DNA from: an uncultured Spirochaetales bacterium
GTDB taxonomy: Bacteria; Spirochaetota; Spirochaetia; Sphaerochaetales; Sphaerochaetaceae
Assembly (NCBI GenBank): GCA_949285785.1
Contig: CASEAG010000021.1
Span: forward strand, 1-55,905
Reading direction: 5' to 3'
DNA: 55,905 nucleotides
Shown: piece by piece, positions 1 through 55,905 of the stretch
How the letters are laid out: each line of letters starts with the position of its first letter
Numbering within the stretch: the stretch's first letter is position 1
Made by a program: the position numbers and the translations under genes
The notes under the pieces: model-generated
What the model was told of the DNA's origin: nothing
Databases searched by the model: none
Seen by the model: the letters and a program-made list of their open reading frames with translations, nothing else

Positions 1-138
1 ACGAACAACATGATCAAGACGATGCGAAGACAGGCCTATGGCTTCAGGGATACAGGATACTTCTTTCTGAAGATCTGGGATGCTTCAAGACAGAACCCTA
101 AGACAAGAAGGTATAAATCCCAACAGAATTGTGCATGA
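1..138 (+). pseudogene. C-terminal end of an ISL3-family transposase (cut by window edge)
   Basis: An open frame runs from the first base to a TGA at 136-138. Its product contains the run KTMRRQAYGFRDTGY followed by a short basic tail, which resembles the conserved C-terminus of ISL3-family DDE transposases (pattern IK.I.R.AFGYRN). Only about 45 residues are visible, so whether the element is intact cannot be judged. I could not identify its terminal inverted repeat in the bases that follow; a terminator and tRNA-Pro on the other strand come immediately afterwards. Confidence 0.7.
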
Positions 139-148
139 GCCAAAATGA

Positions 149-180
149 AGGACACCACTGCCTCATGGCTGCGGTGTCCT
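149..180 (-). terminator. Rho-independent terminator behind tRNA-Pro
   Basis: Perfect 8-bp arms AGGACACC (149-156) and GGTGTCCT (173-180) enclose a 16-nt loop. Read on the minus strand, the hairpin is followed by TTCATTTT and lies 8 nt beyond the end of tRNA-Pro. Confidence 0.7.
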
Positions 181-187
181 CTCGAAG

Positions 188-260
188 TCGGGATGAATGG
201 ACTCGAACCATCGATATTCTGCTCCCAAAGCAGACGCCATAGCCGCTAGGCGACATCCCG
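188..260 (-). tRNA. tRNA-Pro(TGG)
   Basis: The minus strand folds into a cloverleaf. Acceptor arms CGGGATG/CATCCCG pair perfectly, with discriminator A at 188. The anticodon stem TCTGC/GCAGA carries loop TTTGGGA, giving anticodon TGG (proline). The T-loop is TTCGAGT. CCA is not encoded. The tRNA sits head-to-head with nth and is followed by its own terminator. Confidence 0.95.
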
Positions 261-339
261 ATGCGACGTGGCCCATTCTTGCCCAAGATGGAGAAAGTGT
301 CAAGCGAGCCGTCTGTTCAAGAGATGGCCCCTTTCTGCT

Positions 340-954
340 ATGATTGCACATATGGACAAGACCGCTTTCGAGGTGCTTTCTGGAATATATCCACAGGAGA
401 TATCGTTCCTGTCGCAGGACGAGCCGTTCCGCTTCCTTGCAAGCGTGATGCTCTCCGCACAGACCAGGGACGACTACGTCAATGCGGTGACGCCGGTTCT
501 CTGGAGCCGCTATCCGACTCCCCAGGCCCTCTCCGAGGCTCCCCTGGAGGACATAGAAAAGATCATCCACTCCCTTGGCTTCTACCACTCCAAGGCGCGC
601 AATCTCAAGGCGCTTGCCACTGAGGTTTCAAGGCTTGGATACGTACCCTCCACGATACAGGAGCTGGTGAAGCTGCCCGGAGTGGGGCGCAAGACGGCCA
701 ACTGCTATGTAAACCACATCCTCCAGGAGCCGGCGGTGATCGTCGACACGCACTTCGCCCGGGTCGCCAGGAGGCTCGGCTATGCCGACAGCGAGGATCC
801 GGTGCAGCTGGAGATGCAGATACGCGGCGCCTTCCCTCCCGAGGACTGGTCCAGATTGTCGATGGTGCTCAATCTCCATGGCAGGAGATACTGCCATGCG
901 AGGAAGCCTGAATGCGATGTGTGTCCTGTGAGGGACTACTGCAGCAGCAGGTAG
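340..954 (+). CDS. nth: Endonuclease III, base-excision repair DNA glycosylase/AP lyase
   Basis: The protein (204 aa) removes oxidised pyrimidines from DNA and cleaves the resulting abasic site. It has the helix-hairpin-helix LPGVGRKTA with the catalytic Lys, the VDTHFARVA segment with the catalytic Asp, and a C-terminal [4Fe-4S] site with spacing C-X6-C-X2-C-X5-C (from CHARKPEC to DYC). Length fits the family (about 205-215 aa). The frame is open further upstream, but that part overlaps tRNA-Pro, so the start is placed at ATG 340; ATG 352 is equally possible because neither has a strong Shine-Dalgarno. The 3' end overlaps the convergent unknown gene by 19 nt. Confidence 0.93.
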   Translation: MIAHMDKTAFEVLSGIYPQEISFLSQDEPFRFLASVMLSAQTRDDYVNAVTPVLWSRYPTPQALSEAPLEDIEKIIHSLGFYHSKARNLKALATEVSRLGYVPSTIQELVKLPGVGRKTANCYVNHILQEPAVIVDTHFARVARRLGYADSEDPVQLEMQIRGAFPPEDWSRLSMVLNLHGRRYCHARKPECDVCPVRDYCSSR

Positions 955-1364
955 CCTCCGTCCCCTTTGGGTGTGAGCATGGCCAGGGTGAAGCGGTCCG
1001 CCTTGAATGAGAACTCCCCGGTGAAGACGGGCTTCTCCTTCGAGAAGTATAGACCGCTTTCGGTTTCTTCGATGGAGAGGGATCTCTGGATTTCCGCCAG
1101 GTCCGCACTGCAGTGCAGGGCGTAGCCGAAGTCCGTCAGCACGACATCGTCACTCGAAAAGAGTGCATCGAGATGGAAGGTCCTCCTGTCGAAGTGAGGC
1201 GATGCGCAACGCCCCAGCACGATGCATATCGGAAGCGAATATGGACTGAAGTCTCCGCATGCCTCGTAATGGGCCTTCTGGAGAGCGCGCATGCGTCTTG
1301 CTACCTGCCCGGATGGCAGGAGGACGAGCAGATTATCCTGTCCCTTGTCGCCTTTGTTTCCCAT
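936..1364 (-). CDS. Conserved-looking hypothetical protein, 142 aa
   Basis: I do not recognise this product with confidence. It is a soluble-looking protein with no signal peptide or membrane segment, starting MGNKGDKGQ. The first 60 residues (NLLVLLPSGQVARRM and then LPICIVLGRC) faintly recall the first half of 2'-5' RNA ligase/cyclic phosphodiesterase folds, but I see neither of the two HxT/S catalytic motifs. The remainder alternates short beta-like stretches. It converges on and overlaps the end of nth by 19 nt. An upstream in-frame start at 1394 would add 10 residues. Base composition suits a real gene. Confidence 0.6.
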   Translation of the reverse strand: MGNKGDKGQDNLLVLLPSGQVARRMRALQKAHYEACGDFSPYSLPICIVLGRCASPHFDRRTFHLDALFSSDDVVLTDFGYALHCSADLAEIQRSLSIEETESGLYFSKEKPVFTGEFSFKADRFTLAMLTPKGDGGYLLLQ

Positions 1365-1410
1365 GTCTGGCTCAGGATAACAGATAGCACACAAAACGAT
1401 AACCGGCCTC

Positions 1411-1440
1411 TTTACAAAGATTTGTCTTTTTTGCTAAAGT
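1411..1440 (+). promoter_or_regulatory. Candidate sigma-70 promoter for rpmB
   Basis: TTTACA (1411-1416) and TAAAGT (1435-1440) are separated by 18 nt. This predicts a start near 1447 and a leader of roughly 115 nt before rpmB. Confidence 0.45.
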
Positions 1441-1561
1441 CTTAGGCGTTGCGGCGAGCCGTCCCATCTGTTCATGCTCACGGAGTCCTCATGAATTCCG
1501 TACAGAGAAGCCGGTGCGGCCGACATGAAAACATCAAAGTAAAGGCAAGGTGGATATAATC

Positions 1562-1792
1562 ATGGCTAGAAGATGTGAGATTTGTGGAAAGGGTACAGTC
1601 TCCGGACAGATCGTTCCCCGCAAGGGTAAGCCCAAGAGAGAGGGCGGTGTCGGACAGCATATCGGCGTGACCAAGAAGAGGGAGTTCAGACCCAACCTTG
1701 TGACGGTCAAGACAATCATCGACGGAACACCGAAGACGATCAAGATCTGCACGCGCTGTCTCAGAAGCGGAAAGGTCCAGAAGGTCGTATAA
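1562..1792 (+). CDS. rpmB: 50S ribosomal protein L28
   Basis: The 76-aa product starts MARRCEICGKG and is L28 of the large ribosomal subunit. Two CxxC pairs (CEIC near residue 5 and CTRC near residue 63) indicate the zinc-binding form. The conserved basic core (VTKKREFRPNL) is present. The start is ATG 1562, preceded by AAGGCAAGGTGG; a longer reading from 1550 lacks a better ribosome binding site. The gene is monocistronic, with a candidate promoter upstream and a hairpin terminator downstream. Confidence 0.96.
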   Translation: MARRCEICGKGTVSGQIVPRKGKPKREGGVGQHIGVTKKREFRPNLVTVKTIIDGTPKTIKICTRCLRSGKVQKVV

Positions 1793-1823
1793 GCAATCCA
1801 GACGAATGTTTCCGTTTCTGAAG

Positions 1824-1845
1824 AAGGGCCCCTCTGTGGGCTCTT
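1824..1845 (+). terminator. Terminator after rpmB
   Basis: AAGGGCCC (1824-1831) pairs with GGGCTCTT (1838-1845) with one G-U pair. The next bases are TCTGTATT. It separates rpmB from the threonine genes. Confidence 0.6.
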
Positions 1846-1888
1846 TCTGTATTCAGACGATAGGCATTGAAATAAAAGGGGGTAAAGG

Positions 1889-4276
1889 GTGGAGACAACC
1901 AGGATTCATGCAGTCGAAGGGGCGATGATCGCCTTGCAGGAGGGGCTGGACAGGCTGTGCCAGGTCGTAGGGCTCTACGACAACCCCTGCCAGATCGTCG
2001 TGACATCTCCGCTCAGAAACGGTGAGCTGGCCTTCCACGAGTTGTTGAGCAGCGCCGCCAGGAAGGACGAGAAGCTCTGGTCCATGCTCGAGAAGAGCGA
2101 ATCCTGCTGGCAGTCGTTCGTGTCGAGTGCGGGGGCCTCTGACCGGATGGACGACATGCTGCGCGGCGACTTCGAGGACATGGAGGACCTGCTGCGTTCC
2201 GTCTGGTTGCTGGCCGATGTCTCACCCAACACCGAGAACTACTTCAGCTGCCTCACGAGCCGCTTCCTTGCCCATCTTGCGGCATTCCATCTGGAGAGGA
2301 ACGGAATCGTCGCCACAGTGATGGACGTCGAGACGGCGCTCAGGACCAGAAGCTTCGTCAAGGGTGTCACCGTCGTCCATGGCCAGCTGCGTCAGAACTC
2401 CTCGCACGCCTACCAGGGCGAAGGCGAGAGCGAATACACCGCATCGATGATCGCCGCCTCATGCGAGGGCGAGCTCACCTTCTGGAACAACCGCTCGCTC
2501 TTCTGCTCTGCCAGCAGCCGGGACATTCCGTCGGCACGCGTCATCGAGCGTCTGACCTACGCTGAGGCCACAGAGCTCAGCTTCTTCGGCGCCCCGATCG
2601 TCCATCCCCATGCCTTCATCCCCGCCCAGAGCAAGGGCATTGAGATCGAGCTCAGGTACTGGGGAAAGCCGCACGACAAGGGCACCCTGATCACAAGCAT
2701 CACGACGGCGAAGGACAGACGCTATCCTGTCAAGGCATTCTCCGTGATGCGCGGCATTGCGATCATCAACATCGAGGGTGCAGGAATGTCCGGTGTGCCG
2801 GGAATCTCCTCCAGACTGTTCAGCGCTCTGAGGAGCGAGGGGATAAGCGTAATCCTGATCTCCCAGGCCTCCAGTGAATACTCGATCTGCTTCGCCGTCC
2901 CCGCAGCCGAGATGACGAAGGCCGCTTCCTGCGCCCGCCACGAGTTCAGGAGCGAGCTCGACAGTCATCAGATAGCCTCCATCTCCGCAGTGGGCGGCAT
3001 GGCCATCATCGCCGCCGTAGGCGAGGTGATGAGCGGCCAGGTGGGCGTATCGGGCAAGTTCTTCTCAGCCCTTGCCCGTGCAGGTGTCAACGTGAGCGCC
3101 ATCGCCCAGGGCTCGTCCGAGAGGAACATCTCGGCCGTGATCAGCGAAGCAGACTCCCACAAGGCCCTCAGCGCCCTGCATTCGTCTTTCTTCCTGTCGG
3201 CCCAGACGCTTTCCGTCGGGCTCTTCGGACCTGGGAACATCGGAGGAACGCTGCTTGACCAGCTGTCAAACGAGCAGGAGAGGCTGCGAGGACAGTTCGA
3301 GCTGGACATCAGGGTGCGCGGCATCGCCAACTCCTCGAGGATGCTGCTTTCGGAGGAGGGCATCGACCTTGCCTCCTGGCGCGAGACGTTCCAGCTTGCA
3401 TCGGTACCGCTTGACATGGAGGCGTTCCTTGCCCATGTCGGCGCCTCGTACTATCCTCACGCGGTGCTCATCGACTGCACCACGAGCAACGAGCTTGCCA
3501 TGCAGTACGCCTCCTGGCTGAAGCACTTCCATGTCATAACCCCGAACAAGAAGGCCTGCACCGCCAGCTACGAGTATTACCGCAAGATGATGCAGACCAG
3601 CCAGGAGAGCGGCAGACGCTTCCTGTACGAGACGACCGTCGGCGCGGGTCTGCCTATCATCAACACGCTCAACGACCTGATACAGACCGGCGACGAGGTC
3701 AGGAAGATAGAGGGCATCGTCTCCGGAACACTCGCCTGGCTTTTCGCACACTACGACGGGACGACACCCTTCAGCCAGCTGGTGCTTGACGCCAGGGCGA
3801 TGGGATACACGGAGCCCGACCCCAGGGACGATCTGTCGGGAATGGACGTCGCGAGGAAGACCGTCATCCTCGCCCGCGAGATCGGCAACCATGCCGAGCT
3901 AGGCGACTTCGCCGTCCAGTCGCTCGTGCCCGAGAGTCTTAGGAACGTCTCCAAGGAGGAGTTCCTCTCGCGCATCGGCGAGATGGACGAGGACATGAAG
4001 AGACGCTACGACGAGGCGAAGGCGGAGGGCAGGGTGCTCAGGTACATAGGCTGCGTCGAGAACGGCAGGTGCTCCGTGTCGCTGTCGGCGCTTCCGCTGT
4101 CGCATCCGTTCGCCCAGGCCGGTGGAAGCGACAACATCATAGCGTTCACCACTGCGCGCTACGCTCAGCAGCCGCTCGTGATCAAGGGGCCGGGCGCCGG
4201 ACCGCAGGTCACCGCAGGCGGCGTCTTCAGCGATCTCATCCGCCTGTCCGTATACCTCGGGGCGGGACTCATCTGA
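1889..4276 (+). CDS. thrA: Homoserine dehydrogenase fused to a degenerate aspartokinase domain (ThrA-like)
   Basis: The 795-aa protein follows the ThrA plan: kinase-like region (about 1-275), two ACT domains (about 285-440) and homoserine dehydrogenase (about 445-795). The dehydrogenase, which reduces aspartate semialdehyde to homoserine, looks intact: LFGPGNIGG nucleotide-binding loop, TPNKKA, ETTVGAGLP and DLSGMDVARK with the catalytic Asp/Lys. The kinase part looks dead. The N-terminal KFGGTS motif is absent. The position of GRNGSDYSA reads GEGESEYTA, and the TDVDGVYTCDPR region reads NNRSLFCSASSRDIP. The ACT domains keep SSEYSI and SSERNISAV. GTG 1889 has a strong GGGGGT-type ribosome binding site, so the missing N-terminus is not a start-site error. 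thrC follows after 13 nt. Confidence 0.93.
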   Translation: METTRIHAVEGAMIALQEGLDRLCQVVGLYDNPCQIVVTSPLRNGELAFHELLSSAARKDEKLWSMLEKSESCWQSFVSSAGASDRMDDMLRGDFEDMEDLLRSVWLLADVSPNTENYFSCLTSRFLAHLAAFHLERNGIVATVMDVETALRTRSFVKGVTVVHGQLRQNSSHAYQGEGESEYTASMIAASCEGELTFWNNRSLFCSASSRDIPSARVIERLTYAEATELSFFGAPIVHPHAFIPAQSKGIEIELRYWGKPHDKGTLITSITTAKDRRYPVKAFSVMRGIAIINIEGAGMSGVPGISSRLFSALRSEGISVILISQASSEYSICFAVPAAEMTKAASCARHEFRSELDSHQIASISAVGGMAIIAAVGEVMSGQVGVSGKFFSALARAGVNVSAIAQGSSERNISAVISEADSHKALSALHSSFFLSAQTLSVGLFGPGNIGGTLLDQLSNEQERLRGQFELDIRVRGIANSSRMLLSEEGIDLASWRETFQLASVPLDMEAFLAHVGASYYPHAVLIDCTTSNELAMQYASWLKHFHVITPNKKACTASYEYYRKMMQTSQESGRRFLYETTVGAGLPIINTLNDLIQTGDEVRKIEGIVSGTLAWLFAHYDGTTPFSQLVLDARAMGYTEPDPRDDLSGMDVARKTVILAREIGNHAELGDFAVQSLVPESLRNVSKEEFLSRIGEMDEDMKRRYDEAKAEGRVLRYIGCVENGRCSVSLSALPLSHPFAQAGGSDNIIAFTTARYAQQPLVIKGPGAGPQVTAGGVFSDLIRLSVYLGAGLI

Positions 4277-4289
4277 CAGGAGGGCACAA

Positions 4290-5552
4290 GTGAAATACCA
4301 TTCGACAAGAGACAGGGAGGCGCGACATGCCCTCACGGCGAGCGAGGCCATCCTCAAGGGCCTGGCGGAGGACGGAGGTCTCTTCGTTCCCGAGTCGATT
4401 CCGGCTCTTCCTCCGGATCTGGACGTGGATGCCCCGTACGGCGTCTTCGCCGCCAGAGTGCTGGAACCCTTCTTCGAGGGCGATGAGCTTCATGACAGCC
4501 TGGAGGATATCTGCAGCGCCGCCTTCGACTTCCCGATTCCGCTTCATGATCTGGACTCATCGACGGTGCTTGAGCTCTTCCATGGGCCCACGAGCGCCTT
4601 CAAGGACTTCGGTGCACGCTTTCTCGCCTTCTCGATGGAGAGACTGCTGGTCCAGAGGGACAGACGGCTGTGCATCCTTGTCGCAACCAGCGGGGACACC
4701 GGCGGGGCCGTTGCCTCCGCATTCTGGAAGAGACGCAACCTGACGGTGAAGGTGCTCTTCCCAAAGGGGCGTGTGGCTTACAGGCAGAAGAAGCAGCTCA
4801 CATGCTGGGGCGGCAACGTCTCCTCCTACGAGGTGGACGGCTCGTTCGACGACTGTCAGAGCATGGTCAAGAGCGCCTTCGTCGATCCGCAGTACGCATC
4901 ATCGCTTTCATCGGCCAACTCGATAAACCTGGGCCGTCTGCTTCCACAGATGGTCTACTACGTCTACGCCTCGATGCGCTACGTGAAGGAGAAGGGCAGA
5001 AGGCCTGTGATCATAATCCCCTCGGGCAACGTGGGCAACTGCACCGGAGCCTACTGGGCCGCGGCCATGGGCGCGCCAATTGCGAGGATCGTGCTCGCGG
5101 TCAACGCCAACAGGACGATTCCCGACTACCTGGAGAGCGGGAGGTATGAGCCGAGGGCCTCGGTCAGGACGCTTGCCAACGCGATGGACGTTGGTGCCCC
5201 TTCCAACATGGAGAGGATCTTCGACCTTTTCAGGACATTCGACGAGGTGAAGGCCAATGTATCGGCATGGTCGGTGAGTGATGATCACATCCGGGAGACG
5301 ATAAGGGCTGTGTATGACCGGGAAGGCTACATCATGTGCCCGCATACAGCCTGTGCCGAGTACGTCAGGGCGACGCGGTTCGCCGACAGGGACGACGTGA
5401 TGCTGGTCTCAACGGCGCATCCTGCAAAGTTCGACACGGTCGTCGAACCTTTGATCGGAGCTTCCGTCCCGCTACCTCAGGCCCTTGCCGACCTGATGGA
5501 GAGGCCGAACGACTACAAGTCGATAGGAGTCGACTACCACGAGCTGTTCTAG
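4290..5552 (+). CDS. thrC: Threonine synthase
   Basis: This 420-aa PLP enzyme converts O-phosphohomoserine to threonine. It has the long-form N-terminus (MKYHSTRD), the PLP-lysine segment GPTSAFKDFGAR, the ATSGDTGGAVA loop, and the phosphate-binding region IIPSGNVGN. The start is GTG 4290 with CAGGAGGG upstream. It is 13 nt behind the ThrA-like gene, so the two are probably cotranscribed and give the last steps from aspartate semialdehyde to threonine, apart from homoserine kinase, which is not in the window. Its stop overlaps the convergent MATE gene by 4 nt. Confidence 0.96.
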   Translation: MKYHSTRDREARHALTASEAILKGLAEDGGLFVPESIPALPPDLDVDAPYGVFAARVLEPFFEGDELHDSLEDICSAAFDFPIPLHDLDSSTVLELFHGPTSAFKDFGARFLAFSMERLLVQRDRRLCILVATSGDTGGAVASAFWKRRNLTVKVLFPKGRVAYRQKKQLTCWGGNVSSYEVDGSFDDCQSMVKSAFVDPQYASSLSSANSINLGRLLPQMVYYVYASMRYVKEKGRRPVIIIPSGNVGNCTGAYWAAAMGAPIARIVLAVNANRTIPDYLESGRYEPRASVRTLANAMDVGAPSNMERIFDLFRTFDEVKANVSAWSVSDDHIRETIRAVYDREGYIMCPHTACAEYVRATRFADRDDVMLVSTAHPAKFDTVVEPLIGASVPLPQALADLMERPNDYKSIGVDYHELF

Positions 5553-6964
5553 CTCCTGTGGTGCTTGAGCTTCAGCCACTTCAGCTTCAGTTCATGGTGC
5601 CTGTCCTCGAGCCAGGCACCTTTCTTGTAGTAGATGAGGAAAAGGAGGCTGGTGACCGTCCAGGTCACTGGGTAGGCGGCGCACACCGTGTAGATGCTCC
5701 TGTAGATCGGCACTGCGACCTCCAGCCAGATTATTCTCAGCAGACATACGCCCGTGATGCAGATGACCGTCGGGATGAAGGCCTTGCCTGCACCCCTGAT
5801 CGCGCCCGAGAGGATCTCGATGGCGATGTATGTGATGTATGTGGGCACGATGAACAGGAGTATCTGCATACCGATGTCGATGACGGCCTCGTCTGTTGTG
5901 AACAGCAGATAGGCATAGCGGCCGAAGACGCAGAAGAGCACCGAGATGACGATGGTCGAGGCTCCCGACATGAGCAATGTCTGGTTCACGCCCTTTTTGA
6001 CCCTGTCGAGCTTGCCGGCACCGTAGTTCTGGCCGACGAAGGTGGTCATCGCGATTCCGAAGGCGTTGACGATCATCCAGAACGTGGCGTCGATCTTGCC
6101 GTATGCCGAGTAGGCGGCTGCGGTGTCTGTGCCGAAGGAGTTGATGTTGGTCTGGATGATGAGATTCGAGATCGTGTACATGATCGACTGGATGCCGGCG
6201 GGCACGCCGATCTTCATCATGTCGACGAACTCGACCTTCACGAACTTGACCTTCCTGATGCTCAGCCTGTAGGCGGAGGGAAGCTTCCTCAGCCAGATGA
6301 TCGAGAGCACGACGGACACAAGCTGGGAGAAGACGGTCGCGATGGCCGCACCTTCGACACCCATTCCGACGAAGCCCACGAGCACGACGTCGAGCACTAT
6401 GTTGGTCACACAGCCTGCGATGAGGAAGTACAGCGGATGGCGCGAGTCGCCAAGGGCGCGGAAGATTCCGGAGGCCATGTTGTAGACGACGAGCGTGAGC
6501 GAACCGCCGAAGTATATCTTCATGTAGAGGGAGGCCAGGGGATGCACATCCTCGGGCGTGTCGATGAGCGCAAGCGAGAAGTCCGTCATGGCAAGGCCGA
6601 GGACGGTTATTATGACGCCACCGACGACCGACAGCGCTATGGCCGTGTGTATGGCGTTCGAGACCCTGTCCATCTTGCCCGATCCGTAGCGCTGGCTGAT
6701 GACGACCGAGGCGCCCGACGACAGTCCCGTGAAGAAGCCGATCAGCAGGTTGATGATGGTGGATGTGCCGCCACCAACCGCGGCAAGCGCCTGCTTGCCC
6801 AGGAACTGGCCTACGACGATGGCATCGACGGTGTTGTACAGCTGCTGGAAGAAGGTCCCCAGCAGAATCGGGAAGAAGAAGCTTAGAATGCCCTTCCAGA
6901 TGACTCCGTCAAGTATCTTGTTTGTAGTGGTCTGACTGGTCTCGATCGTGCTCACGTGAGGCAT
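5549..6964 (-). CDS. MATE-family efflux transporter
   Basis: A 471-aa inner-membrane protein with about twelve hydrophobic helices in two homologous halves. The family signatures are PILLGTFFQQLYNTVDAI near residue 32, the half-repeat VPAGIQSIMYTISN near 265, and VGQNYGAGKLDRV near 315. The length is typical for MATE proteins, which exchange Na+ or H+ for organic cations or drugs. Substrate cannot be told from sequence. The C-terminus is unusually basic (KLKWLKLKHH). Transcribed alone and convergent with thrC. Confidence 0.92.
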   Translation of the reverse strand: MPHVSTIETSQTTTNKILDGVIWKGILSFFFPILLGTFFQQLYNTVDAIVVGQFLGKQALAAVGGGTSTIINLLIGFFTGLSSGASVVISQRYGSGKMDRVSNAIHTAIALSVVGGVIITVLGLAMTDFSLALIDTPEDVHPLASLYMKIYFGGSLTLVVYNMASGIFRALGDSRHPLYFLIAGCVTNIVLDVVLVGFVGMGVEGAAIATVFSQLVSVVLSIIWLRKLPSAYRLSIRKVKFVKVEFVDMMKIGVPAGIQSIMYTISNLIIQTNINSFGTDTAAAYSAYGKIDATFWMIVNAFGIAMTTFVGQNYGAGKLDRVKKGVNQTLLMSGASTIVISVLFCVFGRYAYLLFTTDEAVIDIGMQILLFIVPTYITYIAIEILSGAIRGAGKAFIPTVICITGVCLLRIIWLEVAVPIYRSIYTVCAAYPVTWTVTSLLFLIYYKKGAWLEDRHHELKLKWLKLKHHRS

Positions 6965-7050
6965 CTTAGATAAAAAAACATTAAATGCATAGTGGGCTCT
7001 TGCCCTGTTTTCGCAAGGGGCTTATCGTCAGGAATGTAGGGAGGACATGT

Positions 7051-7215
7051 ATGGCTACAGCAGTCGTAGTAGGAGTCGTGATTGTGCTGATCGTGTTGGC
7101 CATAAGGCACATCAGGAGGCATCCTTCCTGTGGTGACTGTTCATCCTGCTCAAGGTGTGGCGGATGCGGTTCGACAAAGAAGAAGGTCGAGGATATCGAG
7201 AAGCGGGACAGGTGA
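7051..7215 (+). CDS. FeoB-associated Cys-rich membrane protein
   Basis: A 54-aa peptide with one N-terminal membrane helix (MATAVVVGVVIVLIVLAI), a basic stop-transfer segment (RHIRRH), and a cysteine cluster C-X2-C-X2-C-X2-C-X2-C (SCGDCSSCSRCGGCG). This matches the FeoB-associated Cys-rich family (PF12669), thought to assist ferrous iron uptake. ATG 7051 is chosen because AGGGAGGA precedes it; the open frame extends upstream without another good start. No feoB is visible in the window, so the gene is detached from its usual partner. Confidence 0.8.
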   Translation: MATAVVVGVVIVLIVLAIRHIRRHPSCGDCSSCSRCGGCGSTKKKVEDIEKRDR

Positions 7216-7289
7216 ATTCGTGGTGAATTCGTTTTATCGAATTGCCTCATCATGCAATGATTGAATCCTGATGCGTATGTTGAAAAACC

Positions 7290-7318
7290 TTGAAACGGGG
7301 GGGGGTACGTGGTAGGCT
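7290..7318 (+). promoter_or_regulatory. Promoter with a poly-G tract in the spacer
   Basis: TTGAAA (7290-7295) and TAGGCT (7313-7318) are exactly 17 nt apart. The spacer contains nine consecutive G residues (7297-7305). The predicted start is near 7325, 30 nt before the lipoprotein ATG at 7355. The -35 is close to consensus; the -10 is weak. A homopolymer here would change promoter spacing with each slippage step. Confidence 0.5.
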
Positions 7319-7354
7319 AGGGACGAATTCCAATATTCATCAGGAGAGAAAAGC

Positions 7355-7840
7355 ATGAAAAGGACCGCTATGGCGTTTACTGTTCTTTCTTGTATCGTAT
7401 TCCTTCTTTTCGGCTGTGATGGGGAAAACGAAAAGCCGCAAGACGATATTCGGACTGTAGAGGTAAAGGTTGAGTTTCCAGCAGAGTTGAAAGGAACATA
7501 TGATGGAACAGATGGTACCGGAGACTCTGGAACAGTCATCATTTCCGAGAATGACTTCTCGGTGATGGGTGTATCCATGATCAATCTGCTGAATTCTACA
7601 ATCAAATCAAACGAAGCATATGCAAAGGAAAATGGATTGTCTTATGCCGTGTCATATGAGGCGACCAGTCCTGACTATGGAGAATACTCGTTATCGGTCA
7701 GACATGAAGTTGAAGGTTTGATCCATTTTGTTCTGTACTATTTCAAGTTGAATGATGATGGGACTGTAACAATGAGAACGAATGTCATCACATATGATGG
7801 TAGTACGACCGATGAGAAAATTGTTTTGACAAAACGATGA
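7355..7840 (+). CDS. Small lipoprotein, unknown function
   Basis: A 161-aa protein with a lipoprotein signal peptide: MKRTAMAF, hydrophobic core, lipobox LLFGC with Cys at about residue 21. The mature part begins with an acidic linker and then ELKGTYDGTDGTGDSGTV, a pattern seen in small lipocalin-like or META-like bacterial lipoproteins, though no family can be assigned. ATG 7355 has AGGAGAGA upstream. The promoter carries a nine-G tract, so expression may be phase variable. A strong hairpin shared with the convergent 897-aa lipoprotein gene lies downstream. Confidence 0.75.
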   Translation: MKRTAMAFTVLSCIVFLLFGCDGENEKPQDDIRTVEVKVEFPAELKGTYDGTDGTGDSGTVIISENDFSVMGVSMINLLNSTIKSNEAYAKENGLSYAVSYEATSPDYGEYSLSVRHEVEGLIHFVLYYFKLNDDGTVTMRTNVITYDGSTTDEKIVLTKR

Positions 7841-7878
7841 TTGCATTTCTTTGAAATTCTTCATCTATGATTTCATAC

Positions 7879-7916
7879 ATATGCCCAAGAGAAACAGAAG
7901 ATTCCCTTGGGCATAT
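7879..7916. terminator. Bidirectional terminator
   Basis: Perfect 11-bp arms ATATGCCCAAG (7879-7889) and CTTGGGCATAT (7906-7916) with a 16-nt loop lie between two convergent lipoprotein genes. T-rich sequence is modest on both sides. Confidence 0.65.
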
Positions 7917-7928
7917 CTGATCAGCCAT

Positions 7929-10622
7929 CTAGTAAAGCAGCTTTGTTATACCTTCCCCATCCGGGATGTTTGAATTGTCAAGATTGATTCCTTCTGTTCC
8001 CAAGATATCTGATGTGAAATCGACGGAATATGAACCACCTCGACCATTTACGACAATCGACTTGTAAATTATTGTCGCCTGCCCCTGGTTGTATGGAAGA
8101 TCGATGACAATGGACTGATTGTTTGTACTCACCGTATCAATTCCATCTTTTCCCAACGAGCCGGCCAAACCTGATTGAATGTTATACCACTCCAGATCGA
8201 TATTCCCATTTGATCTGATTTTGGATTCTCCTATCTGGTCAAGACTTGAAGTGGCGTTTATGCTCACACAGAAAGGATCGTCATCCAAGTCGGAATTGCA
8301 TGTAAAGGAGAATCCGTTTCTTGATTTTGTCTGTGCACGAGTCTTGAACCAGTCTCCTCCAAACTCTCCATCTGCCCACACGAATTCATCCCTCCACACT
8401 TTGTTTACAGCGTCAACCAGCTGTACGGCAGAGGTCACCGTTGCCCTGTAGACATCAAGCGTGATGGATTTGGCTTTTCCGGAAGCGTATCTTGGAGATG
8501 CTGTTATTTCAACGTTTCCGAATGCATCGTCAGTAAACGTGACGACACCTGTCTCGGAATCGACTGTTGCAATACCTTTTCCAGATGTGATGGAGTAGGT
8601 GAAATAGTCAAGGTCGTTCTCTGCCGTTGCGACAAGCTGAACTGTCCTGAGTTCGTCATCCGATGTCCTGGATGAGAATCTCGTCTTTCCGGAATCCGTG
8701 GCGAGGGTGACGACATCATAATCTGGCAGATTGTCCAGGTCGTCGACATAGTAGAGATTCAGACTTCCACTATAGGAATAGCCGTCCTCATCATAGACCT
8801 TCAGCATGAGGGACTGGAATGCCTTGTTCTGCGTGTTGTTGATTCCCGGCGTGTGTGGTGTAATCGTGACCTGTCTGGATGTAGAGACAGGATCGCTTCC
8901 ATAGTTGAGGTACCATTCATAACTCACGATGCCCTGGTCGGCAAGATCCTTCACTTCGATCACGACAGGATTGTCTGTAGTGAACACCTGATTCTGTCTG
9001 ATGCCTTCCATGATGTTATCCAGATCGACGGGACCTGGTTCGAATCCGATGGTGATGTTCGGATCAGCTGTGCTGATGTCTCCTGTCCAGTCGGATTCGG
9101 AATAGTTCGAACTAGAAGTGTGTATGGCCTTGACCATATACCTGTAGACGTTGCCAGTTGAAATGTCGGAGTCGATGAATGTAAATGTCTCACCTGAGAT
9201 AGAGAACCTGTTGTCATCGGAGCTTGCAATCATTTCCTGTCCACCGTTGTTCGTGATCCTGTACACCTCATATCTGTCTGCGATGTTGCAGTCCTGCCAG
9301 GTGAGTCTTATCGACGAATCCTCGAGTTCGTATTCCAGTTCTGGACGGACCAGCCTTACTGAGATGGACACGCTTGTGGTCCTGTTGCCATTGTTTGCCG
9401 TATAGCTCACAACTGTTGTCCCAAGGCCTGTTATGGTCAGAAGACCATTCTGATCTATTGAGGAAATGCTGGTGTCGGATGTCATCCATGTGCCACCGAG
9501 ATCTGTTGCATTGGATGGGTTGTATGACAGCGAGAACTGATACTTGTCGTTTGGAGAGAGCTCTGAGACGGCATCTGAATCGTAAACGAGCAGGACTGAA
9601 TCCAATGGGGTTGCCGTCTTGGCTGTTCTGACGAGCCCCGGTGAGATCTGTCCTGTCGTATGTTTCAGCCTCAATGTGAAACTGTATTCGGCGCTGCTGT
9701 TGAGCCCTGCGACCACGATTTCATAATTCTGACCGGCATAATCCTTGAGCTCGTCGTATGTTAACGGCTCTAGACTGGTCTGCGCTCCATTGCTGGAGTA
9801 GGTGATCTGTATCGAATCGAACTCGTATGCGGGGATTGCCACTTTAAGCGTAAGGCTGTTCAGCTCATTTACAGGCTTGATCTCGAAGTAATCGACATTC
9901 CTGGCGACATCGAATGATATGTTGGAATAGGGATCGTTCTCTGTCCCGTCGTTCTGGGATGAGACTGCGGTCTGGCCGGAATAGATGTTATAGACTTCTT
10001 CGACTGTCATTCCGACAAGCTCTCCTCCGCTGTAGAATTCGAGATGGAGATTCTGATCCAGTCCAGCCGGGACTTCAGCCTCGAACGTGACGGACCTGTC
10101 TTCCTTTATGACGACGCCCTTGGCGGATGCGATTGTATTGCTCTCTCTGTCGACGAGCCTGATCTCATCGAGCTGCATTCCATCCTGGAAGCTGAGGTTG
10201 ATTCTTACAGTGCCATACAGAGGCGTGTCCTCAATCTGGGCATCCGAAACAGGAGAGAGAATGACGGAGACCCTGTTTTCTCCGCTAGTCGTGAGTTGCA
10301 CGGATGCAGTTCCTCTTGCGATGATCACATTCCGGTCTGCAGAGGAATAACCATATACATTGATGGTATATGTGCCGAAGGGGACGTTTGTGAATACGAT
10401 TCCATTCGAGTCCTTGTCGAAGTCCTTGGAATCAAGCGTGCTGTTCGAAGAGACGAGCTGCGCCCTGTAGTATTCCGGTTCTACATAACCATCCGGCATG
10501 ACCGATCTGGTGTTCTGACCAGCCGCAGTAACAGCAATGCTTCCTGTGTTCTCGTATGCGAGAGAACACGAGCAAAGGACAATTCCAAGGAGTAGAATCA
10601 ATATCGAAATCGCTTTTTTCAT
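7929..10622 (-). CDS. Large surface-type lipoprotein with Ig-like and fibronectin-like domains
   Basis: An 897-aa protein with a lipoprotein signal (MKKAISILILLLGIVLCSC; the modified Cys is at 18 or 20). Visible parts are a beta-rich N-terminal region, a BIG2-like Ig domain at about 355-425 (SSIDQNGLLTITGLGTTVVSYTA), a fibronectin III-like repeat at about 430-510 (IRLTWQDCNIADRYEVYRI), a second BIG2-like stretch at about 690-730, and a C-terminal domain at about 740-880 with GGDWF and SIVIDLPY. That last domain recurs in the divergent 1162-aa protein. The start is ATG with AAGGG upstream. The protein is probably anchored in the outer membrane or at the surface. No enzymatic motif is seen. Confidence 0.85.
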   Translation of the reverse strand: MKKAISILILLLGIVLCSCSLAYENTGSIAVTAAGQNTRSVMPDGYVEPEYYRAQLVSSNSTLDSKDFDKDSNGIVFTNVPFGTYTINVYGYSSADRNVIIARGTASVQLTTSGENRVSVILSPVSDAQIEDTPLYGTVRINLSFQDGMQLDEIRLVDRESNTIASAKGVVIKEDRSVTFEAEVPAGLDQNLHLEFYSGGELVGMTVEEVYNIYSGQTAVSSQNDGTENDPYSNISFDVARNVDYFEIKPVNELNSLTLKVAIPAYEFDSIQITYSSNGAQTSLEPLTYDELKDYAGQNYEIVVAGLNSSAEYSFTLRLKHTTGQISPGLVRTAKTATPLDSVLLVYDSDAVSELSPNDKYQFSLSYNPSNATDLGGTWMTSDTSISSIDQNGLLTITGLGTTVVSYTANNGNRTTSVSISVRLVRPELEYELEDSSIRLTWQDCNIADRYEVYRITNNGGQEMIASSDDNRFSISGETFTFIDSDISTGNVYRYMVKAIHTSSSNYSESDWTGDISTADPNITIGFEPGPVDLDNIMEGIRQNQVFTTDNPVVIEVKDLADQGIVSYEWYLNYGSDPVSTSRQVTITPHTPGINNTQNKAFQSLMLKVYDEDGYSYSGSLNLYYVDDLDNLPDYDVVTLATDSGKTRFSSRTSDDELRTVQLVATAENDLDYFTYSITSGKGIATVDSETGVVTFTDDAFGNVEITASPRYASGKAKSITLDVYRATVTSAVQLVDAVNKVWRDEFVWADGEFGGDWFKTRAQTKSRNGFSFTCNSDLDDDPFCVSINATSSLDQIGESKIRSNGNIDLEWYNIQSGLAGSLGKDGIDTVSTNNQSIVIDLPYNQGQATIIYKSIVVNGRGGSYSVDFTSDILGTEGINLDNSNIPDGEGITKLLY

Positions 10623-10646
10623 GAGTTTCCCTTTTTAACGAACAGA

Positions 10647-10675
10647 ACAATAATAGATTGTTCAATAGTAATCAA
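10647..10675 (-). promoter_or_regulatory. Promoter for the 897-aa lipoprotein
   Basis: On the minus strand TTGATT (10675-10670) and TATTGT (10652-10647) are 17 nt apart, about 25 nt upstream of the start codon. The rest of the 213-nt divergent spacer is AT-rich. For the plus-strand operon a possible -10 TATACA lies near 10817, but its -35 (TTGAAC, 15 nt away) is poorly spaced. Confidence 0.5.
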
Positions 10676-10835
10676 CTGGTTGGTTTGCGATTGGTCAGAA
10701 AAGGTTCAAGAAATCCTTTTCACAATAAGGAATTATACACTTTGTTCGCTAAAATGGACAAAGAGACTTCATTTGTCAAAAAAAATTATAACCACTTGAA
10801 CAAGATTATATTTTCCTATACAAAACACATGTTTT

Positions 10836-13800
10836 ATGTTCGTTAGATTGAAAGGTGTGTTGATACTTCTGCTTGTTGCGATTCTTTCAGGCTGCTCATT
10901 GGCAGTCCTTCCCAACGAATATCAGGAGATACCGGTCTATCAGGAACCGAGTGCTCCAGGCGGCTTCATTGCAAACGTCGATTACGCGACAGGAAACATC
11001 GTTCTTGAATGGAATGCAGTCGAAGGTGCAAGTCATTACACGATCTATTACCAGACACTTGTCGAGCGGAACTCGAACGAGACACCTCATCATCTTATAG
11101 AGGCGGGTACGACGAAATCGATCGCCCTGTCTGCGCTTGAGGCCGACCAGATCTATTTCTTCCAGATATCTGCTTCCAACTCTTCGAACGGGTTTGAATC
11201 TGCCAAGAGTTCGAACATCGTCCTGTCGACCCTATCCACATTCACGATCTCCTTTTCCACTGTCGGCAGGTTCGCTTTCACTATTGGAATTGAGGAGATA
11301 AATTACAATTCCGTTCCGCTTGTGAGCCCGAGATTCACATTCGAGCTGTTCGAGGACCCGGATATGACCATAAAGGCAAAGGACGAGACGGGTGCCGAGT
11401 TCTCACTGATAGAGGTCGATTCTCCAAAGGAGTATTCCTTTGAACGTATACTGAAGTCGAATGCAACGTATTATTACAGAGCGGTGATGTACATCGGAGA
11501 TACTGCCGTACAGACGCGCACAGGTTCATTCTCGACGGCGGTGAGCAACATTGCACCTGCCGTACAGGAAGTCGTTGCCGTCAGCAATCTCAACGACCAG
11601 GTGCGAATCGACTTCAAGATTCCTGTCATCAATGGTGGACTGGAGAGCCAGGTAGATAGAAGACTCAGGGTTGTAAGGCGTCCAGTAGGGGGAGAATCTT
11701 CCGTTGTGTTCTCCGAAGAGAATGTTCTGGAGCAGGCCGATGGTGTCCTGACCATCAGAGAAAATGAGGATGGAACCCTTGACTGCTCGTTCTACGATAC
11801 GGATGTCGAATCCGGTGTTGAATATATCTACGAAATTGTCTCATGCTATTATTTCATTGCCGATGAAGTCGTTCAGAGCGGGTATTCTGTGGACACGGAA
11901 AGAGTGCATCCGTTGAGTGTTCCCCAGCTCATCAGCGATAAAGCGCCGACTTTGACTGTCCAGGATGAAGAGACGAAGCTGGAATACAAGTTCTCTATTC
12001 CCGTATATCTGCCGTTCGGACTTTCAGAGGGTTCATCATTTATTGTCACCTACAGGGATATCACAATTGAATCACCTTCAGATATATCAGTGGATCATGA
12101 AACTCAGGAAATTAGTCCAAACGTATATGAGCTGACCGGGATGATAAATCTCACGGAAGAAGAGGCTGAAACCAGTCATCAGTTCGTCTTCACCATCAGC
12201 CATAAGATAGGAGATGCCGAGTCCTCGGGAATCGAGACCCTTCCACTTATGACTCAATCTACACTAGAGAGCGACGAGGCCTTTTTCTCCGACTTCAAGG
12301 CCTCCGCCAATGAAGGGGAAGGAGTCATTCTAAGCTGGACTCGAGGTGATTCTATTCCAGCTGATGTCGTATTCACTCTTTACCGTTCGGAAGGGACGAC
12401 TGTCATAAGTGATGAGAACAAAGTGGCAGGGTTCTCAGCGGAGAACGACTCGTTCATAGATACTGGTGCAGTTCCTGGAGTCACTTACAACTACACGCTG
12501 AGAGCCGAGTCGAATGGTAGATTCACAATGGAGACAAGCCAGGGCAACAGGCTTGGAATCGTTGAAAAGTTGACAGCATCGCAGGGAGTATACAATGACA
12601 GGATTGTCGTCGAGTGGAACCCTGTGGCAAATGCAGCAGGATACAATGTCTATGCCGATGGTATTAAGGATGAGGTATACGATCCCAATGGCGATGGCAT
12701 ATGGACATACGAATATACCGATGTTTCAGATGCAGGCAGGTCGATTGAATTCTCTGTGAAGCCATTTGATGAGAGTGGAGACGAAGTAGATGATGGCAAT
12801 ACACTTGTCGTTGCCGGCAATATTCTTGGTCCATATGGCATGGAGGTCGAGGCATCCTCAGATCTTGCAGATGAGATTCTCGTGACCTGGAAGCCGATTG
12901 AAGGTGCCACCGGATATAACGTCAAGATATTCTATGAGTTATCTGATGGCACGACAGCTGCTCTGGACAGCATTGGAGAAAGAGTGGCCGGCTGTGAATA
13001 TAGACTGTCAAGCTCTGATACGAGACTTGATGCACTGTTGAGTGCTGAACTCGAAAACGGTGAAGGCTATCCACTTTCGAGATCATACATGTTCACTGTT
13101 ACGCCTGTTCATGACAGTACTTCATCGCGGAAATCAAGCGATAAAGTGGAAGGATCCTGGCTTCAGCCACCGAAGAATGTGATTGCGAGCAAGGCCGAAT
13201 ATGGAGGCATGATTGTAGTCAGCTGGGATTCCGTCGAAGGGGAGAACTATCTCTACAGAATCTACCGCCGTCCGGCTGATTCGGATTCTGACTGGGAGTA
13301 TTGCAATGTCGCATCAAATGGAAGCTCTGCTCAGATACTTTTCAAGCAGGGAGAGCCTGCTATCGAGTACGAGTATACGGTTGCAAGTAGCAGTGGTGGC
13401 AGTCTCGGTCCGGTTCAGAACTGCTTTCCGATAGTTGGGCAGAACGTAGGACTTCCGCTTTTCCCACCACAGAATGTCGCTGTGAGCCAAGGTGCATTCT
13501 CGGTTAAAGATGGTGGACTCGTCGATGAGATGCTCACAATCACATTTGATTCCAACGAATATGCCAAGAGTTATGTCATATCTGCTGGATCATATGAAAT
13601 TCCATACGAATTCGAAGTGAATGGAAACAGCCTTGTAGAAAAGAACGGGCAGAAGGGCTCAGGGCAAATTTCGAACGGGTTGGTCACATTAAACGTGCTT
13701 AGACCTACGATTCAAAGCGATACTTACCTTTCAGTAAGCGTAGCATGCAGAAACGAAGCTGGTTCCTTGTCTTCTTCAACTACTGTGGATATGGTACCTG

Positions 13801-14324
13801 TCAGATATTATCCGGTAGAGGTTGTCAATCTTGTTAATCCCTTGCTGTATAGGATTCTGCATGAGATTGACAGTAAATGGAGTGGAGATTGGTTTCCATA
13901 TAATTTTTTGGGATTGGGGCAAGATCGCTTTGTTTCCGATGAGACGTATTATGAGGCACAGAGTGCTTCGCCTGCTGCTGGCATTACAGATGCAGATGAC
14001 GCATGGGTCAGAATAAAATTGAATTATGAAGTTAATGGTACGGTGCTGCTTAAAGATAGTTCTCTTCATGGGACAGCTGGAAACAGATCAAATCCTAGTG
14101 CTACAAATCCTCTTGAGGCCATTCGTACTGATGAGGGGGAGGCAATCTCTGTAGAGCTTCCTTATTCAGGAGTGAACGCAAGAATAAGGTTTGATGGTAA
14201 TTTGAACTTGTCGAAGGACACTGGAACATATCTTGTCTGCATCGACTATAACGGCAATGGTAATTTTGACGATCAAGAAGAATATAGGGTCGACTATTCT
14301 GCGACTTACACGGAGCCGTTCTGA
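10836..14324 (+). CDS. Giant lipoprotein with fibronectin III-like repeats
   Basis: A 1162-aa protein starting MFVRLKGVLILLLVAILSGC, a clear lipoprotein signal with Cys at 20. The body repeats a fibronectin III signature in which a Trp strand is followed by GA..Y..Y: near residues 57 (LEWNAVEGASHYTIYY), 499, 592 (VEWNPVANAAGYNVY), 683 (VTWKPIEGATGYNVK) and 794 (VSWDSVEG). The last 160 residues (GDWFPYNF near 1017, ISVELPY near 1105) resemble the C-terminal domain of the divergent 897-aa lipoprotein. The Shine-Dalgarno is poor. It is the first gene of a four-gene operon and its TGA overlaps the next ATG. Likely surface exposed; function unknown. Confidence 0.85.
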   Translation: MFVRLKGVLILLLVAILSGCSLAVLPNEYQEIPVYQEPSAPGGFIANVDYATGNIVLEWNAVEGASHYTIYYQTLVERNSNETPHHLIEAGTTKSIALSALEADQIYFFQISASNSSNGFESAKSSNIVLSTLSTFTISFSTVGRFAFTIGIEEINYNSVPLVSPRFTFELFEDPDMTIKAKDETGAEFSLIEVDSPKEYSFERILKSNATYYYRAVMYIGDTAVQTRTGSFSTAVSNIAPAVQEVVAVSNLNDQVRIDFKIPVINGGLESQVDRRLRVVRRPVGGESSVVFSEENVLEQADGVLTIRENEDGTLDCSFYDTDVESGVEYIYEIVSCYYFIADEVVQSGYSVDTERVHPLSVPQLISDKAPTLTVQDEETKLEYKFSIPVYLPFGLSEGSSFIVTYRDITIESPSDISVDHETQEISPNVYELTGMINLTEEEAETSHQFVFTISHKIGDAESSGIETLPLMTQSTLESDEAFFSDFKASANEGEGVILSWTRGDSIPADVVFTLYRSEGTTVISDENKVAGFSAENDSFIDTGAVPGVTYNYTLRAESNGRFTMETSQGNRLGIVEKLTASQGVYNDRIVVEWNPVANAAGYNVYADGIKDEVYDPNGDGIWTYEYTDVSDAGRSIEFSVKPFDESGDEVDDGNTLVVAGNILGPYGMEVEASSDLADEILVTWKPIEGATGYNVKIFYELSDGTTAALDSIGERVAGCEYRLSSSDTRLDALLSAELENGEGYPLSRSYMFTVTPVHDSTSSRKSSDKVEGSWLQPPKNVIASKAEYGGMIVVSWDSVEGENYLYRIYRRPADSDSDWEYCNVASNGSSAQILFKQGEPAIEYEYTVASSSGGSLGPVQNCFPIVGQNVGLPLFPPQNVAVSQGAFSVKDGGLVDEMLTITFDSNEYAKSYVISAGSYEIPYEFEVNGNSLVEKNGQKGSGQISNGLVTLNVLRPTIQSDTYLSVSVACRNEAGSLSSSTTVDMVPVRYYPVEVVNLVNPLLYRILHEIDSKWSGDWFPYNFLGLGQDRFVSDETYYEAQSASPAAGITDADDAWVRIKLNYEVNGTVLLKDSSLHGTAGNRSNPSATNPLEAIRTDEGEAISVELPYSGVNARIRFDGNLNLSKDTGTYLVCIDYNGNGNFDDQEEYRVDYSATYTEPF

Positions 14325-16513
14325 TGAAAAGAGCAGTATTTCTCCTCATCGCCGCCTTGCTGCTGACAGCCTGTAACCTGTCGATTCTTGATCAGGGAAT
14401 CGCCGATAGAGTCGAATCCGTTACTCCTGTCGAGAATATTCCCAAGAAGGAGATCCAGTTCAGCACAGAGGCACCTGGAAATGTCATGGCCACTGAGGCC
14501 TATTACGAGGACAGGATAAACATATCCTGGTCTGCCGTGACCGGTGCTGACTTCTATACCCTTGAGCGTGCTGAGGTCGGCAAGTTGACAGATTCAGCTT
14601 CAACCTATGTCTGGACCGAGATTCTGGATGTTGCAACCGGAACCAGCTTCACTGATAGGGATTCTTCACTTCAAAGCGGAAAATACTATGCCTATAGAGT
14701 CACGGCACATACTACAAAGGGAATGTTGAGCGGCGAGACGTCAGACGTCTGCTATGGATCGCTTCTTGCTCCTCCAGCCCAGATGGATGCGGCAAAAGGC
14801 GAAAGCTTCGAGTACATAACAGTCACCTGGAACCAGATGCCGGGTGTGAGTCGCTACTACATATACAAGTCGGATGTCGAGTCGTCAGCTGGACTTGGAG
14901 AATACGTCGGGGTCGTAACACAGCAGTCGAGTTCGACTGTGGATGAAACCGATCTTGTCAATCGATTCGATTATCAGGTACCCAAGGATGAGCAGGGAAG
15001 GGAGTTGTTCTTTGTCATTAGATCATCAGGCCCCCTTGGTACGATGTCTGAGCAGAGCAACGCAAGATCCGGTTATTCTCTCGTTGTCGGCGCTGCATCT
15101 GCTCCGAAAGTCGAAAGCATAACAAAGGGTGATAGTGTTTCCGAAATCATTCTGAAATGGGAAAGGGATCCCTCTGATACTGAACTTTCCCCTATCACCT
15201 ATACGATTAAACGCAGTTCACTTGGATCTGCAGAGAGTACGATTTATCCGTTGTATGATGGCGACCAGCTGGACAGTGATGGTGATCTGCTGTCGAAGAC
15301 TGACACGAATGTAGTGGACAGGACCGTATATACATATTCGATCATTGCCTCGAATTCTGTTGGAATGTCGCCTGCAACGATTGTCACCGGATATCTGCTT
15401 TCGCAACCGGAGGGCATAACGTTCGTTCCGGATGTCGGCAATGGCGAATATGTCGTGGAGTCGTTCGAACTTCCTGTCGGAGGCGAGGAGTCTGGAAGTG
15501 GATGGATGTACGACGTCGTCATCGAGACTGAGAGCGGCTCTCTGCAAAATGAAGGACAGATGACGGCTGAGGAGCTTGAAGCATATGTAGCAAAGACCAG
15601 CATCAGCAAGTCGGGTAGCATACCCTTCGAGCAGGAACCAAGACACATCAGAATAACGACAGTCAATGGAAATATACGTTCCAAGACATATCTGGATGCA
15701 GTCGTCGGAGGCATCCCCGATGTCCCTGTGAATGCCGTGGCAAGTCGCAATAGGTCCACCACCGAAGCTGCCAACAGTGCCGGCGTGTTCCCGATTCAAA
15801 TCTCCTGGGAGCAGCGAGGGGATTATCAGGCATATTCCTACAAGATCAGAAGGACAGACAATGGAATGCAGACTACTACGGTATCTGCTTCATTTGTCGA
15901 CCCGAACGTCTCATTTGCGACATTGTACACATACGAGATCGAGGCGCTCGATCCTTTTGGTAGATCTTCTGGAAGAATCATTACAAATGAGGGGTACGGG
16001 GCAATCACCGGAGAACGGTTCAAGCATATTTTCGAGAGCAATATACTCAAACCTTGGGAAACGCCTGATGAACATCCTGATTACATCAGCGGCGATAAAA
16101 AGGCGATATATGATAAGGTGTCCAAACAAGGTATGGGTAGCCTGACGTATGATGAGTGGATTTCTGTTCCAGGCAAGACCGTGACTATCGGTAACTCCAA
16201 TGTATCTGGGACGATAAGCTATAATGCAGATACAGCAGGAGTTGGCGGCCTCATCCAGTTTAAATACACTAAATATTTCTCTGAGGCAGATTTCCTGTTC
16301 TATCTTGCTGGAGATGCATCTTATTCCATGAATGTCTCCGCATCGGGCAGTGGCTCAGTCTCCTGTCCTGCTGATTTCGAGACCGGAGGGCTGTTCCCTG
16401 CATCTGTCTCCTTTTCGAATCTGAGCGTCTCGAATTATGCTTTCGAAGGAAACTATGTCATTAAGCAGCATCATGAGAATGGTGATGTGTCGTATACTGT
16501 GAGTTCAAAATGA
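14324..16513 (+). CDS. Lipoprotein with fibronectin III-like repeats
   Basis: A 729-aa protein with lipobox LLTAC (MKRAVFLLIAALLLTAC). Fibronectin III-like units are recognisable near residues 67 (ISWSAVTGADFYTLERA), 167 (VTWNQMPGVSRYYIYK), 277 (LKWERDP) and 492 (ISWEQRGDYQAYSYKIRR). The C-terminal 190 residues are beta-rich and contain SASGSGSVSCPADF, with no repeat. The ATG overlaps the stop of the 1162-aa gene (ATGA), and its own stop overlaps the next gene's ATG, so translation is probably coupled. Probably a partner or shortened paralogue of the upstream protein. Confidence 0.85.
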   Translation: MKRAVFLLIAALLLTACNLSILDQGIADRVESVTPVENIPKKEIQFSTEAPGNVMATEAYYEDRINISWSAVTGADFYTLERAEVGKLTDSASTYVWTEILDVATGTSFTDRDSSLQSGKYYAYRVTAHTTKGMLSGETSDVCYGSLLAPPAQMDAAKGESFEYITVTWNQMPGVSRYYIYKSDVESSAGLGEYVGVVTQQSSSTVDETDLVNRFDYQVPKDEQGRELFFVIRSSGPLGTMSEQSNARSGYSLVVGAASAPKVESITKGDSVSEIILKWERDPSDTELSPITYTIKRSSLGSAESTIYPLYDGDQLDSDGDLLSKTDTNVVDRTVYTYSIIASNSVGMSPATIVTGYLLSQPEGITFVPDVGNGEYVVESFELPVGGEESGSGWMYDVVIETESGSLQNEGQMTAEELEAYVAKTSISKSGSIPFEQEPRHIRITTVNGNIRSKTYLDAVVGGIPDVPVNAVASRNRSTTEAANSAGVFPIQISWEQRGDYQAYSYKIRRTDNGMQTTTVSASFVDPNVSFATLYTYEIEALDPFGRSSGRIITNEGYGAITGERFKHIFESNILKPWETPDEHPDYISGDKKAIYDKVSKQGMGSLTYDEWISVPGKTVTIGNSNVSGTISYNADTAGVGGLIQFKYTKYFSEADFLFYLAGDASYSMNVSASGSGSVSCPADFETGGLFPASVSFSNLSVSNYAFEGNYVIKQHHENGDVSYTVSSK

Positions 16514-16974
16514 TCAGAAAGATTCTGCTTGTTTTTTCCATTTTGATGGCCCTTACAGGTTGTGAGTACAAGGATCTGATTCCAGAGTACAAGTTCTCCA
16601 CATCAGTGCCTTCCGATCTGATATCCGGAATTTACTATCATCGGGATGAAGCGACAGGCAGTGCAACATCTGTCCTGACTCTTTTTAAAGATGGTAGCTA
16701 TTCTCTTGCAGGATCCGGCTCCGATGAGTATTCGCTCTTTCCTGCTGAGAGTGGACGCTATTCAATCGATGTCACATCCTACAGCGTTACTTCGGCCTCT
16801 GGAAAAGTGGTCTTCTCTGCATCTACACCTGTTGTCGGTAATGGAGCAAATGAGGAGGTCTCTGCTAAATTCATATGGAGTGCCGATGCTCAGCGAGGTC
16901 CTCTGGGGCTTGTCATTGAGTTCTCTTCTTCGGCCGTTGTAGAATATGTTTTCAATGGGAGGGTCTCGAGCTGA
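16510..16974 (+). CDS. Small lipoprotein in the coupled envelope operon
   Basis: A 154-aa protein with signal MIRKILLVFSILMALTGC (Cys at 18). The mature part has the pattern LISGIYYHRD, LTLFKDGSYSL and SGRYSID, typical of a small eight-stranded lipocalin-like barrel, but no family can be named. The start overlaps the previous stop by 4 nt (ATGA), and its own stop TGA shares its A with the next ATG. The tight coupling suggests fixed stoichiometry with the neighbours. Confidence 0.8.
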   Translation: MIRKILLVFSILMALTGCEYKDLIPEYKFSTSVPSDLISGIYYHRDEATGSATSVLTLFKDGSYSLAGSGSDEYSLFPAESGRYSIDVTSYSVTSASGKVVFSASTPVVGNGANEEVSAKFIWSADAQRGPLGLVIEFSSSAVVEYVFNGRVSS

Positions 16975-17729
16975 TGAAGCGAGCCTGTCTTTTCCTGCTT
17001 GTTCTGTTCCTTTTCCTGTTTCCGCTGATTGCCGATCAACAGGATGGTGAATCTGCAGCTGTCAGTACTGCTGATGTTTCGCAGCTGACGGACGAAGAGC
17101 AGGCTGAAATCCAGAGACTCGTTGAAGAAAGCATGAAGGCCCGAAGCTATTCTGAATTGACGGACCTCGAAGATGTGAATGTTGATTCTCTGAAAGCTGA
17201 GATTGTGGAAGAGGTACGGCTTTCTCTCATTGATGAGTTCATGCTTCAGGATCCTTTTGCTCAGAAGGGCTTCTTCTTTGACATGTTCGCACACGTGACA
17301 CTGCTTCGTGACCGTGATTTTGTTCCTGGTGGCACTCTGTCCTTTGGATATAGGAATGGAATGTCCCTGTATGGGTTATATGGCCGCTTCGATTATTTCC
17401 TTCGTCCACTTGGCTCGGAGACTGGAAGGGTGGCAACTATCGAATTCAATAGTGAAGCTGGCGTCAGTTTCCGCTATGCCGTCGCCTCTCAAGGGTGGCA
17501 GGAAGTGAAGATAGGTGTCGATCTCGGTTATTACATGCAGTGGATTGAGCGAAGTGGAACACCGGCGGTGTTTGTTCTTGGCTATAACGGCCTCATGATT
17601 CGTCCAACCATTTCCATCAAGGCCAATCTCTTTCTCTTCAGAATCGAGCTTGGTCTGTATTACCAGACTGCCGTTTATCCCCGCTATGAGGATTATGACG
17701 GATTTGGCCTGTACATCAAACTCTTCTGA
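16974..17729 (+). CDS. Outer-membrane beta-barrel protein with N-terminal coiled coil
   Basis: A 251-aa protein. A Sec signal peptide (MKRACLFLLVLFLFLFPLIA, cleavage near AD) is followed by an acidic helical region at about residues 35-85 (TDEEQAEIQRLVEESMKA) and then alternating amphipathic strands from about residue 95 to the end. It finishes GLYIKLF, a terminal aromatic residue expected of an outer-membrane barrel. Roughly eight strands are plausible. It is last in the coupled operon, so it may anchor, export or receive the three lipoproteins encoded upstream; that role is inferred. Confidence 0.78.
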   Translation: MKRACLFLLVLFLFLFPLIADQQDGESAAVSTADVSQLTDEEQAEIQRLVEESMKARSYSELTDLEDVNVDSLKAEIVEEVRLSLIDEFMLQDPFAQKGFFFDMFAHVTLLRDRDFVPGGTLSFGYRNGMSLYGLYGRFDYFLRPLGSETGRVATIEFNSEAGVSFRYAVASQGWQEVKIGVDLGYYMQWIERSGTPAVFVLGYNGLMIRPTISIKANLFLFRIELGLYYQTAVYPRYEDYDGFGLYIKLF

Positions 17730-17751
17730 TCTGAGCAACAATGCATCTGGA

Positions 17752-17771
17752 GCCCCTCTGCTGAAGGGGCT
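17752..17771 (+). terminator. Terminator of the four-gene envelope operon
   Basis: AGCCCCT and AGGGGCT pair around a short loop (CTGCTGA), followed by TCTGTTGTATT. It lies about 25 nt after the barrel gene stop. Confidence 0.7.
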
Positions 17772-17883
17772 TCTGTTGTATTATTCTAAAAGATATTGAA
17801 CGTTTAATCCTTAATTTGTATGTTATACTATAGATAACGAACAGATTCGATAAAATCTGTCTGTCTTATCTGAAGGATGACAT

Positions 17884-19668
17884 ATGAAGAGAAAGATGTT
17901 AACGTCCCTGCTTGTCATATTCGCTGCCATGCTTGCAGGATGCTCAGCCGAGATTGTCAGCACATTGCCAAAGCAGGAGGTGAGTGTACCATCATCGTCA
18001 GCATCACTGATGAAGATAGAGGTGCAGGGCGGTGATTCGCTTGAACTCGTATTCAAGCCTGTGGCCTATGCGAAGAGGTATGCCTATCGCCTCGATGGTT
18101 CTGCTATCATCGAAGGCAACGTGACCTACAGGAACGGTTATTGCAGGATAAGCATCTCAGGTGCCCAGCCAAGCGGAACGGTCGAACTCTTTGCAATCGA
18201 TTCAAGCGGGGCACATGTAAGCATCGCATCCTCGGCTTATGCTCTATCCTTGGATGATGTGACACCAGATGCCTATCTGTCGTCAAGGGACAAGACGAGT
18301 GCCCAGATAAGAGTGTTCACCAACATTCCCGAAGGCTCCATCTACTTCTATGTGGAGGTATTGGATTCCTCAGACAATGAAATAACGACTCAGATGTATG
18401 AGACCAGTGTCATCGAGATCACAGGCCTTGAAGAGAATCAGGAGTATTCGGTCAAGGTCTATCATGCTCTGACAGGTCAGCCGATTGGAACAAAGAGCGC
18501 CGATGTCACGATTCCCATCTATGATTCCAAAACTGCATCTACAATGGAACTCGATGTCACTGATAAGGGCTTTGTGGTTTCAGGTATTCCTGGAGGAGTT
18601 TCCAGTGTTACGCTTCACAAGACATCGACGATAAATGGTGATGATGATAAGCCATTGAAATCCGTATCAGTGCGAAACGGGCAGGCCGAGATTCCCTTTA
18701 CAAGTCTCAATAGCCTCGAAGCGGGGTATTTCCATGTCGAATCCGGTTCCTTCAGAAGCAATGTCGTGAAATACACGACACCGCTTGTGAATCCTGAAGT
18801 CACGATGAACTACAAGAGCGTCTTCGTCGACTTCAGCTTTTCTATGGACTTCGATGCTTCCCATTACGATATCTACGTCATCGGCGTATCCTCAGCCAAG
18901 GTGGATGTAGCTGGAAACCGTGTCACCATATCCAATCTGAAGAGCAACTATGATTTCGGAAATGTCTTGCTGTGCTTCAGATACAAACTAAAGGAAAACG
19001 AGGCTGGGAGCTCGTATGTCATCAGCTGTCCGGTAGAACTGAAGACGAAGAGCTTTGTCGGGACATATGCCTGGACTAATCCAAAAGGAAGCACACCCGT
19101 TGCCAATTTCATCATTGATGTCACAAATAGCGCTGCGGATAGTGAATACCCGTATTATGTGTATTTCAATAAGAAAGACAGTGTCTTCGATTCTGCGGAA
19201 TATAAAGACGTCGACAGCAGAATCCGTGTGATGCCACTGCTTGATGTCGACGCTGGCGATCCTGATGGAATCGGAAAAACCGTTGATGTCAGCAATCCTC
19301 CTTCGGGCTTCGAATCAGCAAATATCGCATATCAGATCAATGGATACAAATGGAATTCCATGAGGAACCTCTCCATTGCAAAACCCCTGAGCTGGGTGCT
19401 CGTAAGCAAAACTGTTGGTGATGATTCAGTGACAACAAAGACGCAGTCTGAGACAAAACTGCTAAGTGCAGATGTCGATACGACTTTCCTGTTCATGGAA
19501 GTGGAGATTGATGGTGTGGTGACTCCTGTCGTCAAGTTCCGAAATTATGGAGCGGTTGCCAGTATGGGGCTTGTAACGAATCCGAATGGAAAATCGGACA
19601 TTCAGAAGTATAAGGATACCTCTGAAACCCAGCCAGACTATTGCTGGTACCTTGAGAAGATCGACTGA
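17884..19668 (+). CDS. Lipoprotein of the second lipoprotein/barrel pair
   Basis: A 594-aa protein with lipobox MLAGC (MKRKMLTSLLVIFAAMLAGC, Cys at 20). The mature protein is beta-rich with several Ig/fibronectin-like modules, but these lack the clear Trp strand of the upstream proteins (for example LELVFKPVAYAKRYAYRL near residue 55). The last 200 residues begin FVGTYAWTNPKGS and form a separate domain of unknown type. ATG 17884 has AAGGATG upstream. A TATACT -10-like box lies at 17824-17829 without a clear -35. The barrel gene begins 12 nt downstream, so the two are one operon. Confidence 0.83.
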   Translation: MKRKMLTSLLVIFAAMLAGCSAEIVSTLPKQEVSVPSSSASLMKIEVQGGDSLELVFKPVAYAKRYAYRLDGSAIIEGNVTYRNGYCRISISGAQPSGTVELFAIDSSGAHVSIASSAYALSLDDVTPDAYLSSRDKTSAQIRVFTNIPEGSIYFYVEVLDSSDNEITTQMYETSVIEITGLEENQEYSVKVYHALTGQPIGTKSADVTIPIYDSKTASTMELDVTDKGFVVSGIPGGVSSVTLHKTSTINGDDDKPLKSVSVRNGQAEIPFTSLNSLEAGYFHVESGSFRSNVVKYTTPLVNPEVTMNYKSVFVDFSFSMDFDASHYDIYVIGVSSAKVDVAGNRVTISNLKSNYDFGNVLLCFRYKLKENEAGSSYVISCPVELKTKSFVGTYAWTNPKGSTPVANFIIDVTNSAADSEYPYYVYFNKKDSVFDSAEYKDVDSRIRVMPLLDVDAGDPDGIGKTVDVSNPPSGFESANIAYQINGYKWNSMRNLSIAKPLSWVLVSKTVGDDSVTTKTQSETKLLSADVDTTFLFMEVEIDGVVTPVVKFRNYGAVASMGLVTNPNGKSDIQKYKDTSETQPDYCWYLEKID

Positions 19669-19680
19669 GGAGGCTGCATC

Positions 19681-20949
19681 ATGAAGAGAATCATTACCAT
19701 ATCAATTCTGCTTTTCTGCTCGCTTGCAGGTCTTTTTGCAGTGAATGTCACCCCGTATTACGACCCGTTCGACAGCATGGACGATGTATTCACTTCGCCT
19801 GCAAGACTTGTCGAGGAGTCCGGTGTCACTCATTTCGCATTCGATGTCGAGGCCTTCAGCGGCATAGACCTTCTGGCTTATCTGTCGAATCCTGCATTCC
19901 TCGAGGAGTTCTCAGACCGGCTTTATCGGTATTACAGGAACGCCGATCTGTCGTTCTGGAGTGAGGGGGCGTATTCGGAGTTCAGGAACGCCTTCTCGTT
20001 CGATGACAGCGACACTCTCCCGCAGCGTCCTGTCGATGACCTGACTCTTGCCCAGATGCGCGCCTATCTCGACGATTCCTTCTCCAGAAGATTCGACAGC
20101 GCACAGAAGGCTTCGGCTGTCCTCAGTGCAAGCGGCTCCTCGACAGCGGCGGCTGCGTTCTCAGATGATGTGCTGTACAGCGATCTGAACCTTTCCCTGG
20201 GATTCAGAGGCGGTGCCGTCTATGGCAACGGATTCGGTTGGCAGATTGAGTCGAACATGGGATTCATCGGCAACAGGAACATGCTGGAAGACCGGATGAA
20301 TCTTCTTGCCGTTGACGTCAGGGCGGATGTCGGCTATGCAATCCATCTGTTCAGCGACCGCTTCTCGATCGGAGGAAGCCTCGAGCTCCTTGCCGCGATG
20401 AACAACTACATCTCGAACCACAATTTCCTGGGAGCACGTTTCAATGACGATGTGGTGTCGATGTTCAGCGAGAACTTCAAGTTCGGCCTCGGATTCGGCG
20501 TGGACTTCGGCTCGATGTACAGGCACAACGAGGAGCTTGCATTCACGCTCGATTTCGTGAATCTGGTCTCGCTGAGGAAATACTACGATCTCGAGCTCAC
20601 CGACTTCGTCGACTACAATGGATTCGACGAGGACGAGGCCGTGTATTATCAGCCGATGGACCTGGTGCTCAGGGCGATATGGGACAGCGGCCCGTACCAC
20701 ATCATGGTCGAGTTCAGCAACGTCATCGACCAGATATTCTGGATGAAGGAGATAGACGGCTATCGCTACGACTTCTTCTCGATTCCTAAGTTCTCATTCG
20801 CATACGACATCAACGAGGACCTTTCGATAAGAACCCGTCTCGGCTTCTCGAGACTGTCACTCGGGCTCGACTACAAGTCGTTCTCGATAGAGGTCTCGTC
20901 CGCGCTCGACGAGTTCGGATTCGGAATAAAGGCCGGTATGCGGTTCTAG
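19681..20949 (+). CDS. Outer-membrane beta-barrel protein, unknown function
   Basis: A 422-aa protein with Sec signal peptide MKRIITISILLFCSLAGLFA. Residues 25-150 are partly helical and acidic. From about 160 to the end the sequence alternates polar and hydrophobic residues with many aromatic strand ends (LNLSLGFRGGAVYGNGFGW, IRTRLGFSRLSLGLDY) and terminates KAGMRF. It resembles the conjugal-transfer/TraF-like or PorV-like barrels common in spirochaetes, without decisive motifs. ATG 19681 is preceded by GAGGAGG. A bidirectional terminator follows. Confidence 0.8.
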   Translation: MKRIITISILLFCSLAGLFAVNVTPYYDPFDSMDDVFTSPARLVEESGVTHFAFDVEAFSGIDLLAYLSNPAFLEEFSDRLYRYYRNADLSFWSEGAYSEFRNAFSFDDSDTLPQRPVDDLTLAQMRAYLDDSFSRRFDSAQKASAVLSASGSSTAAAAFSDDVLYSDLNLSLGFRGGAVYGNGFGWQIESNMGFIGNRNMLEDRMNLLAVDVRADVGYAIHLFSDRFSIGGSLELLAAMNNYISNHNFLGARFNDDVVSMFSENFKFGLGFGVDFGSMYRHNEELAFTLDFVNLVSLRKYYDLELTDFVDYNGFDEDEAVYYQPMDLVLRAIWDSGPYHIMVEFSNVIDQIFWMKEIDGYRYDFFSIPKFSFAYDINEDLSIRTRLGFSRLSLGLDYKSFSIEVSSALDEFGFGIKAGMRF

Positions 20950-20956
20950 AAAAAGA

Positions 20957-20989
20957 GGAAGGCTCCACCCTGTGAGGGAGAAGCCTTCC
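20957..20989. terminator. Bidirectional terminator between barrel gene and galK
   Basis: GGAAGGCT (20957-20964) and AGCCTTCC (20982-20989) are perfect 8-bp arms. On the minus strand the hairpin is followed by TCTTTTTCTAG, a good U tract for galK. Confidence 0.75.
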
Positions 20990-21014
20990 AGCATCTTTCC
21001 ACCTGGATCCGCCG

Positions 21015-22268
21015 TCAGACGAGACGGCAGGTCGGTCTCTTTCTGATGGCAAGCACCGTCGTGGAGCCTTCACCGAATATGCTGTCCATGAAGTCGCTGT
21101 AGTCCTCGGTGAGGTTCTGCGGGATGTATGCCTGGATCGTGCCGGCAAAGCCGCCGCCATGGACACGGCACACCCCGTCTCCATCCAGATAGTCCTCGGT
21201 GAGAGCCAGGGCAAGTGAAAGTCCCTGTTCCTTCACGTTGATTGCAGGATAGACGTTCTGAAGATACTTGAATGATGAGTTGCCGCTCTCCTCGACGTAG
21301 AAGAGATAGCCCTCGATGTCGTCGTCCTTGAGGCACTCCAGCATGTTCTCGACCCTGAGGTTCTCATTGAAGAAGTGGATAGCCCTGAGAATCGCCCTGT
21401 CGTTGCCGATGGCCGTCCTGAGCTCAGGAAGCCTGTCGATGAACTCCTCGTAGTCGACTTCTCTGAGACATGTTGCGCCGAAGAATGCCGCGACCTCCTT
21501 CATCTCGTTGGGCACTGCCGCATACTCTCCGGTGAGATCCGCATGGTTTCCCTTTGTGTCAACGATTACGAGGTCGTAGCCGAACTTCTCGAAGTCGATG
21601 TCTATCGGAGTAAGGACAGGATTCCTGTTGTCCCTGAAGTCAATTCCGATGACGCCTCCCTGTGCACAGCCGATCTGGTCCATCAGGCCGCTGGGCTTTC
21701 CAAAGTAGACGTTCTCCGCGTACTGGCTGATCTTTGCAAGCTCGACGGGCGGAAGCGCATCCTTGTTGAAGAGGTTGTTGAAGATCTCCGCGCACAGCAC
21801 CTCTATCGCCGCGGATGAGGAGAGTCCGGATCCTTTCAGGACTCTTGTGGTGGTGTTGGCCTGCCAGCCGCCGATTCTGAGCCCTCTGTCCTTGAAAGCC
21901 CTTGCGATTCCCCTGAGAAGAGCATGTGTGGTGTTCTTCTCGTCCTCTCTGACTTCCAGATCCTCGATGTCCACGACGACTTCAGGGAAGCCCTCGCTGT
22001 TGACGATTACCTTGCTGTCGTCCCTGTAACTGACGGCGGCGATCGTGTCGAGATTGATGGTGCCTGCTATGACGAGACCGAGGTTGTGGTCGGTGTGGTT
22101 GCCGGCAAGCTCCGTCCTGCCTGCAGTCGAGAAGAGCATCGTATCGTCTTCCTTGACGCCGAACAGCTCCTCATGACGCTTGAGAAGGGACTCGTAGCGC
22201 CTGTCCATATCGTCCTTGTCATACATGTCCCCATACAGGTCCTTGTAGTACTTGCTTATGTCCTTCAT
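21015..22268 (-). CDS. galK: Galactokinase
   Basis: A 417-aa GHMP kinase that phosphorylates galactose at C1. It contains the galactokinase signature GRTELAGNHTDHNLG near residue 50, the GHMP loop KGSGLSSSAA near 150, and the third motif VHGGGFAGT near 380. ATG 22268 is chosen (MKDISKYYK) because AGGGGGAT lies upstream and the residues before it do not match the family. No galT or galE lies nearby. An approximately 250-nt AT-rich leader and an extended -10 box lie upstream. Confidence 0.92.
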   Translation of the reverse strand: MKDISKYYKDLYGDMYDKDDMDRRYESLLKRHEELFGVKEDDTMLFSTAGRTELAGNHTDHNLGLVIAGTINLDTIAAVSYRDDSKVIVNSEGFPEVVVDIEDLEVREDEKNTTHALLRGIARAFKDRGLRIGGWQANTTTRVLKGSGLSSSAAIEVLCAEIFNNLFNKDALPPVELAKISQYAENVYFGKPSGLMDQIGCAQGGVIGIDFRDNRNPVLTPIDIDFEKFGYDLVIVDTKGNHADLTGEYAAVPNEMKEVAAFFGATCLREVDYEEFIDRLPELRTAIGNDRAILRAIHFFNENLRVENMLECLKDDDIEGYLFYVEESGNSSFKYLQNVYPAINVKEQGLSLALALTEDYLDGDGVCRVHGGGFAGTIQAYIPQNLTEDYSDFMDSIFGEGSTTVLAIRKRPTCRLV

Positions 22269-22569
22269 GTCTGGAAAGATCCCCCTGATCCGTTTTCCAT
22301 TGATTTTACCACAGGTATGGTTGAAACCAAAGAGTCGGGCAAGCACGTTTATATATCACGGTGTTATCGTATCGTTTCCATATCATGTCGTATTGAAAAG
22401 ATGATCTGATGATAGCTTTGTTTACACAATCGATTCTGGTTATAGACGGAAACAATATGTTCAATCATTTGTATCAGAATGGAACTTATTCAATAAAACT
22501 ATTAAAAAGATATTTAAATTATAGCAAATAACTGGAATAATCGATTGTATTTATATCAAATATTTATAA
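22269..22569. other. AT-rich intergenic region between recQ and galK
   Basis: About 300 nt with no plausible gene on either strand. It contains two AATCGATT palindromes (near 22430 and 22537) and, on the minus strand, an extended -10 promoter element. It probably serves as the galK leader and control region. Confidence 0.5.
22518..22526 (-). promoter_or_regulatory. Extended -10 promoter, candidate for galK
   Basis: The minus strand reads TGCTATAAT, a full extended -10 element; no good -35 is seen 17 nt upstream. It would give a galK leader of about 245 nt. Confidence 0.35.
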
Positions 22570-23937
22570 TCAATTCCCATGTTCTATATTCATTCCTACC
22601 CATTTCAGCCTGCCGAACCGTCTTCTTATGACTCCTCTGTCCAGGAGCCGGTCTATTCCCTTGCCGATCTCGTATTCATCCAGAAGATGGAATATGGGAT
22701 TCCTTCTCAGGATTCTGATCAGATCGCTGCGTTTTCTAAGGTATGGGACCCTGAGAGCCTTTCTGACATTCTCCACTCCTTTTGGAACAATCCTGTTCCC
22801 GTCACATACATCGCAGCCTTCACAGCTGGAGTCCATGACCTGTCCCATGGCTCTGATCAGATTCTCGCGTATGCATGAATCGCTGGCAAAGACCTCTTCC
22901 AGCGGACCTGGTCTGTACGAGTTGCCAAGGAATGCATATGCATGGCTTTCCCTGCCGTCGCGCCCTATGCGTCCGGATTCCTGCAGATAGTCCGAAGCGC
23001 TTTCCGGAAGAGAGTAGTGTATGACAGTCCTGAGATCCTTCTTGTCCACACCCATCCCGTATGCACAGGTACAGAACATCACACCCTCCCTGTCATCGAG
23101 GAAGTCCTTCTCGGTCCCGAGTCGTCTGACCTTGTCCATCCCTGCGTGGTAGAATCTGGTCCTGAATTGTCCGGATAACCTGTTGGAAAGCTTTTCCGCA
23201 AGAGCGCGTGACATGCAGAACACGAGTGCAGGTCTTCTCTCAGGCGGTGTGAGAATCGAGATGATATCCAACAGAGGAAAGACAGGTGATAGCCGGTGAT
23301 AGATGATGTTGGGTCTGTCCAGACCTCCATATACCACAAGTGCATCTTCTCCCAGGACTTCCTTCTTCAGCGCATTAGTCGTGTCCTCGTCGCTTGTGGC
23401 CGTGAAGGCGATTATCCTTCCAGGATTCAGCAATCCGCTTATTCGGCCAAGCTCGTTGTATACCGGTCGGAACGTCTTTCCCCAGGAGATTATCGTGTGG
23501 GCTTCGTCCAGTACCAGCAGCGATATCCTCATGGACTTCAGACGGGAGAGTATGGCTTCCTGTGACAGCATCTCCATGTTCGTGATGAGTATCCTGACTT
23601 TCTTCTGGGCAAGGTCGGTGAACATCCGGTCCTTCGCCTTCCATTCCATGCCACCCATGAGGACGTGACATGGTATTCCAAGGCTTCTGAAGCGGTGTTC
23701 CTGGTCGCGCATCAGGGACAGCAGGGGATAGACTATTATGGTAAGGCCCTCAAGCAATACCGCAGGAAGCATGAAGCACAGGCTCTTTCCTGCTCCGGTC
23801 GGCAGTATGGCCAGGAGATTGGGCTTTTCCCCTCTTTCAAGTATGTTGCAGATGATATGCTGCTGGAATGGTCTGAGGTAGTTTATCGAGAAGACCTCTC
23901 TTGCCGTCTTCTCGATCACCAGGTGTAGATCAGGCAT
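22570..23937 (-). CDS. RecQ-like ATP-dependent DNA helicase
   Basis: A 455-aa superfamily 2 helicase. Visible motifs are Walker A LPTGAGKS, the DEAH box LDEAHTIISWGKTFRP (RecQ form), motif III FTATS, and motif VI QESGRIGRDGRES. A zinc-type cysteine set follows (CIREN then CEGCDVC). It lacks an HRDC domain and most of the winged-helix domain of full-length RecQ (about 600 aa), so it is a short relative. ATG 23937 (MPDLHLVIE) is preferred over a TTG five codons upstream. The adjacent Rpn gene diverges from it; the region between is AT-rich. Confidence 0.88.
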   Translation of the reverse strand: MPDLHLVIEKTAREVFSINYLRPFQQHIICNILERGEKPNLLAILPTGAGKSLCFMLPAVLLEGLTIIVYPLLSLMRDQEHRFRSLGIPCHVLMGGMEWKAKDRMFTDLAQKKVRILITNMEMLSQEAILSRLKSMRISLLVLDEAHTIISWGKTFRPVYNELGRISGLLNPGRIIAFTATSDEDTTNALKKEVLGEDALVVYGGLDRPNIIYHRLSPVFPLLDIISILTPPERRPALVFCMSRALAEKLSNRLSGQFRTRFYHAGMDKVRRLGTEKDFLDDREGVMFCTCAYGMGVDKKDLRTVIHYSLPESASDYLQESGRIGRDGRESHAYAFLGNSYRPGPLEEVFASDSCIRENLIRAMGQVMDSSCEGCDVCDGNRIVPKGVENVRKALRVPYLRKRSDLIRILRRNPIFHLLDEYEIGKGIDRLLDRGVIRRRFGRLKWVGMNIEHGN

Positions 23938-24124
23938 ACTTTGTCTATTCAATTTCTGAAAACAATGTACAGATTCGAATAATCTATTCCTAATACGGTG
24001 TGATTAACCAGATATGATTATAATTCTGGATTTAATTTGTCCGGTTATTGGATCATTCTTTTAGCCGTTTCCCCGCCTTCCTGCATAGAGGAGTCGATGA
24101 CAGATCTTGAAGCAGGAGGTTTTG

Positions 24125-24991
24125 ATGCTTAGCAGCCAAGACAGGCAGGAAATACGGAAGGAACTCGACAGTCTCGTCCTGTTCGACGACTTTGTATTCT
24201 CCTATGCCTTGAGAAATGACAGGGACGCCATACAGCTCATTCTGAGGTGCATACTCGGGATGGAAAAAGGGCTTGAGGTGGAGGATGTGCGGATTCAGGA
24301 ATCCGTGAAAAGTCTCGATTCGCATTCCGTGCGTTTCGACATCCTTGCCCGAGGGACAGATGGTTCATTGTTCGATGTGGAAATCCAGAAGACGAACAAG
24401 AAGGATCTACGCAAGAGGGCTTCTTTCTACATGTCGGTGCTTACGAACTCGAATCTCGAGGCAGGTGAGGAGAACTATGATGAATTGAGAGACCGCTATG
24501 TCATATTCATATGCGACTGGGATGTTGCAAAGCGTGGGGAACCCCTCTACACTTTCGAATACATGATGAATGATGGAACGCCTCTGGGTGATGGTGGCGC
24601 GATAATCTTCGCCAATGCCTCATACCGTGGCGATGATGATCTGACGAAGCTCTTCGAGGATCTCAAGCAGAGGGATCCGTCGAAAATGCACTATGGGGAA
24701 CTGCGGAAATCATTGGAAAAGATCAGGACAGATAAGGAGATAAGAATAGAGATGAGTACGGAATTCGAGGAATTCGTCGCAAGGAAAACCAAAGAGATCA
24801 GTGAAAGAGTCGCGGCTGAGAGCATGGCGAAGGGCATGGCCGAAGGGATGGCCAAAGGCATGGCCAAAAGTCGGACCGAGATAGCCGCGACTCTTCTGAA
24901 GGAAAAGCTACTCTCTCCTGAGGAGATAGAGCGGGTTACCGGAATTCCGATTGATCAGGTGAGCGAAGCCGCATCCAAATACGGAGTGTGA
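24125..24991 (+). CDS. Rpn-family recombination-promoting nuclease (PD-(D/E)XK)
   Basis: A 288-aa member of the Rpn/transposase_31-like family. The nuclease core lies at about residues 60-95, with the Asp of RFDILARG and the E.Q of DVEIQ as the PD-(D/E)XK acidic residues. A helical tail follows, with the charged repeat MAKGMAEGMAKGMAK near 238-252 and a terminal LLSPEEIERVTGIPIDQV segment. ATG 24125 has AGGAGG five nt upstream. A potential internal start, ATG 24752 (MSTEFEEF), has AAGGAG 12 nt upstream and would give an 79-aa C-terminal product. A diverged partial copy of the tail follows. Confidence 0.88.
   Translation: MLSSQDRQEIRKELDSLVLFDDFVFSYALRNDRDAIQLILRCILGMEKGLEVEDVRIQESVKSLDSHSVRFDILARGTDGSLFDVEIQKTNKKDLRKRASFYMSVLTNSNLEAGEENYDELRDRYVIFICDWDVAKRGEPLYTFEYMMNDGTPLGDGGAIIFANASYRGDDDLTKLFEDLKQRDPSKMHYGELRKSLEKIRTDKEIRIEMSTEFEEFVARKTKEISERVAAESMAKGMAEGMAKGMAKSRTEIAATLLKEKLLSPEEIERVTGIPIDQVSEAASKYGV
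24874..24969 (+). repeat. Direct repeat, copy A (3' end of rpn)
   Basis: This 96-nt stretch is 93/96 identical to 25278-25373. It encodes TEIAATLLKEKLL and the following conserved tail. Similarity continues at a lower level upstream to about 24635. Confidence 0.95.
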
Positions 24992-25041
24992 CGATTACGC
25001 TTTCTAGTTGAGGTAAGGTAAGTAAAGTCTAGTAAGCGTTG

Positions 25042-25398
25042 ATGTTTCATGACGTGGGCAATGATGATCTGACGAAGTTCTTCAAGGATTTCAAGCAGGA
25101 GAATCCGTCGAAGATGCCCTATGAAGCACTGCGTAGAGCATTGGAAAAGATCAGGGCAGATGAGGAGACTGAAATAAAGATGAGCACGGAATTCGAGGAG
25201 TTCGTCGAACGGAAAAGCAAAGAGATCAGTGAAAGGATCTTGGCCGAGAGCAGGGCGAAGGGCAGGGCAGAGGCCAAGACCGAGATAGCCGCGACCCTTC
25301 TGAAGGAAAAGCTACTCTCTCCTGAGGAGATAGAACGGGTTACCGGAATTCCGATTGATCAGGTAAGCGAAGCTGTCTCGAAATGCTGCACAGAATAG
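25042..25398 (+). CDS. Stand-alone Rpn C-terminal domain (partial duplicate)
   Basis: A 118-aa product aligning with the last 120 or so residues of the upstream Rpn protein (DDLTKFFKDFKQENPSK, MSTEFEEFVERK, TEIAATLLKEKLLSPEEI), but with no nuclease domain. It may be a decaying duplicate or a separately expressed tail domain. Several substitutions are silent or conservative and the frame is intact. The ATG lacks a strong Shine-Dalgarno; a second ATG aligned with the internal rpn start (near 25180) is preceded by GAGGAG. By analogy with RpnS, the intragenic product that blocks Rpn toxicity, it could be an antitoxin. Confidence 0.65.
   Translation: MFHDVGNDDLTKFFKDFKQENPSKMPYEALRRALEKIRADEETEIKMSTEFEEFVERKSKEISERILAESRAKGRAEAKTEIAATLLKEKLLSPEEIERVTGIPIDQVSEAVSKCCTE
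25278..25373 (+). repeat. Direct repeat, copy B
   Basis: Matches 24874-24969 with three substitutions in 96 nt, offset 404 nt. It forms the 3' end of the truncated Rpn copy. The near identity here against lower identity upstream suggests recent conversion or strong constraint on this tail. Confidence 0.95.
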
Positions 25399-25542
25399 GT
25401 GGACGGTATTTGCGGCTAAAGCGCAAGGATGACCTGACGTCCTGAAACCGGAACAGGTGGATGAATGATATGGTCATCAGCGCTTACCAAGTATTAAGTC
25501 TTTGTCGGATAAACAATTGCAGTAAACAACAATATATGAGGA

Positions 25543-25566
25543 CGCCCCGCCATGAATGACGGGGCG
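25543..25566 (-). terminator. Terminator of ackA
   Basis: CGCCCCG (25543-25549) pairs with CGGGGCG (25560-25566) around a 10-nt loop, 18 nt beyond the ackA stop. The tail is only moderately T-rich. Confidence 0.6.
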
Positions 25567-25583
25567 CAATTTGTCGTTACCGC

Positions 25584-26924
25584 TTACTTTATCGCGGGGC
25601 GTACGATGATGGACTGAAGCTCAGGCTTCTTCTTCAGGTTCTCGACCAGTCCTCTCTCACGTGCCTTGTTGAGGTACTTGGAATCCTCGAAGGTGTAGTG
25701 GAAATTGGTGTGTACATCGTAGGTTCCGTTCATCAGTGCGAACGCATCCTCTGTCATGACCAGCTCCTCGTCGGTCGGGATGACGAAGATCTTGACCGGA
25801 GAGTCGTCTGCCGAGATGCAGGTCTCTGCATTGCGGCAGTGTGACAGGTCGTTCTTGGCCTCGTCGAGGACGATGCCGAGACTCTCGAGTCCCTTGAGCG
25901 AACCGCGCCTGATGTGCTCTCCCATCTCGCCGACCCCGGCTGTGAACACGATCGCGTCGACACGGCCGAGAAGCGCGGCGTATGCTCCGATGTACTTCTT
26001 GATCCTGTGGCACTCCATGTCGATCGCCAGCTGTGCCATCCTGTCGCCTTTGTCTGCCGCCTCATGGACATCCCTCCTGTCCGACTTTCCGCAAAGACCG
26101 ATCAGGCCGGACTTCTTGTTGAGGATGGTGTCCATCTCCTCGACGGTGACGCCGAGGTTCTTGCAGATGTAGGGCACGATGGCCGGATCGATGTCACCGG
26201 AGCGGGAGCCCATCACGAGGCCCTCGAGCGGAGTGAGGCCCATCGAGGTGTCGATGCACACGCCGTTCTTGACGGCGCAGGCGGATGCGCCGTTGCCGAT
26301 ATGTAGGATGATGACGTTGGTGTCCTTGTTCTCCTTGCCAAGCAGGACGGCTGCCCTCTTGGCGCAGTACAGGTGGCTGGTTCCATGGAAGCCGTAGCGG
26401 CGCACGTTGTAGTCCTTGTACCAGGAGTAGGGCACTGCGTACATGTATGCCTCCTCTGGCATCGTCTGGTGCCATGCGGTGTCCATGATTATGGCCTGGG
26501 GAACGTTAGGCATGAGCTTGCGCGCGACTTCGATGCCCATGATGTTCGCCGGCATGTGGAGCGGTCCGAGAGGAATGATCTCCTTGAGCTTCTCGATGAC
26601 CTCGTCGGTCACGAGCGTGGACTTCTTGAAGTACTCGCCGCCATGCAGGACGCGGTGTCCGACGGCTCCGATCTGGTCGAGGCTCTCGATGCAGCCATAG
26701 GTGGGGTCGACGAGCATCTTGAGGATGAGCTCGATGGCCTCCATGTGGGTCGGGCTGGAGAACTTCGCCTCGTATGTCTCCTTACCGGTGGATTTCTGCT
26801 CGATCGTGGAATACTCGAGTCCGATGCGCTCGACGACTCCCACGCTGAGCACGTCCTTGTTGTCCCAGTCGTAGACCTGGTACTTCGCAGATGAACTTCC
26901 GCAGTTCAATGTCAAGATAACCAT
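25584..26924 (-). CDS. ackA: Acetate kinase
   Basis: A 446-aa enzyme interconverting acetyl phosphate plus ADP with acetate plus ATP. It starts MVILTLNCGSSSAKY (family signature LNxGSSSxK), and contains VGHRVLHGG, RYGFHGTSH, HIGNGASACAVKNG, DTSMGLTPLEG and FTAGVGEMGEHIR. The catalytic Asp/Arg environment is intact. It is about 45 residues longer than the usual 400; the extra C-terminus (from about YDVHTNFHYTF) is charged and helical. AGGAG precedes ATG 26924. No pta is next to it. Confidence 0.96.
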   Translation of the reverse strand: MVILTLNCGSSSAKYQVYDWDNKDVLSVGVVERIGLEYSTIEQKSTGKETYEAKFSSPTHMEAIELILKMLVDPTYGCIESLDQIGAVGHRVLHGGEYFKKSTLVTDEVIEKLKEIIPLGPLHMPANIMGIEVARKLMPNVPQAIIMDTAWHQTMPEEAYMYAVPYSWYKDYNVRRYGFHGTSHLYCAKRAAVLLGKENKDTNVIILHIGNGASACAVKNGVCIDTSMGLTPLEGLVMGSRSGDIDPAIVPYICKNLGVTVEEMDTILNKKSGLIGLCGKSDRRDVHEAADKGDRMAQLAIDMECHRIKKYIGAYAALLGRVDAIVFTAGVGEMGEHIRRGSLKGLESLGIVLDEAKNDLSHCRNAETCISADDSPVKIFVIPTDEELVMTEDAFALMNGTYDVHTNFHYTFEDSKYLNKARERGLVENLKKKPELQSIIVRPAIK

Positions 26925-26973
26925 TTCAATCTCCTAAGTCCGATGTGGATGTGATGTTTGCACTGATGGGTTA

Positions 26974-27002
26974 ATCTAACCACCAACGGAAAGAATTTTC
27001 AA
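26974..27002 (-). promoter_or_regulatory. Promoter of ackA
   Basis: Minus-strand TTGAAA (27002-26997) and TTAGAT (26979-26974) are 17 nt apart, about 50 nt upstream of the start codon. Confidence 0.5.
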
Positions 27003-27079
27003 TGTTCCGGTAGCTTTCGCCGAGTGCTTTTCCGACTCTTCCATTGGCCGGATTGCAGGATTATCTGGTATGTCGATGC

Positions 27080-28105
27080 ATGAGGAAAGCGAGCGTCATC
27101 ATGTCATTGCTGGCAGTCTGCACATGTCTGTGTGCGTCAGGGCTGTCCTTCGATGCGGCACAGCAGTCGTTCCGCTTCAATGCGGGCCACATCTCATACA
27201 ACAGCGCCACCGGCTACATGAAGGCCCGCTTCGGCCCCGTCGAGGCCGGCTCACTTGCCGGCAACTGGCATGTATTCAGCCTGTTCGACAGCTACTCCTA
27301 TGCATGGAAGGAGCACTACAGAGAGGAGAGCGGAGCAGTAGAGGGGCTGGCGCTGGACTTCGAGGAGGCATCGTTCTTCATGATCAGGCATCCGTCGTTG
27401 GCGCTTGGTGCATCCGTACGCATACTGGGCATTGAGTTCGCGGCCGCACAGGTCTGGCGGGGAGAGAAGGACGATGGGCTGTTTGTGGTGCACTCCGAAC
27501 GCTCCGGATGGCAGTCGTCGGTCATGAAGCTGGGCTATTCGAACGAGTATGTGATGGCACGCGTCAAGCTGTCATACGGCGAGGATGCCGGTCTTGACGT
27601 CCTGGCCTCGGGCGGACTGTCCTGGAAAGGCTTCGGCGTGATCTACACGCGTGGAGCCGAGTCCGATGTCCTTGCCCTGGAAAGACAAAGCCGGGAGGCC
27701 CTGCGTGTCTTCCTGGACAGCGGAAGACTCTACTTCACCTTCTCACATGTCAGGTACGGCACTCCGGTCAGACCCGGCACGTACAGGGAGGTGGAGGGAC
27801 GCTTCGAGGCACAGCTGGACATCTGCGATGAGGTCGCGTTCACATCGCAAATGAAGTCATTCTTCCACAGCGATGGAAGGTGGACCGGCGAAGTAGGCTT
27901 CGGCGTGCGCCTGTGGGGTGCCCAGGCAGCATGGTCTTCGGTCGACGGGCTGTCGCTGTCATACGACTTCGGCCGACTGACGGTCTTCATGGAAGGGGAT
28001 GTGTACGGTGTGCGCTATGAAGTCGAGGGTCCCTGGTACCGGATGAAGGTCGGCATCAGAAGCAGCGGGAGTCTCGAGACCGCGTTCTCATTCGAATTTC
28101 CCTAG
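27080..28105 (+). CDS. Secreted, probably outer-membrane protein of unknown function
   Basis: A 341-aa protein. MRKASVIMSLLAVCTCLCASG is a signal peptide; the two cysteines do not form a good lipobox. The mature part is rich in alternating beta strands (SFRFNAGHISYNSATG, VMARVKLSYGEDAG, GLSWKGFGVIYTRG, GEVGFGVRLWG) and ends FSFEFP, with an aromatic near the end, as expected of a barrel. ATG 27080 is preferred over an upstream TTG because it begins the signal peptide; the Shine-Dalgarno is weak. Its 3' end overlaps convergent murB by 18 nt. Confidence 0.72.
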   Translation: MRKASVIMSLLAVCTCLCASGLSFDAAQQSFRFNAGHISYNSATGYMKARFGPVEAGSLAGNWHVFSLFDSYSYAWKEHYREESGAVEGLALDFEEASFFMIRHPSLALGASVRILGIEFAAAQVWRGEKDDGLFVVHSERSGWQSSVMKLGYSNEYVMARVKLSYGEDAGLDVLASGGLSWKGFGVIYTRGAESDVLALERQSREALRVFLDSGRLYFTFSHVRYGTPVRPGTYREVEGRFEAQLDICDEVAFTSQMKSFFHSDGRWTGEVGFGVRLWGAQAAWSSVDGLSLSYDFGRLTVFMEGDVYGVRYEVEGPWYRMKVGIRSSGSLETAFSFEFP

Positions 28106-28993
28106 CAGCCTTATCTCGTACTCGAGGGTGATGTTGAACTTCTTCTCGACGGCGGCAAGCACGATCTGGGACAGCTCCCAGATGTCGCGGCTGGTGGCTC
28201 CACCCGCATTGACTATGAAGTTCGCATGGTAGGGCGAGACCATGGCCCCCTTGTGGACGAAGCCCTTCATCCCCGCCTCGTCTATCAGTCTGCCGGCGCT
28301 GAGCAGAGGAGGGTTGCGGAAGAACGAACCGGCGCTTGGATACCTGAACTGCCCCCTCTCGATGCGCAGCTGCTTGAAGTGCTCCTTCCGCTTGCGCGAC
28401 TCTGCACTGTCCCTGTTGGGGATGAGACGGAAGGCGGTCGAGAGGATTATGTCGTCGTCTGTGAACGGGCTGTGCCGATAGCTGAAGGCATCGCTGTATG
28501 CCGGCATCCTGCGAATCCTTCCGTCCTTTGTGATGTAGTCGGAATAGAAGAAGTGCGTGGAGATCTCGGTGCCGTTCGCCCCGGCGTTGCCGAAGGTGGC
28601 TCCGCCCACGGTCCCTGGAATCCCGCCCAGCTCCTCGAGTCCGGACAGGTTGTGCCCGATCGCCTTGTTGATCACCTCGTCGAGCCTCTCGCCTGCGTAT
28701 GCGGTCAGCAGGTCGCCCTTGATCACGATGCCCCTGATGCCTTTCGTGGATATGACGATGCCTTCGATTCCTTCGTCGGAGACGAGGGTGTTGGTCAGAC
28801 TGCCGATGACGGTCACCGGAATGCCATGCTCCCTAGCCGTATCCAGCAGGGCGACAAGCTGGCCTATGTGGTGCGGCGTGGCCAGACATTCGGCCTTTCC
28901 GCCAGTGCCGAGCGAGCTGAGGGTCGACAGGTCCATGTCCGGGACGATGTCCAGTCCCTGTTCCGTGAGCCTTGAGATGAGCTGTGCATCCAT
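28088..28993 (-). CDS. murB: UDP-N-acetylenolpyruvoylglucosamine reductase
   Basis: A 301-aa FAD enzyme completing UDP-MurNAc synthesis for peptidoglycan. It shows the FAD-binding features LGTGGKAE near residue 30, GGIPGTVGGA near 123, GNAGANGTEI, the YPSAGSFFRNP segment near 215 with the catalytic Ser, and HANFIVN near 255. A C-terminal Glu (TLEYEIRLLG) supplies the acid residue. Length fits a type I/II enzyme. It diverges from cysS across a 116-nt promoter region. Confidence 0.95.
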   Translation of the reverse strand: MDAQLISRLTEQGLDIVPDMDLSTLSSLGTGGKAECLATPHHIGQLVALLDTAREHGIPVTVIGSLTNTLVSDEGIEGIVISTKGIRGIVIKGDLLTAYAGERLDEVINKAIGHNLSGLEELGGIPGTVGGATFGNAGANGTEISTHFFYSDYITKDGRIRRMPAYSDAFSYRHSPFTDDDIILSTAFRLIPNRDSAESRKRKEHFKQLRIERGQFRYPSAGSFFRNPPLLSAGRLIDEAGMKGFVHKGAMVSPYHANFIVNAGGATSRDIWELSQIVLAAVEKKFNITLEYEIRLLGKFE

Positions 28994-29043
28994 GGCTGAG
29001 GATTATAGCACATGGGCCTGGTGGAGTCCCGCCATGCCCAAGA

Positions 29044-29072
29044 TTGATTTTTCCGCCCTTAATTCGTACATT
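29044..29072 (+). promoter_or_regulatory. Promoter of cysS
   Basis: TTGATT (29044-29049) and TACATT (29067-29072) with a 17-nt spacer, about 37 nt upstream of the ATG. Confidence 0.5.
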
Positions 29073-29109
29073 TATGTGAACGCTTCCGCGTCCACGAGGA
29101 GAAACGGAG

Positions 29110-30522
29110 ATGACTGTCAGACTCTACAACACGATGAGCCGCACCATAGAGGAGTTCAGACCCATAAGGGAAGGCGAGGTCGGCATGTACTGCTGCGGTC
29201 CGACCGTGTACAACTACGCCCACATCGGCAACCTGAGGACCTACATCTTCGAGGATCTCCTGCACAGGACGCTGGTGAAGGCCGGCTACAGGGTGAAGCA
29301 CGTGATGAACATCACCGATGTCGGACATCTCACCGGTGACGGTGACGACGGCGAGGACAAGCTCGCCAGGAGCGCCAGGGAGAAGGGACGCTCCGTCTGG
29401 GACATCGCCGCATTCTACACCGACGCCTTCTTCCATGACGAGGAGGCTCTGAACATAATCCGGCCGGACATCGTGTGCCGTGCCACCGACCATATCCAGT
29501 CGATGATCGACATCATCAGGAAGCTGGAGGAGGGCGGACACACGTACATCTCCGGCGGCAACGTATACTTCTCCATCGACACGATCGACGACTACGGCAA
29601 GCTCGCGCGCCTCAACCTGGACGACCTGAAGGAGGGCGCCAGGATCGAGGTCGACTCCAACAAGCGCAACCCCAAGGACTTCGTGCTCTGGTTCACCAAC
29701 TCCAAGTTCAAGGACCAGGTCATGGTCTGGCCGAGCCCGTGGGGCGTCGGCTACCCTGGATGGCACATCGAGTGCTCCGCCATGAGCAGCGAGTACCTCG
29801 GGGACCATTTCGACATACACTGCGGAGGCATAGACGCCATCCCGGTCCATCATACCAACGAGATCGCGCAGAGCGAGGCCGCCTTCGGAAGGAAGCCGTG
29901 GGTCAACTACTGGTGCCATGGCGAGTTCCTGCTCAACGACAAGGGCAAGATGAGCAAGTCCTCCGGCGAGTTCCTGACGCTTTCCGTGCTCGTCGAGCAT
30001 GGCTACGATCCTCTCGACTACCGCTACTTCTGCCTCAGTGGACACTACAGGAGCCAGCTGAAGTTCAGCTTCGAGTCGCTGGACCAGGCCAGAAGCGCAA
30101 GACAGACCCTTGTCAGGAAGGTCGCCCAGTTCAGGAGGCAGGGTGAAGGCGCAGCGAGTCTCGACGGAAAGGCCCGGGATTATCTCGATTCGTTCTTCGA
30201 GGCCATGTGCGGCGATCTCAAGGCCCCGCAGGCACTCGGCGTCCTGTGGTCCATGCTGCGCGACCCAGATGTCGCCGACGACATGAAGCTGACCTGTCTG
30301 ATGGAGATGGACTCCATACTCGGTCTCGGACTGGACAGGGTCCAGGCGGCTGTCGACGAGCCATGCGACGCCGATGCCGAGGCGCTGGAGCTGCTCGCCA
30401 GGCGCACTGAAGCCCGCAAGGCGAAGGACTGGGCTGCCGCAGACGAGATCAGGGACAGGCTTGCCCAGATGGGCTACAAGGTCGTCGACACCCCCTCCGG
30501 AGCCCGGCTGGAGAAGCTGTAA
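29110..30522 (+). CDS. cysS: Cysteinyl-tRNA synthetase
   Basis: A 470-aa class I synthetase charging tRNA-Cys. It begins MTVRLYNTMSR and has the zinc-ligand Cys in CCGPTVYNYAHIGNLR, which also carries the HIGH-type motif (HIGN). GWHIECSAM supplies further zinc ligands, and KMSKSSGEF is the KMSKS loop. The C-terminal RTEARKAKDWAAADEIRDRL is the usual anticodon-binding helix. GGAG precedes the ATG. The ECF sigma gene starts 28 nt downstream, so part of its transcription may come from the cysS promoter. Confidence 0.97.
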   Translation: MTVRLYNTMSRTIEEFRPIREGEVGMYCCGPTVYNYAHIGNLRTYIFEDLLHRTLVKAGYRVKHVMNITDVGHLTGDGDDGEDKLARSAREKGRSVWDIAAFYTDAFFHDEEALNIIRPDIVCRATDHIQSMIDIIRKLEEGGHTYISGGNVYFSIDTIDDYGKLARLNLDDLKEGARIEVDSNKRNPKDFVLWFTNSKFKDQVMVWPSPWGVGYPGWHIECSAMSSEYLGDHFDIHCGGIDAIPVHHTNEIAQSEAAFGRKPWVNYWCHGEFLLNDKGKMSKSSGEFLTLSVLVEHGYDPLDYRYFCLSGHYRSQLKFSFESLDQARSARQTLVRKVAQFRRQGEGAASLDGKARDYLDSFFEAMCGDLKAPQALGVLWSMLRDPDVADDMKLTCLMEMDSILGLGLDRVQAAVDEPCDADAEALELLARRTEARKAKDWAAADEIRDRLAQMGYKVVDTPSGARLEKL

Positions 30523-30550
30523 CCTTTTCAGGAGAGCAACGTTTAGGCTT

Positions 30551-31084
30551 ATGGAAATCAGAAGTACGGACAAGGAATCCTTCACACTGGTCTACGACGC
30601 ATGTTACCGCGTGCTGATTCGCATCTGCTACCATGTCGTATACAACATGGACATCGCCGAGGACCTTGTGCAGGAGGCATTCGAACGCTTCTATCTGAAG
30701 AACCTCACCTTCCCGAACGTGGACGAGGCGAAGTACTGGCTCATCCGCGTGGTCCGCAACCTGGCGCTCAACCATGTCAGGCGTGGTAAGAGGGAGGGCG
30801 TCATGATGGACAAGGTGCGCCAGCGCTCCGCCGGAGGCGCCAACGTCAGGGATGCCCAGAAGGAGCTCGACGAGAGCGAGACGATCAGAGAAGTTAGAAA
30901 GGCGGTGTCCGGACTTCCCGAGAACCTGCGCATGGTGATCGTGCTCAAGGAGTACGGGGACCTGGACTACAAGTCCATCGGCAAGGTTCTGGGCATTTCC
31001 GAGGGCAATGTGAAGGTGAGGGTTCACAGGGCCCGCAAGAAACTAGAGGAAGCGCTGGCGGGAGAGGAAGCCTATGTGTATTGA
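30551..31084 (+). CDS. ECF-type RNA polymerase sigma factor
   Basis: A 177-aa group 4 sigma factor. Region 2 is at about residues 10-75 (DIAEDLVQEAFERFY, then WLIRVVRNLALNHVRR). Region 4 is at about 115-170 (LPENLRMVIVLKEYGDLDYKSIGKVLGISEGNVKVRVHRARKKL). The start is ATG 30551 (MEIRSTDKES); AGGAGA lies somewhat far upstream. The anti-sigma gene overlaps its end by 11 nt, implying coupled translation. The inducing signal is unknown; the partner's membrane topology suggests envelope sensing. Confidence 0.92.
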   Translation: MEIRSTDKESFTLVYDACYRVLIRICYHVVYNMDIAEDLVQEAFERFYLKNLTFPNVDEAKYWLIRVVRNLALNHVRRGKREGVMMDKVRQRSAGGANVRDAQKELDESETIREVRKAVSGLPENLRMVIVLKEYGDLDYKSIGKVLGISEGNVKVRVHRARKKLEEALAGEEAYVY

Positions 31085-31604
31085 TGAAGCGTTGCTCACA
31101 AGCTATATGGATGGCGAGCTCAAGGAGCCGTACAGGACCCAGACGGAGGAGCATCTCGCCCACTGTCCGGCATGCCGTGCCCGGCTGCAGCGGCTGGAGG
31201 GCATCTCATCGCTGCTCAGGCGGGACGAGATGGATGAGGTCGAGGTCGACAAGGCCGAAAAGGAGACGGCCCTCCTTCTGGAGAGGAAGTTCTTCAGCAA
31301 GGACGGCAGGAAGCCCGGCTTCTTCCGCCGCCGCATCGAGATGGGTCTTGGCAGCATGATCACCGCCGCCGCAGGACTTGTCGTCGTCTTCATCGGAGGT
31401 TTCGTGCTCTTCGGCACATCCAGCGAGCAGACGAGCGAGATAATCCCGTCCTATACGATACAGGCGGACAGCCAGAACGTGCATTTCGTCTCCACGCAGG
31501 AGAGGGGGCTCGACGGCTATTCGCTTGAGGAGATCCTCAGCTACCTGGACAGCAAGGGCTATGATGTGGACATCTCGATAAAGGGTCTGCAACCGATCGA
31601 GTGA
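31074..31604 (+). CDS. Membrane anti-sigma factor with zinc-binding domain
   Basis: A 176-aa protein. The N-terminal anti-sigma domain has the ZAS motif H-X3-C-X2-C (HLAHCPAC, about residues 27-34). A basic stretch follows, then one membrane helix at about 95-117 (MITAAAGLVVVFIGGFVLF) and a periplasmic tail of about 60 residues. It would hold the ECF sigma factor at the membrane until a signal releases it. It starts inside the sigma gene. The tail has no recognisable sensor domain. Confidence 0.88.
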   Translation: MCIDEALLTSYMDGELKEPYRTQTEEHLAHCPACRARLQRLEGISSLLRRDEMDEVEVDKAEKETALLLERKFFSKDGRKPGFFRRRIEMGLGSMITAAAGLVVVFIGGFVLFGTSSEQTSEIIPSYTIQADSQNVHFVSTQERGLDGYSLEEILSYLDSKGYDVDISIKGLQPIE

Positions 31605-31632
31605 CGACACAGTACAACTCGTTGTGACTATG

Positions 31633-31666
31633 TGATATACTCCTTCCTGAAAGACAAGGAAGGAGT
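31633..31666 (+). promoter_or_regulatory. Extended -10 promoter overlapped by a perfect palindrome covering the ribosome binding site
   Basis: TGATATACT (31633-31641) is an extended -10. A 9-bp inverted repeat ACTCCTTCC (31639-31647) / GGAAGGAGT (31658-31666) overlaps it, and its right arm contains the Shine-Dalgarno of the next gene. In DNA it sits where an operator would; in read-through RNA it would hide the ribosome binding site. Confidence 0.55.
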
Positions 31667-31673
31667 TTTCTTC

Positions 31674-32657
31674 ATGAGCGACATTTCTACAAGATATCTG
31701 TCATTGGAGCTGGCAAACCCCATCGTGATCGCATCCAGCCCGCTGACTGCAGACATAAGAGGACTTAGGAGGTGCCAGGAGGCCGGCGCCGCTGCAGTCG
31801 TCCTCAAGTCCATATTCGAGGAGCAGATCGAGTCCCAGGTCGAAGGCGAGGTGATGGCCAACGAGCAGTATCTTGCACACTCGGATGCCGCCAGCTATTT
31901 CGAGGCCGTGTCGAAGGACTACTATGTCAACCGCTATCTCGATTTCCTGCGCCAGGCGAAGGATGAGCTGACCATCCCGGTCATCGCCTCGATCAACTGC
32001 ACGAACATATCCAGCTGGGTGGACTACATCCATCTGTTCGAGGAGGCAGGAGCCGATGCCCTGGAGCTCAACTACTATCCGATCGCGGCCGATGCCGACA
32101 CCGAGGGCCGCACTGTGGACAAGCGTGCGATCGAGTTCGCCACCACGGTCAGGAAGGCGGCGACGAAGCCGGTGAGCATCAAGCTTGGCTACAAGTATTC
32201 GTCACTTGCCAACATCATCCACTCAATGGATCTGGCGGGAGTTGACGGTCTTGTGCTCTTCAACCGCTTCTTCCGCCCCGACATCGACATCGAGTCCATG
32301 ACGCTGTCACAGGCGGCGAATCCCCTCTCCAGCAGTCATGAGTACGCCGAGAGCCTGCGCTGGATCGGCCTGATGAGCGGGGAGGTGAAGTGCGACCTGG
32401 CCGCAACCACCGGCATCCACAGCGGAGAGACTGTCATCAAGATGCTGCTGGCAGGAGCCCCTGCCGTCCAGATCTGCACCGCGGCCATGAAGGACATCGG
32501 CGTCGTGGGCAGGATGTGCGACACTCTGGCCGGGTGGATGGACCGACACGGCTTTGATGATGTAGCATCCTTCCGTGGACGCCTTGCCCAGGAGAACATG
32601 AGCCAGAGCGGGCTCTGGGAAAGGACACAGTACATCAAGAGACTGCTGGGGGAGTGA
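31674..32657 (+). CDS. Dihydroorotate dehydrogenase-like flavoprotein
   Basis: A 327-aa TIM-barrel FMN protein of the DHOD-like class. It starts MSDISTRYLSLELANPIVIASSP (the family's L.NP...SSP pattern), and has VVLKSIFEE, IASINCTN, ALELNYYP, VSIKLGYKYS and a late phosphate-binding region (ATTGIHSGETVIKMLLAGA). The catalytic base of true PyrD is not obvious, so the substrate may differ from dihydroorotate. ATG 31674 has AAGGAAGGAG upstream. It overlaps the start region of the acyltransferase, with which it forms an operon. Confidence 0.88.
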   Translation: MSDISTRYLSLELANPIVIASSPLTADIRGLRRCQEAGAAAVVLKSIFEEQIESQVEGEVMANEQYLAHSDAASYFEAVSKDYYVNRYLDFLRQAKDELTIPVIASINCTNISSWVDYIHLFEEAGADALELNYYPIAADADTEGRTVDKRAIEFATTVRKAATKPVSIKLGYKYSSLANIIHSMDLAGVDGLVLFNRFFRPDIDIESMTLSQAANPLSSSHEYAESLRWIGLMSGEVKCDLAATTGIHSGETVIKMLLAGAPAVQICTAAMKDIGVVGRMCDTLAGWMDRHGFDDVASFRGRLAQENMSQSGLWERTQYIKRLLGE

Positions 32658-32659
32658 GA

Positions 32660-33799
32660 ATGTTCGACAGAAGCAAGTTCCTGGATATAGAACCATACGA
32701 CAAGGAGGCTGCGGAGGCTGCATGTCAGCGCCTGAAGAGCCATCCGGAATACATATACGCATTGGCAAGCGCGCTCTATCCAGAGGTCAGCGACGAGTCG
32801 TATGCAGCACGCAAGGCCTTCGTGGCCGGAGTCCTGGCACATCTGGACGAGGTGCACGGCTATGACGACTTCCAGAAGAAGATCACCTGCGGCGTGTTCC
32901 TCGAGGCCATTCTCGAGCACACCGTGGACGAGTTCTCCTATTCCGGCATCACGGAGCATCTGGATCCGGAGAAGAGCTACCTGTTCATCTCGAATCATCG
33001 CGACATCGTGCTGGACTGCGCGCTACTGGATCTCGCGCTGTACAGGAGCGGCTATCCCATCTGCGAGATGGCCATCGGCGACAACCTGCTTTCCAACAGC
33101 TTCATCGAGGACATCTTCAAGCTCAATGGAGCGATCATCGTCAAGAGGGACCTGCCTGTACGGGAGAAGTATCTTGAGACGGTCAGACTGTCCGAGTACT
33201 TCGTTGAGAAGATCGCTAGCGGCAAGTCCGTATGGGTCGCCCAGAAGAGCGGCAGGAGCAAGGACGGCATCGACGTCACGCATCCCTCGATCGTCAAGAT
33301 GCTCCACCTGGCCAAGAAGAGGGAGGGCGTTCCGTTCACCGAGGTCATAAAGGGCTGCCGCATCGTTCCGGTGGCCGTCAGCTACCAGTACGACCCAAAC
33401 GACGTCTCAAAGGCGCGTGAGGAGGTCGTTACGATGCACAACGACGGCGACTACAGGAAGGGCAGGTTCGAGGACGTGTTCTCCATGATCCGCGGCCTGA
33501 GGGAGTACAAGGGCGATGTGCACATAAGCTTCGGAGAGCCTCTGGTCGCCGACTACGCCAACGCCGACGAGGTGGCGCGCGAGATCGACCGCCAGATACA
33601 TCTCGGCTACCGCCTGTGCGACACCAACTGGTTCTGCTACGACCAGGTCAACGGGACGAGGGAGAACGAGGACTGGTATGCGTCGCTGGACCAGGATGCG
33701 TTCCTCTCCCGGTTCTCGCATCTCAACGACGAGGTTCGCACATTCATCCTCAACAGCTATGCAAACCCGGTGAGGAGCCGTCTTGCGGAGCTCGGCTAG
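32660..33799 (+). CDS. Phospholipid/glycerolipid acyltransferase
   Basis: A 379-aa PlsC-superfamily protein. The acyltransferase core lies at about residues 100-270. SNHRDIVLD is the catalytic His/Asp motif (with five residues between H and the last D, as in a subset of these enzymes). NGAIIVKRD and WVAQKSGRSKDG correspond to the glycerol-phosphate-binding and EGTRS-like motifs, and VPVAVSYQYDP is motif IV. No membrane helix is present. ATG 32660 has GGGGGAG five nt upstream; a GTG two codons earlier is also in frame. Likely acylates lysophosphatidate or a similar lipid at the inner membrane. Confidence 0.85.
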   Translation: MFDRSKFLDIEPYDKEAAEAACQRLKSHPEYIYALASALYPEVSDESYAARKAFVAGVLAHLDEVHGYDDFQKKITCGVFLEAILEHTVDEFSYSGITEHLDPEKSYLFISNHRDIVLDCALLDLALYRSGYPICEMAIGDNLLSNSFIEDIFKLNGAIIVKRDLPVREKYLETVRLSEYFVEKIASGKSVWVAQKSGRSKDGIDVTHPSIVKMLHLAKKREGVPFTEVIKGCRIVPVAVSYQYDPNDVSKAREEVVTMHNDGDYRKGRFEDVFSMIRGLREYKGDVHISFGEPLVADYANADEVAREIDRQIHLGYRLCDTNWFCYDQVNGTRENEDWYASLDQDAFLSRFSHLNDEVRTFILNSYANPVRSRLAELG

Positions 33800-34328
33800 G
33801 CTTTTCATACTGGTCGTGGTGCTTGCTCTCCTCGTCATCCCATCGTGCGATGACGAGGACTTCGCACCGGTCTCGTCATCACTTTCCAGCCGCATTGAGC
33901 TCAAGTGCACTCCGGATGGCACTCTGGAGAGGTCGTCTGAGCGCCTCGTGCTCTCGTTCACGATTCCCGTGGACGGGGAGTATTCGTATTCGCTGGAGGA
34001 TGCGGACGGACTCGTCTGGGAAGGCATGCTCACATCTGATGGCGGGATATGGAGAAGCGACGAGCTCGCGGTCTCGTCCACGGCGTCGATGCTGGAGGGA
34101 CAGTACAGCTACAGGATCGTCAACAGGGCAGGGGAGGTGGAGTCCGGAAGCGTCACGTACTCCCGTCAGAGTCTGCCCGACGACATCGACGCCCTCTCGA
34201 AGATACACAAGTTGACCTATCTTGATGAAGATGGGGTCGAATGCACTCCGGATTCGGCTTTCAGCGCCGTCTTCCGCGACAGCTACGGCAACCGGATGGT
34301 CATTTCGTTCGACCGACCATCAGCCTGA
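33783..34328 (+). CDS. Small lipoprotein, unknown function
   Basis: A 181-aa protein with signal MRSSARLFILVVVLALLVIPSC; the lipobox (IPSC) is relaxed, as is common in spirochaetes. The mature part starts DDEDFAPVSSSL and contains beta-rich stretches with no family match. The start is TTG 33783, with AGGAG five to six nt upstream, overlapping the end of the acyltransferase gene by 17 nt. Its 3' end runs 29 nt into convergent mutL. Probably cotranscribed with the acyltransferase. Confidence 0.72.
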   Translation: MRSSARLFILVVVLALLVIPSCDDEDFAPVSSSLSSRIELKCTPDGTLERSSERLVLSFTIPVDGEYSYSLEDADGLVWEGMLTSDGGIWRSDELAVSSTASMLEGQYSYRIVNRAGEVESGSVTYSRQSLPDDIDALSKIHKLTYLDEDGVECTPDSAFSAVFRDSYGNRMVISFDRPSA

Positions 34329-36114
34329 GTTCCTTCTCGCTCAGTCTTATGACGAATGTGCGTCCATGCGGACAGCTCGGGTCGTCCAGCTCGAACACCT
34401 TCTCCAGAAGTGCCGTGGCGCTCTGGTCGTCCAGCACGTCGCCGGCCTTGATCGCGGCCTTGCAGGCGACAATCGCGTAAAGCCCGGCCTCGATCTCCTC
34501 TTCGCTTCCCATTGCGTTCTGGATGAACGTGACGAGCTTCTTCTCGTTCTCCTTTGCGCTGTGGGGTATGCTGGTCAGCTCCCACAGCCGGTCGTCCTTC
34601 TGGGCGATTCCTATGCCGTACTGCGTGTATATGTATGAGTTCTCGGCAAGGAACGCATCGACATCCGGATCGACTTCGAACTCCAGTGGGATGAGCAGAC
34701 GCTGTACATCACGCTGCCGTCTCAGCTCGTCGAACAATATCCTCTCATGGGCGGCATGCTGGTCCACCAGGTACAGCTCATCGTCCTTCTGGCATATCAG
34801 GAACAGCCGGAATGCCTGTCCAAGGTATGTGAACGACGTCTTGTGCGGCTTCCAGAACTCCTGTGCGCTGACGCTTGAGGTGGTATGTTCCGCTTCTCTG
34901 CCGGGCTGTGCGAACAACTTCTTCGCCTTCTCGAGCCAGGCCTGGTCCTTGGGCTTCTGCGACACCATCTCGTCGTGTGTGGTCTTCGCTTTCCCCGCAT
35001 CATGACCCGGGTATCTGATCCTGTCATGGGTGAAGACCGGATCCTGCCAGCTCGTGCTTGCACTCGCCACGGGTTCGAGAAGTGGCTGTTCGTCCTGAGC
35101 CGCAGCGTTTATCGAGGGGATCTGCCGCGGCAATGAGGAGTGTATCAGCTGATGGATCTCATGGTGGATCTCGGCCTTGTTGCGAAGCTTCACCTCCCTC
35201 TTTGCCGGGTGTATGTTGAAGTCGACCAGCTCGGGATCGTCATACACGAACAGCACTGTCCAGGGGAATGTGCCGCCGGGGAGTATCTCGCCATAGCCGT
35301 AGACGACCGCCTGCACCAGGGAGTACTCGTCCACCGGGCGGTCGTTCACATAGGTCCTGATGCGGCTGCGGTCGCTTCTGTGGATGCCTGCCAGACTGGT
35401 GACGATGCGTATGGTGAAGTCCCTGCATTTCTTCTCGAGATAGACGAACTCCTTCCTGTTGAAGTTCTCCTCCAGCGTGAGGATGTCCATGACACGGTCG
35501 AAGATCGTGCGCCTGGCCGGCAGGTCGATCTTCAGCGCCCCGTCCTGGATGAAGCGGAAGTGTATCGCGTTGAACGCCATCGCCTTGGCAAGGAAGGTGT
35601 TGCGACACAGCGTCCCCTCGCTTGAAGGCCTCTTGAGGAACGCCCTGCGTGCGGGTATGTGTGAAAAGAGATCCTCGACCTTGACCATCGTCCCCTTGTC
35701 GGGACCGATGGCTACCGGATCCTCCTGGACCATGTTGTCGACTGTGATCGTCCAGGGCTTCTGTCCCATGTATGACGATGATATCGTCAGTCTCGATACC
35801 GCACCGATCGAATGCAGGGCCTCGCCGCGGAAGCCCATGGTCTGCAGATGGTAAAGGTCGTCCAGCGTGGATATCTTGCTGGTGGCGTACTGCGTAACGG
35901 CCAGGGGAAGGTCGTCCTTCATTATGCCACGGCCGTTGTCGGTGACGAGTATCTCATCGATTCCGCCGCCTCTGATAGACAGCGTGATCTCGTCCGCCTT
36001 TGCATCCACGGCGTTGTCCATGAGCTCCCTCACGACGCTCTGCGGCCTTTCTATGACCTCTCCTGCGGCTATGCGTGCGGAGAGGGTGCTGTCGAGTCTC
36101 CTTATTTCAGACAT
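34300..36114 (-). CDS. mutL: DNA mismatch repair protein MutL
   Basis: A 604-aa GHKL ATPase. The N-terminal ATP site has IAAGEVIERPQSVVRELMDNAVDA, TDNGRGI and TMGFRGEALHSIG. The C-terminal dimerisation domain carries endonuclease-type motifs DQHAAHERILFD, ACK and CPHGRTF. The metal motif DQHA-X2-E-X4-E has Asp in place of its last Glu. This indicates a nicking MutL, as in organisms without MutH. It lies 57 nt downstream of the barrel gene on the same strand. mutS is not in the window. Confidence 0.96.
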   Translation of the reverse strand: MSEIRRLDSTLSARIAAGEVIERPQSVVRELMDNAVDAKADEITLSIRGGGIDEILVTDNGRGIMKDDLPLAVTQYATSKISTLDDLYHLQTMGFRGEALHSIGAVSRLTISSSYMGQKPWTITVDNMVQEDPVAIGPDKGTMVKVEDLFSHIPARRAFLKRPSSEGTLCRNTFLAKAMAFNAIHFRFIQDGALKIDLPARRTIFDRVMDILTLEENFNRKEFVYLEKKCRDFTIRIVTSLAGIHRSDRSRIRTYVNDRPVDEYSLVQAVVYGYGEILPGGTFPWTVLFVYDDPELVDFNIHPAKREVKLRNKAEIHHEIHQLIHSSLPRQIPSINAAAQDEQPLLEPVASASTSWQDPVFTHDRIRYPGHDAGKAKTTHDEMVSQKPKDQAWLEKAKKLFAQPGREAEHTTSSVSAQEFWKPHKTSFTYLGQAFRLFLICQKDDELYLVDQHAAHERILFDELRRQRDVQRLLIPLEFEVDPDVDAFLAENSYIYTQYGIGIAQKDDRLWELTSIPHSAKENEKKLVTFIQNAMGSEEEIEAGLYAIVACKAAIKAGDVLDDQSATALLEKVFELDDPSCPHGRTFVIRLSEKELRLMVGRTK

Positions 36115-36171
36115 TCCCAGAACCTCAGGGGAATTCTAAGCCAACAGGCGACACGCGTTCAAGCATACAGG

Positions 36172-38514
36172 CTAGAAACGAAGGCTCGTGATCATGCTGA
36201 AGCCGAGGGCCGCATCGTCGTCACACTCCAGATAGAGCGATGCATACAGCCCGAGATGCCCGAACGTCTTCGATATCGTCAGCGACCACAGGTTGTCCCC
36301 GTCCGTCCACCATTCAGGTCTCTGGATGTCGCGGATGGATCCGATGAGGTTCCTTCTCGACCAGAGCATCGAGATCGAGAAATCGTTCATCTGGAACGAG
36401 AGGATGATGCGCAGTCTGTCCTGGCTGGCCTCTCCATTGCCGGGGATGCTGAACGAGTCGATGTCGTACATGAATCCGGCACTCACCACATCGCTTTCAT
36501 AGAGCAGCCCAGCATGGAGGAAGAACGAGGGGGCCTCGAGGTAGCCGTTGGCCTCGATCGAGCTGCCGTCTCTCCAGCTGAACTCGTTCCAGTAGTGCTC
36601 CCTTGCCCTGCCTGCTGCCACGCCGAGGGAAAGCGGTATGCTGAAGTGTGCGAATCCGGCATCCAGCGCAAGGCCGGATGCGAACTCCAGGTCATCGCTC
36701 GAGAAGATATTCATGTCTATCCCGTGCGATGAGAAGGTGATGTACGTGTTCAGGAACAGCGAGACGTCGAGAGCGCCATCCAGGAAGGACTTTGCAATCG
36801 ACAGCTGAGGCGCCAGCAGAATGTCGTATCCGCTGTCCTTCCCTCCGAACTCCAGGGCGATCTCACCTGTGACCATTGGTCCTGCATCTCCCATCGGCAT
36901 CATTGATACGGTCATGTCCAGGATCCTGGGATCCTCCAGGTTGTCGGAAAAGAGATTTACGGAGGCCTTGCCGGGGACGTTGAAGCCTGTGTTTAGACTC
37001 AGCCCGTCATCGGAGCCGAACGGCCTGTACATGTCGAAGAGGTCCGGTAGAGGGGCGTCCCGTCTCGTCGCGATGAAGTAGATGCTGGACGACATGTTGC
37101 CGAAGCGCATCTCCTCCACCAGCGAGAAGATGTCAGTGAAGAGGTCAAGTATCATGGCCTGCGTGGACTCCTGTCCTATGCCGAAGTCGAACCAGGGGTC
37201 GTCGTCCCCTGTGACGATGACCACGCGGTTTTCCGACGTGGAGAGGGCGAGGGGGAGGCGCAGTGCGAACGATATGTCCCTGTCGAAGTCGAAACGGATG
37301 TTCGGCATAAGGATGATCGAGGCGTCCGAATCCAGTATGTAGCCCGTGTACAGCGTCAGGTCGAGCCAGCTCGGGCTCGTGGCGAGTTCCCCTGAACGCG
37401 AAAAGAGGGCATCGTATGCACCAAGTGTCGTGCTGAGTGCGACCTGCGGCTGGAGATTCTCGGTGAAGTAGAAGGATAGGCAGGTGGAGAGCACCTGGTT
37501 GCTGTATGCGAGGCTGATGAACGCCTGACCACGCCTGTTGAATGCTTCGTACGGGTCGCTGAAGAGCCCCGCCATCCGTATGCCGGCAGAGATGTCGATG
37601 GAATTGAGATGTCCTGCGATTTCAAGCGAGAAGTAGTCCTCGTCACGCACGAGCCCTCCATTCGACAGGTCGATGGGAAGCTGTGCGTCGAGTATGATGT
37701 CAGCACGCGTCCCTTCGTAAAGCAGGGATGAATGGAACATCAGGGTGTTGCCGTGCCTCCTGCCTGTGCGATAGCCATTAAGATATTCTCCGTAGTGCAG
37801 ATCCCCTCTGGTATAGGAGAGACCTGTCGTGAAGGATAGGGCACCGTATGTCATGGGTGCGGAGAGGTCCAGCCCCCAGCCGTCGAACCGCCCCTTTTTT
37901 CCGTCATGGTGCACGGCACCGGTGAGGTCGAGGAAGATCTCGAACCTGTCGCTGTAATAGAGCGGCAGCATCATGCTGAGCTGAGGATAGAGTCCGCTGT
38001 CCTGGAGCGACTCGTAGTCGATGGCGGAGAGAAGTCCGACGGCGAACTGCACAGGCCAGCCGAAGGGCTGGATCTGCGCGCTGAAACCCAGGTGACCTGC
38101 ATCCTGCTCGAAGCCGATGTCGCTGAACGTCAGCACATGCGAGTAATGGCTTCCGTCGTAGCGTGACAGGAGCTTGAGGGATGAGCGTGGATCGAAGGAG
38201 CCTGTGAATGCGGATGTGACGCCGAACAGGTCGCCCGGGAGAATGAGGTCATCCGCGACCTGGAAGCTGAACGGCCCGCTTGAGACTTCCAGCCGGTTTA
38301 CGAACAGCATGGCGTAGTTCAGCCAGTCCTTCCAGCCTTCGCGCCATGACAGGTCCGTGATGTGCATCGGAGAAATCGACAGGCGGAGAGTGAAGCCGTC
38401 TGATGCGTAGCCCGGCTGCAGAGAGAGTTCGACCTCGGGTTCCAGACCCGCCTTCTTGACGAAACGCGAGTAGAGGAGCACGTCGAAGGCCGTCTGCCTC
38501 GGAGGATAGACCAC
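36172..38514 (-). CDS. Large outer-membrane beta-barrel, probably the C-terminal part of a frame-split FecR-barrel gene
   Basis: The product (780 aa from the first GTG) is almost entirely amphipathic beta strands and ends MITSLRF, a typical outer-membrane terminus. It has no signal peptide and no ribosome binding site at the GTG (38514). The same frame stays open upstream for more than 100 nt, past the stop of the FecR-like gene and into it, so the real N-terminus is uncertain. The likeliest reading is that it is joined to the upstream gene by a -1 frameshift, a phase-variable indel, or was split by mutation. Function unknown; size suggests a 20+ strand barrel. Confidence 0.75.
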   Translation of the reverse strand: MVYPPRQTAFDVLLYSRFVKKAGLEPEVELSLQPGYASDGFTLRLSISPMHITDLSWREGWKDWLNYAMLFVNRLEVSSGPFSFQVADDLILPGDLFGVTSAFTGSFDPRSSLKLLSRYDGSHYSHVLTFSDIGFEQDAGHLGFSAQIQPFGWPVQFAVGLLSAIDYESLQDSGLYPQLSMMLPLYYSDRFEIFLDLTGAVHHDGKKGRFDGWGLDLSAPMTYGALSFTTGLSYTRGDLHYGEYLNGYRTGRRHGNTLMFHSSLLYEGTRADIILDAQLPIDLSNGGLVRDEDYFSLEIAGHLNSIDISAGIRMAGLFSDPYEAFNRRGQAFISLAYSNQVLSTCLSFYFTENLQPQVALSTTLGAYDALFSRSGELATSPSWLDLTLYTGYILDSDASIILMPNIRFDFDRDISFALRLPLALSTSENRVVIVTGDDDPWFDFGIGQESTQAMILDLFTDIFSLVEEMRFGNMSSSIYFIATRRDAPLPDLFDMYRPFGSDDGLSLNTGFNVPGKASVNLFSDNLEDPRILDMTVSMMPMGDAGPMVTGEIALEFGGKDSGYDILLAPQLSIAKSFLDGALDVSLFLNTYITFSSHGIDMNIFSSDDLEFASGLALDAGFAHFSIPLSLGVAAGRAREHYWNEFSWRDGSSIEANGYLEAPSFFLHAGLLYESDVVSAGFMYDIDSFSIPGNGEASQDRLRIILSFQMNDFSISMLWSRRNLIGSIRDIQRPEWWTDGDNLWSLTISKTFGHLGLYASLYLECDDDAALGFSMITSLRF

Positions 38515-38594
38515 ACCCTCGTCCCGGTCCTCTTCATCTTGCCTGGATCCGGGCAGAATGGTACCTGTGACCTCCGGTCTTGGCCGTGATTCCG

Positions 38595-39665
38595 CTAATC
38601 CGTCACCGTCACCCAGGGCTCCACCATGAAAGGGGGCTCGGGAACCTCGACTCCCTCGGGGATCGTGGTGCTCTCCTCGATGACCGGCTCCGGCTCGTCG
38701 ACTTCGAGCACGAGCTGCAGGTCGAGGGATGATGTCGTCTCCTCCTGTTCAGGTGCGACGATCTCCGCCGTGGTTGATGCCTCCAGCATCTCGGGCGCCG
38801 CCGGGACGAAGAGCGATGACAGATAGTCGTCAAGACACAGGATGAAGTCCTCGACGACCATGCTGATGTCGCCCTCGCTGTAGATGGCGGGGTAGGTGAA
38901 TTCCACGGTTCCGTCGAGTGGAACCGTGTAGATCACATCCTTGACCTCCCTGATGGATGTCGTCGACACATAGTATGCCATGAATGCGTCGATGTCGCCC
39001 TTCGTGACCAGCCCTGCCGGGTATGTGACACTTCCGCTTCCGGAAGTGGAGAAGCCGTACTGGAGAGAGTAGCCGCGGAACGAGTATGCGCCGCTGATGG
39101 TGTAGTGGTCGTCTTCGCTCTGGGTGCTCGTATGCGAGATGATCGGCTTGTCCAGCTGGTTGGTCAGCAGGTCGCTGTAGTGGTATGGCCTGATGACGGA
39201 GGAGCTTCTCCTGAGCGCATCATACACGCCGACCGTCGTGTCGGAGTTGTTGATGCATGCGTCCATGTCGCTGGTGTACGCAAAGACGTACTGGCCGCTT
39301 CCTGCGAGGCTGTAGCTGGCGCTCGTGGTGTATACCGTCAACGTGGACAACGTGGTCACATCGATCGACACGACGCCATCGAGCAGATAGATGCTTGGCC
39401 GGTCCAGGTTGTAGCCGGTTATCGCAAGCAGAGTGCCGTCCTGCATGCCTATGTCGCCGAATGGGGAGGAGAAGACAGCATCGGTCCCGTTGCAGTGGAT
39501 GATGTAGCCGTCGCTTTCGATTGATGTGTGCGCACCGGAATACTGCCCGGAGGGGAGGTAGACGGCAACGCAGTCCGGATCACCGGATGCAAGGACGAGC
39601 CCTGCTGCTGGAAGACCTGCCAGGAAGATCGTAAGAATAGCAAGCAGCGTAATCGTTTTTCTCAT
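38595..39665 (-). CDS. Secreted FecR-like protein with Pro/Glu-rich tail
   Basis: A 356-aa protein with signal peptide MRKTITLLAILTIFLAGLPAAG. Residues about 60-150 look like a FecR domain (LLAITGYNLDRPSIYLLDGVVSI, then TVYTTSASYSLAGSGQYVF). The C-terminus is a Pro/Glu/Val-rich linker (VDEPEPVIEE, VEVPEPPFM), not an end typical of a folded domain. ATG 39665 has GAGGTGA upstream. The 780-aa barrel follows in the -1 frame. A formal slippery heptamer C CCT TTC lies in this tail (38634-38628). Alone it would be a periplasmic protein. Confidence 0.75.
   Translation of the reverse strand: MRKTITLLAILTIFLAGLPAAGLVLASGDPDCVAVYLPSGQYSGAHTSIESDGYIIHCNGTDAVFSSPFGDIGMQDGTLLAITGYNLDRPSIYLLDGVVSIDVTTLSTLTVYTTSASYSLAGSGQYVFAYTSDMDACINNSDTTVGVYDALRRSSSVIRPYHYSDLLTNQLDKPIISHTSTQSEDDHYTISGAYSFRGYSLQYGFSTSGSGSVTYPAGLVTKGDIDAFMAYYVSTTSIREVKDVIYTVPLDGTVEFTYPAIYSEGDISMVVEDFILCLDDYLSSLFVPAAPEMLEASTTAEIVAPEQEETTSSLDLQLVLEVDEPEPVIEESTTIPEGVEVPEPPFMVEPWVTVTD
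38628..38634 (-). other. Possible -1 slippery heptamer C CCT TTC
   Basis: In the frame of the FecR-like gene the minus strand reads C CCT TTC, fitting X XXY YYZ. A -1 slip here puts the ribosome in the frame of the downstream barrel with no stop between. It is also part of a C5 T3 run that could change length by mutation. Confidence 0.35.
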
Positions 39666-39734
39666 GTGCAATCACCTCACCTTCGGCCGGAAAAGGACCT
39701 CTGAGCCTCATGATAACCTAAAAGACAGCCCATG

Positions 39735-40508
39735 TCACATGTTTTCGCCCGTGCCGAGAAGCGTGGTGTCGAAATGATGGGCCTTGTATATGTGTTCACG
39801 TGTCAGTCTGTCCATGTGGCAGAGCTGCCCGACGATCGGCTTGAGGGAGCTCCTGATGTTCGTCTGGTCGTAAGGACAGACGGGTTTGACGACAGGCAGC
39901 GAGTAGACTTCAGTCAGGCGGCGCGTCACGCTCTCGTGAATCTCGATCATGGGCCGTATGACATAGAGCCTTCCCTTGAAGAAGTCCTGCACCGGGTGCA
40001 TCGACGAGAAGTCCGCCCTGAAGCACAGGTTCATCAGGCTGGTCTCTACCAGGTCGTCGAGATGATGGCCCATGGCGATCAGGCGCACGTCCTGCTTCGC
40101 AGCCTCCTCGAAGAGTATGCGTCTGCGGTTGCGCGAGCACAGGTAGCAGTTGAACTCGCCCTTGAAGGACTGTGGGTACTGGTGTTCGTCCTGGATCCGG
40201 AAGTCTATGTCGAGCGAGTCGAAGTATTCGCCCAGGGCGCTTCTGGCCTGCACTGGAATCGGGTGCTCCGTCCAGTCGATCATCAGGGCCCTGAGACGAT
40301 AGGAGACCGGAAGCCATTTCAGCCTCAGCGACAGGGCCAGCGCCAGGGCGAGGCTGTCCTTGCCTCCCGAGACTGCAAGCAGGACCTCATCTCCCTCCCT
40401 GATCATCGAATAGGTGTTTATCGTGCGCCCGACACCCTTTATGAAGCGCATCACCCATGGGGGGATGTCGCCGTCGATCAGGCTGTGGTAGTCAATTCTT
40501 GAATCCAT
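39735..40508 (-). CDS. TtcA-like PP-loop ATPase (tRNA thiolation family)
   Basis: A 257-aa protein with the PP-loop VSGGKDSLALAL near residue 45, a CxxC pair (CYLCSRNRR) near 125, HHLDDLVET near 150, and a late Cys (VKPVCPYDQ). This is the TtcA/TtuA group, which binds a 4Fe-4S cluster and activates tRNA bases for 2-thiolation. Position 32 of tRNA is the E. coli TtcA target; the substrate here is inferred. ATG 40508 lies within the end of the upstream HD gene, so the two are translationally coupled. A longer GTG start (40544) is possible. Confidence 0.87.
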   Translation of the reverse strand: MDSRIDYHSLIDGDIPPWVMRFIKGVGRTINTYSMIREGDEVLLAVSGGKDSLALALALSLRLKWLPVSYRLRALMIDWTEHPIPVQARSALGEYFDSLDIDFRIQDEHQYPQSFKGEFNCYLCSRNRRRILFEEAAKQDVRLIAMGHHLDDLVETSLMNLCFRADFSSMHPVQDFFKGRLYVIRPMIEIHESVTRRLTEVYSLPVVKPVCPYDQTNIRSSLKPIVGQLCHMDRLTREHIYKAHHFDTTLLGTGENM

Positions 40509-41754
40509 CTTCGATGATGCCCCCTGCAAACGCCTCGTCCACATAATGCGGAGCGTACAGCGCTATGGTGCGAAGAGATGAGGTGAACTGTCTGGCGACG
40601 TCCCTGTTGAATATGGTGGACACCTGTGTGAAGGGCCTTGGCCCGTCCTCGCACAGTATCATGGTGTCGCTCTCGAACGATATCGGCTCCTGGATGTCGA
40701 TGACGACCTCATGCACCCTGAGCTCGGGATATCGCTCCCTGAGCCGCCTGAAGAGCATGTCCTCCACGTCCAGACGGGAGAAGAGGTCGGCACATGCCTT
40801 CTCCATGGCCCCGTCCTGACGATACGGCCTGTACCAGATTCTGCCCAGAAGCTGGCTGTCCGCCACGCGCTCGATGAGCGAGAAGGGTTCGTATCCGGGA
40901 TTCCTGTCCGGCAGACGGTCGAAGTCGAAGTCGTCGATGAAATAAAGGTCGTCGAATGACACGACACCGTCCCTGAGCCCCATCAGAAGCGCCTTCTTGA
41001 TCATCGCTGTCGCACTCCTGACACCCTTGTGCCAGTACACGTTGCGGTACATCAGGTACTTCGAGAACAGCAGATGCTCGAGCGAGGGGAGCGCATCCCG
41101 TTCCAGTGCGATCCTGCCCTCGTGCAGCCGCATGGACGAGATGATGTATCCGGTGTCCTGCAGGCCGTATGGCACGCCTGCGAAGAACGCGTCCCGGTTG
41201 AGGTAGTCGAGCTTGTCCGGATCCAGCGCCCCGGAGAGTATTCCGCGGTATGTCAGGCACTGCCCATCGGCAGGCCTTTCCTTGTCGATGATCGCCATGA
41301 CCATCCCGACGTCGGCTCCGCATGCCTCGATCGCGTCGTGCAGCGTCCTGTCGTCCTCTATCAGCTGGCAGGCCAGCTCCTCGTGCTCCCTGACGCTGAG
41401 CTCCTTGAGCGAGTGGGCGTAGGGGAAGTGCCCGATGTCGTGCAGCATGCAGGCCGCGAGGAAGCTCCTGATCCCTGTCTCGTCAAGGCCTTCGGCTCCT
41501 GTCGCGATGAGCCTGCGCATGATCATGCGTCCCACATGGTACACGCCCAGACTGTGCGCAAGCCTGGTGTGGACCGCCCCCGGGTAGATGTGGCATGCGG
41601 GGCCGTTCTGTCTTATCCTGTCAAGCTTCTGCACCGTCTTGTGCAGATACAGTCCGCGCAGCGGCTCGTCCAGCGCGATGTCCTTCCAAAGCGGATCCCT
41701 GAACGTGTGTGTGAATCCGTCCTCTACGGCGGCAGTCAGTCTTCTTCTTTCCAT
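40492..41754 (-). CDS. HD-domain phosphohydrolase (SamHD1/dGTPase-like)
   Basis: A 420-aa metal-dependent HD hydrolase of the COG1078 type. Metal-binding residues are visible in HTRLAHSLGVYH (near residue 60), MLHDIGHFPYAHSLK (HD, near 100) and DPDKLDYLNRD (the later Asp, near 170). Such proteins hydrolyse dNTPs or nucleotides; substrate is unknown. ATG 41754 (MERRRLTAAV) with AGGA upstream is preferred over an in-frame start 126 nt earlier, which would run into the divergent gene. It overlaps the TtcA-like gene by 17 nt. Confidence 0.88.
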   Translation of the reverse strand: MERRRLTAAVEDGFTHTFRDPLWKDIALDEPLRGLYLHKTVQKLDRIRQNGPACHIYPGAVHTRLAHSLGVYHVGRMIMRRLIATGAEGLDETGIRSFLAACMLHDIGHFPYAHSLKELSVREHEELACQLIEDDRTLHDAIEACGADVGMVMAIIDKERPADGQCLTYRGILSGALDPDKLDYLNRDAFFAGVPYGLQDTGYIISSMRLHEGRIALERDALPSLEHLLFSKYLMYRNVYWHKGVRSATAMIKKALLMGLRDGVVSFDDLYFIDDFDFDRLPDRNPGYEPFSLIERVADSQLLGRIWYRPYRQDGAMEKACADLFSRLDVEDMLFRRLRERYPELRVHEVVIDIQEPISFESDTMILCEDGPRPFTQVSTIFNRDVARQFTSSLRTIALYAPHYVDEAFAGGIIEDGFKN

Positions 41755-41818
41755 CAGGTCAATCCTACACCACAGCGGGGACTTTGAAAAAGCGGCGAAA
41801 GAATGTAGTCTTGCCAGC

Positions 41819-42169
41819 ATGAGACGCCTGGCCGCAATGCTTCTTCTCATGCTCGCATGCACGATGCTGTCTGCCGTCACCTATCCATACGACAAGTCCG
41901 TGGGGCTTGTGGGCGAGGGCAGCGATGTGGTTCGCGATGCCCTCTCCCGGCCGTTCTCGCTTGAGTGGGTCGAGACCTATGTGGACGAGGCGTACCGGAA
42001 GGACTTCAGCGCTCTGCATTCATCCCTTCTGTCCCAGCTCCTGCCTCTTGACGACTTCATCCTCTCCAGGGAGGTCGATGGCCGGATCATGGCACGTGAG
42101 CGCATGGACGGGCGTGTATACACCATCTTCCTCTCGCAGGAGGGCCTCATCATGGCCCTCCAGATCTAG
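41819..42169 (+). CDS. Small secreted protein, unknown function
   Basis: A 116-aa protein with signal peptide MRRLAAMLLLMLACTMLSAV. The Cys at 14 is inside the hydrophobic core, so it is not an obvious lipoprotein. The mature 95 residues (YPYDKSVGLVGEGSDVV, SLEWVETYVDEAYRKDF) have no known family. The gene is squeezed between the HD gene (divergent, 64 nt) and pepF (convergent, 4-nt overlap). No clear ribosome binding site is seen; a start upstream would overlap the HD gene. Confidence 0.62.
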   Translation: MRRLAAMLLLMLACTMLSAVTYPYDKSVGLVGEGSDVVRDALSRPFSLEWVETYVDEAYRKDFSALHSSLLSQLLPLDDFILSREVDGRIMARERMDGRVYTIFLSQEGLIMALQI

Positions 42170-43935
42170 ACCAGGGCCTCCAGCTGGTCCATCAGCGAGG
42201 AGAAGTGGGCGACGGCGCCATCGACGCTCTCCTTCCTCGACATGTCGACGCCGGCGAGCCTGAGCGAGTCGATCGGGTAGCGCGAGCCTCCGCTTGACAG
42301 GAAGGCCAGGTAGTCGTCCCTCTCCTCATCCCCGCCGCAGAGGACCCTGTCCGCAAGCGCGATCGCCGCACAGATTCCCGTTGCGTATTTATAGACGTAG
42401 TAGGCACGGTAGAAGTGAGGTATCCTCAGGCATTCGAGATCGCTGACATCCTCGAAGTCCACGCCGGGACCGAAGTATGCCTCCAGCAGCGAACGGTAGG
42501 TTGTGCGCATGAAGTCGAGCGTGGCGACTCCGCCTCCCTCGACCTCCTCGTGCACCTTCAGCTCGTATTCGGCGAACATCGTCTGCCTGAACAGTGTCGC
42601 GACCACGTCGTCGAGTCTGCTGGCGATGAGATGGGCCTTCATCCTCCTGTCATCGACACAGGAAACCAGATGACGGGACAACAGCTCCTCGTTGAACGTC
42701 GATGCGACCTCCGCCTCGAAGATCGTGTAGCCGTAGTCCATGAAGCCATTGTTCCTGGCGCTGTACCAGGTGTGCATCGAGTGTCCGCCCTCGTGTATCA
42801 GGGTGAAGACGCTGTCCAGCAGGTCCTCCTTGAAGCTTGTCAGGATGAATGGCTTTGACGAGTATGAGCCTGCGGAGAAGGCGCCTGACCTCTTGCCATC
42901 GTTCTCGTATCTGTCCACCCAGCGTGAAGATGTCAGCCCGTCGACAAGCGTGCTCCTGTACTCCTCTCCGAGCGGGGCCACCGCCTGGGATATGAGCTCC
43001 ACGGCCTCGTCGTAGGTATGATGCGACCGGATGCTGGGCACCATCGGAAGATACATGTCCCAGTGCCTGAGGCGTCTTCTGCCTGTCAGGTGTGCCCTGA
43101 GGTCATAGTAGCGGTGGAGGACGGGGAATGCGTCGTGTATGCTCGAGATCAGGTTCCTGTAGACGGCTTCGGGGACGGCGTCCGGGTAGAGCGCCGCCTC
43201 AAGCGAGGAGGAGTATCCTCTGGATCGTGAGAGGAAGATGTCCTGATTGACCGATCCCGCATACAGCCGCGAGAGCACATGGCGGTGCGCGTCGTACTCT
43301 CCGTAGAGCTTCAGGTATGCCTCCCTCCTGACCTCGTCGTCCGGGTCCTGCATGAACACGGAGTAGGTGGCATGCGTCAGCTTCGTGCCTCCGACCTGCC
43401 CGAAGTCCATGTCGATGTCGTTGAGGTCCTGGAAGGCGGAGGAACAGGCGTCTGCGGCCTCGCCGTCCAGTGCGAGGATCCTCTCCTCGGCAGCGGACAG
43501 GGTGTGCTTCCTCATCCTTACGAGCCTCTCGAGATGGTTCCTGAACTCGAGGAACCTTTCCTCCCGGCTCCAGGTGTCCAACGTGGCCGGGTCCATGGCG
43601 ATGATTTCAGGGTCCATGTAGCTGACGGCCTCGCTGAAACGGGTCTCGAGACTGGATGCCAGTCCGGCCATCCTCTGGGCCCTGCCGTCCATCGAGTCGC
43701 ACTCGTAGGACAGGGAGGCGTAGGTGCCGATCTTCTCGATCATCATCGCGACATCCCTCAGGTCGCACAGCGCCGTGTACAGCACATCGTCACAGGACGA
43801 GAGGCGTCCCTTGTACGTCTCCAGCCTGACGGTCGCGGCAAGCGTCCTGTCATAGTCCTCCTGCCATGATGCGTCGTCCTCGTATACCGACTGGAGGTCC
43901 CAGGTGTCCTCCTTCCTCTGTTCACAGCGCTTCAT
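42166..43935 (-). CDS. pepF: Oligoendopeptidase F, M3 zinc peptidase
   Basis: A 589-aa cytoplasmic peptidase. The zinc site is LIHEGGHSMHTWYS (HExxH as HEGGH) near residue 385, with the third ligand Glu in TIFEAEVASTFNE. It begins MKRCEQRKEDTWDLQSVYED, the usual WDL start region of the family. It cleaves 7-17-residue peptides. ATG 43935 has GGGAGATGG upstream and lies within the last codons of rdgB, so the pair is coupled. Confidence 0.95.
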   Translation of the reverse strand: MKRCEQRKEDTWDLQSVYEDDASWQEDYDRTLAATVRLETYKGRLSSCDDVLYTALCDLRDVAMMIEKIGTYASLSYECDSMDGRAQRMAGLASSLETRFSEAVSYMDPEIIAMDPATLDTWSREERFLEFRNHLERLVRMRKHTLSAAEERILALDGEAADACSSAFQDLNDIDMDFGQVGGTKLTHATYSVFMQDPDDEVRREAYLKLYGEYDAHRHVLSRLYAGSVNQDIFLSRSRGYSSSLEAALYPDAVPEAVYRNLISSIHDAFPVLHRYYDLRAHLTGRRRLRHWDMYLPMVPSIRSHHTYDEAVELISQAVAPLGEEYRSTLVDGLTSSRWVDRYENDGKRSGAFSAGSYSSKPFILTSFKEDLLDSVFTLIHEGGHSMHTWYSARNNGFMDYGYTIFEAEVASTFNEELLSRHLVSCVDDRRMKAHLIASRLDDVVATLFRQTMFAEYELKVHEEVEGGGVATLDFMRTTYRSLLEAYFGPGVDFEDVSDLECLRIPHFYRAYYVYKYATGICAAIALADRVLCGGDEERDDYLAFLSSGGSRYPIDSLRLAGVDMSRKESVDGAVAHFSSLMDQLEALV

Positions 43936-44539
43936 TGTCCATCTCCCTGTGCAGCAGCGCATCGATCCGTCTCATCGCGCGGCCGCGATGCGAATGGCGG
44001 TCCTTCTCCTCATCCGACAGCTGGCTTGCGGTGAGCCCAGTGTCCTCAACCAGGAAGACGGGGTCATAGCCGAAGCCGTGCACACCCATCGGGGAAAGGG
44101 CTATCGAGCCTTCGACAGTCTCCTGCACGATGTATATCCTGTCGCCGGAGAGCATCAGGACGCAGGCCGAGACGAAGCGTGCGCTCCTGTCCTCGACGCC
44201 CTCCATCTCCTTGAGAAGCAGAGTGTACTGTTCCTGACTTGTCAGGACATGGCCTTCACTGCAGCCGTAGCGGGCGGTGTGAATTCCCGGTCGTCCATCC
44301 AGCGCGTCGACGACAAGTCCGCTGTCATCCGCGAGCACCGGAGCCTTCACGATGTCGTACAGACATCTTGCCTTGATCAGTGCGTTCTCAATGAAGCTTT
44401 GTCCATCCTCGACGGGATCGAAGGCGATGCCTTCGTCCTTCGGGAGGACGACCTGGACGCCATCGAGGATGAGACGCTGCATCTCGTCCCTCTTGTGTGC
44501 GTTGCCCGATGCGAAATATATCTTCCGGATTCTCTGCAT
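43922..44539 (-). CDS. rdgB: XTP/dITP diphosphatase
   Basis: A 205-aa RdgB/HAM1 protein hydrolysing non-canonical purine NTPs (ITP, XTP). It has FASGNAHKRDEM near the N-terminus, LADDSGLVVDALDGRPGIHTARYG near 75, FGYDPVF near 155, and the closing SHRGRAM. It is usually near 195-205 aa, matching ATG 44539; an in-frame start six codons upstream is less likely. It is 69 nt downstream of the sigma-like gene and overlaps pepF by 14 nt. Confidence 0.95.
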   Translation of the reverse strand: MQRIRKIYFASGNAHKRDEMQRLILDGVQVVLPKDEGIAFDPVEDGQSFIENALIKARCLYDIVKAPVLADDSGLVVDALDGRPGIHTARYGCSEGHVLTSQEQYTLLLKEMEGVEDRSARFVSACVLMLSGDRIYIVQETVEGSIALSPMGVHGFGYDPVFLVEDTGLTASQLSDEEKDRHSHRGRAMRRIDALLHREMDNEAL

Positions 44540-44608
44540 AGTGGAAATATATTCCAAATGCGATGAGATGTGGAATGGCCGCTTCGATCATCCGGCTTCC
44601 GTACACTA

Positions 44609-45652
44609 TCATGCCGTCTCGTCCGCCTCGACAAGCTTTTCCAGCGCGGCCCTGGCCATGCGGGCGCAACGGCTCACCATGGAAGGGGAGAGGCCGATCT
44701 CCTGGGCGATGGTCCTGACCGGAAGACGTCGTGACATCTGCCTCAGGACATCGCACTTGGCATGCAGACGGTCGATGCACTTATCCCTCAGCATCTCCAG
44801 CTCCGCCTTCTTCTCCTGGTCGCTCTCCATCTCGGCCGCGTTGGCAAGGGCCACGTATCGCAGCCAGTGGTGGTTGCGGATCTCGATCTGCTCCATCTGG
44901 CGGTCCTTGATCTCCTTCCTGCGCTCATGACGGAACGCCTCGAGGGCGCACAGGACCTCGCAGTCCACGTCGAAGATCATGGAAAGGTGCCCGATGGACT
45001 CCATGTCCAGATCCTCCTTGGCCGTGAGGATCATTATGAGCATGTCCCGTCTGTTGTCACGTCCCCTGAGGTGCGCATATATCCTTGCAAGCTTGCGGTC
45101 CTTGAACTGGCGTGTACGCGGTACGTGGTCCACGATCACGCTGTAGCACTCCCTGAGACTTGTGAAGTGTCCGGTGTCCGAAGCCTCGTGCTCGCCATAG
45201 AACATCCTGCGCTCATAGGGGGACTTCTCGAAACGCTCGACGAGGTAGTCCGGTTCCGGAGACCAGCAGCTCGTGAGGCAGCCGTCAGCCTCCAGCCTGG
45301 TGTGCATCTCCTCGACCTTCTCCAGCTCGTCGCGTCTGCGTATGATCGACCTGATGCGCAGCCTGAGTATCCCCTTGAGGTAGTCGATGTACGATGTCGT
45401 GCCCGAGATCCTGTAGGAGAGTATTATCCTGTCGATTCTCTGGTATAGCGACAGGAAGATGGTCGAGCACAGCTCCTCAGGTGCCAGCATGAGTGCCGAG
45501 GGGATCGTGTAGAGCAGCTCCTCGGTCTTCTTCCTGATGAAGGCGTACTCATCGGCGTAGTCCTGTCCCAATGCCCTCAGAGAGAACATCAGGCTCAGCT
45601 TCTGATGCAGCTCTCTCTCCTGCGCCGCATCGAGAAGTCTTCTTCTCTGCAT
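44609..45652 (-). CDS. Sigma-70-like DNA-binding protein, divergent
   Basis: A 347-aa basic protein, no signal peptide. Residues about 70-105 (FLSLYQRIDRIILSYR, YLKGILRLRIRSIIRRR) resemble the helix pattern of sigma region 2, and the last 45 (RTIAQEIGLSPSMVSRCARMARAALEKL) form a helix-turn-helix like sigma region 4. The middle 150 residues are charged and helical and do not match sigma region 3. It could be a divergent sigma factor or a lineage-specific regulator. ATG 45652 has AAAGGAG upstream; a terminator separates it from nrnA. I do not recognise a named family. Confidence 0.72.
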   Translation of the reverse strand: MQRRRLLDAAQERELHQKLSLMFSLRALGQDYADEYAFIRKKTEELLYTIPSALMLAPEELCSTIFLSLYQRIDRIILSYRISGTTSYIDYLKGILRLRIRSIIRRRDELEKVEEMHTRLEADGCLTSCWSPEPDYLVERFEKSPYERRMFYGEHEASDTGHFTSLRECYSVIVDHVPRTRQFKDRKLARIYAHLRGRDNRRDMLIMILTAKEDLDMESIGHLSMIFDVDCEVLCALEAFRHERRKEIKDRQMEQIEIRNHHWLRYVALANAAEMESDQEKKAELEMLRDKCIDRLHAKCDVLRQMSRRLPVRTIAQEIGLSPSMVSRCARMARAALEKLVEADETA

Positions 45653-45693
45653 TGTCCGTTGTCTCCTTTGCAATCAGGCAGACGAAAACAAGA

Positions 45694-45713
45694 ACCATGC
45701 CAAACGGCATGGT
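45694..45713 (-). terminator. Terminator of the tig-clpP-clpX-nrnA operon
   Basis: Perfect 8-bp arms ACCATGCC (45694-45701) and GGCATGGT (45706-45713) with a tetraloop. The minus-strand tail TCTTGTTTTC follows. Confidence 0.8.
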
Positions 45714-45754
45714 CCCTGTACAATTCGTTGAGCGTCAATGCATTGCTGATCCGG

Positions 45755-46736
45755 TCAGCTTTCCATGATGACGGATGCCAGATCTTCGATCGTCCTCTTC
45801 ATGATCTCGTCGAGGCCGCCCTTGACCTTCGCTCCTGCGGCATAGCGGTGTCCACCACCGCCAAGACGAGAGGCGAACGAGCCGATGTCGATTCCGCTTC
45901 CGTTCTTGCTCCTCATGCCGATGTCCACCATGTCCCCGTTCTGCTTGAAGAAGAGGACGACCCTGACGCCCTCGACCTGAAGAAGCTGGCTGTAGATGTC
46001 GTCGGCAGGCTTTCCCGAGAATCCGTCCTCGTCCTTCTGCCAGGTGTACAGCAGGGCGCCGTCATGGCGGCTCTGCACACGGTCGACGAGTGCCGCAACG
46101 CCCTTGAAGTAGGCAAGCGTCTTGCCATCGTGCATCTCGTCGTAGATGGAGTAGGGGGACACGCCCTGGTCAACCAGGGCGGAGACGCGTCTGAGCGTCT
46201 CTCCTGCGACCTTGTCGCTGATGAAATGGAAGAAGCCGGTGTCCGTCACGAAGCCCTTGTAGATGTAGCTTGCCATCGTCACGTCAAGCGGCACGCCGAG
46301 CGCTTCGCGAAGTGCATCCACGATCAGCGTGGTGGATACGGATAGAGGCTGGATGTACATCAGCTTCTCGTCTGTGAACGGCTCTCCGGAGCTGTGATGG
46401 TCGAGCACGACGATCGTGCAGTCCTTGAACGGATCGATGACCGTACCTGGCCGGTCGATCGTCGAACAGTCGACCACGATCACAAGCGGCTTCTTCGCGA
46501 CGAGAGAGGATGGCGCCTCGGTGAGGAAGCAGGCGCCGTAGGCCGCGATCTCGTCACGGGCGAACGGCCCCTCGTTGAGAAGCGTGACCTTCTTGCCAAG
46601 GGCTGTCAGGACGCGTCCGAGCGCAAGCTGGCTGAATATGCAGTCCCCATCCGGGTTCGAATGCCCGATGACGACGATGTCCTCGGCGGCCCCGATGGCC
46701 GCGAGGATATCCTTGGAGAACGGTCCATAGATGATT

Positions 46737-46753
<17 letters not shown>
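45755..46753 (-). CDS. nrnA: DHH-family phosphoesterase, NrnA-type (nanoRNase/pAp phosphatase)
   Basis: A protein of about 332 aa with the DHH/DHHA1 architecture. The first catalytic motif is [11 protein letters not shown] (near residue 25), then VVDCS, then LDHHSSGE (DHH motif), and the C-terminal substrate motif [10 protein letters not shown]. NrnA degrades 2-5-nt RNAs and dephosphorylates pAp. The N-terminus is uncertain: TTG 46753, inside the end of clpX, is my choice; a GTG at 46801 would add 16 poorly conserved residues. It is the last gene of the tig-clp operon. Confidence 0.9.
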
Positions 46754-47983
<1,230 letters not shown>

Positions 47984-47984
<1 letters not shown>

Positions 47985-48589
47985 CACGCCTTCCTCATGA
48001 CCTTGTCGACGATGTTGAAGGCGACGGCCTCGTCTGCGTTCATATAGTAGTCGCGGTCGATGGCCGCGGCGATCTCGTCCAGGCTCTTTCCCGTGTGCTG
48101 GGCAAGTATGGCGCTGGTGACCTTCTTCAGGCGCTGGATCTCCCTGTTGGTGATGGTGACGTCGGTCGTCTGTCCCTGCACGCCGCCCATCGGCTGATGG
48201 ATCATGACGCGGGCGTTGGGGAGTATGGCACGCTTGCCGGGCGTTCCGCCTGCAAGCAGGATGCTGGCCATGGAGCATGCCTGGCCGACGCAGATCGTGC
48301 TGATGTCGCACCTGATGTACTGCATCGTGTCGTAGATCGCCAGCCCGGCGGTGATCGATCCGCCGGGGCTGTTGATATAAAGATTGATGTCCTTCTTCGG
48401 GTTCTGGCTCTCGAGGAAGATCAGCTGGGCGACGAGCAGGTCCGCCATCTCGTCCCTGATCTCGCCGTCCACGAATATGATCCTGTCCTGGAGCAGACGC
48501 GTGAAGATGTCGTACTGCCGCTCTCCGTTGCCCGTGGTCTCTACGACCGTGGGGATGACGGTGCTCAGCCTTGTATCATCGTAAGACAA
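47984..48589 (-). CDS. clpP: ATP-dependent Clp protease proteolytic subunit
   Basis: A 201-aa serine protease. The catalytic triad is visible: Ser in GQACSMASI near residue 104, His in VMIHQPMGG near 129, and Asp in [11 protein letters not shown] near 178. It starts at TTG 48589 (MSYDDTRLS), with GAGGT eight nt upstream. Translation is coupled to clpX through a TGATG overlap. Family members are about 195-207 aa, so it is full length. Confidence 0.96.
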
Positions 48590-48600
48590 TTGCTTCTACC

Positions 48601-50004
48601 TCAGTCCTTCTTCTCCTCGGCGTCTTCGGAGGATTCCTCCTCGCCGATTCCGTTGGCCTTCCTGTAGTACTCCTCCATGAAGGCCTTGAAGCCGAGCTTC
48701 TCACCGGTCTTCTCGAAGGTGTTGTTGTCAAGCAGGTATTTGGGGACCTTTGCGAACTCGAGCTCGTCCCTGATCTCCTCGGTGGCTCTCTTCTTCGTGT
48801 CCTCGTCCATGCTGTCGTTCAGCCTCTCGGAAAGCGCCTTGTCCAGCTCTCCCTCGTCGAGCTTGACGACTCCCTGCTTCTGGATGGCCTGGAGGATGAG
48901 CTGCTGGCGCAGAGTCTCGACCGCCCTGCTGCTCATCGCCTCCCTCAGGTAGAGGGCGGTCGGATCGTTGGCGGCGATCAGCTTGTCGATGTCCTCGCTG
49001 CTGCGTCCGATGTTCCTCATGTAGTTCCTGATCTCGCTCCTGATGGAGAACTCCTTCATGGAGGCGGGGATGGTCATGGTGGTGTCCTTCTCGATGGCGG
49101 CGAACAGTGCCATGTACTTCTCGTCGTCGAGATAGTTGCCAAGCTGCTCCTCGAGGTTCTTGCGGATGCTGTCCCTGAGGTCCTTGACGGTCTTGTACTC
49201 CTCCTTGATGTCCTGGGCGAATTCGTCGTCGACCTCGGGCAGGACCCTCTCCTTGAGCTTCGTGAGCTTGACGGAGAGCTTCACGCTGCGGCCTCTGAGG
49301 TCGGCGTTGCCCTCGTCCTCGCCGTAGGTCTTCTCGATGGTCTTCTCCTGGCCGACCTCCATGCCGACGATCTCGTCGTCGATCCTGTACATGTTGTAGG
49401 AGGAGCCGATGGTGAAGGTGAAGTCGCTGCGTCTGGTGCTCTCGACGGGCTTCCCGTCGGCATCGATCTCGAAGTAGTCGACGGTCGCGATGTCGCCGGA
49501 GGCCGCCTTGCCCTCCTTGGTGAGGATGTTGGCGTTCTGCTGCCTGAGGTTCTCGATCTCGTCGTCGACGTCAGCCTCGCTGACCTCGGCGTCGCTGACC
49601 TTGAGCGTAAGGCCCGTGTACTTGCCAAGCGTCACGGCAGGGAAGACATCGTATACGAGAGTACAGGTGATGTCCTGGTCCTTCTTGTAGGGGTGCAGCT
49701 TCTCCTCGTCCTCGATGACGGGCTGGCAGTATGCCAGAGGCTGGTCGTCGAGAGCCAGCGTCCTGATGGCGTCGTTGAACTTCTCGTCGATGAGCTCGCT
49801 TGTGGACTCCTCCCTGACATAGTCGCCGAGCTGGCGCTCCACGACGGACATCGGGGCCTTGCCCTTTCTGAATCCCTTGAGGGTGATCTCCCTGGCGTAC
49901 TTAGCCAGCTTGTCCGAATAGGCCTTCTCGATGTCGGCGGCCTGGATCGTGATGGTGAGAGCCTTCTGCGAGTTCTCTCTTGCTTCCAATTTTACGTCAG
50001 CCAT
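48601..50004 (-). CDS. tig: Trigger factor, ribosome-bound chaperone and prolyl isomerase
   Basis: A 467-aa protein. The N-terminal ribosome-binding domain has the signature GFRKGKAPMS near residue 45. An FKBP-type PPIase domain follows at about 165-250 (GDIATVDYFEIDADGKPVE, then MEVGQEKTI), and a long helical C-terminal chaperone domain ends in an acidic Glu/Asp tail (EEESSEDAEEKK). It helps nascent chains fold. It heads the tig-clpP-clpX-nrnA operon, with a strong promoter upstream and 11 nt to clpP. Confidence 0.97.
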   Translation of the reverse strand: MADVKLEARENSQKALTITIQAADIEKAYSDKLAKYAREITLKGFRKGKAPMSVVERQLGDYVREESTSELIDEKFNDAIRTLALDDQPLAYCQPVIEDEEKLHPYKKDQDITCTLVYDVFPAVTLGKYTGLTLKVSDAEVSEADVDDEIENLRQQNANILTKEGKAASGDIATVDYFEIDADGKPVESTRRSDFTFTIGSSYNMYRIDDEIVGMEVGQEKTIEKTYGEDEGNADLRGRSVKLSVKLTKLKERVLPEVDDEFAQDIKEEYKTVKDLRDSIRKNLEEQLGNYLDDEKYMALFAAIEKDTTMTIPASMKEFSIRSEIRNYMRNIGRSSEDIDKLIAANDPTALYLREAMSSRAVETLRQQLILQAIQKQGVVKLDEGELDKALSERLNDSMDEDTKKRATEEIRDELEFAKVPKYLLDNNTFEKTGEKLGFKAFMEEYYRKANGIGEEESSEDAEEKKD

Positions 50005-50074
50005 GTTCTTCCATCCTTGTATGTGCTTTTGACTGGTTGTGTTTTTTTTGCCTTGCTTTCAATGCAACTTGTGA

Positions 50075-50103
50075 AGTATAGCAACTCGAAGTCCTTTTGT
50101 CAT
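50075..50103 (-). promoter_or_regulatory. Promoter of the tig-clp operon
   Basis: Minus-strand ATGACA (50103-50098) and TATACT (50080-50075) with 17-nt spacing, each 5 of 6 to consensus. It overlaps the stop codon of ddc. The predicted leader is about 64 nt. Confidence 0.6.
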
Positions 50104-51557
50104 CATGGCTTCAGAGCGTCCCTGCAGGCCTTGATGCGCCCGATCAGGGCGTCGATGTGCCCATGGGTCAGGGCGGGGTTGAGAAGGGTGGCCTTGAGCA
50201 TGACGCGATTGTCCTTCACCGTCTGCCCGATCACCGTACCCTGTGCCAGCAGTGCACGTCTGACGGCCCTGTTGACATCGTCCGGCTCCCTGAGGGCGAA
50301 GACCACGGAGCTGAGCGTCGGCTCGACGGGGCAGACGAAGTCGGCATCCGCACACAGCCTCGAGTAGAGGTACTCGGCGTTGCCTATGACCGTATCCATG
50401 ATCCTGGCGTATCCGTCGCGCCCCTGCGTCATGAAGCTGAAGAGCACCTTGAGTGCATCGGCGCGGCGCGTGGTCTGGATCGACTTGTCTACGAGATTGA
50501 CGTATCCGTCCTCCTCGTCCTCGACCCTGTTCAGGTAGTCGGCATGCAGCTCGAAGCACTCCAGCAGGGAAGCATCCTTCACCAGGATGGCCGAGCAGCT
50601 GATGGGCAGCAGGAACATCTTGTGGAAATCCACGGTGAGCGAATCGGCGAGCGAAAGATCCCCGATCCTGTCCCTATAGCGGCTGCTCATCACGGCTCCG
50701 CTGCCGTATGCGGCATCCGCGTGGAGATATGCACCATACCTGTCGGCGATGCGTCTGAGCGAGGCGATGTCGTCGACGGAGCCGAAGTCGGTCGTACCGA
50801 TCGTGGCGACGATGCAGAAGGGGAGAAGCCCCGCCTCGACGTCACGTGCGATCCGCTCCTCTGCCCTTGCGATGTCGATGCAACACCTGTCGTCGACCGG
50901 GAGCTTGACCACGGCCTCGTGTCCGAGACCGAGCAGATGACAGCTCTTGTCCATGGAGAAGTGCGAGATCTCCGAGGTGTACAGCCTCATGCGTCTGAAG
51001 ACGTCGGGGTTGCCGTATCTTCTCACGTCGTGGCCCAGTGTCCTGCGGCACCATGCGTCACGGGATGCGATGATGCCGCTGAGATTGGACTGGCTTCCTC
51101 CTGAAGTGAAGCACCCGTCCGCATTCTCGCCGAAGCCGAAGAGAGTGCACAGGCATCTGATGACGGCAAGCTCCACCTCCGTCGCGGCCGGGCTCTGGTC
51201 CCAGCTGTCCATGGAGTCGTTGTATGTTCCTATGACCAGCTCGCTGGAGATCGACTCCAGCAGCGAGGGCGCATGCAGATGCGGCATGTAGTCGACGGAC
51301 CAGGTGCGCAGCATGTGCGGCAGGACCTCGCGCGAGACCGTCTCCAGCGTCCTGTCGAATCCGATGCCCTTCTCGGGCAGGATGTCCAGCGCCTGGATGC
51401 GTTCTCTGAGCTCGTACGGGTCGATTCCGGAGAATGCCCCGTCATCGTCATAGGAGGCCATGATCGCGTCGACGGTGGTCGAGATCTGGCGCCTCAGCTC
51501 GTCGCGCTCCGCTTCCCTGGCCGAGAGGATGGATTCACCTGGATGTGACATCGGCAT
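50103..51557 (-). CDS. ddc: L-2,4-diaminobutyrate decarboxylase (group II PLP decarboxylase)
   Basis: A 484-aa PLP enzyme. The cofactor lysine is in DSLTVDFHKMFLLP near residue 320. HADAAYGSG holds the pyridine-binding Asp, FTSGGSQSNL is the phosphate cup, and HLHAPSLLES starts the substrate loop. The class also decarboxylates glutamate, aspartate or tyrosine, so the substrate is assigned from the adjacent dat gene: together they give 1,3-diaminopropane. It overlaps dat by 23 nt, with start ATG 51557 (or 51551) and a weak ribosome binding site, consistent with coupling. Confidence 0.85.
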   Translation of the reverse strand: MPMSHPGESILSAREAERDELRRQISTTVDAIMASYDDDGAFSGIDPYELRERIQALDILPEKGIGFDRTLETVSREVLPHMLRTWSVDYMPHLHAPSLLESISSELVIGTYNDSMDSWDQSPAATEVELAVIRCLCTLFGFGENADGCFTSGGSQSNLSGIIASRDAWCRRTLGHDVRRYGNPDVFRRMRLYTSEISHFSMDKSCHLLGLGHEAVVKLPVDDRCCIDIARAEERIARDVEAGLLPFCIVATIGTTDFGSVDDIASLRRIADRYGAYLHADAAYGSGAVMSSRYRDRIGDLSLADSLTVDFHKMFLLPISCSAILVKDASLLECFELHADYLNRVEDEEDGYVNLVDKSIQTTRRADALKVLFSFMTQGRDGYARIMDTVIGNAEYLYSRLCADADFVCPVEPTLSSVVFALREPDDVNRAVRRALLAQGTVIGQTVKDNRVMLKATLLNPALTHGHIDALIGRIKACRDALKP

Positions 51558-52893
51558 CGATCTGTCTGACGACCTTCGCGAAGATCGAGAGCATCGTGTC
51601 GATCTCCTCCATCGTGACGTTCAGGGCGCACAGGCAGCGCATGACGGATCCGTCTCTGCCGCCTTTCTCCATGACGAGTCTGTTCTCGAAGCACATGTGC
51701 TGGACACGGGCCGCGATCTCGCCGCTCGGAACAGGGCGTCCCATGCTGTCCTTCGCGCCGTTCGGGTCGATGAACTCCACGCCGAGCATAAGGCCCTTGC
51801 CTCGGACATCGGCGATGATCGACACCTCGTCCTTCAGCTGTTCGAATGCCTTCTTCATGTACTCGCCCTTCCTGACGACGTCGTCAAGGAAGTCCTTCTT
51901 CGTCACGCGCTCGAGGACGACGGTTCCCGCCGCCATCGCAAGCTGGTTGCCTCGGAATGTGCCGGCATGAGCTCCAGCCGTCCACTTGTCGAGCTTCCTG
52001 TCGTATATGACCACCGCCATGGGCTGGCTGCCTCCGATGGCCTTGGATGCCAGGATGACATCGGGAACGATGTCGGCATACTCGAACGCGAACAGACGGC
52101 CCGAACGTCCCATGCCGCACTGGATCTCGTCGCAGATCATCGGGATGTCGAGCTCGGAGGTGACCCTCCTGATGGTCTGGAGGAACTTCACCGGCGCCGG
52201 GATGACTCCGCCTTCGCCCTGGATGGGCTCGATGATGACCGCCGCAGGCTTCGTCACTCCGCTTTCGGGATCCTTGAGCATCCTCTCGAAGTAGGCCGAG
52301 CAGGCGTCGACACCAGCCTCTCCGCCAAGGCCGAACGGGCAGCGGTACGAATTCGGGTAGGGCATGAACTGCACGCCGCTCATGAGGTTCGCGACATGGT
52401 TCTTGGCGTTGAGGTTGCCGGTGAGGGCGAGCGCTCCGTGTCCCATGCCGTGGTAGCCGCCCGAGAACGCGATGACCGTCGAGCGGCCCGTGGCCGTCTT
52501 GCACAGCTTGATCGCCGCATCCGTGGCATCGGTTCCCGACGGGGAGCAGAACTGGATCTTGGCATCGTCCTTCAGATGCCCTGGCAGGTTGTCCAGTATG
52601 GTCTGGACGAAACGGTCCTTCACAGGCGTGGTCAGGTCGAGCGTGTGCAGAGGAGCGCCGCTCTCGATCAGGTCGATCATCGCCCTGTTCACCTGGTCGT
52701 CGTTGTGGCCCAGCGCGAGCGTTCCGGCTCCGCACAGGAAGTCGAGATACCTGTTGCCCTCGACATCCTCCACCCATGATCCCTTCGCCTTCTTCAATGC
52801 AAAGGGGAACTTCCTGGGATAGCTGCGCGCAGACGATTCGAAGTCGCTCTGGCGATCTGTGAAGTATTTGTTTGTCATTCTCTTCTCGTCCAT
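51535..52893 (-). CDS. dat: Diaminobutyrate--2-oxoglutarate aminotransferase
   Basis: A 452-aa class III PLP aminotransferase making L-2,4-diaminobutyrate from aspartate semialdehyde. The signature is DVILASKAIGGSQPMAVV with the PLP Lys near residue 275, with CSPSGTDATDAAIK and FSGGYHGMGHGA upstream and ICDEIQCGMGRSG before it. The EctB/Dat subfamily fits best. There are no ectA/ectC neighbours, so the route is to 1,3-diaminopropane through ddc, not ectoine. ATG 52893 or 52878 may be used. A basic leader ORF ends 16 nt upstream. Confidence 0.88.
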   Translation of the reverse strand: MDEKRMTNKYFTDRQSDFESSARSYPRKFPFALKKAKGSWVEDVEGNRYLDFLCGAGTLALGHNDDQVNRAMIDLIESGAPLHTLDLTTPVKDRFVQTILDNLPGHLKDDAKIQFCSPSGTDATDAAIKLCKTATGRSTVIAFSGGYHGMGHGALALTGNLNAKNHVANLMSGVQFMPYPNSYRCPFGLGGEAGVDACSAYFERMLKDPESGVTKPAAVIIEPIQGEGGVIPAPVKFLQTIRRVTSELDIPMICDEIQCGMGRSGRLFAFEYADIVPDVILASKAIGGSQPMAVVIYDRKLDKWTAGAHAGTFRGNQLAMAAGTVVLERVTKKDFLDDVVRKGEYMKKAFEQLKDEVSIIADVRGKGLMLGVEFIDPNGAKDSMGRPVPSGEIAARVQHMCFENRLVMEKGGRDGSVMRCLCALNVTMEEIDTMLSIFAKVVRQIDADVTSR

Positions 52894-52909
52894 TCCCTTC
52901 CGTGCTTCC

Positions 52910-52996
52910 TTATTCCATGTGTTGCCTTTTCTTTTTTTCCAGTCTGCGATGCATCCGCTTCCTCCGCCGACGGCGGAAGGTGCGCCATGTGCTCAT
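52910..52996 (-). CDS. Candidate leader peptide, 28 codons, extremely basic
   Basis: A short frame ATG...TAA whose product begins MSTWRTFRRRRRKRMHRRLEK and finishes with a further Lys/Arg run. 16 of 28 residues are Arg, Lys or His, including a run of five Arg. It ends 16 nt before dat. An extended -10 (TGCTATCAT, 53014-53006) would place the transcript start only 2-4 nt before the ATG, nearly leaderless. The frame contains a hairpin CTTCCGCC/GGCGGAGGAAG. No homologue is known to me; a regulatory uORF for the diamine operon is an inference. Confidence 0.4.
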   Translation of the reverse strand: MSTWRTFRRRRRKRMHRRLEKKKRQHME

Positions 52997-53005
52997 CGCG
53001 ACTTG

Positions 53006-53014
53006 ATGATAGCA
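53006..53014 (-). promoter_or_regulatory. Extended -10 for dat-ddc
   Basis: The minus strand reads TGCTATCAT (TGn plus a good -10). No clear -35. Start predicted near 52999, giving about a 106-nt leader to dat. Confidence 0.35.
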
Positions 53015-53121
53015 GTGATGGGGCAACAAGGCTAGACTGGAAGGAAAATATTTTCTCCTGGTGGAAGTTCTTCTCTCACAAGGATTTTTCCACAAAGTTG
53101 GCGGATCGTTGCGAAAACCTC

Positions 53122-53166
53122 TTGCAAAAAGGTCTTGTCTGGTGTAATAGTTAGCTGTGGCTAACT
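53122..53166 (+). promoter_or_regulatory. Promoter with palindromic operator for DUF3793-flavodoxin
   Basis: TTGCAA (53122-53127) and TAATAG (53145-53150) are 17 nt apart. A perfect palindrome AGTTAGC-TGTG-GCTAACT (53149-53166) overlaps the -10 and start. Its GTTAG/CTAAC half-sites resemble DtxR-type boxes but are spaced 6 nt apart, not 1. Confidence 0.55.
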
Positions 53167-53248
53167 TATGGAACCCGACTCCTTCTTTTCAGATATCGCC
53201 ATCGTGGGGACCATGGGAAGGCCGCAAGACGAAAGAGGAGGTGAGAGC

Positions 53249-53782
53249 CTGACACCCGAGACGCTGATCATAAGACATTGCGCTCCGACGCTTGCCGCAT
53301 TGAAGAGTTCCTCGCTGGTCTGTCTGAAGTGTGTTTCCGGCAACCTGGACGGGACGCTGTCGAGACTTGCCGTCAAGGGTGTCGGCTTCCGCTTCTTCAC
53401 GAACGCACACGGCTGTCCTCTTCTGTTCGTCTACAGGCCCTGGGCGCTGAAGGCGATATTGGCCAACGGGACCGTGCGCCGGCATCTCGGCCCGCTGGGC
53501 TATGACACGGATGACCTTGTCCAGTGTCTCAGGATGCTTGGCATGAGGCTCGGCAGGTACGACTTCCCTCATGAGATAGGTTTTTTTCTGGGCTATCCGG
53601 TGGAGGATGTCGTCTCGTTCATCGAGAACGGGGGAAGGGGATATGCGCACAGCGGAATGTGGAAGATGTACCATGACGTGGATTCGTCCATGCGTCTCGA
53701 GGCGAGGTTCACGGCATGTACGCGCTGCATGCTCGCCCACCATGAGTGCGGCATGGCGATCGAGGAGCTGTGCGCCGGATGA
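53249..53782 (+). CDS. DUF3793 family protein
   Basis: A 177-aa protein of the DUF3793 family, whose genes often sit next to flavodoxins. Typical features are ETLIIRHCAPTLAALKSS near the N-terminus, FLLY-like strand LLFVYRP, HEIGFFLGYPVEDVVSFIEN in the centre, and a late Cys pair (ACTRC). The start is probably CTG 53249: AGGAGG (53236-53241) lies seven nt upstream and the conserved part begins right after it. The first ATG (53168) sits beside the operator, about 10 nt from the predicted transcript start, without a ribosome binding site. Function unknown; possibly haem or iron related. Confidence 0.82.
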   Translation: MTPETLIIRHCAPTLAALKSSSLVCLKCVSGNLDGTLSRLAVKGVGFRFFTNAHGCPLLFVYRPWALKAILANGTVRRHLGPLGYDTDDLVQCLRMLGMRLGRYDFPHEIGFFLGYPVEDVVSFIENGGRGYAHSGMWKMYHDVDSSMRLEARFTACTRCMLAHHECGMAIEELCAG

Positions 53783-53807
53783 CAAGGCATGATATGGAGG
53801 AATACAT

Positions 53808-54230
53808 ATGAAGAAGATCGCTGTGGTCTACATTTCGTTGACCGGCAACACCGAGGCGATGGCCGACATCGTCATCTCGGCTCTCAAGGACAGATGTTCA
53901 CTGGACATCTTCGATCTCGCAGCCGAGGACTTCACCTCGAGCGAAGGCTATGACGCGATTGCGTTCGGCTGTCCGGCGATGGGGCAGGAGGTCCTCGAGG
54001 AGGACACGTTCGAACCGGCGTTCTCGGCGCTGGAGAGTCAGCTTTCCGGCAAGAAGATCGCCCTGTTCGGATCCTATGGCTGGGGAGATGGTGAATGGAT
54101 GCGCTCCTGGGCGGACAGATGTCTTGCCGACGGAGCATGTCTCGTCTGCGATCCGGTCATTGCACAGGAGGCGCCGGATGATGCGGCTGCAGCCGAGCTG
54201 AAGGCCCTGTCCGAGGCGCTGCTGGCATAA
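53808..54230 (+). CDS. Short-chain flavodoxin
   Basis: A 140-aa electron carrier. The FMN phosphate loop is YISLTGNTEAMA (residues 8-19). FGCPAMGQE and FGSYGWGDGEWM mark the two isoalloxazine-contacting loops. Flavodoxins replace ferredoxin under iron limitation. The start ATG 53808 has GGAGG upstream. It is 25 nt after DUF3793 and shares its promoter, so the palindrome probably controls both genes. Confidence 0.94.
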   Translation: MKKIAVVYISLTGNTEAMADIVISALKDRCSLDIFDLAAEDFTSSEGYDAIAFGCPAMGQEVLEEDTFEPAFSALESQLSGKKIALFGSYGWGDGEWMRSWADRCLADGACLVCDPVIAQEAPDDAAAAELKALSEALLA

Positions 54231-54242
54231 GGGCGGTTCTTT

Positions 54243-54297
54243 GGCGGGAGGTGGTCCATCCTCTTTTTTCCAGAAAACCATTCCACCACCTCCCGCC
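54243..54297 (+). terminator. Large-stem terminator after flavodoxin
   Basis: Perfect 12-bp arms GGCGGGAGGTGG (54243-54254) and CCACCTCCCGCC (54286-54297), a 31-nt loop with six T, then TTTCATT. The long loop is unusual; further partial pairing (TGGT/ACCA) may close it. Confidence 0.6.
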
Positions 54298-54381
54298 TTT
54301 CATTCCGGCCTGTCTGGCTGTATCTGTCCAAGATGGGCGTCTCCGGGTTAGACTTGCCCTGTGAAGGAGACTATCGGACCG

Positions 54382-55341
54382 ATGAAAGGCGTGATACTTG
54401 ATGCAAAGGCCCTCAACCCCGGGGATCTGTCCTTCGACCGTCTCATGGAGATGGCCGACTTCGAGGTGTATGACAACACACCACAGGACCGGGTGCTGGA
54501 AAGATGTACCGGCAGAGGAATCGTGATCACCAACAAGGTGCCGTTCGACAGGGCCCGGATCGAGGCGCTGCCGGAGCTGAAGTACATAGGCGTCACCGCC
54601 ACAGGCTACAACATAATAGATATCGCGGTTGCGCGCGATAGGGGCATCGCGGTCACGAACATCCCTTCGTACAGCACCGATGCCGTCGCACAGCATGTGT
54701 TCGCCTTCATCCTGGACATCTCGAATGCCGTTGCGCTCCATGATGCAAGCGTCAAGGAGGGGCAGTGGGAGCACAGTGACACCTTCTGCTACTGGAAGGC
54801 GCCTCTCTTCGAGCTGGCCGGCAAGAGGCTTGGCATAGTCGGTCTGGGCAACATCGGGCGTCGTGTAGCATCGATTGCCAAGGCCTTCGGCATGGACGTC
54901 GTCTCGTATTCGCCCCATTCGAGAATGGAAGGGGTTGATGCCGTCGACCTCGACAGTCTGCTGTCGACCAGCGATATCATCACTCTTCACTGTCCGCTCA
55001 CATCACAGACGAAGGGCATCATCTGCGATGAGAGCCTTTCAAAGGTCAAACCCGGTGCAATATTGATCAACGCATCGCGAGGCCCTCTCGTCGTGGAGGA
55101 TGCCGTGATTAGGGCGTTGGATTCGGGCAGGCTCTCGAGATACTGCGCCGATGTGCTTGAAGTGGAGCCGCCACGTGGCGGCAACAGGCTTGCGATGCAC
55201 CCTGCAAGCATCATCACGCCCCACATCGCCTGGGCCCCGCTCGAGACCCGCAGAAGGCTCCTTTCCATCGTGGAGGACAACCTGGAGGCCTTCCTCAATG
55301 GGGTCGAGAAGAACCGTGTTGATCTGCTATCTTCTTGTTAG
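54382..55341 (+). CDS. D-2-hydroxyacid dehydrogenase (glycerate/hydroxypyruvate reductase type)
   Basis: A 319-aa NAD(P)-dependent enzyme. The Rossmann loop is GIVGLGNIGRRVA near residue 150. The catalytic residues Arg (NASRGPLV), Glu (EVEPP) and His (ITPHIAWAP) are present. YIGVTATGYNIID and STDAVAQH are usual N-terminal signatures. 2-Ketoacid or hydroxypyruvate substrates are likely; the exact one cannot be told. ATG 54382 has AAGGAG about ten nt upstream; GTG 54361 is in frame but less well placed. Confidence 0.9.
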   Translation: MKGVILDAKALNPGDLSFDRLMEMADFEVYDNTPQDRVLERCTGRGIVITNKVPFDRARIEALPELKYIGVTATGYNIIDIAVARDRGIAVTNIPSYSTDAVAQHVFAFILDISNAVALHDASVKEGQWEHSDTFCYWKAPLFELAGKRLGIVGLGNIGRRVASIAKAFGMDVVSYSPHSRMEGVDAVDLDSLLSTSDIITLHCPLTSQTKGIICDESLSKVKPGAILINASRGPLVVEDAVIRALDSGRLSRYCADVLEVEPPRGGNRLAMHPASIITPHIAWAPLETRRRLLSIVEDNLEAFLNGVEKNRVDLLSSC

Positions 55342-55360
55342 GGAAGGAGATAGGTGCAAA

Positions 55361-55412
55361 TGCAGGGATTTTGTCAAAAATGTTGAGTGCGAATATTGAC
55401 AAAACTCCTGCA
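55361..55412. repeat. Inverted repeat with outward-facing -35-like arms
   Basis: Two 17-nt arms (55361-55377 and 55396-55412) match at 15 positions, with an 18-nt centre. Each arm contains TTGACA pointing outward, and the right one coincides with the -35 of the tRNA array promoter. Confidence 0.7.
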
Positions 55413-55426
55413 TTCTGCAATATTAA
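55396..55426 (+). promoter_or_regulatory. Candidate promoter of the tRNA array
   Basis: TTGACA (55396-55401), with TATTAA (55421-55426) 19 nt downstream or ATATTA at 18 nt. The first tRNA begins about 45 nt further on. Confidence 0.45.
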
Positions 55427-55471
55427 GCAACGTTGATTGCGTTGGTGTAACACCGACTGCTTCGCATAAAT

Positions 55472-55544
55472 GGTGGAAGTAGTTCAGTGGTAGAGCGCCA
55501 GATTGTGGATCTGGTTGTCGAGGGTTCGAACCCCTTCTTCCACC
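55472..55544 (+). tRNA. tRNA-His(GTG)
   Basis: Acceptor GTGGAAG (55473-55479)/CTTCCAC, with an extra 5' G (55472) opposite discriminator C (55544), the histidine identity pair. Anticodon loop TTGTGGA gives GTG. T-loop TTCGAAC. First gene of the array. Confidence 0.95.
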
Positions 55545-55567
55545 CACTTCTTTCTTCGGAAAGACAT

Positions 55568-55640
55568 GCGCTCGTAGCTCAACGGATAGAGCGTCGGACT
55601 TCGAATCCGCAGGTTGCAGGTTCGAGTCCTGCCGGGCGCA
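55568..55640 (+). tRNA. tRNA-Arg(TCG)
   Basis: Acceptor GCGCTCG/CGGGCGC with one T-G pair. Anticodon stem and loop are TCGGA CTTCGAA TCCGC, anticodon TCG, reading CGA arginine codons. One mismatch closes the anticodon stem. T-loop TTCGAGT. No encoded CCA. Confidence 0.93.
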
Positions 55641-55650
55641 GGAGACAATT

Positions 55651-55723
55651 GGGCCGCTAGCTCAGCTGGTAGAGCAGCAGACTCTTAATCTGCGGGTCAA
55701 AGGTTCGATCCCTTTGCGGCTCA
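55651..55723 (+). tRNA. tRNA-Lys(CTT)
   Basis: Acceptor GGGCCGC/GCGGCTC. Anticodon loop CTCTTAA gives CTT, which reads AAG. T-loop TTCGATC. It is 10 nt after tRNA-Arg. Confidence 0.94.
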
Positions 55724-55732
55724 GGACCCATC

Positions 55733-55813
55733 GCGAGAGTGGTGGAATTGGCAGACACGCTAGATTTAGGTTCTAGTATCCCAGATGTGCGGGTTCAAGT
55801 CCCGCCTCTCGCA
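55733..55813 (+). tRNA. tRNA-Leu(TAG)
   Basis: Acceptor GCGAGAG/CTCTCGC with discriminator A. Anticodon loop TTTAGGT gives TAG, reading CTA/CTN. A long variable arm, as in class II tRNAs, makes the gene 81 nt. Confidence 0.93.
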
Positions 55814-55848
55814 TGCAGGACAGATTTCTAACGATGGACGCCTGAAAT

Positions 55849-55905
55849 GCGAAAGTAGCTCAGTGGTAGAGCTCCACCTTGCCAAGGTGGATGTCGCGGG
55901 TCCGA
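55849..55905 (+). tRNA. tRNA-Gly(GCC), truncated by window end
   Basis: The 5' acceptor strand GCGAAAG, D-arm and anticodon stem-loop CCACC TTGCCAA GGTGG are complete; anticodon GCC. The sequence stops in the T-loop. Confidence 0.9.

Follow-up and report, generated by a model that had tools for sequence, protein, structure and literature searches.

Is the run of nine G's upstream of a small lipoprotein gene in an uncultured spirochaete a phase-variable switch? In spirochaetes, a few genes of Treponema pallidum are known to be switched by poly-G tracts in their promoters, and this is discussed as a form of immune evasion. The preliminary description of this DNA placed the run in the spacer of a promoter, at the optimal distance between the hexamers, and proposed that gain or loss of a G or two would detune the promoter. 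We considered this proposal in the window, by which we mean the whole 55,905-nt stretch of DNA that was analysed, and in related genomes. The window is contig C21 of a draft genome of 2.05 Mb (G000).

The focal promoter and its ortholog

The promoter and the gene have the following features.

7290 to 7295, + strand: −35 hexamer TTGAAA, which matches TTGACA at 5/6 positions and is kept in the promoter of the ortholog from genome G011
7296 to 7312, + strand: spacer of 17 nt, made up of C (7296), G9, and TACGTGG (7306–7312); the spacer is 14 nt in G011
7297 to 7305, + strand: poly-G tract (G9) within the promoter spacer, with G6 at the corresponding place in G011
7313 to 7318, + strand: −10 hexamer TAGGCT, a TANNNT sequence like those at the other tract promoters, kept in G011
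7323 to 7328, + strand: predicted transcription start, placed from position alone, 5–10 nt 3′ of the −10 hexamer
7342 to 7348, + strand: ribosome binding site AGGAGAG
7355 to 7840, + strand: gene for a lipoprotein of 161 amino acids, with the signal peptide at 7355–7414, the lipobox LFGC, and the lipid-bearing cysteine at codon 7415–7417

The two hexamers, the G9, and the 17-nt spacer are exactly as first described, and the ATG of the lipoprotein gene (at 7355) is 36 nt downstream of the −10 hexamer. In other words, a homopolymer of at least 7 nt (G9) lies between hexamers of the sigma-70 type, which were recognized by sequence only. The tract does not lie beside the start site, downstream of or over the −10 hexamer, as in promoters of the tprE/G/J type; instead, it is upstream of the predicted −10.

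A strict scan of the window for sigma-70 promoters missed this site because TAGGCT matches TATAAT at just 3/6 positions. The weak −10 hexamer counts against our main reading. (TAGGCT is also the −10 of five other promoters with such a tract.) Taken alone, a G9 within this window is not surprising: words of eight G's were observed twice, versus 1.48 expected by chance.

The gene downstream (ORF 7355–7840) does encode a lipoprotein, as the preliminary description had it: the predicted signal peptide is MKRTAMAFTVLSCIVFLLFGC, which ends in LFGC. The signal peptide and the lipobox (LFGC here and LLGC in the ortholog) mark the gene as one for a predicted surface or envelope protein. A Pfam search with the 161-residue protein found no family, and a structure prediction for the mature lipoprotein from its single sequence was poor (mean pLDDT of 46). 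To call this protein a variable antigen is a guess. A threonine synthase gene lies beside the focal site; the closest named match to its protein is from an uncultured Spirochaetales genome (CALXKL010000002.1, 87% protein identity) and more distant matches are from Sphaerochaeta, so the focal family is probably Sphaerochaetaceae. Also beside the focal gene, at 7929–14324, two large and divergent genes encode lipoproteins in which Ig-like (Big_2) and fn3 domains occur, and these genes have no G tracts.

Among the 15 other genomes from the same genus, we found a clear ortholog of the focal gene only in G011 (67% identity). Its promoter is CTTGAAAC-G6-TAAATGA-TAGGCT, as compared to CTTGAAAC-G9-TACGTGG-TAGGCT at the focal site. 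Both promoters share the flanks TTGAAAC and TA-N5-TAGGCT, so the flanks are conserved while the length of the tract differs between relatives (G9 vs. G6). With the hexamers and the lengths of the flanks unchanged, the difference of three G's in the tract makes the spacing 17 nt in the focal promoter and 14 nt in G011. A distant match in another genome (G058; E = 7e-5) has no G tract upstream and was discarded.

Recurrence of tract promoters and variation in tract length

The focal genome has about a dozen promoters of this design, the focal one included, and 10 of its 19 runs of at least eight G's sit in such promoters ahead of lipoprotein genes. Searching this entire genome for TTGA[AC]-N(0-10)-G6 gave 18 overlapping matches, versus 0 for the reversed pattern. 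For other genomes, we used TTGAC-N(1-10)-G7, and again the counts take in overlapping matches, which inflates the targets and the reversed controls alike and makes P values computed from these counts too small. There were 57 matches (36 distinct tracts) in the 16 genomes of the focal genus (g1), versus 0 for the reversed pattern; 186 versus 2 in the 48 genomes of a sister genus (g31); and 452 versus 31 in the 85 genomes of another family (f18), which looks like Treponemataceae from its size and its prominence in the class. The remaining 75 genomes of the focal family had 58 matches versus 40. The excess therefore goes with certain lineages, and base composition alone does not account for it.

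The anatomy of the tract promoters was examined in 77 tracts from g1 and g31. In 66 of them, a TANNNT lies 13–20 nt from TTGACN, with a peak at spacings of 15–19 (7–17 of the 77 per position, versus about 1 further on). Most of these tracts abut the −10 (TTGACA-N7-9-Gn-TAGCCT), and the others abut the −35 (TTGAC-Gn-N8-9-TACTCT), which is the layout that the focal promoter resembles. In both layouts, the tract is always within the spacer. In f18, several tract promoters have a perfect TATAAT 3′ of the tract. The modal spacing is 16 in g1 and 18–19 in g31, which counts against our main reading as regards the "on" length. One lipoprotein gene (L240) is preceded by tandem poly-G promoters, TTGACA-G9-TAAAAAG-TTGACA-N8-G9-TAGATT.

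Tract lengths range from 6 to 16 and cluster at 8–10. Some of the differences are between copies with identical flanks. For example, four copies in G063 that share identical 35-nt flanks have tracts of 10, 9, 10, and 10 (L220, L221, L225, and L226); two copies in G058, also with identical 35-nt flanks, have 12 and 9 (L212 and L213); and neighbouring copies with identical 35-nt flanks in G347 (L301) have 8 and 9. Between species, the orthologs L282 and L176 (72% protein identity) have near-identical flanks and G6 versus G8. Another pair of orthologs, L177 and L196, has G8 in both species and nearly equal flanks, which we counted against our main reading. All of these are differences between copies and between species, rather than between cells of one population, and the genomes are single representatives of their species, mostly metagenome-assembled, so the homopolymer lengths may carry assembly errors.

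Might the length of the tract vary and yet act by moving a regulator's site or by changing the shape of the DNA, instead of through the spacing? Effects of this kind have been described for tpr promoters (tprE/G/J and tprL) and for opc (PMC7864442), and in g31 the modal spacings, 18–19, depart from the usual optimum. However, the tract is against the −35 in some promoters and against the −10 in others, and spacing alone is common to both layouts; we consider this explanation unlikely. We give somewhat less weight again to the idea that the tract is a fixed G-rich element, whose G run is read by a special sigma factor or by a regulator and is kept at one length by selection. The clustering of lengths at 8–10 would fit, as would the ortholog pair with equal lengths and nearly equal flanks, but the position of the tract relative to the hexamers varies, the lengths extend from 6 up to 16, and identically flanked copies are not of equal length. 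Finally, it is very improbable that a chance G9 fell near chance hexamers and that transcription really starts elsewhere: this would agree with the lack of excess G8 words in the window and with the strict scan that missed the site, but not with the conserved flanks in the ortholog or with the recurrence in the genome and across lineages, with almost no matches to the reversed controls.

Lipoprotein genes downstream of the tracts

Among the tracts that we fetched and that had an ORF downstream, 66 of 75 were followed by a lipoprotein gene, as compared to 12 of 178 background genes. The start codons for this count were chosen with some preference for lipoboxes, and were then re-used in a stricter test, so 66 of 75 may overestimate the true share somewhat. 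A count for g1 with start codons that were chosen without favouring lipoboxes gave a similar picture.

In the focal genome (G000), five tract promoters (L194, L195, L198, L199, and L201) are near-identical across the promoter, the leader, and the first 27–50 codons, while the remainders of their lipoproteins are unlike each other. The pattern suggests that the switch is a cassette that travels and is joined to different lipoprotein bodies. The focal gene itself does not have this cassette. In G058 and G063, contigs end near the tract promoter (L212, L213, L221, L225, and L226), as if a repeated cassette broke the assembly.

We noticed two other features of the proteins. First, the motif C-x(2-4)-[TN]P follows the lipid-bearing cysteine (as in CDDNTP or CSGDNP) in 25 of 32 lipoproteins with tracts from g1 (L173–L205), versus only 6 of 35 from g31; this is possibly a sorting or export signal. 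Second, in two cases (L004, at G000:C5:41619, and L039, at G011:C1:5196), a G9 is apparently in the coding frame near the N-terminus, and its length is the same in the two species; this may be a switch acting on translation, or it may be no more than a conserved Gly-Gly-Gly.

Proposed mechanism and comparison with known systems

The proposal that the spacer poly-G is a candidate phase-variable switch has gained from these comparisons: the ortholog has a different tract between the same flanks, the design recurs across the genome and across lineages, most tracts are followed by lipoprotein genes, and the tract varies in length between identically flanked copies. We think it quite probable that the focal G9 mediates phase variation by slipped-strand changes in promoter spacing, as in tp0126 of T. 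pallidum and porA of Neisseria meningitidis. The G9 would be a repeat prone to slippage, placed between the hexamers of a promoter of the sigma-70 type. If at least one G were gained or lost during replication, the separation of TTGAAA from TAGGCT would change (17 nt with G9, 14 nt with G6), which would alter the binding of RNA polymerase and hence the amount of the lipoprotein. The effect on transcription, via the focal −35 and −10, might be graded or on/off, and slippage would presumably be reversible within a population. If the tracts vary independently across about a dozen promoters, then the population would be a mixture of cells with different sets of lipoproteins. The benefit might be variation in antigens, in phage receptors, or in niche.

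We are more tentative about a broader scenario, to which we give a little less than an even chance: in the focal genus, its sister genus, and many genomes of the other family, a large number of lipoprotein genes would be under independent poly-G spacer switches, the switch would spread as a cassette in which promoter, leader, and signal peptide are attached to lipoprotein bodies unrelated to one another, and the few poly-G promoters of T. pallidum would be a remnant or a special case of a system that spans the lineage. That the same design is found at many lipoprotein promoters, in species known only from uncultured metagenome-assembled genomes, suggests that spirochaetes have long and widely used it to diversify their surface. 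In practice, TTGAC-N-G(7+)-TANNNT is a simple pattern for listing candidate switch genes, and the candidates can be checked without culturing, in metagenome reads that already exist. Searching the literature for phase variation in Sphaerochaeta yielded nothing, and our search, which did not cover most subscription journals, found no report of a genus-wide set of such promoters.

Among the known systems, the preliminary description had cited tpr genes, porA, and opc as parallels. The parallel with porA is sound, as the tract of that gene lies between the hexamers, while the tprE/G/J tract is beside the start site and the opc tract is over the −35; tp0126 is a better match than either. In T. pallidum, 76% of the 17 poly-G tracts tested vary in length (PMC7864442). 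The tract of tp0126 is between the −35 and the −10, and transcription is best at 17 nt (PMC7864442). Both cases involve a spirochaete, a promoter of the sigma-70 type with a G tract in its spacer, a gene for an envelope protein, and a spacing of 17 nt in one state. However, tp0126 encodes an OmpW homolog instead of a lipoprotein, and the focal promoter, as a candidate switch, belongs to a group of about a dozen similar ones in its genome. In meningococcal porA, the length of the spacer poly-G sets the distance between the −35 and the −10 (PMC7864442; PMC3639595), as we propose here, but porA encodes a proteobacterial porin and not a lipoprotein, and common descent is unlikely. The promoters of tprE/G/J, tprL, and opc also have a G or C tract in the promoter region of a surface gene, and its length affects transcription. 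In contrast to the focal site, their tracts are at the start site (which the tract adjoins in tprE/G/J) or over a hexamer (the −35 in opc), and the spacing is unchanged; tprL and opc do not work by spacing (PMC7864442). Overall, the comparison suggests that the focal site is of a known mechanistic type. More surprising is the scale: among the lipoprotein genes of uncultured spirochaetes, such promoters form a lineage-wide set.
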